Positions 1 through 35,300 of a DNA stretch of 35,300 nt are shown one piece after another. The DNA lies in contig JALVTE010000076.1 of assembly GCA_027024155.1 (NCBI GenBank), positions 1 to 35,300 on the forward strand, given 5' to 3'. Position 1 is the first letter of the stretch. The number at the start of each line of letters is the position of its first letter. Below the pieces are notes generated by a model that was given only the letters and a program-made list of their open reading frames with translations, was not told where the DNA came from and searched no databases. This DNA is from Campylobacteraceae bacterium (lineage in GTDB: Bacteria > Campylobacterota > Campylobacteria > Campylobacterales > Sulfurovaceae). The translations under genes and the position numbers were made by a program.

Positions 1-739
1 TACTTAAAACTACATTTACGCCATCTTTAGATAACTTGCTGAATACTTGATATAGCTCTCTTTGTTTATCTTCTAAAAAACAATTACTATCATAAGATGT
101 AAAGTTAGAAGTTTCATTTAGTGGATAGTATGGTGGATCAAAATATACTAAATCATCTTTTTTGGCATAGTTTAATACATCTTCAAATGGTTGCACATTT
201 ATAGTTGCATTTTGTAATGCTTTACTGGCATTTAAAAGAGTATCTTCATCTGCAATATTTGGGTTTTTATAACTACCAATAGGTGTGTTGAAATAACCTT
301 TTTTGTTTACTCTATATAGTCCATTAAAACAGGTTTTATTTAAATATATAAATCTTGTAGCTCTTTCTAAATTAGATAGAGTATTATAGTTATCTAGTCT
401 GTCTAACTCTCTGATTTGATAATAAAACTCTTTAGAATGTTTTACTTTGTACTCTTTTAAGCTATCTATTAACTCATAGGGAGAGTTTTTAACAACACTG
501 TATGCATTTATAAGTTCAGCATTTATATCACTTAAATATATATTTTTATCTTTTAACAATCCTTTTGAATAGAGTTCAAAAAAGAGTGCTCCACCACCTA
601 AAAAAGGTTCGTGGTAATCTTTGAAATTCTTAGGTAATAGCGGTAAAATCTGCTCTAACAATCCTCTTTTGCCGCCTACCCATTTAATAAATGGTTGATA
701 AGATTTGTCATTATGCAGTGTATCTATTTTTATAGTCAT
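1..739 (-). CDS. dam: Dam-type DNA adenine N6-methyltransferase, C-terminus cut by the window edge
   Basis: Transfers a methyl group from S-adenosylmethionine to the N6 of adenine in DNA. The frame opens with ATG at 739 and runs off the left edge after 246 codons, so perhaps 30-50 residues are missing relative to Dam proteins of about 280 residues. Visible motifs are FIKWVGGKRGLL near residues 14-25, the SAM-binding FLGGGALFFEL near 42-52 and the catalytic DPPYYP near 197-202, which is the alpha-class (Dam/DpnM) order. No restriction endonuclease gene is visible beside it, so it may be an orphan methylase, but the flank beyond position 1 is unseen. The recognition site (GATC or other) cannot be read from the sequence. 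It is separated from rpmA by 155 bp that includes the rpmA terminator. Confidence 0.9.
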   Translation of the reverse strand, partial: MTIKIDTLHNDKSYQPFIKWVGGKRGLLEQILPLLPKNFKDYHEPFLGGGALFFELYSKGLLKDKNIYLSDINAELINAYSVVKNSPYELIDSLKEYKVKHSKEFYYQIRELDRLDNYNTLSNLERATRFIYLNKTCFNGLYRVNKKGYFNTPIGSYKNPNIADEDTLLNASKALQNATINVQPFEDVLNYAKKDDLVYFDPPYYPLNETSNFTSYDSNCFLEDKQRELYQVFSKLSKDGVNVVLS

Positions 740-865
740 TATTTACCTACTACTTTTTAACTGAAGTTATTTATACAATTTTACCTAATTAATAATTTAT
801 TTATGGTGAAATATAGATTTGGAATAAAGGTGTGATATATAAAAAAGATGATTAGAAATTAAGAT

Positions 866-888
866 AAATCCGCAGAGATTGCGGATTT
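866..888 (-). terminator. Intrinsic terminator after rplU-rpmA
   Basis: A perfect 8 bp stem (AAATCCGC / GCGGATTT) with a 7 nt loop starts 7 bp beyond the rpmA stop and is followed on the minus strand by a U-rich tract (ATCTTAATTTC). It is well placed to end the ribosomal protein transcript. The remaining sequence up to the dam start (740-865) is AT-rich leader in which I see only a weak possible -10 near 770-775. Confidence 0.65.
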
Positions 889-894
889 TGGGGA

Positions 895-1149
895 TTATGC
901 TGGTACTACAGAAACTCTTTTTTTGCTTCTTGTTTTGTTATCGAACTTAACAACACCTTCAATCATTGCAAAGATTGTGTGGTCTTTTCCGATACCTACA
1001 CCTGTACCTGGAACTACTCTTGTTCCTCTTTGGCGAATGATAATGTTACCTGGGATAACTTTCTCTCCACCATATTTTTTAACACCTAGACGACGTCCAG
1101 CTGAGTCACGGTTGTTCTGTGTTGATCCTTGACCTTTCTTGTGTGCCAT
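895..1149 (-). CDS. rpmA: 50S ribosomal protein L27
   Basis: Structural protein of the large ribosomal subunit, located near the peptidyl transferase centre, where its N-terminal tail reaches the P-site tRNA. The 84-residue length is normal. The start [12 protein letters not shown] and the motif [22 protein letters not shown] (residues about 22-43) are diagnostic. The tail begins directly with MAHKKG, so there is none of the N-terminal extension that is cleaved in Firmicutes. It follows rplU by 9 bp in the standard bacterial order rplU-rpmA and is followed at once by a terminator. Confidence 0.98.
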
Positions 1150-1158
1150 ATCTTCTCC

Positions 1159-1464
1159 TTATGCGATTGATGTAATTCTAACTCTAGTGAAGTCTCTTCT
1201 AAAGCCTCTTTTAACTTTTGAGTCTTTTCTTCTTCTCTTCTTGAAAGTGATAACTTTTTTATCTCTTCCTTCGTTGATTACTTCACCTTTAACTACTGCA
1301 CCCTCTACTAATGGTGTACCTACTTTTAATTCACCATTGTCTAATGCTAGAACCTCTTTAAATTCAACTTCTGCTTTTGGCTCTAAGTTCATTTTGTCAA
1401 AACAGATAATATCACCCTCTTGAACTTTAAACTGTTGTCCACTTGCTTTAATAATTGCGTACAT
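1159..1464 (-). CDS. rplU: 50S ribosomal protein L21
   Basis: Large-subunit protein that binds 23S rRNA. Its 101 residues match the usual length, and the start [18 protein letters not shown] together with the basic C-terminal [15 protein letters not shown] region are typical. The ATG at 1464 has an AAAGGG ribosome-binding site about 7 nt upstream. It is the first gene of the rplU-rpmA unit. The only likely promoter lies about 310 bp upstream, beyond a large palindromic element, so the mRNA probably carries a long structured leader. Confidence 0.98.
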
Positions 1465-1497
1465 TCTATACCCTTTTAAATCTCGTATGAATAATTA

Positions 1498-1768
1498 ATT
1501 ACCGCACCGATAAATAGTCTTAATTTTTGATGCTACAATTTCGTTCAAAAGCAAGGCAGATTTTTGCAGAACTAGCTAATACTAATTCAAAAAAATCTAA
1601 CGCAGTATTTGGGCGAAAGTGTAGCACCCTTTGGGGGAGGACGAGACGAGGCAATCTGCACATAAAAAAATCTTTGAATTAACTTTGGTTAGTCCTACAT
1701 ATTTTTTTATGCACATATCACCCCGTCTCGTCCTCTCAAAAGTTAAGACTATTTGTCAGTGCGGTAAT
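1498..1768. repeat. 271 bp three-armed palindromic element (MITE-like repeat or structured leader)
   Basis: The ends 1498-1530 and 1736-1768 are 33 bp inverted repeats with 30 matches. Inside lie two further hairpin arms. Arm A pairs 1531-1545 with 1612-1626 (12 of 15, two more as wobble) and has a nested 8-9 bp stem at 1558-1566 / 1588-1598. Arm B pairs about 1637-1671 with 1701-1735 (29 of 35) and carries GAGGACGAGACG and its complement. The whole can fold as a closed three-way junction. Both ends are flanked by TA (TA-CCGCAC ... GTGCGG-TA), as expected of a non-autonomous IS630/mariner-type insertion, but there is no transposase and the TA belongs to the repeat, so this is inference. Several arm-B mismatches become G-U pairs in minus-strand RNA. 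Confidence 0.75.
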
Positions 1769-1778
1769 AAAGTGCGGA

Positions 1779-1784
1779 AGTATA
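1779..1784 (-). promoter_or_regulatory. Likely -10 box of the rplU-rpmA promoter
   Basis: TATACT on the minus strand, preceded by TTGAGC and a T-rich tract as in Campylobacterota promoters. It would place the transcription start near 1772, only a few bases before the end of the palindromic element, so that the element would form most of a roughly 310 nt leader. I see no better -10 between the element and rplU. No -35 consensus is present. Confidence 0.35.
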
Positions 1785-1898
1785 GCTCAACTTAGTTTAA
1801 AATTATTTAAAAAAAACTCTATTTGTTCAGAATTGTCAAATAATTGTAAACTTTTTTCTTAATATTAATAAATATTTAGCAAATATACAATTATTTCT

Positions 1899-2624
1899 TT
1901 AGAAACATAAAGCTATAAGACTTGCCGTAATAGCTACATTTAAAGACTCAACACCTCTATTCATTGGTATCTTTACTCTTTGAGTTGCTATACTACTTAT
2001 CTCTTTACTAACTCCCCTACTCTCATTACCTAATACATATATAGATTTTTTAGGAGCTTTTAACTCTTTTAGTGTGCTTTTTGCATTTAAATCTAGTGTA
2101 ATTATTGATGCATCTGAAATTACTAACTCTTTTAGCGTTCTATATAAGCTATCTGTTTGTAGAATCGGCATTTTAAAGATTGTACCTACACTCGCTTTTA
2201 TAGTAAGTGGTGATACAAGCGATGCAGTACCTTTTTTTGGTATTATAATAGCATCTATATCACCTGCTGTTGCTGAGCGGATTATCATACCTAAGTTTTG
2301 TGGATTCTCTATACCATCAAGTGCAACTATTTTATATTCGCTCATAGATTTTATAGCATCTAGTGTGGTAAAGTTATCTAGTACTATATCTAAAGCTACA
2401 CCTTGGTCTTGTTTGCCGTTTTTAGATATTTGGCTAAGTCTTTTTTTATCGTGATACTTTACCTCTATATCTCTTCTATTTGCTAAGCGAATCATTTGCT
2501 CTAATTTATCACTCTTTTTATTGCTTTTAGATAAATGTAGAGCATATATTTTTAATGAGTTATCTTGAAGAGCTTCTAATACTGGGTTTCTTCCATAAAT
2601 TGTGAGTAGGTTTTTTGGTACCAT
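1899..2624 (-). CDS. rlmB: TrmH/SpoU-family 2'-O-methyltransferase, RlmB type (23S rRNA Gm2251)
   Basis: SPOUT methyltransferase expected to methylate the ribose of G2251 in the P-loop of 23S rRNA with SAM. The 241 residues comprise an N-terminal substrate-binding domain (about 5-75, starting with the family signature IYGRNPVLEAL) and the knotted catalytic domain. Motif 1 is ENPQNLGMIIRSA near 106-118, motif 2 is VLGNESRGVSKE near 195-206, and motif 3 is PMNRGVESLNVAITASL near 217-234. It overlaps the copD-like gene as TAATG, so it is translationally coupled at the end of prs-lepA-copD-rlmB. A different SpoU target cannot be excluded, but the N-terminal domain favours RlmB. Confidence 0.88.
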   Translation of the reverse strand: MVPKNLLTIYGRNPVLEALQDNSLKIYALHLSKSNKKSDKLEQMIRLANRRDIEVKYHDKKRLSQISKNGKQDQGVALDIVLDNFTTLDAIKSMSEYKIVALDGIENPQNLGMIIRSATAGDIDAIIIPKKGTASLVSPLTIKASVGTIFKMPILQTDSLYRTLKELVISDASIITLDLNAKSTLKELKAPKKSIYVLGNESRGVSKEISSIATQRVKIPMNRGVESLNVAITASLIALCF

Positions 2625-3079
2625 TAAAGTATATCTCTAAGTACAATAGCATAGTGCATTACAAATAGGTTTAAAAAGAAAATAAGCATAGATGAACCAC
2701 GAGAGAAGAAATTCTCTAGCTTTGTTCTCTCTTTGCCATTTGTTCTATATGCAATTATAAAATGTAGAATTGTAGCTAGTGTCAAAATTGCAACTAAAAT
2801 TGCTTTTTTAGTTATTGCATCTGATATTTCAGAACCATTTGGGTGCATTAAGACTTCAAATAAGTTATAGTATCCGCCCAAATAAAAACCAGATATTAAA
2901 AGTGCAATTAGTGCAACAACTTCGAACCAACCAAATATTGGACCAACATGTGGATAAACCTCTTTCTGGGCTTTTTTATCTCTTAAGGTTATACCTAAAA
3001 TAAACATAAATACAGAACCGCCAATCCAAGATATTGCCATAATTAGATGGATATGAAACATTACTTCTTTAATAAACAA
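2624..3079 (-). CDS. CopD-domain-like four-helix integral membrane protein
   Basis: About 150 residues with four hydrophobic helices. Helix 1 contains HIHLIMAISWIGG, a His-x-x-x-x-A-x-x-W-x-G pattern seen in CopD (copper resistance D) and HemJ-related proteins. His residues recur in helices 3 and 4 (LHFIIAY, FVMHYAIV), as in proteins that bind haem or copper in the membrane. The function is not clear; HemJ proper is encoded at 17338. The frame stays open to a GTG at 3085, but its AAAGG site abuts that codon; TTG at 3079 has AAAGG at 6 nt and is preferred, with ATG at 3061 as the alternative. It lies 3-10 bp after lepA. Confidence 0.75.
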   Translation of the reverse strand: MFIKEVMFHIHLIMAISWIGGSVFMFILGITLRDKKAQKEVYPHVGPIFGWFEVVALIALLISGFYLGGYYNLFEVLMHPNGSEISDAITKKAILVAILTLATILHFIIAYRTNGKERTKLENFFSRGSSMLIFFLNLFVMHYAIVLRDIL

Positions 3080-3088
3080 ATGCACCCT

Positions 3089-4900
3089 TTAACTATCGAT
3101 TTTTAATACAGCCATAAATGCCTCTTGAGGTACATTTACCTTGCCTATGGCTTTCATTCTCTTTTTACCAGCCTTTTGCTTTTCTAAAAGCTTTCTTTTT
3201 CTTGTAATATCGCCACCATAACACTTTGCGGTAACATTTTTACCCATAGATTTAACATTGCTTCTTGCAATTACATTATTTCCTATGCTTGCCTGAATTG
3301 CCACTTCGAAAAGTTGGCGAGGAATTAACTCTTTTAACTGGTTTACAAAGGCTAAACCTCTTGTTCTTGCCTTCTCTTTTGGTACAATAATACTTAGAGC
3401 ATCTACAACTTCGCCTGCTACTCTAATATCTAGTTTAACTAAGTCGCCCTCTCTAAATCCTATTGGTTCGTAATCGAAACTTGCGTAACCTTTTGTTGTA
3501 CTTTTTAATTTATCGTAAAAGTCCATAACAATTTCGTTCATTGGTATATCGTACTCTAAAAGGACTCTATTTTCGTTTAGATAGTCCATCTTAATTTGAA
3601 TACCGCGTCTATCGTTTAATAGTTTAATTAAATTACCAACAAATTCGTTTGGTGTTAAAATTGTTGCTTTTACATATGGCTCAAAAATTGTATCTATTTT
3701 AGATGGGTCTGGTAGTTCACTTGGGTTTTGTACAACTATTTTTTCGCCATCTGTCTGTAGTACTTCGTAAACAACTGTTGGAGCTGTAGCTATTAAGTCT
3801 AAGTTAAACTCTCGCTCAAGTCGCTCTTTTACAACCTCCATATGTAGCATACCTAAGAAACCTACCCTAAAGCCACTACCAAGGGCTAGTGAACTCTCTG
3901 GCTCGAATGCTAAGGCTGAATCGTTTAGTTTTAACTTGTTTAAAGCATCTCTTAAATCTTCAAATTTATCTGTCTCTATTGGGTAAATTCCTGCAAATAC
4001 AAATGGTTTAGCTGGCTCAAAGCCTGGAATTGGCTCGGCTGTTGAGTTTTTGGCATCTGTAATTGTATCACCTACCTTTAGCCCCTCTACTGTCTTTAAG
4101 CCCATTACTACAATACCAATTTCGCCTGTATTTATTTCACTTGTTTTAATTGGTGCTATTGGGTTTGGATACATTAAATCAAGAACTTGGTGCTCCTCTT
4201 TTGTACCCATTATTTTAATCATCTGTCCTTTAGAGATTTTACCATCAAATACTCTAACAAGAGCAAGTGCACCTAAGTAGTTATCGAACCAACTATCGTA
4301 AATAATAGCTTTTGTTGGTGCATCTTCGTCGCCTTGTGGAGCTGGAATTTTATCGACTATTGTATCTATTAACTCTTTTACGCCCTGCCCTGTTTTTGCT
4401 GATACTAAATTGTGTTCTGTACAATCTAGCCCAATAGCCTCTTCTACTTCTGTTAAAACTCTATCTGGGTCTGCACTTGGCAAATCTATTTTATTTACAA
4501 CTGGCAAAAGCTCTAAATCATTTTCCATAGCAATATAGACATTTGCTATTGTTTGTGCCTCTACACCTTGTGCAGCATCTACTATAAGCAGTGCCCCCTC
4601 ACTAGAAGCAAGAGAGCGACTAACTTCATACGAAAAGTCCACATGTCCTGGAGTGTCTATTAGATTCAGAATATATACTTCATCATCTTTTACATATGTT
4701 AGCCTAACACTTTGGGCTTTAATTGTTATTCCACGCTCTTTTTCAATATCCATTGTATCCATAACTTGTGCACTCATTTTTCTATCGCTCACTGCACCAC
4801 ACTCTTGAATAATTCTATCTGCGAGTGTAGATTTGCCGTGGTCTATGTGTGCAATTATCGAAAAGTTTCTAATATTTGCTTGTGGAATCTTTTTTGCCAT
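3089..4900 (-). CDS. lepA: Elongation factor 4 (LepA), ribosome-associated GTPase
   Basis: Translational GTPase that binds ribosomes and affects initiation and back-translocation. The 603 residues are full length. G-domain motifs are AHIDHGKST (G1, about 17-25), [11 protein letters not shown] (G2), DTPGHVDF (G3, about 82-89), NKID (G4) and SAKTG (G5). The LepA-specific C-terminal domain ends in [18 protein letters not shown], the conserved CTD tail. It starts with ATG 9 bp after the prs stop and runs directly into the CopD-like gene, so all are probably cotranscribed. Nothing is unusual. Confidence 0.97.
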
Positions 4901-4909
4901 TAATTAACC

Positions 4910-5842
4910 TTACATATCAAAAAGCGAATTTACGCTTTCGTTATTGTTTATTCTTCTAATTACTTCACCAAGAAGTTTTGCAGTACTTAAAACTTTAATA
5001 TGAGAAGACTCTTTTTTTAATGGAATAGTGTTAGATACTACCAATTCATCAATAGCACCACTTTCGATTCTCTCATATGCTGGACCAGAAAGAACAGGAT
5101 GAGTACAACAAGCCATTACAGAAGTTGCTCCTAAATCTTTAAGAGCTTTAGCCCCCTTTACCATTGTTCCAGCTGTATCTATCATATCATCTATTAAGAT
5201 AACATCTTTGCCATCTACACTACCAATAACATTCATAACTTCTGCTTCGTTTGCTTTCTCGCGTCGTTTATCTACAATAACCATATCTAAACCTAACTTT
5301 TCAGCGAAATATCTAGCTCTTGCAACACCACCTATATCTGGAGATGCAATAATTGGGTTTTTAAGGTTTTTCTCTTTTATGTAATCTAAAAATAGATTTG
5401 CACCATAAAGGTTATCTACTGGTATGCTAAAGAAGCCTTGAATTTGTGCAGCATGTAAATCTACGGTAACAACTCTTGTAACACCAGCAGTCTCTAGCAT
5501 ATCAGCAACAAGCTTAGCAGAAATTGGCACTCTTGGAGCAGCTTTTCTATCTTGTCTTGCATATCCAAAATATGGAATTACTGCTGTAATAGATTTAGCA
5601 GATGAACGCTTAAGTGCATCTACCATAATTAAAAGCTCCATTAAGTTAGCATTAGCAGGTGCAGAAGTTGGTTGAACTATATATACATCTTTTCCACGAA
5701 CCGATTCTGCAATTTGAATATTAATCTCTCCATCAGAAAATCTATTTATTGTAGCTTTTGATACTGGCACATCTAAATATTCAGAAATCTCTTCTGTTAA
5801 TTCTGGGTTTGCAGTTCCTGAGAAAATCATATAATGACTCAT
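4910..5842 (-). CDS. prs: Ribose-phosphate pyrophosphokinase (PRPP synthetase)
   Basis: Makes phosphoribosyl pyrophosphate from ribose 5-phosphate and ATP for nucleotide, histidine, tryptophan and NAD synthesis in the cytoplasm. The 310 residues match class I enzymes. Visible motifs are the PRPP signature VILIDDMIDTAGT near 214-226, the TVDLHAAQIQGFF segment near 127-139 with catalytic His, and the flexible loop VDKRREKANEAEV. The N-terminal FSGTANPELTEEI is typical of the class. It is the first gene of the prs-lepA-copD-like-rlmB set; a candidate promoter lies at 5877-5882. Confidence 0.97.
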   Translation of the reverse strand: MSHYMIFSGTANPELTEEISEYLDVPVSKATINRFSDGEINIQIAESVRGKDVYIVQPTSAPANANLMELLIMVDALKRSSAKSITAVIPYFGYARQDRKAAPRVPISAKLVADMLETAGVTRVVTVDLHAAQIQGFFSIPVDNLYGANLFLDYIKEKNLKNPIIASPDIGGVARARYFAEKLGLDMVIVDKRREKANEAEVMNVIGSVDGKDVILIDDMIDTAGTMVKGAKALKDLGATSVMACCTHPVLSGPAYERIESGAIDELVVSNTIPLKKESSHIKVLSTAKLLGEVIRRINNNESVNSLFDM

Positions 5843-5876
5843 TTTTAACCTTTAATTTAATTTTATCTCTATTGAA

Positions 5877-5882
5877 ATAATA
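5877..5882 (-). promoter_or_regulatory. Possible -10 box for prs
   Basis: TATTAT on the minus strand, preceded by the T-rich AACTTTTTAG, about 35 nt before the prs ATG, in the 54 bp gap between pqiC and prs. The preceding genes run the same way, so readthrough is also possible. Confidence 0.3.
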
Positions 5883-5896
5883 CTAAAAAGTTTATA

Positions 5897-6439
5897 TTAT
5901 CTAGCTATTTTTTGTGCAATTTCTAGCACTACTTTATCAAATAATACTCCTAAACTTCTCATTATTTCGTCAGGATTTTTATTTGCTGGCTTTTCATAAG
6001 TAAAATTGCTAGAGCTTATAACCAAACCTGTAGCACTTTTTATAAAATAACTACCACTAAGCTTAACTTCTCCATTGCTGTAAATAAAGTCATCTAATAC
6101 AATTTCTATAATATAACCTTTTTTACTATCTACATCCCATGGATATAAAAATACATTTGGGTCATTAAGAAGTTTTTTTAACTCTGTTATAGCTCTATTT
6201 GTAAATAATTTATCAGGCGTTGTAGCAAAATTTGCATTTAACTCTTCTAGCTTTAATCCATCTTTAATTAAAATTTTATCACTATCTAAATAACTTGGTA
6301 GAGTTACTTTTGTAACTCCTATTTGAAAAGTTTTATTCGTTAAAGTGGGTATTGTAACTTCTGGTAACAAATACATACTTTGTTTAGAACTGCATCCTAC
6401 AAAAAATAGTGTTAATGTTATTAATAGTAACTTTTTCAT
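5897..6439 (-). CDS. pqiC: PqiC-like outer-membrane lipoprotein (ABC transport auxiliary family)
   Basis: Lipoprotein partner of the MCE protein PqiB; in E. coli PqiC caps the PqiB tunnel at the outer membrane for lipid transport. The signal peptide MKKLLLITLTLFFVGC ends in a lipobox (VGC) at residue 16 followed by SSKQ. The mature part has the ABC_trans_aux/DUF330 look: an early FQIGVTKVTLPSYLD segment, then FATTPDKLFTNRAI, and IEIVLDDFIYSNGEVKLSGSY. I start at ATG 6439, preceded by GGAGA at 5 nt; the frame also opens at a TTG at 6451 that has no upstream site of its own. It directly follows pqiB and ends the operon. Confidence 0.8.
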   Translation of the reverse strand: MKKLLLITLTLFFVGCSSKQSMYLLPEVTIPTLTNKTFQIGVTKVTLPSYLDSDKILIKDGLKLEELNANFATTPDKLFTNRAITELKKLLNDPNVFLYPWDVDSKKGYIIEIVLDDFIYSNGEVKLSGSYFIKSATGLVISSSNFTYEKPANKNPDEIMRSLGVLFDKVVLEIAQKIAR

Positions 6440-6440
6440 A

Positions 6441-8087
6441 TTAATCTCCAAAAATTAATGCATTTGGCTTTTTATTTAGCTTTCTTAAAAGCCCATTTGT
6501 CTGCTCACTTGTATTATGTAACTCTTTTAATGTAGCTTCTATTTTATCTGCAAATAGAGAGTTACTTCCATAACCTTTTAAAAGTTTTTTTGTTTGTAAT
6601 ATTGTGCCATTTAAAGATTTAAGAGTTTTGTTAAGATTTTTACTAAGACCCCTAAACTCTTTTGTACCTATCACCCTATTTATATTAAGCAAAGATTTAT
6701 TAGCATTTTTAACTAAATCTTGTGTAGTTGTTAATATTTTATCCAATTTTTTAACCGGTTTTTTTGATGTTGCTAATAAATCATTCAAATTATTGACTGT
6801 TGCTTCTATGTTAAGTTTATTAATCTTATCTGTTACTTCAGCTAATTTTCCAATTAAACCACTATCTATATACTCTTTAGTAGGTATGATTATTAAGTTA
6901 CTATCTTTATCTATATTAATTTTTGCAATAGTGCTATTATCTTCTTCTAATACTACATTTGATTTATTAAATATAGGGTTAGGTTTAGATAACTTAGCAA
7001 TTAAACCTTTTTGCAATAACTCTTTAAAATTTTTATAAGCATCATTATAATTTGTACTAAAATCTGATATATCAATTTCGCCTATACATTTAGCTTCAAA
7101 ACCTTTATAGCTTTTGTTATAAATTATCTTTAATTTATCAATTTTACCAATGTCAAAACCTTTATACTTAATAGATGTACCTTTATCTAAAGATGATACA
7201 TCTCCCTTAAAATTAAATATGAACTTTTTTATCTCTTTTTTAGCAAAACCTATTTTTCTTTTTTTAGCTTCTGCTTCACTTTTGTATAGCTTAAATATTT
7301 TACTATAATCTTTTTTATACTTTTTATCAAACTTAGTATCTAACGAAATTCCACCAAGTAACATTATAGGTAGAGGTGCCATATTTACTTCTAGTCTGTT
7401 ATCATTAAGTTTTAAATCTATTAAACTCTGTACCCAAAATTTTGTTGAACTATTTACTAAACTCTCATATTTTTTATAAATTCTAACAACAATAATTATA
7501 TTTTTACTATGAGTATCTAATGAAACAGTATTAACCTCTCCAATTTTTACACCTTTATAGTAAATAGGAGTAGCTTTTTTAACTTTTACTGGAAAGTTCG
7601 CCTCTATAGCATAATAACTACCGTTATTCAAATCTATATATGAACTATTTAAACCTTTAAATTTTGTTACAAGTTTAGTACCTTTTTGAGCATACATATT
7701 AATGTATGAGCCACTAAGAAGTGTATCTAAACCTTTTACACCAGAGTAATCAACTTCTGGCTTTACAATCCAAAACTTTGTTGTTTCATTTAAAAAAATT
7801 TCGGCATCTTTATTCATTCTTGCATATACAATTACACCATCTTTTTTATTGTTTATTTCTATTTTTGTAATTTTACCAACTGGAACATCACGAAACTTTA
7901 CAACACTTTGCCCCGCTGATAAACCACCACTATTTTTAAACTCTATCTCAATTTCTGGTCCTAACTTACTAAAGTGTTCATACACAAGCCAGCCACCAAT
8001 AATTAGTGCTATAAATGGAACAATCCAAATAGATGTAAAAAATGTAAAAGCACTTTTATTCTCTATTTTTGGCTCTTTTATCTCCAT
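6441..8087 (-). CDS. pqiB: PqiB-like MCE-family lipid transport protein
   Basis: Inner-membrane-anchored periplasmic protein whose E. coli homologue forms a hexameric tube that carries phospholipids between membranes. The 548 residues match PqiB. A short cytoplasmic N-terminus and one helix (about 15-37, FFTSIWIVPFIALIIGGWLV) are followed by three MCE domains: about 45-140 (starts IEIEFKNSGGLSAGQ, with VKFRDVPVGKI), 160-265 (PIYYKGVKIGEV) and 290-395 (SIKYKGFDIGKI). The remainder to 548 is predicted helical, matching the needle of PqiB. It overlaps the second pqiA-like gene by about 31 bp and is followed by pqiC, the E. coli pqi order. Confidence 0.92.
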   Translation of the reverse strand: MEIKEPKIENKSAFTFFTSIWIVPFIALIIGGWLVYEHFSKLGPEIEIEFKNSGGLSAGQSVVKFRDVPVGKITKIEINNKKDGVIVYARMNKDAEIFLNETTKFWIVKPEVDYSGVKGLDTLLSGSYINMYAQKGTKLVTKFKGLNSSYIDLNNGSYYAIEANFPVKVKKATPIYYKGVKIGEVNTVSLDTHSKNIIIVVRIYKKYESLVNSSTKFWVQSLIDLKLNDNRLEVNMAPLPIMLLGGISLDTKFDKKYKKDYSKIFKLYKSEAEAKKRKIGFAKKEIKKFIFNFKGDVSSLDKGTSIKYKGFDIGKIDKLKIIYNKSYKGFEAKCIGEIDISDFSTNYNDAYKNFKELLQKGLIAKLSKPNPIFNKSNVVLEEDNSTIAKINIDKDSNLIIIPTKEYIDSGLIGKLAEVTDKINKLNIEATVNNLNDLLATSKKPVKKLDKILTTTQDLVKNANKSLLNINRVIGTKEFRGLSKNLNKTLKSLNGTILQTKKLLKGYGSNSLFADKIEATLKELHNTSEQTNGLLRKLNKKPNALIFGD

Positions 8088-8685
8088 TATTATCCTCTCT
8101 CATTAATCTTATATCTATAGACATTGCAGACAGCATTGTAAAAAATACCATTAATACAAATGCCGTTGCCCCAATGCCAGCCGTAATCTTAACACTACTC
8201 ATATGTACAACGCCTGCTAAAATAGCCACTACAAATACATCAACCATAGACCAAGGTCCTATTATTTCTGTTATATGGTATAACTTTGCTTGATCAACTC
8301 TTTTACTACCCTTTTGAGGCTTTTTATAATTTAGTAATATGTATAATATCAAAATAAACTTCAGTAAAGGTACAAAAACTGAAGCTATAAATATAATTAT
8401 AGATATCGGGTAAGAACCCTCTTCCCATAAAGCAATAGCTCCACCAATAATTGTATTAGAACTTGTTACACCAAATTTAGATATTACTAAAATTGGGTAA
8501 ATATTTGCAATTACATAAAAGACCATAGCAGTTATAAGCATAGCCCAAGAGTTTCTTAAATTTATCTCTTTGTTTCCACTAATTCTATTTTTACAAGTTC
8601 TACAATAGATAGTTTTACCATTATCTATATTAACACTCTCACAATATGGGCATCGAATATATTTATCTTGACTATTTTTCATCAT
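8056..8685 (-). CDS. pqiA: PqiA-like membrane protein, second half-unit
   Basis: One PqiA domain: an N-terminal zinc-ribbon-like pair of knuckles (CPYC at about 10-13, CRTC at about 27-30) and four predicted membrane helices, with the family stretch WSMVDVFVVAILAGVVHM near residue 150. E. coli PqiA is a single protein of about 417 residues with two such units in tandem; here each unit is a separate gene. The start is ATG 8685 within GGGCTTATGATG, 14 nt inside the upstream gene, with AGGG in front. The frame also opens at TTG 8715, which would lie deep in the upstream gene and is unlikely. It probably works with PqiB and PqiC. Confidence 0.85.
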   Translation of the reverse strand: MMKNSQDKYIRCPYCESVNIDNGKTIYCRTCKNRISGNKEINLRNSWAMLITAMVFYVIANIYPILVISKFGVTSSNTIIGGAIALWEEGSYPISIIIFIASVFVPLLKFILILYILLNYKKPQKGSKRVDQAKLYHITEIIGPWSMVDVFVVAILAGVVHMSSVKITAGIGATAFVLMVFFTMLSAMSIDIRLMREDNNGDKRAKNRE

Positions 8686-9295
8686 AAGCCCTATTAAAAT
8701 ATGTCCAAAGTTCAACAGGAAGTATACTTTTTAATACAAAGGTATCTACTATTACAAATAGTATTAATGCAATAGATGATACTCCAAAACCTATCTGTGC
8801 ATAACCAAATAGTTTAACCAATGCAACCATAATACTTATAGCAAAAATATCAACCATTGCCCAATGTCTACTTGTTATCAAAAACGATATTATATGTTTA
8901 GAAAAAGTTCTAAAAATTTTAAAATATGTCAAAATTCCTAAAACTAAATATGAACAAATCACACTTAAAGGTGCTATTACAATAACAACAAAAACAATAG
9001 AGCCAACTACATAAAATCCTTCGTTAAATAGTGTAACAATCATACTAGGTATAGTTAAATCACTCTCTTGTCCTGCTATATAAACCTTTATAATAGGAAA
9101 GATACAAGCAATACTAAATAATATTAAAGAAGTAATAGAGTACGCAATCGCTTTTTTAAATGTATCTTCCACATTAGAGTATAACTTTTTACCACATACA
9201 CTACACTTAGCAACTTTTTTTTCTGCTAACTCTACTTTCTTATGTAAGGTACCACAATGACTACATATTATTAAATCGTCTAAATTTTCACTCAA
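8672..9295 (-). CDS. pqiA: PqiA-like membrane protein, first half-unit
   Basis: 207 residues: a zinc-ribbon-like N-terminus (CSHC at about 12-15, CSVC at about 31-34) followed by four membrane helices, with the PqiA hallmark RHWAMVDIFAISIMVALVKL near residues 145-165. It corresponds to the N-terminal half of fused PqiA. The start codon is TTG at 9295, supported by a strong AAAGGAG site 6 nt upstream; no in-frame ATG precedes the zinc ribbon. That site lies inside a small perfect hairpin (9300-9314). It is the first gene of the pqi operon; its stop overlaps the next gene by 14 nt. Confidence 0.85.
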   Translation of the reverse strand: MSENLDDLIICSHCGTLHKKVELAEKKVAKCSVCGKKLYSNVEDTFKKAIAYSITSLILFSIACIFPIIKVYIAGQESDLTIPSMIVTLFNEGFYVVGSIVFVVIVIAPLSVICSYLVLGILTYFKIFRTFSKHIISFLITSRHWAMVDIFAISIMVALVKLFGYAQIGFGVSSIALILFVIVDTFVLKSILPVELWTYFNRAYDEK

Positions 9296-9299
9296 AAGG

Positions 9300-9314
9300 T
9301 TCTCCTTTGGAGAA
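9300..9314 (-). promoter_or_regulatory. Hairpin covering the pqi operon ribosome-binding site
   Basis: On the minus strand TTCTCC-AAA-GGAGAA forms a perfect 6 bp stem with a 3 nt loop. It contains the AAAGGAG site of the first pqiA gene, 6 nt before its TTG start. Folded RNA would hide the site, so translation of the operon may be conditional. The structure is seen; regulation is inferred. Confidence 0.5.
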
Positions 9315-9318
9315 GCAG

Positions 9319-9417
9319 AAAGCTTAAAGCCTTAAGCTTAAAGCTAATAATGTAGCTTCGCTTTTGATTATAAATATAAACTAAAAAATATGCTTTAAGC
9401 TTTAAGCTTTTAGCTTT
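9319..9417. repeat. Inverted repeat built of AAGCTTAAAGC units flanking the pqi promoter
   Basis: 9319-9344 and 9392-9417 are 26 bp inverted repeats with 23 matches, separated by 47 bp. Each arm contains two copies of AAGCTTAAAGC or its complement (9320-9330, 9334-9344; 9392-9402, 9399-9409). The right arm overlaps the last codons and stop of truD. The pair could be a terminator stem for truD, an operator, or a dispersed repeat. Confidence 0.6.
9367..9372 (-). promoter_or_regulatory. Candidate -10 box of the pqi operon
   Basis: TATAAT on the minus strand with a T-rich upstream tract, lying between the two arms of the 9319-9417 inverted repeat. Transcription would start near 9360, giving a leader of about 65 nt that contains the left arm and the 9300-9314 hairpin. 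Confidence 0.45.
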
Positions 9418-10510
9418 GTGCTTCACTTTGCGTTCCTTTTAAAAAATCAACAACACCAGTCGCATAGCATCCTTTTGATAGGTAAAAACTAAGCTCATAG
9501 TGTGCATTTTCTGGTATATATTTTTTAGTATTAATTTCTGGAAATATCCAAGCGTAGCGTCTTGTACCACTCTCTTTTATCTCTTTGTTATTATACTCTT
9601 TTTCAAAATGCTCTGCTAAATTTTGAGCCAATTTTGCCTTTTTGCCAGCTATTAAACCTGTAGGCGAAATATCTCGCTCTACAAATCTTTTGCTTGCTGT
9701 ATCTAGCTCTTCGTAAAATATTTTACCAAATGGGTAGTGCATAAATAGGTCACCATCTAAGAGTTTAAACCAGTTTTTTTGCTCTTTGGTACCTTTTAAA
9801 CTACCTTTTTCTAGTTGTAAAATCTGCTCTACCTCAGCTTCTTTAAAACTTTCTAAAAGTGTAGATAACTCTATTCTTTTAACTAACCAACTATTAAACA
9901 AAAAACTCTGATAAGCACTAATTAAAAACTCTCTTTTTTTTCTATCTCTAATTTTTAACTTACCCTCTACTAATGCTTTGCCCTCTAAGTAGTTATCACC
10001 ACTATTTCCAAAGCGTTGCACTCCAAAGTAGTTTGGCATACCGTTTTGCTCTATCCATTTTAAAACACTCTCTATTTTTGTTTTTTGAGTATCGTGCACC
10101 TTTTTAAACCTAAGCCAAAATTTATTGCCCTTTAGGTGCCCTACTCTTATTTTGTTATTGTGGTAGTGCTTCTCTAATACTTTTATCTCTGGATGCTCTA
10201 ATTTATCTAACTCTTGCTCTACTCTTTTTGGCATAGAGATATACTGCATTGTAATAGCGTGTTTATCTTTTAATCCTGCATAACCAAACTCTCGCTTTGG
10301 CACACCTAGTGTATTACTTAAAATATCTAGCATCTGCCATGTTGTTAAATTCTTCTTGCGAATCTTTACAACCAAATGCTCGCCATCACCACTAAATTCG
10401 TATAGTGGCACCTCCTCTACGCTAAAATCTCTAGGGCTTGGGTTAAATACAAAACTGTTGCTGTGACGCAGTGGCCAAATATATTTAAATTCGCTCAAGG
10501 TAAACCCCAC
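9410..10510 (-). CDS. truD: tRNA pseudouridine(13) synthase TruD
   Basis: Isomerises U13 of tRNA(Glu) type substrates to pseudouridine. The 366 residues are normal for the family. The catalytic motif GYAGLKDKHAITMQ sits near residues 76-89, its Asp being the nucleophile, and NYFGVQRFG near 155-163 is the second TruD signature; SAYQSFLFNSWL follows near 195-206. It starts 26 bp inside the end of trmA, so the two tRNA modification genes are coupled. The last residues (GTQSEAQS) and the stop run into the right arm of an inverted repeat, so the C-terminal tail may have been shaped by that repeat. Confidence 0.95.
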   Translation of the reverse strand: MGFTLSEFKYIWPLRHSNSFVFNPSPRDFSVEEVPLYEFSGDGEHLVVKIRKKNLTTWQMLDILSNTLGVPKREFGYAGLKDKHAITMQYISMPKRVEQELDKLEHPEIKVLEKHYHNNKIRVGHLKGNKFWLRFKKVHDTQKTKIESVLKWIEQNGMPNYFGVQRFGNSGDNYLEGKALVEGKLKIRDRKKREFLISAYQSFLFNSWLVKRIELSTLLESFKEAEVEQILQLEKGSLKGTKEQKNWFKLLDGDLFMHYPFGKIFYEELDTASKRFVERDISPTGLIAGKKAKLAQNLAEHFEKEYNNKEIKESGTRRYAWIFPEINTKKYIPENAHYELSFYLSKGCYATGVVDFLKGTQSEAQS

Positions 10511-11594
10511 TCTCTATATGGTGAGTATATGGGAATTGGTCAAACACCGCCCCTTTTACTACTTTGTGTGTTTTGCATAACTCTTTTAAGTCTCTAGCTA
10601 GTGTCTCAGGATTACAAGAGATATATACTATATTATCAAAACTTTTAGCTAAGTTTCTACTTGCATCATCTAGCCCAGCTCTTGGAGGGTCTACTAAAAT
10701 TGTACTAAAGTTATATATATCTAAATCTACATCTTTTAATCTTCTAAACTCTCTACTCTTTGCTATCGCCTGTGCTGTCTCTTCGGCATTTAGGCGGATA
10801 AACTCTATATTATCTACCCCATTTAAAGCACAATTCTCTTTAGCCGCTTTTATAGAGTTTTTACTAATCTCTGTTGCTAATACTCTGTTAAAGTGCCTGC
10901 TTAAAGGTATTGTAAAGTTACCAAGTCCACAGTAAGCTTCTAGTAAATCGCCACCACAGTTTTGCACTCTATCTATCGTCCAGCTTATCATCTTCTCATT
11001 TACAAATGGGTTTGGTTGTGTAAAGCCACCTTCGTAATAGCGATAGTTAAACTCTTCGCCCCCTACATTTAAACGCTCTGTTACATACTCGTTAGATAAT
11101 ACAACCTTTTGTTTTCGGCTTCTGCCTATTATACAGATATTAAATTGCTTCTCTAACTCTTTAGCCTCTTCTTTCCACTCTTGCTCTAATTTTCTATGGT
11201 ATATCATAGTAACTAACAGCTCACCACTTTTTGTGCCTAAAAACTCTATGCTAAATAGTTTTTTCTTTAAAACTTCACTACTATTAATTGCATCTAGTAG
11301 GGGGTATTGAACCTTGCTAATCGTCTCTATTACTTTTGGGCACTCACTTAGAAGCTCTATGCCATTTTTATCCATATTAGTCATAGCGTAGTGGCAACTA
11401 TCTCCCACATGCCATATCTTAAACTCTGCCCTAGCTCTATGCCCTGCTTCAATAGATTTAAAAACTTCCAACTTATCACTATAAAACTCTTTTAAAAGTT
11501 CGCTAACCTCTTTAGCTTTTATCTCTAACGCATCACCATAAGAGTTATCATAAAAATTGCAAGAACCGCACTTGCCAAAATGTTTACATTCCAC
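10485..11594 (-). CDS. trmA: tRNA (uracil-5-)-methyltransferase TrmA with an RlmD-like cysteine motif
   Basis: SAM-dependent enzyme expected to make m5U54 in the tRNA T-loop. TrmA-type signatures are HRARAEFKIWH (about 52-62), FTQPNPFVNEKM, and LLEAYCGLGNFTIPL for SAM binding. The nucleophile is Cys327 in YISCNPETLARD, and the base is Glu361 near the C-terminus. The length of 369 matches TrmA, and no TRAM domain is present. Unlike E. coli TrmA it opens with Cys3, Cys9 and Cys12 (C-x5-C-x2-C), plus Cys85 in ECP, spaced like the 4Fe-4S ligands of RlmD. Assignment to TrmA rather than RlmD/RlmC rests on the AEFKIWH and ATEISK segments. A promoter shared with glmU lies just upstream. Confidence 0.87.
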   Translation of the reverse strand: MECKHFGKCGSCNFYDNSYGDALEIKAKEVSELLKEFYSDKLEVFKSIEAGHRARAEFKIWHVGDSCHYAMTNMDKNGIELLSECPKVIETISKVQYPLLDAINSSEVLKKKLFSIEFLGTKSGELLVTMIYHRKLEQEWKEEAKELEKQFNICIIGRSRKQKVVLSNEYVTERLNVGGEEFNYRYYEGGFTQPNPFVNEKMISWTIDRVQNCGGDLLEAYCGLGNFTIPLSRHFNRVLATEISKNSIKAAKENCALNGVDNIEFIRLNAEETAQAIAKSREFRRLKDVDLDIYNFSTILVDPPRAGLDDASRNLAKSFDNIVYISCNPETLARDLKELCKTHKVVKGAVFDQFPYTHHIESGVYLERI

Positions 11595-11614
11595 TATTAT
11601 TTACCTTATCTCGC

Positions 11615-11621
11615 TATAATA
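11615..11621. promoter_or_regulatory. Shared, symmetrical -10 element between trmA and glmU
   Basis: The 56 bp divergent gap contains GCTATAATATCAC. TATAAT at 11615-11620 is a good plus-strand -10 for glmU, with an AAAGGA ribosome-binding site at 11639-11644. The overlapping 11616-11621 reads TATTAT on the minus strand for trmA. One near-symmetrical hexamer can therefore serve both directions. No -35 consensus is seen on either side. Confidence 0.55.
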
Positions 11622-11650
11622 TCACTAGTATTTTACCCAAAGGATTATTA

Positions 11651-12940
11651 ATGTCTGTATCTGTTGTAGTTTTAGCCGCTGGAAAAGGGACAAGAATGAA
11701 GTCTAGCACACCAAAAGTGTTGCACAAAATCTCTGGCAAGCCTATGCTCTTTCATATTTTAGATGAGTCTAAAAAATTAAGCGAAGATATTACAGTAGTA
11801 CTAAGTCACCAATTCAATTTAGTAAAAGAGAGTATAGAGAGCAATTACCAAAATATAAACATACATAAGCAAGATATAACAAATTTCCCAGGAACAGGTG
11901 GTGCACTTAAAGGTGTAAAAGTTAGTGGAGATAGAGTATTAATATTAAATGGCGATATGCCTCTTGTTACTACTGCGTCTTTAGAAAAACTAGCTCAATC
12001 AACTGCCCCAATAGCTATGACAATCTTAGAGTTAGATAATCCAAGCGGATATGGTAGAGTAGTTATAGAGGGAGGCTTAGCAAAAGAGATAGTAGAAGAG
12101 AAAGACTGTACACAAGAGCAAAAAGCTATAAAAAGTGTAAATGCAGGTGTTTACTGTGTAGATAGAGCTGTTTTAGAAGAGTTTATTCCAAAGATAGATA
12201 ATAACAATGCCCAAGAGGAGTACTACTTAACAGACATAGTAAAAATGGCAGTAGAGAAAGGCTTGAATATAGAGCCAATAGTGGTAAACGAAGATGAGTT
12301 TATGGGGGTTAATTCTAAAGTAGATTTGGCAAATGCCGAAGAGTTTATGCAAAGTAGAATCAAAAAAGAGTTAATGTTAAGTGGCGTTATTATGCGTAAT
12401 CCTGCTAGCATATATATAGACAGCCGTGCCAAATTTATAGGCGAGTGTATATTAGAAAATGGAGCAACCATAGAGGGTGCTTGCGAAATAGACACTTCAC
12501 ACATAAAAGCTTATAGTGTAGTAGAAGATTCAATACTTAAAAACAGCGATGTTGGACCAATGGCACACATAAGACCAAAGTCGGTAATTACTAATACACA
12601 TATAGGAAACTTTGTAGAGGTTAAAAAATCTACACTAAATGGTGTAAAAGCGGGACACTTAAGCTACTTAGGCGATAGCGAAATAGATGAAGGCTCAAAT
12701 ATAGGTGCGGGTGTAATTACTTGCAATTACGACGGCAAAGCAAAATACAAAACTAAAATTGGCAAAAATGTATTCGTAGGAAGCGACAGCCAACTTGTAG
12801 CACCAGTAACACTAGAAGATAATACAATGGTGGCATCTGGTACAACAGTAACAGACGATGTACCAAGCGATGCATTAGCAATATCAAGAGTTAAACAAAA
12901 AGTTGTAAACTCATTCTTTAGTAAATTTTTTAAAAAGTAG
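11651..12940 (+). CDS. glmU: Bifunctional GlmU: glucosamine-1-P acetyltransferase / GlcNAc-1-P uridyltransferase
   Basis: Makes UDP-GlcNAc for peptidoglycan and lipid A in the cytoplasm. The N-terminal pyrophosphorylase domain carries LAAGKGTRMKSSTPKVLHKI (residues 8-27), NGDMPLV near 100, EEKD near 155 and NAGVYC near 170. From about 230 a left-handed beta-helix of hexapeptide repeats follows, with the acetyltransferase segments VGPMAHIRPKS, GNFVEVKKS and GAGVITCNYDGKAK near 360. The 429 residues are slightly shorter than the E. coli enzyme (456), mainly at the C-terminus. It is the first gene of a six-gene run to truA. Confidence 0.97.
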   Translation: MSVSVVVLAAGKGTRMKSSTPKVLHKISGKPMLFHILDESKKLSEDITVVLSHQFNLVKESIESNYQNINIHKQDITNFPGTGGALKGVKVSGDRVLILNGDMPLVTTASLEKLAQSTAPIAMTILELDNPSGYGRVVIEGGLAKEIVEEKDCTQEQKAIKSVNAGVYCVDRAVLEEFIPKIDNNNAQEEYYLTDIVKMAVEKGLNIEPIVVNEDEFMGVNSKVDLANAEEFMQSRIKKELMLSGVIMRNPASIYIDSRAKFIGECILENGATIEGACEIDTSHIKAYSVVEDSILKNSDVGPMAHIRPKSVITNTHIGNFVEVKKSTLNGVKAGHLSYLGDSEIDEGSNIGAGVITCNYDGKAKYKTKIGKNVFVGSDSQLVAPVTLEDNTMVASGTTVTDDVPSDALAISRVKQKVVNSFFSKFFKK

Positions 12941-12944
12941 TAAA

Positions 12945-14213
12945 ATGTTAGTAGATTTAAGTGGTAAAAGAGTAATAGTAGGAGTAACTGGCTCAATAGC
13001 AATATATAAAGCTTGCGAATTGGTTAGACTATTTGTAAAGAGTGGAGCAGTTGTAAATGTAGTTATGAGCGAATCTGCTCAAAAGTTTATAACACCGCTA
13101 ACTTTCGAGGCAATAACTAGGCAAAAAGTTTTAACCGAGAGTAGCGAAGATTGGAGTAGCAATTTAAACCATATAGATTTAATTCAAAGTGCCGATGCAT
13201 TTGTAATTGCCCCTGCAACTGCTAATACTATTAATAAAATATCTAAAGGCATAGCAGACAATATTTTACTAAGCTCAGCACTAGCTTACAATAAAAACTT
13301 AATAATTGCCCCTGCTGCGAATACACAAATGCTTAATAGTCACTACACTCAAGGCTCTCTAAAGATGCTTGCAGTAAACGATGTAGTAATAGTGCAACCA
13401 CAAGAGAAACTATTAGCATGTGGCACAGAAGGCAATGGCGCACTAGCTGAGCCATTAGAGATATACTACGCAACTGCTAAAGCCATCTTAAAAGATACTT
13501 TTTGGAGCGATAGAAAAGTGGTAGTAAGTGGTGGCGGAACAGTCGAGCCAATAGATGAGGTAAGATTTATAGGCAATCACTCTAGCGGTAAAATGGCAAA
13601 TGCTTTAGCTCTTGCTCTATATTTAAAAGGTGCAGATGTATGCTTAGTAACTTCTAAACCAAGCAGTGAATTGCCAGCTGAGGTTTATACCCTAGAGGTG
13701 CAGAGTGCACAAGAGATGCAAGAGTATTTAGTTGATTGTATAAGAGTAGCCAAAAAAGGTAAAGTCAGCAAAGCTAGCCTAAACAACCCAGATGCAATAG
13801 GCGTTATATCTAAAAAACCATACCTATTTATGGCAGCAGCTGTGGCAGATTACACTCCAAAATTCCCACAAGATGGTAAGCTTAAAAAAGATATGTTAGG
13901 AGATGAGTGGGCACTAGAGTTAAAACAGACAGATGACATTTTAAAAAGCTTAAATAAAGAGGGCATAGTAACTATTGGCTTTAAAGCTGAAAAAGATGAA
14001 GCTACAGCAATAGAGAATGCAAAAAAAGCTTTAGAGAGTAAAGGTATAGATGCAATAGCACTAAATATTTTAGGCAAAGAGAATAACTTTGGAAGTGATA
14101 AGAATGAGATAATCTTTATTACAAAAGAGAAAGAGCAGAAATTAGAGTTAGATAGTAAAATAAATATATCACTAAAGTTACTAAACTTAGCAAAAGAGTT
14201 AGATAATGAGTAA
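12945..14213 (+). CDS. coaBC: Bifunctional phosphopantothenoylcysteine decarboxylase / phosphopantothenate-cysteine ligase
   Basis: Catalyses two steps of coenzyme A synthesis. The N-terminal flavoprotein CoaC domain (about 1-185) shows GVTGSIAIYKACELVR (13-28), catalytic His in NHIDLIQSADAFVIAPATANT (about 75-95) and Cys in LLACGTEGNGAL (about 155-166). The segment usually written PxMNxxM reads PAANTQM here (about 125-131). The C-terminal CoaB domain starts with VVSGGGTVEPIDEVRFIGNHSSGKMA (about 188-213), including the CTP-binding region, and has FMAAAVADYTPK near 293-304. Its end overlaps uppS by 8 bp. Confidence 0.96.
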   Translation: MLVDLSGKRVIVGVTGSIAIYKACELVRLFVKSGAVVNVVMSESAQKFITPLTFEAITRQKVLTESSEDWSSNLNHIDLIQSADAFVIAPATANTINKISKGIADNILLSSALAYNKNLIIAPAANTQMLNSHYTQGSLKMLAVNDVVIVQPQEKLLACGTEGNGALAEPLEIYYATAKAILKDTFWSDRKVVVSGGGTVEPIDEVRFIGNHSSGKMANALALALYLKGADVCLVTSKPSSELPAEVYTLEVQSAQEMQEYLVDCIRVAKKGKVSKASLNNPDAIGVISKKPYLFMAAAVADYTPKFPQDGKLKKDMLGDEWALELKQTDDILKSLNKEGIVTIGFKAEKDEATAIENAKKALESKGIDAIALNILGKENNFGSDKNEIIFITKEKEQKLELDSKINISLKLLNLAKELDNE

Positions 14214-14883
14214 CAAGTTAGAGCATTTAGCCATAATAATGGATGGCAACGGCAGATGGGCAAAAAAAAGAGGCTGGAATAGAACAAAGGGGCACGAAAA
14301 GGGTGTTGAGACAGTTAGAGACATTACAATACACTGCTCCAAAATAGAAGAGATTCAAACTTTAACTCTTTACGCTTTTAGTACCGAAAATTGGAAACGC
14401 CCAAAATTAGAGGTAAACTTTTTAATGAAACTATTAGAGAGATACTTAAAAAACGAAGAGCCAACATATATGAAGTATGGCGTTAAGTTTGAAACAATCG
14501 GAGATTTATCACCATTCTCCAAAGGCTTAAAAAAAGTTATTGATAACTTAAAAGAGAAAACTAAAAACAATACAAATTTAAGACAGTACATTGCCCTAAA
14601 TTATGGCTCTCAAGATGAGATAGTAAGAGCAGTTAATAGTTTAGTAAAAGAGAATAAAGAGGTAACTGTAGACTCTTTAACCAATGCATTAGATTTACCA
14701 TACAGTGTAGATTTATTAATTCGCACAAGTGGAGAGCATAGACTATCTAACTTTTTACTTTGGCAAGTTGCATATAGTGAATTTTTCTTTACAGATACAC
14801 TCTGGCCAGATTTCTCTCCAGAAGAGTTAGATAGCATTATAGATAATTTTAAAAATAGGGAGAGAAAATTTGGAGGCATATAA
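14206..14883 (+). CDS. uppS: Undecaprenyl diphosphate synthase (cis-prenyltransferase)
   Basis: Condenses farnesyl diphosphate with eight isopentenyl units to give the C55 lipid carrier for cell-wall precursors. The 225 residues contain the catalytic IMDGNGRWAKKRG (about 11-23), HEKGVETVRD, the YAFSTENWKRP segment near 66-76 and the C-terminal LLIRTSGEHRLSNFLLWQ (about 168-185), all diagnostic. It overlaps coaBC upstream and the prepilin peptidase gene downstream by 14 bp, so it sits in the middle of one transcript. Confidence 0.97.
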   Translation: MSNKLEHLAIIMDGNGRWAKKRGWNRTKGHEKGVETVRDITIHCSKIEEIQTLTLYAFSTENWKRPKLEVNFLMKLLERYLKNEEPTYMKYGVKFETIGDLSPFSKGLKKVIDNLKEKTKNNTNLRQYIALNYGSQDEIVRAVNSLVKENKEVTVDSLTNALDLPYSVDLLIRTSGEHRLSNFLLWQVAYSEFFFTDTLWPDFSPEELDSIIDNFKNRERKFGGI

Positions 14884-15613
14884 TATTTTAATAGCAGTTT
14901 TTGTTTTTTTATTCGGTATATCAGTTGGTTCTTTTTTAAATGTATTAATTTATAGAATACCAAACGAGATGAGTATAAACTTTCCACCATCTCAATGTAC
15001 AAGTTGCGGGCATAAATTAAAGTGGTACCACAATATACCTTTAATATCTTGGTTAGCACTTGGTGGCAAATGTGCATTTTGTAAAAGTAAAATTTCGGCA
15101 CAATATCCAGTAGTAGAGTTTATAAATGGATTAATATGGCTAGCAATATTTGCAAAAATTGGATTAGTTTGGTATTTGCCATTTATTATGCTTAGCTTTA
15201 GTATGCTTTTAGCTTTAACTATGATAGATTTTAAATATTATGCTGTTCCTGATAACTTAAATATTGCTGCTCTTATTTTTGCACTAATTCAGCCAGATTT
15301 TTTTCATGCTATATTAAATGCTTTATATGCTGGTGGAGCACTCTATTTACTAGGTTTTATTGTAAGTAAATTAGCTAAAAAAGAGGCTTTAGGTGAAGCA
15401 GATATAATAGTAGCAGCAACTATGGCAGCACTTTTAGGCTTTCCACTATTTTTTATAGCTATGTTTATTGCGGCAATTTTAGCAATTATTCCATCGCTTT
15501 TAGCAAAAGATACAAAAATACCATTTGTACCATTCTTAGCATTAGCAACACTCATAACTTATTTAAATCAAGATTTTCTTTTAAGAATACTAGAGGCATT
15601 AATGTATGGCTAA
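14870..15613 (+). CDS. pilD: Prepilin peptidase / N-methyltransferase (A24 family, PilD type)
   Basis: Inner-membrane aspartyl protease that cleaves class III signal peptides of pilins and N-methylates the new end. The 247 residues include the N-terminal methyltransferase domain with paired CTSC and CAFC knuckles (about 43-72) and PNEMSINFPPSQC. The catalytic Asp residues are in MIDFKYYAVPD (near 119) and GEADIIVA (near 180). Several membrane helices are evident. The start is TTG at 14870, inside uppS, supported by GGGAGAG 5-6 nt upstream; no in-frame ATG gives an intact first helix. It is the likely processor of the pseudopilins encoded at 28749-31550. Confidence 0.92.
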   Translation: MEAYNILIAVFVFLFGISVGSFLNVLIYRIPNEMSINFPPSQCTSCGHKLKWYHNIPLISWLALGGKCAFCKSKISAQYPVVEFINGLIWLAIFAKIGLVWYLPFIMLSFSMLLALTMIDFKYYAVPDNLNIAALIFALIQPDFFHAILNALYAGGALYLLGFIVSKLAKKEALGEADIIVAATMAALLGFPLFFIAMFIAAILAIIPSLLAKDTKIPFVPFLALATLITYLNQDFLLRILEALMYG

Positions 15614-16610
15614 ATTAAAAGAGTTTATATTAACAAATTTTGTTAAAAGCTTTTTAACACTATTTGTGCCATTTTTCATAATTATAGCTCTTACTTATTT
15701 AATTAAAATATCAAATTTATCTTCAAAAGTTAATTTAGAATTTTTAGACTTTGCTACTATCTTTATGCATGTTCTACCACACATATTTTTTGCAAGTATT
15801 CCTTTAACCTTTATTGGTGCAACAATTAATACTTTTGCAAAACTATCAGAAGAGAATGAAGCTATAGCTATATTTTCATTAGGTTATTCACCTATTAAAA
15901 TATATAAATTTATGCTACCGTTGGCAACTCTTTTTTCTATATTTTTATTAATATTAACTCTCTATATATTACCTTATGCAGACCAATATATGGATAATTT
16001 CAAAAGTAAAAAAATTTATGATGCAAAACTTAGAATATTACCTAAAAAACTTAGTCAAAGTTTTGGAAAAGAACATATATTTATTGAATCAAATAAAAAT
16101 AATGAATTTAAGAATGTAACAATGTTTAGTGAAGATAAAGATGGTTATATGCAAATAATGCTATCAAAAAGTGGCTCTATCGAACATCATAAAGGTGAAA
16201 AAAGTTATCTAAATTTAAATAATGGTTCTCTATATAGATACAAAGGTAAAAACTTTCAAATTATAGATTTTAAGAATTTAAAGTTATACAATAATAAGAG
16301 ATTTTATAGTCATAAAATATTAAAACCTAAAGCTTTTTGGAAAAAATATTTAAAAAAATTTTACTACTTTTTACTTATATCTCTTAGCCCACTCTTAATA
16401 TTACCTCTATTAATTACTTTTGGACTTTTTAATCCAAGGTATCAAAAGAACCGTGCTTCAACCTATATTTTACTTAGTGTTTTATTGGTATATATTCCTG
16501 CAATATTAGCTAAGGAGAAAGCTAGCCTATACATAACACTTGCTATTATAATTATTTGGATAATAGTATCTATTACACTCTTTAGGCAAAAATTATCTAA
16601 AAGGTATTAA
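15606..16610 (+). CDS. LptF/LptG-family LPS export permease
   Basis: 334-residue YjgP/YjgQ-family protein. Three N-terminal membrane helices (about 10-35, 50-75, 95-125) are followed by a polar periplasmic segment (about 125-250, jellyroll domain in LptF/G) and three C-terminal helices (about 250-330). In the Lpt system two such permeases pair with LptB2 and pass lipopolysaccharide to LptC and LptA. I cannot decide between LptF and LptG from sequence alone; the partner is not in this window. It overlaps the prepilin peptidase gene by 8 bp and is followed by truA after 2 bp. Confidence 0.85.
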   Translation: MAKLKEFILTNFVKSFLTLFVPFFIIIALTYLIKISNLSSKVNLEFLDFATIFMHVLPHIFFASIPLTFIGATINTFAKLSEENEAIAIFSLGYSPIKIYKFMLPLATLFSIFLLILTLYILPYADQYMDNFKSKKIYDAKLRILPKKLSQSFGKEHIFIESNKNNEFKNVTMFSEDKDGYMQIMLSKSGSIEHHKGEKSYLNLNNGSLYRYKGKNFQIIDFKNLKLYNNKRFYSHKILKPKAFWKKYLKKFYYFLLISLSPLLILPLLITFGLFNPRYQKNRASTYILLSVLLVYIPAILAKEKASLYITLAIIIIWIIVSITLFRQKLSKRY

Positions 16611-16612
16611 CC

Positions 16613-17341
16613 GTGCGTATAAAAGCTATAATATCATACAATGGTAATAAATTTTACGGATTTCAACGCCAAAGTAAATTTAAAGAAACAGTTGTAGAGA
16701 GTATAGAAGATGCTTTAAAAAGTTTAGGTATTACAAGTAAAATAAGAGGAAGTGGAAGAACCGATAGAGGTGTTCATGCAACAGGGCAAGTTATAGATTT
16801 TACACTACCTTTATTTTGGCATGAGAAGAGTTTAAAAGAGTTAAAAGATAGATTAAATCAAAAATTAAAATATATAAGATTTAAATATATAACAGAAGTA
16901 GATAATAACTTTCATTCTCAATATTGTGCTAAAATTAGGATATATAGATACATTATTAAAACTACAAAACCTTCAGTTTTTGAGCAAGAGTTTGTATCAT
17001 TTTATAAAATAAAAGAGCAACAAATACTGCAAGAGGCACTAAACTTATATATTGGAAAACATAACTTTAAAAACTTTAAAAAAGAGGGAAGCCCAACAAC
17101 AAGTGATATTAGAGAAGTATATAAAGTAAAGTTAAAAAGAGTAAAAAATTACTATGCAATCTACTTTTATGCTAGTGGATACTTACGTTCACAAGTTAGA
17201 ATGATGGTAGAGGGTGCATTAAAAGTCGAAAGTGCTAAGCTAAATATAAATGAATTAAAAGAGCAACTAGATGGTACTAAAAAACACTTTAGCACCCTAG
17301 CCCAACCTCAGGGACTATATCTTAACAGAGTAATTTATTAA
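16613..17341 (+). CDS. truA: tRNA pseudouridine(38-40) synthase TruA
   Basis: Forms pseudouridine at positions 38-40 of the anticodon arm. The 242 residues show the catalytic GSGRTDRGVHATGQVIDF (about 46-63) whose Asp attacks the base, and YNGNKFYGFQRQ at the start. GYLRSQVRMMVEGAL near 193-207 is the typical C-terminal motif. The start codon is GTG at 16613. Its TAA overlaps the stop codon of the convergent hemJ (TTAA shared), so there is no room for a separate terminator between the two genes. Confidence 0.96.
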   Translation: MRIKAIISYNGNKFYGFQRQSKFKETVVESIEDALKSLGITSKIRGSGRTDRGVHATGQVIDFTLPLFWHEKSLKELKDRLNQKLKYIRFKYITEVDNNFHSQYCAKIRIYRYIIKTTKPSVFEQEFVSFYKIKEQQILQEALNLYIGKHNFKNFKKEGSPTTSDIREVYKVKLKRVKNYYAIYFYASGYLRSQVRMMVEGALKVESAKLNINELKEQLDGTKKHFSTLAQPQGLYLNRVIY

Positions 17342-17769
17342 AACGGCTTTACAACTACAAAGATAACAATACCAATCATAAGCAAAGTTGGTACTTCATT
17401 ATAAAAACGATAAAATTTTCCAGGTTTATAGTGTGGATTCTCCAAGAGTTTTTTTCTATGCATATCTAAAGAGAAGTGATACGCAATTAAAATTGATATA
17501 AATAACAATTTAGCTATCATCCAACCTTGATGTAGATATTCAGGATTTAAATAGAGCATAGTTGAACCACTTAAAATAGTAGCCCACATTGCGGGAACAC
17601 CAATATATTTAAAAAGTTTATACTCTTGTATCTCAACAACCTCTACAAAACCTTTATTATCAGCATTCTCACTATGGTAAACATAAAGTCTTGGCTGATA
17701 AAACAACATAGCCATCCAACTTACAAAACTCATCACATGAAATGCCAATATCCAACTATAATACTCCAT
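17338..17769 (-). CDS. hemJ: Protoporphyrinogen IX oxidase HemJ
   Basis: Membrane enzyme oxidising protoporphyrinogen IX to protoporphyrin IX, the penultimate step of haem synthesis in many bacteria lacking HemG/HemY. The 143 residues form four helices. The family signature is present: AFHVMSFVSWMAMLFYQPRLYVYH at about 9-32 with its conserved His, Trp and Arg-x-x-x-Tyr-His. GSTMLY, WMIAKLLF and YHFSLDMHRKKL follow. Its ATG overlaps the stop of the nuclease gene (TAATG), so expression depends on that transcript. hemC at 32940 belongs to the same pathway. Confidence 0.93.
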   Translation of the reverse strand: MEYYSWILAFHVMSFVSWMAMLFYQPRLYVYHSENADNKGFVEVVEIQEYKLFKYIGVPAMWATILSGSTMLYLNPEYLHQGWMIAKLLFISILIAYHFSLDMHRKKLLENPHYKPGKFYRFYNEVPTLLMIGIVIFVVVKPF

Positions 17770-19400
17770 TAATTTTCCTTCTCTATATCTTTTAAAGAGT
17801 GAACTACTAACTCTTTTTCGCCCTTATAATACCCAATTTGAGCTTTTTTTATGTATAAGTGGCTATTTTTTGTCAAAAGACCTTTTCTTTTTTGCTTTAC
17901 ATATAACTTATAGCTACTATTATTCACAATTATATTTTTATCTTTATAAACTCCTTCTATACCTTTAACAATATCTCCAATATTATTTATATCTTTATCC
18001 ATTAATGAATCTCTAAATTTAGGTATATACTCTTGTATATCTATTCTGTTTTTCTTCTTTATAATATCTAAATCTGTTATCTCATCTAATCCATAATATT
18101 TTTTCTTTTTATAAACTTTAAAATCGTAGCATCTCCCCTCTTCTAAACCACCTGCACTTTTATACAGAGTTATACTTTTAGATTCAGGCGAACTTTTTAT
18201 TACTCCAAAATCACCTCGTTTATAAACTACACAAGCATCTTTTAAAATAACAGCATTCTTAATATATTTCCATTTAAGCAACTGATTTAGTGTTAATTCT
18301 TGTAATTTATTAGGAATTATTTTTTTATTACTATCTTTTTTATGCGGTATAAATAGTTTCCAAAATTTATCTAGCAAGCTTTCATGCTTTAACTCTTTTT
18401 TAGTAGAGTTTGCAAATACTGCATAAATTGGCAAATGGTCAGAGTAGCCTTTGCCCATATGTTTAGAGTTTTTATAAACCCATCTATATATAGAATTTTT
18501 TTTACTCTTTTTAAAGAGATATCTCTTTTTAAAAACTTTAAAGCTTCCTCTTTCGTAAAACCATCCATTTTTATCAAGTAGCGTTGGAGGAATAATAATT
18601 GAATCTATAGAGCCTTTTTCTCCATAATAATCGTGACTCCATCTATCGTGTGCAGGGAGTTCACTCCATAAATTATAATTATAAAAAGTAGCATTAATAT
18701 CTCTATCTCTAAGTTTTATAAATCTCTTATTATTATAAGTATGTAATATATTGTCTATTCCACATATGCTATTAGTATTGTTATCTTTTGGGGAGATATG
18801 ACTGCACTCGTTATAATCGCTATTAAAATCGCCTAAAATTATGTACTCTGCCTCTCTTGGCATCTTTTTTATCTCTTTAACTAAAGCTTTAGCATACTTT
18901 AATCTTGCACTCTCAGGTGCCCTTTTCGAACGCCAATGGTTTACATAAATTGTTAATTTAGGTTCTGTTTGTAATGTTACTTCTAATATATCTCTATCTC
19001 TACTACTGTAACTGACTCTTATATCTCTGTTTTTTGCTATTTTAACTTTAGAAAGTAGTGCCACCTGTATAGCAGAACCTCTTTTATGAGTAATCGCACT
19101 ATATCTATACTTGCATCCTGCCCTATTTAAACTATTTTGTAAAAGTTTTAATGCATTACTGTTTTCAATCTCTTCCAACCCTATTATATCGGCATTTAAA
19201 TCACAAATTACTCTTGTTGTATGCTCTATCTTTTTTTGAACCATAGCATTGGTCCAATTATGCAAATTGGGTATAAACTCTTCATACTCAGTCCCATTTT
19301 TAACATTATCAAATAGGTTCTCAACATTATAGGTAGCAATTTTAAGTTCGGTAGAGTATAGAGTAAATGGTATTATTGAGATTAGTAGTAGTCTTTTCAT
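17769..19400 (-). CDS. Secreted endonuclease/exonuclease/phosphatase-family protein with an extra C-terminal domain
   Basis: 543 residues. A signal peptide (about 1-16, MKRLLLISIIPFTLYS) is followed by an EEP (DNase I-like) domain to about 330. Catalytic landmarks are ATYNVENLFDN (about 22-32), GLEEIENS (about 75-82), NHWRSKRAP (about 153-161), GDFNSDYNE (about 187-195) and YSDHLPIYAVF (about 318-328). Residues 360-543 form a Lys-rich second domain (IKNAVILKDACVVYKRGDFG) that may be an OB-like fold. It resembles extracellular nucleases, though a phosphatase role is possible. A TATAAT box ends only 6 nt before the ATG and no Shine-Dalgarno is visible, suggesting a leaderless mRNA. Confidence 0.82.
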   Translation of the reverse strand: MKRLLLISIIPFTLYSTELKIATYNVENLFDNVKNGTEYEEFIPNLHNWTNAMVQKKIEHTTRVICDLNADIIGLEEIENSNALKLLQNSLNRAGCKYRYSAITHKRGSAIQVALLSKVKIAKNRDIRVSYSSRDRDILEVTLQTEPKLTIYVNHWRSKRAPESARLKYAKALVKEIKKMPREAEYIILGDFNSDYNECSHISPKDNNTNSICGIDNILHTYNNKRFIKLRDRDINATFYNYNLWSELPAHDRWSHDYYGEKGSIDSIIIPPTLLDKNGWFYERGSFKVFKKRYLFKKSKKNSIYRWVYKNSKHMGKGYSDHLPIYAVFANSTKKELKHESLLDKFWKLFIPHKKDSNKKIIPNKLQELTLNQLLKWKYIKNAVILKDACVVYKRGDFGVIKSSPESKSITLYKSAGGLEEGRCYDFKVYKKKKYYGLDEITDLDIIKKKNRIDIQEYIPKFRDSLMDKDINNIGDIVKGIEGVYKDKNIIVNNSSYKLYVKQKRKGLLTKNSHLYIKKAQIGYYKGEKELVVHSLKDIEKEN

Positions 19401-19406
19401 AAATAG

Positions 19407-19412
19407 ATTATA
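19407..19412 (-). promoter_or_regulatory. -10 box immediately before the nuclease-hemJ genes
   Basis: TATAAT on the minus strand ends 6 nt before the ATG at 19400, so initiation would fall on or beside the start codon. It lies just past the lon terminator, which argues that it is a real, independent promoter. Confidence 0.45.
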
Positions 19413-19426
19413 TCTTATTTTAAATC

Positions 19427-19451
19427 AAATTCCCAACTTGTTTGGGAATTT
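19427..19451 (-). terminator. Intrinsic terminator of lon
   Basis: AAATTCCCAA and TTGGGAATTT form a perfect 10 bp stem with a 5 nt loop. The hairpin overlaps the last bases of the lon stop codon and is followed by the U-rich TTTGATTTAAAAT. It would end the lon message before the nuclease gene. Confidence 0.7.
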
Positions 19452-21873
19452 AAATTAAAGCTTCTTTTAAAACTTCTTCAATTTTTTTCACAGGTATAAT
19501 CTCGATATTACTTAATACCTCTTTTGGAATATCTTCTAAATCTAATTCATAATTTTTTTGAGGAATCAAAGCTTTTTTTACACCAGATTTATATGCTGCA
19601 ATTAACTTCTCTTTTAATCCACCTATTGGTAGTACTTTACCAGTTAGAGTTAGCTCTCCAGTCATTGCAATTTGGTTATCTATTTTTTTATTACTATAAA
19701 TAGAAGCAATAGCTGTAGCCATTGTAATACCTGCACTTGGTCCATCTTTTGGAGTAGCTCCTTCTGGAACATGAATATGTAAATCGTAGCGTTTATATAT
19801 TTCACTAATATCAGGAGTAGTACCTTTCTCTTTTTCAGTACTTGTTTTTGGAATATCTTCTGCTTTTATATCTAACTTATTATTATCAATTAAGATTTTT
19901 ACTACACTATGTGCAATTCTTGCTGACTCTTTCATAACATCACCAAGGCTACCAGTTAATTGTATTGCACCTTTACCCTTTAATTTAATAACTTCTATGG
20001 TTAATACATCTCCACCAACACTTGTCCAAGCTAAGCCATTTACGATACCAACTTCTGGCTCTGTCGCTATTGGCGAGTATTCAAATACTTTTTTACCTGC
20101 AAATTTTGGTAAATTTCTATATGTTATTTTAATCTCTTTTAATTCTGGATTTTCTAAAATTTCTTTAGCACCTTTTCTTGCTATCATCGCTATTTTTCGT
20201 CTTAAGTTTCTTACTCCTGGTTCTCTTGTGTACTCATCTATTAAAATTTTTAATGCTCTTTTTGTAATAGATATTTCATCTTTTCTTAGAGCATGTTTTT
20301 TAAGCTCTTGTGGCAATAGATATCGTCTTGCTATCTCTAATTTTTCATCTGGAGTATAGCTACTTACAACAATTATCTCCATTCTGTCTCTAAGAGGAGC
20401 TGGAATATTGCCTATATTATTTGCTGTTGCTATAAAAATAACTTTAGATAAATCTATTTCGAAATTTAAATAGTAATCTCTATAATTAGAGTTTTGCTCT
20501 GGGTCAAGAATCTCTAGTAAAGCAGAAGTTGGGTCACCTCTTTGTGAACGCCCTACTTTATCTATTTCGTCTAATACAACTACAGGGTCCATAGATTTTG
20601 CCTCTATTAAACCTTGTACAATTCTACCAGGCATTGCACCTACATAAGTTCTTCTATGCCCTCTAAGCTCATTTACATCTTCTAATCCACCAAGAGCAAT
20701 ACGTACTAAAGAGCGTTCTAGTGCTTTAGATATAGAGTTAGCTAGCGATGTCTTACCAACACCTGGAGGTCCCGCAAAACATAAAATAACACCATCATTA
20801 GCCTCTTTTATACGCCCTCTAAGTTCTGCTAACTCTTTAACAGAGAAGAACTCTACAATTCTCTCTTTTGGCTTCTCTAAAGAGTAATGGTCTTTATCAA
20901 GCTCATCCGCAACTTTTTTAATATTTAAACTCTTCTTAGAATATTTACCAAAGGGTACATCAAAAACAAAGTCTAAATAATTTTGTAGTACTGTTGCATC
21001 TGCACTATCTGGATGTACTTTTGAGTATCTATCTATCTGTTTTGCAATCTCTTTATAGGCATCTTCACTTAAATTATCTTTTATCTTCTCTAATTGCTCT
21101 TTATATTCAGCAATCTCTTCATCTCGTTGAGCATCAGCACCTAACTCTCTTTGTATCTCTTTTAATTGCTCTTTTAAAAAGTACTCTTTATTAGTCTTTT
21201 CAATATTTGTATGTACTCTATTTGTTATATCTTTTTGAATTTTTAATGCCTCTATTTGAGAAGCCACAATATCAATTATACTAAGCAATCTATCTTCTAT
21301 ATCTTTTTTAATATAGAGCTCATATGCTTTTTGTTTATTTAAATTCAACATAGAAGATATTAAATCGGCTATTCTATTTGGTTCGTTTGACTCTTCTATA
21401 GTCTTCACTAAGTCAGTGGGTATATTACTACTAAGCTGAGAGAGTTGATGAATTTTTTCGCGCAATAAACCAATTAGTGCATCTACTCTAATAGACTTTT
21501 CATTACTATTTTTTTCAACATCAATAATAGCTGTTAAAACTCCATTTTCTATCTTCTCATCACCAATAATTTTTGCTTTTGCTAAGCCTTGAAAGAGTAC
21601 TTTTACTCTACCATCATTTAAATCTACTTTTCTCATTATAGAGCCAACAACACCTACTTTATAGATACTATCAAAATCTCTCTTCTCTTCTGCATCAGGT
21701 TTAGTTGTTGTAACAAAAAGTAGAGAATTATCTTCCATAGCTTTCTCTACTGCTTTTATGTCACTCTCTATATTTAAAAAAATAGGACTAATCATAAATG
21801 GATAGAAAAATAGTTCGTCATCTATTAAAACTGGTAGTTTCGTTGGAAAGTTATCATAATCTTTTAATTGCAT
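19450..21873 (-). CDS. lon: ATP-dependent protease La (Lon)
   Basis: Cytoplasmic AAA+ serine protease that degrades misfolded and regulatory proteins. The 807 residues cover the N-terminal substrate domain (about 10-200), a coiled-coil linker (about 210-290), and the AAA+ module with Walker A GPPGVGKTS near 366-374 and Walker B VVLDEID near 429-435. The protease domain has catalytic Ser in PKDGPSAGI near 713 and Lys in GGLKEKLIAAYKSG near 755. Nothing is missing. It stands alone between its own promoter (21915-21944) and terminator. Confidence 0.98.
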   Translation of the reverse strand: MQLKDYDNFPTKLPVLIDDELFFYPFMISPIFLNIESDIKAVEKAMEDNSLLFVTTTKPDAEEKRDFDSIYKVGVVGSIMRKVDLNDGRVKVLFQGLAKAKIIGDEKIENGVLTAIIDVEKNSNEKSIRVDALIGLLREKIHQLSQLSSNIPTDLVKTIEESNEPNRIADLISSMLNLNKQKAYELYIKKDIEDRLLSIIDIVASQIEALKIQKDITNRVHTNIEKTNKEYFLKEQLKEIQRELGADAQRDEEIAEYKEQLEKIKDNLSEDAYKEIAKQIDRYSKVHPDSADATVLQNYLDFVFDVPFGKYSKKSLNIKKVADELDKDHYSLEKPKERIVEFFSVKELAELRGRIKEANDGVILCFAGPPGVGKTSLANSISKALERSLVRIALGGLEDVNELRGHRRTYVGAMPGRIVQGLIEAKSMDPVVVLDEIDKVGRSQRGDPTSALLEILDPEQNSNYRDYYLNFEIDLSKVIFIATANNIGNIPAPLRDRMEIIVVSSYTPDEKLEIARRYLLPQELKKHALRKDEISITKRALKILIDEYTREPGVRNLRRKIAMIARKGAKEILENPELKEIKITYRNLPKFAGKKVFEYSPIATEPEVGIVNGLAWTSVGGDVLTIEVIKLKGKGAIQLTGSLGDVMKESARIAHSVVKILIDNNKLDIKAEDIPKTSTEKEKGTTPDISEIYKRYDLHIHVPEGATPKDGPSAGITMATAIASIYSNKKIDNQIAMTGELTLTGKVLPIGGLKEKLIAAYKSGVKKALIPQKNYELDLEDIPKEVLSNIEIIPVKKIEEVLKEALI

Positions 21874-21914
21874 ATATTTTATTATCCTTGTAATAAATAT
21901 CTAATTTAAGTGGT

Positions 21915-21944
21915 AATATAGTAAAGATTTACTTTAAAAGTCAA
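21915..21944 (-). promoter_or_regulatory. lon promoter
   Basis: On the minus strand TTGACT (21944-21939), an 18 bp spacer and TATATT (21920-21915) give an unusually complete sigma70-type promoter for this window, about 42 nt before the lon ATG. I see no CIRCE or clear HspR-type operator beside it. Confidence 0.55.
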
Positions 21945-22004
21945 GTAATATGTTAAAAATAGAGTAAAATGTCTTAATATTTATTAATATTTGCACTAAT
22001 TTTC

Positions 22005-22622
22005 CTATTTTTTTACAATATCCTCTATATTTATACCTAATTGCTCAACTTTTTGTCTATAAATATTTGCTGCATTCTCTTTGTTTAATCTTTTATATAA
22101 GTTACCAATTTGACTATTTTTCCAAGCCATCTCTAGTTTTACTCTAGTTAGCATAGAGTTTGCTAAAATTGCATAATCTCCATAAACCAAATTTTGATTT
22201 ACTTTTAAAGCCTTGAGTGACCTATTCATATAGTTTAAATCTCTACTATTTTTATCTGCCGCTAAAAATTGATTTTTAACTAACAAAAACTTTGCAAATT
22301 CATCACCACTATTTGCCTCCAAAGCCTCTTGCAAATAAAAATTTGCCAATATATATTCACCATTTTGCATATGCACAACAGCTAGAGTATCAGCAGCACT
22401 ATTTAAATATTTAGAATTTTCATAATTGGTTTTTAATTTTATATAGGCATCATCTGCTGCATCTAGGTTTTTATGGGCTATGTTTTCATATATACTATTA
22501 TATATTTTTTTATCGTTATTTATAGAGATAATATTTTTATTTTTATCAAGGGTAGGATTATTTACACCACTACAGCTATTTAAAATTACTATAGCCATAA
22601 TAATCAAACTACTATTTTTCAT
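22005..22622 (-). CDS. Lipoprotein with tetratricopeptide-like repeats
   Basis: About 205 residues. The signal peptide MKNSSLIIMAIVILNSC gives a lipidated Cys at residue 17. From about residue 40 the mature chain is alpha-helical with TPR-like pairs, for example LNSAADTLAVVHMQNGEYILANFYLQEALEA and LYKRLNKENAANIYRQKVEQLG at the end. TPR lipoproteins such as PilF/PilW serve as pilotins for type IV pilus secretins. Its position divergent from the pseudopilin operon makes such a role thinkable but unproven. I start at ATG 22622 (AAGG at 9 nt); the frame also opens at GTG 22628. Confidence 0.7.
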   Translation of the reverse strand: MKNSSLIIMAIVILNSCSGVNNPTLDKNKNIISINNDKKIYNSIYENIAHKNLDAADDAYIKLKTNYENSKYLNSAADTLAVVHMQNGEYILANFYLQEALEANSGDEFAKFLLVKNQFLAADKNSRDLNYMNRSLKALKVNQNLVYGDYAILANSMLTRVKLEMAWKNSQIGNLYKRLNKENAANIYRQKVEQLGINIEDIVKK

Positions 22623-22646
22623 ATACACAACCTTAAAATTTTTAGA

Positions 22647-22652
22647 ATTATA
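22647..22652 (-). promoter_or_regulatory. -10 box of the TPR lipoprotein gene
   Basis: TATAAT on the minus strand within ATGGTATAATTC (extended TG-x form), about 25 nt before the ATG. It lies about 100 bp from the divergent adhesin promoter. Confidence 0.5.
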
Positions 22653-22753
22653 CCATAAAAAATAAGATAAGATTATAAAATATGCTGTAGCTTTAATATG
22701 TTAAATTTATATTAACTAATGACATTTTTTCTAACTATTTATATCTTTTATGT

Positions 22754-22759
22754 TATAAT
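22754..22759 (+). promoter_or_regulatory. -10 box of the giant protein-pseudopilin operon
   Basis: TATAAT within TATGTTATAATTTAGAG, 37 bp before the ATG, with a T-rich upstream tract instead of a -35 box. The ribosome-binding site AAAGGA lies at 22785-22790. Confidence 0.6.
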
Positions 22760-22796
22760 TTAGAGATTAAATGAATTAAATTATAAAGGAAATATA

Positions 22797-25700
22797 ATGT
22801 TTTTAAATATATATAAATATTTATTAAGCTTATTACTAGTGTTGGGATTACCACTAATAGTCTTTGCAGGAGAGATTGATGAACACAATAGTAATAATCC
22901 ACAAATAACAGTAGATTCTGTAAAATCTGTAAAAGAAGGGAATTCTGGCACTACAAAAGTTAATGTTAATGTATCTATAGACAAATGTCCTAATCTTGCA
23001 CCTATCAGATTAAGATTTAATACAGAAAATGGTACAGCTACTACTGCAGATAGTGATTATAAGTATAAAAGTGGAACAATTACTTTTAGTAAAGGTAGCT
23101 GTAGTAAAACAGAAACTCTTACATTTGAAATTAATGGTGATAAAAAAATTGAAGATGATGAAGACTTTTTTGTTAAATATTATAATAATGGAACTTTTCC
23201 ATCTCAAACTTTTCACTGGCGTAATGGTAATCAGCAAACAGAAATTAATATCATTAATGACGATGGTGTTGTTCTTGATGCAGGAAAGTACTTAATTGTA
23301 AATGGCAAAGAGAAGGATAATGCAAATTATAATTTAAATGATACGATAACATTTGTAATATATGCACAAAATCAAGGTCCTAACAGTACAAAAATAAAAA
23401 TTAGAGATGATTTAACAGATGCCATTCAATATATAAAGGGTTCACTTAAAATAACAAATAATGTTAAAAATTATAGCTGTAGTGAAAATAACAATAAGAT
23501 AAGATGTAGCGGTAGCCACAAATTTAAAGCTGATACAGAAGTAGATATAACTTTTAAAGCAAAAGCAATAAAAAAAGGTTCATATAATAATTATACATAT
23601 ATTACTGATGATAAAGGAAATTATGAAAATGGAGATCATGTAAATTTTAATATAAATGATGTAGGAAATGGTGTAGCCATAAAAAAAACTGTTGATAAAA
23701 GTACAGTTGAAGCAGATGATAATGTTACATTTACAATTAAAATTACGAATAATACACCAGATGATAGACAGTTAAAAATTAAAGATTGGTTTCCAACAAC
23801 ACAAAAAGGAGAAAAACATTCAGGTACAACAAAAAATGCGTTTAAATATATTTCGTATTCAGTGCCTAAAAATTCAGAGAAGTATAATGTTACTTGTGAA
23901 TATAAAAGTAATAGTTATGGACCTTATGTATTTTGTAAAAACAACATACATCACAAATTAAAACCAGGGAAAAGCTATACAGTTAAAATTAAAGCACAAG
24001 TATTAAAAACAGGTAAACTTTGTAATAGAGCTCATGCATATTTACAAAATAAGACAGATATGGGTTATTCAGATGTATGTTTAACTTCTGGTGGTAATGC
24101 TGCCCCAATAATTGATAATCTTAAAGATGAAAATGTATATATAGGCGATAATTTCTCTTATAGTTTAAAAGGTAAAACACATGATCCAGATGGTGACCCT
24201 ATAACTATATCAGTTAGTGGTTTACCTGATGGATTTACTTATAATAGCAATACAAAACAGATAACATCTAAACCTGTAACTGCTAAAGCTGGTACATATA
24301 AAGTAACAGTTAGTGCTACTGATGACCCAAGTTCTCACAATGGTACTCCTAAAACAACAACAAAAACGTTTACAATTACAATTAAGTATACAACTTTACA
24401 AGCCCAAGATAACGATTACGAAATTGGTATGAATGAGACTTTAGAGGCTAATGCTATTAAAGATGACACAGGAAAAGGAAAAGATAGTGGTTATAAAATT
24501 AAAATTGATAGTTATAAATTCTTAACTTCAATACATGGACAATTTACTCTAAAATCTAATGGAAAATTAAGATATAAACCAGACCAAGACTTTACTGGTA
24601 CTATTAAATTTAAATATACAATTATAGATGCAAAAAATAGTAAAAGTACAGCATATGTAACTATTACTGTTAAAACTCAATATAACTCTAGCTTTAAAGA
24701 TTTTCAACTAATCAACCCATTAGAGACCAGAAATATTATTGGTAATTATGTTGTATCTGGTAATACTGTTGAATGCGTAACAGATAAAAATGATAGCTTC
24801 GATGGTACTTGTCAAAATGATAGAGTAAAATATTACAATAACAAATATGTTGTAAAATATATAGATATTGATAATAACGATACAACTTGGGATTCATCTT
24901 CATCAACTCTAACACTACCTAACTCATATGCACCGTCACAAGATGGAAAAAATATTATATGGGCTGGTCTCTTCTGGCAAGGAAATGTAAATAATAGTAA
25001 TCATTTTTCAAAAAATGGACATTTATATCAAAATCTTCAAAAAAGAAGTTATTTATCTAGTGGTGGTATGTTCGGTTTCTCTAATAATGAAACTGTAGTA
25101 ACAAAAGATATTAATCATAATGAAACAATGAATATCTTAAATACTTCAGCAAATAAGATTTTATTAAAAATAGATAATGAATCAAATTACCACAATATTA
25201 CAGCAAGTAGATTTTACTATGATACAGGAGATTATGGAGATTATGGAGCAACTTATGCTGCTTATGCAGATATAACAACTTTATTACAGAGTAAAAAGCT
25301 TACGAAAGGTAAACATAAAATAACTGTAGCAAACATATTATCAAATGAAGGTATGGAGATATTAAATGGTGATTATGCAGGTTGGTCTATAGTTGTAATA
25401 TATAAAGAAGATTTTATACATGGTAAAGCTAGAAATGTATCCATATATAATGGTTTTACTGCTGTAGATTATCAAAAACATGGAAGTCAAGAGGTTAAAA
25501 TTTCTGGATTTAAATTACCAAAAGAAGGAACAGTAAATTCTCAGTTTACAGTTTTTGCAGGAGAAGGTGAAGAGAAATATGGTGCACCATATAAAGGTGA
25601 TGGTAGATCTTGGTATGACTATATGAAAATTAAAAGATTGCAAAGTGATAAAGGTGATTTAATGCCAGGTCTAACAAGTGATGAACAAAATAATATTTTT

Positions 25701-28700
25701 GATGCTAAACTTGCAAATGTACAAAGAGATAGTGGTAAGAATAATGATGTAATAAATACAAATGGTATCGATATAGATACTTATGATGTTTCAAATATTA
25801 TTACAAAATATAGAGATAAAGATAATAATATAAGCTCCATTTATATAGATATTGCTTCAAATAAAGATTATATAACACCTAGTATGGTTGCATTCTCAAC
25901 TGAGCTTTATGCTCCTAAAGTATGTTACGATAGCGATGTTAAGATTGGAGAATATATTGATGTAGATACACAAGATAGAAACTTTACAGCTTATAACTAT
26001 AATGAACCATTACAAATGAAAATAATGATAAAATCTCAAGAGGCAGATTTTGATTTATTAGATACTAAATTAAAGGTTAAATTTAATCCAAATAATATAT
26101 TTAGCTATAAAAAAGGTGACTCTAAAACTTCTATTCCAAATACTTATGAATACTATAATGCTATTGATACAGACCCTGTTAATGGAGAAATAGCAATAGG
26201 AAGTTCGCCTACTGTAAATGGTGGTATTTTAGGAGCCAAAGAGCTAACATACTCCAAAATGTATTACGATTTTAATAAAAATAAATTCCGTGGAAAATTT
26301 GATGTTGTAGTAGATGCAAAAGTATCCTTTGATGGAGTACATAAAGTGGAATACCAATTAAGTACAGAAGCTCCTAAAGGCTCTATATTTAATATAGATA
26401 GATGTCAATCAAATCCTGTTTATAATCCTGTATATGGAATGTTTAATATAGAGAGAGGAAATAGTAAATTCAATCAAACTAAAGTAAAAAGATACTCTTT
26501 ATATACTCAGGTAGTTGGCGTACCATATAAAGTATCAGTTGCAGCTTATAAAAAAGGTACTAATAATGACTGGAGCGAAAAAGGAACATTTGATGGAACT
26601 GTTGAGTTAGAATTAATTGACGCAAGTACTTTTGATAATAATAGTAGTGCAGGATTCGATTCAATATGTAATGACCCAGATACTTATAATATAGGTAAGT
26701 TTATTAATTTTAATAATCAATCAAGAATTAAAGTTAAAATACCTGATGATTTTCCTAAAATAAATAATCAAACAACTTACCCTGAAAATATAGCACTTAA
26801 AAATGCTGCATTTAGAGTTTGGGTATTAACAAAAAAAGATAGTAATAATACGAAAGTGATTGTAAAACATCATTGTAAATCACAATCAGATAGTATCTGT
26901 TTTGATAAATTATATAAAAATAACTATTCAGCATCAACTAAAGTATGTTCTAGTGAATGTACAGCTAGTACAGGTACTACTTGTTATGAGTGTTTAAGAA
27001 AGAATTTCGGCACTCCAATATGTTCTCGAGATAACTTTGCAATTAGACCAGTAAGCTATGATATAGCAGTAAGTGATGATAATGAAACACACTCTACATT
27101 TCAAAAGAATTTACTTGGTAAAAATAGTTCTACATCAAATATAAATTTAACTGCTGGTTATCTATACCATTTAGATATTAATGCTACAAAGTATGTTAAT
27201 TCTCCACAAGAGGGAAAAGTGGCATATGGATACTATTTAAATGTTTTAGGAGATGAAAACGATAAAAAATCTCTAGCTATATTTAATGATGCAAGTAGCT
27301 GTTTAGATAAAAACAGTACAGATATATATACATATATATTAAATGGGCGAAGCATAGGTTATGACTCTAATCTATCTAATCCACAAAATGGATTAATTAT
27401 CAATAATAGTGGTAAATATAAATTTCATTTAGAAGATTCAGAGTGGACAATGGTAGACCATAAAGGTTATAAATATAAACCTTTTAAAAATCATGCTGAT
27501 TGTGAAGCTGGTTCAACTAATATATATAATGGAAATTGGAATGCAGTAAGAGGTTGTAATATTGAGAGTAACGATACTATAAATGGCTATAACGATTTAA
27601 ATTTAAATATGCATCCTTATAGATTTAATGTAAATAATATAAGTGCTGTTTCTAATCCTAATAATGGCTCTAACTATATTTACATTAACAATTTAGATGA
27701 AACAAATAGTTCTATTAGAGATGGTTCAGTAATGGGATTAAAAATTGCTGGAGATATTACTGCTATTGGCAAAAATGGAAATATTTTAACAAACTACACT
27801 AATAGTTGTAGTGCAAATAATTTAAATATTAATATTGATTACAAAACTATTAAAAATGGAGTTGATAGCAATATTACAGATATATCTGGTAATACTGTAA
27901 ACTTTAAATATAGTATATATAATAGCAGTGTTGATACTCCTTCATCACTTACTATAAGTAATGCATCTAATAATAATTTAAATATAACATTTAATAAGAA
28001 ATACTTTGTTGATAGTAATGTAACGGCAGGTAAAGCAAGGTTTATAGGGTATTTTAACTTTAATAGAACATATAATAATCCTGTTAATCCATTTAAACTA
28101 CATTTAGGAGATTTTAAAGCTAATAGTATATTAGATAGTAGTAGTGTAGATTTAACAACAAACCATATTCCAAAAGGATTTAATAAGTTAGATACAAATA
28201 AAACTGTATACTATGCAAAAGCAAAACCACAAACAGATTTTTACGATGATATTACAGGTAATAGTGTAAATACACCAATGATGATTGCCCTATTTTGTAA
28301 TGAAACATTAGATATCTGTAATAATTATGGTATTGATACTAATAATGCTATTACAAATGAATATGATTGGTGGATAAATAGTTTTCATAATGCTGCTAAT
28401 GGTGAAGGAGATATTCTTATTAATTCTGATGACCCATCTAAAGCAACTATTAATTTAACAGATATATCAAGCTTTACAAATGGTATTAATAAAAATTTAA
28501 TTGTTACTGCAGGTTCAGGTGTACCTAGACCATTTACGGTACATATAGTACCAACACAAACAATGAAAAACAAATATCCATTCTTATTATTTAATAAGTC
28601 TCAAAATGTAGCTCCTGCTTCTTTAGAAGGTGTTAGATTTATTAATCCTACTTCTGCTTGGTCAGGGGAAGGTAAAACAGGTAATGCTATAGATGTAAAT

Positions 28701-28739
28701 AAAAGTAGTGGTCGTAAAACCAATAAGTTAGAATGGTAA
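22797..28739 (+). CDS. Giant secreted multidomain surface protein, candidate pilus-tip adhesin
   Basis: 1980 residues, the largest gene here. A Sec signal peptide (1-24, cleavage after VFA) precedes a Calx-beta domain (about 34-156). Then come two DUF11 domains (about 158-290 and 293-433), a putative Ig/PIG domain (about 434-530, DPDGDPITISVSGLPDGF) and a tandem-95/cadherin-like domain (about 532-628). Residues 630-1060 form a long beta-rich unit with IIWAGLFWQGN near 722 and GWSIVVIYKEDF near 862. Seven cysteines cluster at about 1360-1410, followed by RDNFAIRPV, reminiscent of DUF6701/MshQ proteins. The rest is Asn/Ser-rich. No membrane anchor, sortase signal, PilY1 propeller or Von Willebrand domain is visible. 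Four pseudopilin genes follow directly, so I infer attachment to a pilus or pseudopilus. Confidence 0.85.
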   Translation: MFLNIYKYLLSLLLVLGLPLIVFAGEIDEHNSNNPQITVDSVKSVKEGNSGTTKVNVNVSIDKCPNLAPIRLRFNTENGTATTADSDYKYKSGTITFSKGSCSKTETLTFEINGDKKIEDDEDFFVKYYNNGTFPSQTFHWRNGNQQTEINIINDDGVVLDAGKYLIVNGKEKDNANYNLNDTITFVIYAQNQGPNSTKIKIRDDLTDAIQYIKGSLKITNNVKNYSCSENNNKIRCSGSHKFKADTEVDITFKAKAIKKGSYNNYTYITDDKGNYENGDHVNFNINDVGNGVAIKKTVDKSTVEADDNVTFTIKITNNTPDDRQLKIKDWFPTTQKGEKHSGTTKNAFKYISYSVPKNSEKYNVTCEYKSNSYGPYVFCKNNIHHKLKPGKSYTVKIKAQVLKTGKLCNRAHAYLQNKTDMGYSDVCLTSGGNAAPIIDNLKDENVYIGDNFSYSLKGKTHDPDGDPITISVSGLPDGFTYNSNTKQITSKPVTAKAGTYKVTVSATDDPSSHNGTPKTTTKTFTITIKYTTLQAQDNDYEIGMNETLEANAIKDDTGKGKDSGYKIKIDSYKFLTSIHGQFTLKSNGKLRYKPDQDFTGTIKFKYTIIDAKNSKSTAYVTITVKTQYNSSFKDFQLINPLETRNIIGNYVVSGNTVECVTDKNDSFDGTCQNDRVKYYNNKYVVKYIDIDNNDTTWDSSSSTLTLPNSYAPSQDGKNIIWAGLFWQGNVNNSNHFSKNGHLYQNLQKRSYLSSGGMFGFSNNETVVTKDINHNETMNILNTSANKILLKIDNESNYHNITASRFYYDTGDYGDYGATYAAYADITTLLQSKKLTKGKHKITVANILSNEGMEILNGDYAGWSIVVIYKEDFIHGKARNVSIYNGFTAVDYQKHGSQEVKISGFKLPKEGTVNSQFTVFAGEGEEKYGAPYKGDGRSWYDYMKIKRLQSDKGDLMPGLTSDEQNNIFDAKLANVQRDSGKNNDVINTNGIDIDTYDVSNIITKYRDKDNNISSIYIDIASNKDYITPSMVAFSTELYAPKVCYDSDVKIGEYIDVDTQDRNFTAYNYNEPLQMKIMIKSQEADFDLLDTKLKVKFNPNNIFSYKKGDSKTSIPNTYEYYNAIDTDPVNGEIAIGSSPTVNGGILGAKELTYSKMYYDFNKNKFRGKFDVVVDAKVSFDGVHKVEYQLSTEAPKGSIFNIDRCQSNPVYNPVYGMFNIERGNSKFNQTKVKRYSLYTQVVGVPYKVSVAAYKKGTNNDWSEKGTFDGTVELELIDASTFDNNSSAGFDSICNDPDTYNIGKFINFNNQSRIKVKIPDDFPKINNQTTYPENIALKNAAFRVWVLTKKDSNNTKVIVKHHCKSQSDSICFDKLYKNNYSASTKVCSSECTASTGTTCYECLRKNFGTPICSRDNFAIRPVSYDIAVSDDNETHSTFQKNLLGKNSSTSNINLTAGYLYHLDINATKYVNSPQEGKVAYGYYLNVLGDENDKKSLAIFNDASSCLDKNSTDIYTYILNGRSIGYDSNLSNPQNGLIINNSGKYKFHLEDSEWTMVDHKGYKYKPFKNHADCEAGSTNIYNGNWNAVRGCNIESNDTINGYNDLNLNMHPYRFNVNNISAVSNPNNGSNYIYINNLDETNSSIRDGSVMGLKIAGDITAIGKNGNILTNYTNSCSANNLNINIDYKTIKNGVDSNITDISGNTVNFKYSIYNSSVDTPSSLTISNASNNNLNITFNKKYFVDSNVTAGKARFIGYFNFNRTYNNPVNPFKLHLGDFKANSILDSSSVDLTTNHIPKGFNKLDTNKTVYYAKAKPQTDFYDDITGNSVNTPMMIALFCNETLDICNNYGIDTNNAITNEYDWWINSFHNAANGEGDILINSDDPSKATINLTDISSFTNGINKNLIVTAGSGVPRPFTVHIVPTQTMKNKYPFLLFNKSQNVAPASLEGVRFINPTSAWSGEGKTGNAIDVNKSSGRKTNKLEW

Positions 28740-28748
28740 AGGAGTAGC

Positions 28749-29495
28749 ATGAGAAAAGGTATAGCTTTAATAGAATTAATATTTGCAATAGTTGTTATTG
28801 CAATTACACTCTTATCAGTTCCAAATCTAATACATCAAACAAATAAGGCTTCTAATCAAGTAGTAACACAAGAGTCTATCTCTTCGGCTGCTTCACAAAT
28901 AAATATGATAATGTCTCTATTTTGGGACGAGAATGCAACTAATCCTAAATATAATAATCCAATATTAGTTGTTCAAAAAACAAATTCTAGCTTAATGGAT
29001 GCCAATATCACTTTTGGTGGTGTAAGTTATGCTTTATCAAGAAGATTAGGTTCTCCAAAATCTACACCAAGAAGATTTGCAGTAAATATAAATGGGAAAA
29101 AACTTACTGCAACACCTCCTGCAAAACTTGGTATAGATAGTAACGATGCAGGAGAAATGGATGATGTAGATGACTATAATGGTGCAACATCTAAATTACA
29201 AGACTTTAACAATACAACGACTATAAGTGGTGATTATAAAGATACTTCTATCGATATGAATACTACTGTATATTATATAAATGATAACCCTACAAATATG
29301 CCCCCAATGTTTAAAGGTAATTCTATAACTTTTAACGACCCATTTAATCCTAACAAAGTTTCTAATAAATCTACAAATATAAAGGCTATACAGATAAAAT
29401 TAACAAGCACTAATAATAAAAACTTAGGAACAATTACACTAAAAGCATTCTCTTGTAATATAGGAAGTAGCAAACTTAAGGAGAGAACATTTTGA
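28749..29495 (+). CDS. Prepilin-like minor pilin, GspI/PilV/MshD type
   Basis: 248 residues with a class III signal peptide: MRKG is cleaved before IALIELIFAIVVIAITLL, giving the conserved Glu5 and an N-terminal helix. The rest is soluble with no recognisable domain. Length and helix fit the I-type minor pilins (GspI, PilV, MshD). An AAAGGAG site lies just before the ATG, 9 bp after the giant protein gene. It overlaps the next gene by 4 nt. The exact subtype is inferred from gene order and weak resemblance. Confidence 0.82.
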   Translation: MRKGIALIELIFAIVVIAITLLSVPNLIHQTNKASNQVVTQESISSAASQINMIMSLFWDENATNPKYNNPILVVQKTNSSLMDANITFGGVSYALSRRLGSPKSTPRRFAVNINGKKLTATPPAKLGIDSNDAGEMDDVDDYNGATSKLQDFNNTTTISGDYKDTSIDMNTTVYYINDNPTNMPPMFKGNSITFNDPFNPNKVSNKSTNIKAIQIKLTSTNNKNLGTITLKAFSCNIGSSKLKERTF

Positions 29496-30403
29496 AACGA
29501 GCATTTACTATCATAGAGTTAATATTTACTATGGTTATATTGGGCATAGTAGCTTCTATCGCATCTGGTTTAATTGCTAAAACCTATATGGGATACAATA
29601 GAGCCAATGCCATAAATAGAGCCAATATGCAAGTAGAGTTAGCCATTACACAAATAGCAAACAGATTAGACTACGCAATAGGTGGCACAGTTGTTAAGAG
29701 AAAAAGTGCAACTTCTCATGAAATAAGTGCTATCGATACTGCTCCTGAAGATTATGATGTTTTAGAGTGGATTGGCTGGGACAAAGATGGCTTTAATGCA
29801 AGCCGAGATATAACTACATCACGCAAACCAGGTTGGAGTGGTTTTTGTAATATAAACGCTAGTAGTAAAAATAGCATAGTAACTCCTGGTTCAGATTTAG
29901 CTTTTGCAAATACTATAATACGTAAATTATCGGCAGGTCAAGCTAGGTTTGACAATAGTAAGGATAATGTAGCAATATTTTTTCCAGGTAACTATGACTA
30001 TACTAATGTTGGATATAACGGTAGCAATCATAATGGTGTTGGTATAGTAACTACATATAGCAATGTTCCTCCTACATTATCCATACAGCCTCCAGCTAAT
30101 AATAGAATAACCGAACACTACAAATTAGCTTGGAGTGCATATGCTATTGTACCTGTAGATATTAACGCTACAGGAGATGATACATTTAATTTACAGCTAA
30201 GATATAACTTTAGACCTTGGAAAGGTAAAGATTACGATAGTACTACTGGCGTAAAAAAACAGATATTAGCAAAAAATATAACAGTATTTAAAACTTATGC
30301 TACACAAAATAGAGTTCATATAAAACTGTGTGCAAAAGAGCGAATTGGATTAAATGCTAATAGTACAATTTCTGTATGTAAAGAGAAGGTGGTATTTAAA
30401 TGA
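29492..30403 (+). CDS. Prepilin-like minor pilin, GspJ/PilW/MshO type
   Basis: 303 residues. MKRA is cleaved before FTIIELIFTMVILGIVASIASG, with Glu5 present. The large C-terminal domain (about 35-303) and the region MQVELAITQIANRLDYAIGG after the helix match the J-type group (PilW, GspJ, MshO), which have the bulkiest soluble domain after the K type. The start is TTG at 29492, overlapping the previous stop (TTGA), and is supported by an AAGGAGAG site at 7 nt. It overlaps the next gene by ATGA. Confidence 0.82.
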   Translation: MKRAFTIIELIFTMVILGIVASIASGLIAKTYMGYNRANAINRANMQVELAITQIANRLDYAIGGTVVKRKSATSHEISAIDTAPEDYDVLEWIGWDKDGFNASRDITTSRKPGWSGFCNINASSKNSIVTPGSDLAFANTIIRKLSAGQARFDNSKDNVAIFFPGNYDYTNVGYNGSNHNGVGIVTTYSNVPPTLSIQPPANNRITEHYKLAWSAYAIVPVDINATGDDTFNLQLRYNFRPWKGKDYDSTTGVKKQILAKNITVFKTYATQNRVHIKLCAKERIGLNANSTISVCKEKVVFK

Positions 30404-30888
30404 GAAAATTTAGAGATGGCTTTTCTATGCTAGTAGCAATATTTGTAATAATGCTATTAGCTATAGTATCTAGCTATATATTTAATATTAGTAGTTCAAC
30501 TACAAAAACAGGAACAATACAGTATCAAGCAGACCAAGCAAGATTATATGCAAGAAGTTTTACAGAGTATGCAATATTAGCTGCTTCAGGTAACGATAGA
30601 ACAAAGCCAGGTAATTGTATAAGCACAATCAATTCCACCATAGGAACAAATCCATCTAATGGTCAGGGTTATCAAATAACTGTTGATTTAACCTATATAG
30701 GCAATCAAAAGTATATACAATACTGTACAAATAAAGCAGCAGTACTTTCAAATAACGATGTAGATTCACTATCTGTCATAGTAGATGTATATGTAAGATA
30801 CAAAGATTACCAACAAGTAGCTGTAGCAGCAAATGCTAGTAAGGTACCTTGGATAACATACCATAGAAGGAGTATACAAAAACTATGA
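30400..30888 (+). CDS. PilX/MshP/GspK-like minor pilin lacking Glu5
   Basis: 162 residues. The leader MRKFRDG precedes FSMLVAIFVIMLLAIVSSYIFN. The residue at position 5 of the mature form is Val rather than Glu, which is typical of PilX, MshP and GspK, thought to sit at the extreme tip. An AGAAGG-type site precedes the ATG, which overlaps the previous stop as ATGA. The soluble part is small, with two cysteines. Confidence 0.75.
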   Translation: MRKFRDGFSMLVAIFVIMLLAIVSSYIFNISSSTTKTGTIQYQADQARLYARSFTEYAILAASGNDRTKPGNCISTINSTIGTNPSNGQGYQITVDLTYIGNQKYIQYCTNKAAVLSNNDVDSLSVIVDVYVRYKDYQQVAVAANASKVPWITYHRRSIQKL

Positions 30889-31550
30889 AAAAACATAACG
30901 CATTTACAATGATAGAATTAATAATTGTTATTGTTGTTATAGGAATATTAGCAACACTTACAGTACCTAGAATGCATAGAGACAATAGATTAGAAGCTAT
31001 GCAATATCTACTAAATATGGTAAGATACACCCAAAACTTAGCACTACACGATAATAAGCAAAACGATACAAATACATCATGGCAAAAAGCTTACTGGAGA
31101 TTTTCTGTGAATAGATGTAGTGGTAGCAGCGATATATACCTATATATAGGAAGTGATGCTAACTATAATGGTTCAATAGATACAAATGAAGTCGTATTAG
31201 ATCCATCGAATGGTAAACCTATGTTTGGTAATGGTTATAAAAATTGTTCTCCTACTAATAATTATGGAAATGCTTACAGCACTAATAGTTTCATAAAGAG
31301 TAAATTTGGAATAACTAATTTCAAATTTGCAGGATGTGGATTTGGAACTACTCAATATATGGGTTTTGATAATTTTGGAAGAGTATATAGAAAATTTGGT
31401 TCAAGTACACAACCAGATTATGGTGACTATTCATCATCTAATGATTGCACAATAGAGTTCGAATTTGGGAACTCTAATGAAAGCAACTTTACTATACATG
31501 TAGTACCAGAGACTGGCTATGCATATGTAAAAGAGAACCCTAACCTTTAA
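30885..31550 (+). CDS. Prepilin-like minor pilin, GspH/FimT/MshC type
   Basis: 221 residues. MKKHNA is cleaved before FTMIELIIVIVVIGILATLTVP, with Glu5. The segment after the helix (LEAMQYLLNMVRYTQNLALHDN) is the usual H-type helix extension of FimT, GspH and MshC. The C-terminal part has four cysteines. The ATG overlaps the previous stop (ATGA), with AAGGAG upstream. It is the last gene of the operon and its TAA overlaps the stop of the convergent RHH gene. Confidence 0.82.
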   Translation: MKKHNAFTMIELIIVIVVIGILATLTVPRMHRDNRLEAMQYLLNMVRYTQNLALHDNKQNDTNTSWQKAYWRFSVNRCSGSSDIYLYIGSDANYNGSIDTNEVVLDPSNGKPMFGNGYKNCSPTNNYGNAYSTNSFIKSKFGITNFKFAGCGFGTTQYMGFDNFGRVYRKFGSSTQPDYGDYSSSNDCTIEFEFGNSNESNFTIHVVPETGYAYVKENPNL

Positions 31551-31756
31551 TCTAAATCTACGCCGTCCCAAAATTCGTCGTAGCTAAGATTTATTTGGGC
31601 GTTCTCTTTTTCGATAGTATCTTTTAGTAACTTCTCTTGAGTAGAAGCAAAGTACTCTTCGAGTGCCTCTTCTATAATTTTATCGACACTCTTATTTAAC
31701 ATTTGGCTAAAGGCTTCTAAATTTTTTATAGTTTCAGATTTTAACTTAAACTCCAT
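31547..31756 (-). CDS. Small ribbon-helix-helix (CopG-like) protein
   Basis: 69 residues. MEFKLKSETIKNLEAFSQMLNKSVDKIIEEALEEY fits a short beta strand followed by two helices, the RHH DNA-binding fold used by CopG/ParD/antitoxin repressors. An acidic tail ends in DEFWDGVDLD. No toxin-like gene is next to it: yebC ends 14 bp upstream and a pseudopilin gene converges downstream. No Shine-Dalgarno is obvious before the ATG, so it may be translated by coupling with yebC. Function unknown; an orphan antitoxin or a local repressor are options. Confidence 0.65.
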   Translation of the reverse strand: MEFKLKSETIKNLEAFSQMLNKSVDKIIEEALEEYFASTQEKLLKDTIEKENAQINLSYDEFWDGVDLD

Positions 31757-31770
31757 TTTACAAAACCATA

Positions 31771-32511
31771 TTATGCCAAATTTGTATAAACTTTATGAAC
31801 ATCATCATCTTCTTCTAGCTTTTCAACTAAAGTTTCTATCTCATCTAATTGCTCATCGTTTAACTCTACTGTTGTATTTGGGATAAACTCTAAGTTTGCA
31901 GATTTTATTTCTATACCGTGTTCTTCTATAGCTTTAGATAGTTCACCAAACGATTTAAACTCGCCATAAACTCTTATAATTGCTTTATCTTCTGCATTCT
32001 CTTGAGGCTCTACATCCTCTTCTATCTCTTCTAAGCCGTAATCTATAAGCTCTAACTCTAACTCTTCTAAATCTATATCGTCACTCTTATCAAACACAAA
32101 TACAGATTTTCTAGTAAACATAAAATTAAGTGCACCAGAAGTTAGCATCTCGGCATTACCTTTTTTAAGTATTGCTCTAACATTTGCAACTGTTCTTGTA
32201 TTATTATCTGTAGCACACTCTATAATCATCTGTACGCCATATGGTGCTTTTGCTTCGTATGTAATCTCTTTAATATCAGCAGAATCTTTACTAAATGCTC
32301 TTTTAATAGCCGCTTCTATATTATCTTTTGGCATATTTTGAGCTTTAGCATTCATAATTGCAGTTCTAAGTTTAGAGTTAATATCTGGGTCAGGAGAACC
32401 GCCCTCTTTTGCAGCCATAGTTATAATTTTACCAAGCTTAGGGAAAAGTCTAGACATTGTTCCCCATCTCTTCATTTTGGCAGCTTTTCTATATTCAAAC
32501 GCTCTACCCAT
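31771..32511 (-). CDS. yebC: YebC/PmpR-family protein
   Basis: 246 residues starting [23 protein letters not shown], the conserved YebC N-terminus, with the family motif [18 protein letters not shown] (about 54-71), [17 protein letters not shown] near 89-105 and a long acidic C-terminal region. Members are described both as DNA-binding transcriptional regulators (PmpR) and, more recently, as ribosome-associated factors that ease translation of difficult motifs such as polyproline. The sequence does not decide between these roles. AGGAG precedes the ATG and a TATAAT box lies about 27 nt upstream. Confidence 0.94.
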
Positions 32512-32537
32512 TCTATTCTCCTATTAAATTTTATGTA

Positions 32538-32543
32538 ATTATA
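32538..32543 (-). promoter_or_regulatory. -10 box of yebC
   Basis: TATAAT on the minus strand in the 40 bp gap between the lipoprotein stop and yebC, giving a leader of about 20 nt with an AGGAG ribosome-binding site. Confidence 0.5.
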
Positions 32544-32551
32544 GTACAAGA

Positions 32552-32962
32552 TTACAAAATATCATCTTTTAATCTATTAAAAGCATCTTTTAAATCGCTA
32601 ATTGTAGCTTTACCTGTTAAATCTTTGTAATAACTATATCTTAATTTAAAACCTGTTCTAACTTCTAAAGTTATATATGCAGATGGAAAATTGCTATTAA
32701 CTTTGCTAGCAACGTTATAAGGACTATGACAAACTATATCAGATTTATAAGATAAACTTAACCTATTTGGGCAATTTTTATTAAACTTATATAGTTTAGA
32801 TAGCTCTAAATCTAATGTATTATTAGACTCAGGAGAGTAAGATATACACTTAAGCTTTTTAGTTTTTAAGGATTTGTCATAGTAATTTATCTGTGCATTA
32901 TCGCTACAGCCAGATAATAAAAAAGCTATAGCGAAAATATTAAAGACGCTCTGGACGCTCAT
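32552..32962 (-). CDS. Small lipoprotein of unknown function
   Basis: 136 residues with a lipoprotein signal (SVFNIFAIAFLLSGC, Cys at 19) followed by SDNAQ. The mature part has three further cysteines (KLKCISY, KNCPNR, DIVCHS) and no family I recognise; two could form a disulfide. The C-terminal segment TGKATISDLKDAFNRLKDDIL is helical. The gene overlaps hemC by 23 bp and has no strong ribosome-binding site, so it is probably translated by coupling. GAGCGTC occurs twice around the start codon. Confidence 0.65.
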   Translation of the reverse strand: MSVQSVFNIFAIAFLLSGCSDNAQINYYDKSLKTKKLKCISYSPESNNTLDLELSKLYKFNKNCPNRLSLSYKSDIVCHSPYNVASKVNSNFPSAYITLEVRTGFKLRYSYYKDLTGKATISDLKDAFNRLKDDIL

Positions 32963-33893
32963 CTTTAAATGCTCTCTTTTCTGCCTCTTTTAGTAGTTCT
33001 ATCGCACCATATTCTATCATTAAGTTAGCTAATTTTTCACCCAAAGTAGAGTGCTCTTCTACTGTAGAGCTCAACTCTTTAGCCAATATTTTAGTGCCGT
33101 CAGGGTATCCGATTAGAGCTTTTACCTCTATTATATCGCCATTAATTTTAGCATTTACAGCAACGGGTGCAGAACAGCCTGCCCCAATTTTAGATACAAA
33201 GTCTCTCTCTATTTTTGTGCAAATAAATGTCTCTTTATCATTTAATGCATTAGCAATTTTATCTAAAAAACTATTGTTATCTAAAATCTCTATTCCTAGT
33301 GCAGCTTGCCCCATTGGTGGTAGCATAAACTCTAATTTCTCTGTATATGGAATATCTTTTATTAAATCTAATCTTTTAAGTCCAATATATGCTAAAATAA
33401 TTGCATCGTACTGACCCTCTTTTAGTTTTCTAAGGCGTGTATTTACATTACCTCTTAAATCTTTAACAATTAAGTCTGGGCGTTTTGCTAAAAGTTGCAT
33501 TCTCCGTCTAAGGCTTGTAGTTCCTACGACTGCACCTTTTGGCAAAGAGTCAAAGCTTTTATATTTATGAGACAAAAAAAGGTCGCTTTGGTCTGCTCTT
33601 TTAGTTACAGCAGCAAGTTTAAGACCATCTGGAATAAATGTAGGTACATCTTTTAGTGAGTGTACTGCTAAATTCGCCCTACCCTCTAGCATTGCATCTT
33701 CTAACTCTTTTGTAAAGTGTCCTTTACCGCCAATAAGTGCTAAAGGTTTATCTAAAATAACATCGCCACGGCTTGTCATTTTATTTATCTCCACTTCTAC
33801 ATCACTAAATAATTCTCGTATTCTATCTTGAATATGATACGCTTGCCAAAGAGCCAGTTGGCTCTCTCTTGTTGCTATAACTACTTTTTTCAC
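32940..33893 (-). CDS. hemC: Hydroxymethylbilane synthase (porphobilinogen deaminase)
   Basis: Polymerises four porphobilinogen units into hydroxymethylbilane for haem synthesis. The 317 residues are standard. Motifs are IATRESQLALWQA at the start, KDVPT near 83-87, TTSLRRRMQLL near 125-135 and IGAGCSAPVAV near 235-245, whose Cys carries the dipyrromethane cofactor. The gene lies 4 bp after the dsb-type gene in the same run as fxsA and proS. Confidence 0.97.
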   Translation of the reverse strand: MKKVVIATRESQLALWQAYHIQDRIRELFSDVEVEINKMTSRGDVILDKPLALIGGKGHFTKELEDAMLEGRANLAVHSLKDVPTFIPDGLKLAAVTKRADQSDLFLSHKYKSFDSLPKGAVVGTTSLRRRMQLLAKRPDLIVKDLRGNVNTRLRKLKEGQYDAIILAYIGLKRLDLIKDIPYTEKLEFMLPPMGQAALGIEILDNNSFLDKIANALNDKETFICTKIERDFVSKIGAGCSAPVAVNAKINGDIIEVKALIGYPDGTKILAKELSSTVEEHSTLGEKLANLMIEYGAIELLKEAEKRAFKDERPERL

Positions 33894-33897
33894 TTAT

Positions 33898-34728
33898 CTA
33901 TTTCTTCTCAATTAATTTTTTATAACCCATAGTCTCTGGGTCAAATTTTCCATCTACATAAACAGTTGGCGTACCTCTTAACATTACTCTTGTACCTTTA
34001 TCTTTATCTGACTTTACAGCATCTTTAATCTCTTGTTTGTCTATATCTGCTTTTGGTACATCAATATTAAACTGTTTCTTAACAGCTTGTAAAACTTTAT
34101 CTTCGTTAGTCTCACCTAATGGTACATTTAATGTATACATTTTCATAGCATCTTCAATTTTACCCTGTTTTTGTAATGCTTCCATAACTCTTGTCAAAAC
34201 ACCAGATACTGGATGAATTCTAGTTAATGGCATATGGTAATAATAGAGAGCAAAATCATTTGGATGTTCTTTTACATCTTTATAAATTGTTGGAACATAT
34301 TTTCTACAAAATGGGCACATAGGGTCTGAAAAAACTACTAATTTATGTTTAGCATCTTTTTTACCAGCAATTAAGTGTGCATCATTATAGTAACTATTAT
34401 CCATTTTAGGACGAAGGTTTTTGCCAATAGCTTTATGTGTTTTATAGTTATAAAGATTAGTAGTAACTAAGCCCTCTTTATCATTAACATATAATGTTTC
34501 TGGATAGTTGTCTGTTTTGTTCTTAATAGTTAAATTCATCAAAAACATATACGCTTGCCAACCCTTAGCATCTTTTAAATCTTTCTTTTCAAGTAACTCT
34601 ACACCCTTTACTTTTATTTGTGGGTTTTTAATAAAATCATTTTTTATATAATTTTCTAAATTAAAATTAGCGTTTGAAGCTAATGTTGTCGCTAGAATCG
34701 CTGTCGATAATTTCAACATCAATGACAT
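33898..34728 (-). CDS. Periplasmic thioredoxin-fold thiol:disulfide protein (DsbC/DsbG-like)
   Basis: About 276 residues. A signal peptide (MSLMLKLSTAILATTLASNA) leads to an N-terminal region (about 25-115) like the dimerisation half of DsbC/DsbG. A thioredoxin fold follows with active site DPMCPFCRKY (CPFC near 137-140) and the cis-Pro loop RGTPTVYVDG near 250. It probably oxidises or isomerises disulfides in the periplasm; the cysteine-rich surface protein and pseudopilins in this window are possible substrates. The start ATG 34728 has GGAG at 5 nt; ATG 34734 overlaps that site directly. The gene starts 62 bp inside fxsA. Confidence 0.85.
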   Translation of the reverse strand: MSLMLKLSTAILATTLASNANFNLENYIKNDFIKNPQIKVKGVELLEKKDLKDAKGWQAYMFLMNLTIKNKTDNYPETLYVNDKEGLVTTNLYNYKTHKAIGKNLRPKMDNSYYNDAHLIAGKKDAKHKLVVFSDPMCPFCRKYVPTIYKDVKEHPNDFALYYYHMPLTRIHPVSGVLTRVMEALQKQGKIEDAMKMYTLNVPLGETNEDKVLQAVKKQFNIDVPKADIDKQEIKDAVKSDKDKGTRVMLRGTPTVYVDGKFDPETMGYKKLIEKK

Positions 34729-35089
34729 CGTCATCTCCTTTTTTATATTTTATATTTTCATCCGGCACTATTTTAGCAAACATTCTTAGATAAATTGTGT
34801 ATAAAAGTAGTAAAATACCTAATATATCACTAAAAACACCTGGAATTATTAAAAGTATAGCACCAAGTATATAAGAAATAGCAGCATTTTGTGCACTTAT
34901 TAAATTAAATTTTTTAAATCCTATACTATTAAAGCTATCCATAATTGCATAGGGAGATAGCCTAAGTAGGAGTACACCAATAAGAGATGTCGTTACTACC
35001 CAAACAACACTCCAACCAAAGCCAATTATAATACCCATCTTTATAGATACTAAAAGTTCAATTATAAAATAAGCAACAAGTAAAAGCAT
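34667..35089 (-). CDS. fxsA: FxsA-family cytoplasmic membrane protein
   Basis: 140 residues with the FxsA layout: a helix pair LLLVAYFIIELLVSIKMGIIIG (1-22), the VVWVVTTSLIGVLLLR segment, GAILLIIPGVFSDILGILLLL (about 76-96) and a polar, acidic C-terminal tail. E. coli FxsA alleviates exclusion of phage T7 by F plasmids when overproduced; its normal role is unclear. The ATG follows the proS TAA without a gap, and the 3' end overlaps the dsb-type gene by 62 bp in another frame. Confidence 0.85.
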   Translation of the reverse strand: MLLLVAYFIIELLVSIKMGIIIGFGWSVVWVVTTSLIGVLLLRLSPYAIMDSFNSIGFKKFNLISAQNAAISYILGAILLIIPGVFSDILGILLLLYTIYLRMFAKIVPDENIKYKKGDDDVIDVEIIDSDSSDNISFKR

Positions 35090-35300
35090 TTATACTAAGT
35101 ATCCTCTAACTTTACTAGCTACTTCATCTATTGAAACTTCCTCTTTTTCAAGAGTCTTTCTATTTACAATCTCTACCAAGCCATCTTTTACTTTTTTACC
35201 AACAATAATTGCATATGGAATACCTAGCAATTCAAAATCACTAATTTTAAAGCCAAATCTCTCTTTTCTATCATCTAATAGCACATCAAAATCTTTACTA
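35090..35300 (-). CDS. proS: Prolyl-tRNA synthetase, C-terminal end only
   Basis: The last 70 residues of a class II aminoacyl-tRNA synthetase that charges tRNA(Pro). The segment DVLLDDRKERFGFKISDFEL followed by LGIPYAIIVGKK and NRKTLEKEE is the anticodon-binding domain of bacterial ProS. The gene continues beyond the right edge and is followed at once by fxsA. Confidence 0.88.
   Translation of the reverse strand, partial: SKDFDVLLDDRKERFGFKISDFELLGIPYAIIVGKKVKDGLVEIVNRKTLEKEEVSIDEVASKVRGYLV

Follow-up and report, generated by a model that had tools for sequence, protein, structure and literature searches.

A three-armed palindrome in front of rplU is probably a non-autonomous mobile element, one of a widespread family that shares a conserved, gene-less core

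The window, the whole stretch of 35,300 nucleotides of Campylobacteraceae bacterium contig JALVTE010000076.1 that was analysed, carries a palindrome of 269 bp (1499-1767) in front of rplU. An earlier note on this DNA had described a three-armed palindrome of 271 bp; the three arms, an outer stem pairing at 30 of 33 positions and the strong fold all stood, while the true limits lie 1 bp inside each of its coordinates. The stem count applies to 1498-1768 and becomes 29 of 33 at the element limits, and nowhere else in the 35.3 kb does a pair at the same spacing reach at least 24 of 33. Folded as RNA, positions 1480-1790 give -122.5 kcal/mol (z = -11.8, equalled by 0 of 100 shuffles), and the DNA fold of 1499-1767 is equally exceptional among its shuffles (z = -12.2; 0 of 200 as good). 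The palindrome contains no gene, as had been stated, the longest stop-free frame within it being 52 codons. At the boundaries of the window copy, TTACCGCAC is preceded by TTAA on the left and GTGCGGTAA is followed by TAAAG on the right; of the TA-flanked ends claimed earlier, the TA directly outside the right end (1768-1769) is present and the left flank is AA.

The outer stem is a terminal inverted repeat (TIR) on the forward strand, the left half of which (1499-1531) opens with a conserved end, TYACCGCAC (1499-1507), and is otherwise variable yet paired, and the right half of which (1736-1767) closes with GTGCGGTAA. Arm A, an imperfect hairpin of 94 nt (1532-1625, forward strand), is present in both the RNA and the DNA folds and has an R1 match at 1544-1612 (E 2.6e-19). 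Along the forward strand it comprises a conserved CNAGGC on the 5' side of an internal loop (1552-1557), the 5' side of a covarying 8-bp stem (1558-1565, partner 1591-1598), a conserved apical motif, GCAGRACTAGC-N-(G)CTAATTCAA, that includes a conserved C/A mismatch (1566-1590), and the 3' side of the 8-bp stem followed by a conserved AACGCAG (1591-1605). Added to the anatomy here is a mini-hairpin, CCC-TTTG-GGG, at the junction between the two arms (1626-1636, forward strand), which recurs in the end types inspected. Arm B, an imperfect hairpin of 99 nt (1637-1735), carries the apical motif inverted, on the reverse strand, with an R1 match at 1706-1666 (E 6.3e-8).

The same plan of outer stem, arm A, CCC-N-GGG mini-hairpin and inverted arm B recurs in the family, and most elements are about 262-274 bp long across end types, with a few extending to about 340 bp. 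Stem sequences vary freely with pairing retained and the apical and internal-loop motifs are conserved, following in arm A the order CNAGGC, 8-bp stem, apical motif, stem and AACG. In the 8-bp stem of arm A, 85 cells were changed on both sides compared with 22 in shuffles, and the C/A mismatch is retained in 239 of 256 distinct tips, the adjacent pairs alternating between A-T and C-G. Each arm is made asymmetric by its apical motif and by T-G positions that do not vary, and in arm B the motif occupies the opposite strand; therefore, one RNA cannot present both arms in the same sense, and this strand polarity fits two inverted sites on DNA. A core that is more conserved than the ends, across phyla and with defined mismatches kept, implies a function of its own, which would most likely be the binding, in folded single-stranded form, of a protein of the host or of transposition.

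Within its own genome, BLAST recovered one full second copy of the window element (L002), 83% identical over the whole length, and there are also about ten diverged three-armed elements with outer stems that are unrelated in sequence and still pair. Copies are present in 21 of 60 relatives, full copies having TYACCGCAC...GTGCGGTRA ends in common, and near-identical copies occur within single genomes in G170 and in the complete genome G261. Insertion sites are mostly intergenic (49 of 59 testable sites) and adjoin many different genes, and three of the sites occupied in G261 are uninterrupted in relatives, where identity is only 72-82%. Copies at many loci, with orthologous sites empty, are what the earlier note had looked to as support for a MITE, and both were found.

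Outside the immediate relatives, a covariance model of arm A has matches in 37 of 298 Campylobacterota genomes (at most 17 scored candidates per genome), and the apical motif as an exact pattern (GCAGGACTAGC-N-GCTAATTCAA) occurs in at least 117 stretches of genome contigs, belonging by record titles to five phyla among the matches listed. These records include Sulfurovum, Sulfurimonas, Sulfurospirillum and Nitratifractor from the Campylobacterota, Microbulbifer, Thiodiazotropha, Sedimenticola and Chromatiaceae from the Gammaproteobacteria, and, further afield, Muiribacterium, Pseudobdellovibrionaceae and Portibacter; some are metagenome-assembled genomes, of which single ones may be mis-binned, and the Microbulbifer and Portibacter records come from isolates. 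A Photobacterium replicon carries a weaker relative, and Vibrio relatives of that Photobacterium sequence exist. The tip pattern had no match in viral contigs and the window element none in phages, while Rfam returned no match to the element at the gathering score and only sub-threshold hairpin matches, mostly to miRNA families. Literature searches by sequence and subject found no description of this palindrome family, and the Thiomargarita MITEs (PMC4853749) and the GTAG/CGTC REPs (PMC3733652), when compared with the element, did not match it.

No fewer than seven kinds of end enclose the core, namely TYACCGCAC (type 1, that of the window), ACCTGAGTT, GGGCACCTCTAA (type 3, a sister end type), AAGGCTACTCC, TAGTACTCCGTC, TAAGTCCTT and TAAGTACC, plus others, with a few assignments to TAAGTACC, the loosest class of the end-type table, being false. 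Beyond about 10 bp from the ends the outer stems differ among elements, and a single arm sequence, TTATGAGGTTTTTYATAGRC, is shared by three of the end types (ACCTGAGTT, AAGGCTACTCC and GGGCACCTCTAA), pointing to recombination between ends and arms. Exact 4-bp target duplications flank 18 of 37 type-3 elements, compared with 2.6 expected by shuffling (0 of 2000 shuffles reach 18), and some Gammaproteobacterial elements have CTAG flanks. For the window type, each of the ten recent full copies from G261 that were tabulated has TA on both sides. Identity at the empty sites being only 72-82%, a TA duplication is no more than likely for the TYACCGCAC ends; the TA could also belong to the end itself.

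A search for the mobilising transposase, covering 12 genomes of the genus and five of the family, most of them drafts, located no autonomous element with TYACCGCAC ends, sought as inverted pairs with a spacing of 0.8-3 kb. The proposal of a mobile element gained the copies, the empty sites and the 4-bp duplications of the sister end type, and no autonomous parent for the ends of the window copy was found in these genomes. Similarly, no autonomous GGGCACCTCTAA element was found in G170, G032, G297, G261 or G088, three of which are single-contig. None of the DDE_Tnp_1 genes over 17 genomes had matching TIRs, and there was no DDE_Tnp_1 match at all in G261, G170, G023 and G025, several copy-rich genomes being without any. 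The GGGCACCTCTAA ends do match those of an intact IS5-family element that lies outside the type-3 host genomes, on the Aliarcobacter faecis plasmid pAFAEC (TIR GGGTACCTCTAAAAAC, ATAT on both sides), and the conserved core is absent from that element. Among 20 lone GGGCACCTCTAA ends inspected there was one decayed carrier, L307 in G297, which spans 924 bp with GGGCACCTCTAA ends and ATAT flanks and contains a degenerate IS200-type TnpA (Pfam E 5e-20) and, by tblastn, an N-terminal remnant of an IS5-like transposase for which there was no Pfam match.

At the locus itself, the rplU-trmH gap of genus relatives is orthologous and lacks the element, the flank aligning without it, and the element accordingly holds no conserved position upstream of rplU. 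The GTGCGG at 1772-1777 that had been noticed as an echo of the right end is present and is unrelated to the element, since alignment with genus relatives identifies it, together with the adjacent TATACT (1772-1785, reverse strand), as native rplU upstream sequence that is kept in relatives without the element. In some of these relatives the TATACT is conserved as TATAAT (reverse strand, within 1772-1800), and judged by sequence this TATAAT-like box is probably the -10 region of rplU, for which a promoter scan reported no hit. Because the box would be the -10 region, the window element probably sits inside the rplU 5' UTR, between the box and the start codon.

The maintenance of pairing could be followed in recent copies. 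Two T/G mismatches in the outer stem of the G261 copies, at stem positions 7 and 13, are kept in eight of them, but in L262 both sides carry the left alleles there and in L263 both carry the right alleles, the mismatches at 26 and 33 being unchanged in each; one arm has been corrected to the other in patches and in both directions. In G170 there are three 158-bp derivatives without arm B, with 1, 0 and 0 mismatches over 44, and one of those free of mismatches (L288) matches its own left haplotype, for which full copies have 2-3 mismatches over 33. Outer-stem mismatches in 24 diverged representatives comprise 27 A-C and 25 G-T, and this lack of a G-T excess argues against RNA because G-T is what selection acting on a single RNA strand would be expected to prefer. 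In arm A, the lower stem does have a G-T excess over A-C (41:3), which was rejected as a sign of RNA; most of this excess comes from a few fixed motif positions, arm B shows it on the opposite strand, and it is read as motif polarity. Mutation by template switching, in which hairpins are both created and repaired, is an established process (PMC8794818), and the correction in both directions together with the absence of a G-T excess speaks for template switching in DNA rather than selection on RNA. The patches could also have arisen by ectopic gene conversion from one copy to another.

That the palindrome is a non-autonomous mobile element and not an RNA leader of rplU is well supported. The account to which we give good, though not full, confidence is of a non-autonomous MITE-like element, belonging to a widespread family with a gene-less structured core of fixed size (about 265-274 bp), that is moved in trans and has its pairing kept by DNA-level correction. 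A transposase acting in trans on the terminal sequence of about 10 bp would move the element into A+T-rich, mostly intergenic sites, and the two inverted hairpin arms would carry the conserved loop motifs as their stems drift. Pairing would be kept mainly at the DNA level by a polymerase copying one arm with the other as template, such switching in a hairpin or cruciform producing both-sided changes, patch conversions and sometimes perfect single-hairpin derivatives. The core is absent from the one autonomous IS5-family element found with such ends and occurs with many kinds of end, so it has persisted through exchange or drift of the ends. Standing against this account are the failure to find a transposase for the end type of the window in the genomes searched, TA flanks that are not separable from an extension of the end, with AA on the left of the window copy, ectopic gene conversion as another source of the patches, and the conservation of loop motifs across phyla, which exceeds the needs of an ordinary MITE.

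There is a small chance that the conserved two-arm core serves as the structure recognised by an undescribed, end-independent mobilisation system acting on folded single-stranded DNA; it would then be one 'passenger' that has moved among several families of transposon and no fewer than five phyla. A related reading, to which we would give a marginally smaller chance, has the core recognised as single-stranded DNA by a recombinase or HUH transposase still to be found, in the manner of attC or REP hairpins, with the ends secondary. Mismatches and internal loops that are conserved where stems change freely, the polarity of the motif, end types that change around a constant core and length, and copy-rich genomes without a matching DDE transposase all point in this direction; however, exact 4-bp duplications with short TIRs are typical of DDE transposases, the ends have no GTAG/CGTC tag, and no gene recurs beside the tips in 80 loci, the only recurrences being ORFs within elements or unrelated housekeeping families. 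It is improbable that the family consists of ordinary internal-deletion MITEs of one insertion sequence with the core as its relic: one end type matches IS5-family ends and L307 has its IS5-like remnant between GGGCACCTCTAA ends, but the intact IS5-family element is without the core, and the same core and length accompany at least seven end types in several phyla. A structured cis-regulatory RNA of the ribosomal-protein type in the rplU leader, as the earlier note had allowed, or any other conserved RNA, is the least credible reading of all, since the extremely stable fold, the stem covariation and the probable position in the 5' UTR are set against an empty orthologous gap in genus relatives, copies lying beside a wide range of genes, the lack of any Rfam match at gathering, an asymmetric apical motif that switches strand between arm A and arm B, and an outer stem without a G-T excess over A-C.

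Bacterial MITEs, among which Nezha is named, have been reviewed (PMC10969869). Like them, the preferred mobile element is short and gene-less, with TIRs, A+T-rich intergenic targets, many copies and a stable fold; unlike MITEs in general, its core is conserved in sequence and structure across different ends and several phyla at a length near 268 bp. IS5-family MITEs are approached by the sister type GGGCACCTCTAA, which has 4-bp duplications and the ends of the intact pAFAEC element, whereas the TYACCGCAC ends and TA flanks of the window were matched to no IS5 element and the autonomous one is missing the core. IS630/Tc1-type MITEs such as Nezha have TA at the insertion site, which the TA flanks of the window type would resemble. 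REPs are sequences of 20-40 bp with GTAG or CGTC tags, and REP/BIME palindromes are mobilised by RAYT tyrosine transposases (PMC3733652). The element resembles these in its imperfect hairpins, inverted pairs, intergenic placement and strand-polar motifs, and differs in being 269 bp with TIRs, in ends (TTACCGCAC/GTGCGGTAA) that have no GTAG/CGTC tag and in a sister type with target duplications. The attC sites of integrons function as a folded single strand with conserved mismatches and a freely changing stem, features that the element shares, while it differs in having two inverted arms within TIRs, and no integrase, cassette or R-box arrangement was seen.

MITEs are usually regarded as decayed insertion sequences, and here a gene-less core outlasts the ends in conservation. 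Near-identical copies within single genomes document, in nature, how one arm of a palindrome is corrected to match the other, and with such copies the old question of whether stem covariation reflects RNA selection or DNA template switching is directly testable. For the calling of RNAs by covariation, this palindrome family is a trap.

Several minor observations accompany the copies. The repeat breaks assemblies, with contigs of the draft genome AP10.008 ending at or very near the apical motif (L120, L138, L145, L172, L192 and L193). Three loci (L080, L081 and L084) are solo hairpins of ~40-55 bp that consist of the TYACCGCAC outer stem only and are probably deletion products of full elements. 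Further, arm A of a TA-flanked relative in G261 (L277) is interrupted by what seems to be a different small mobile repeat, a short palindrome nested within the arm (ATATCTTCAAGTAAGTGATAC...GTATCGCTTACCTGAAGATA).
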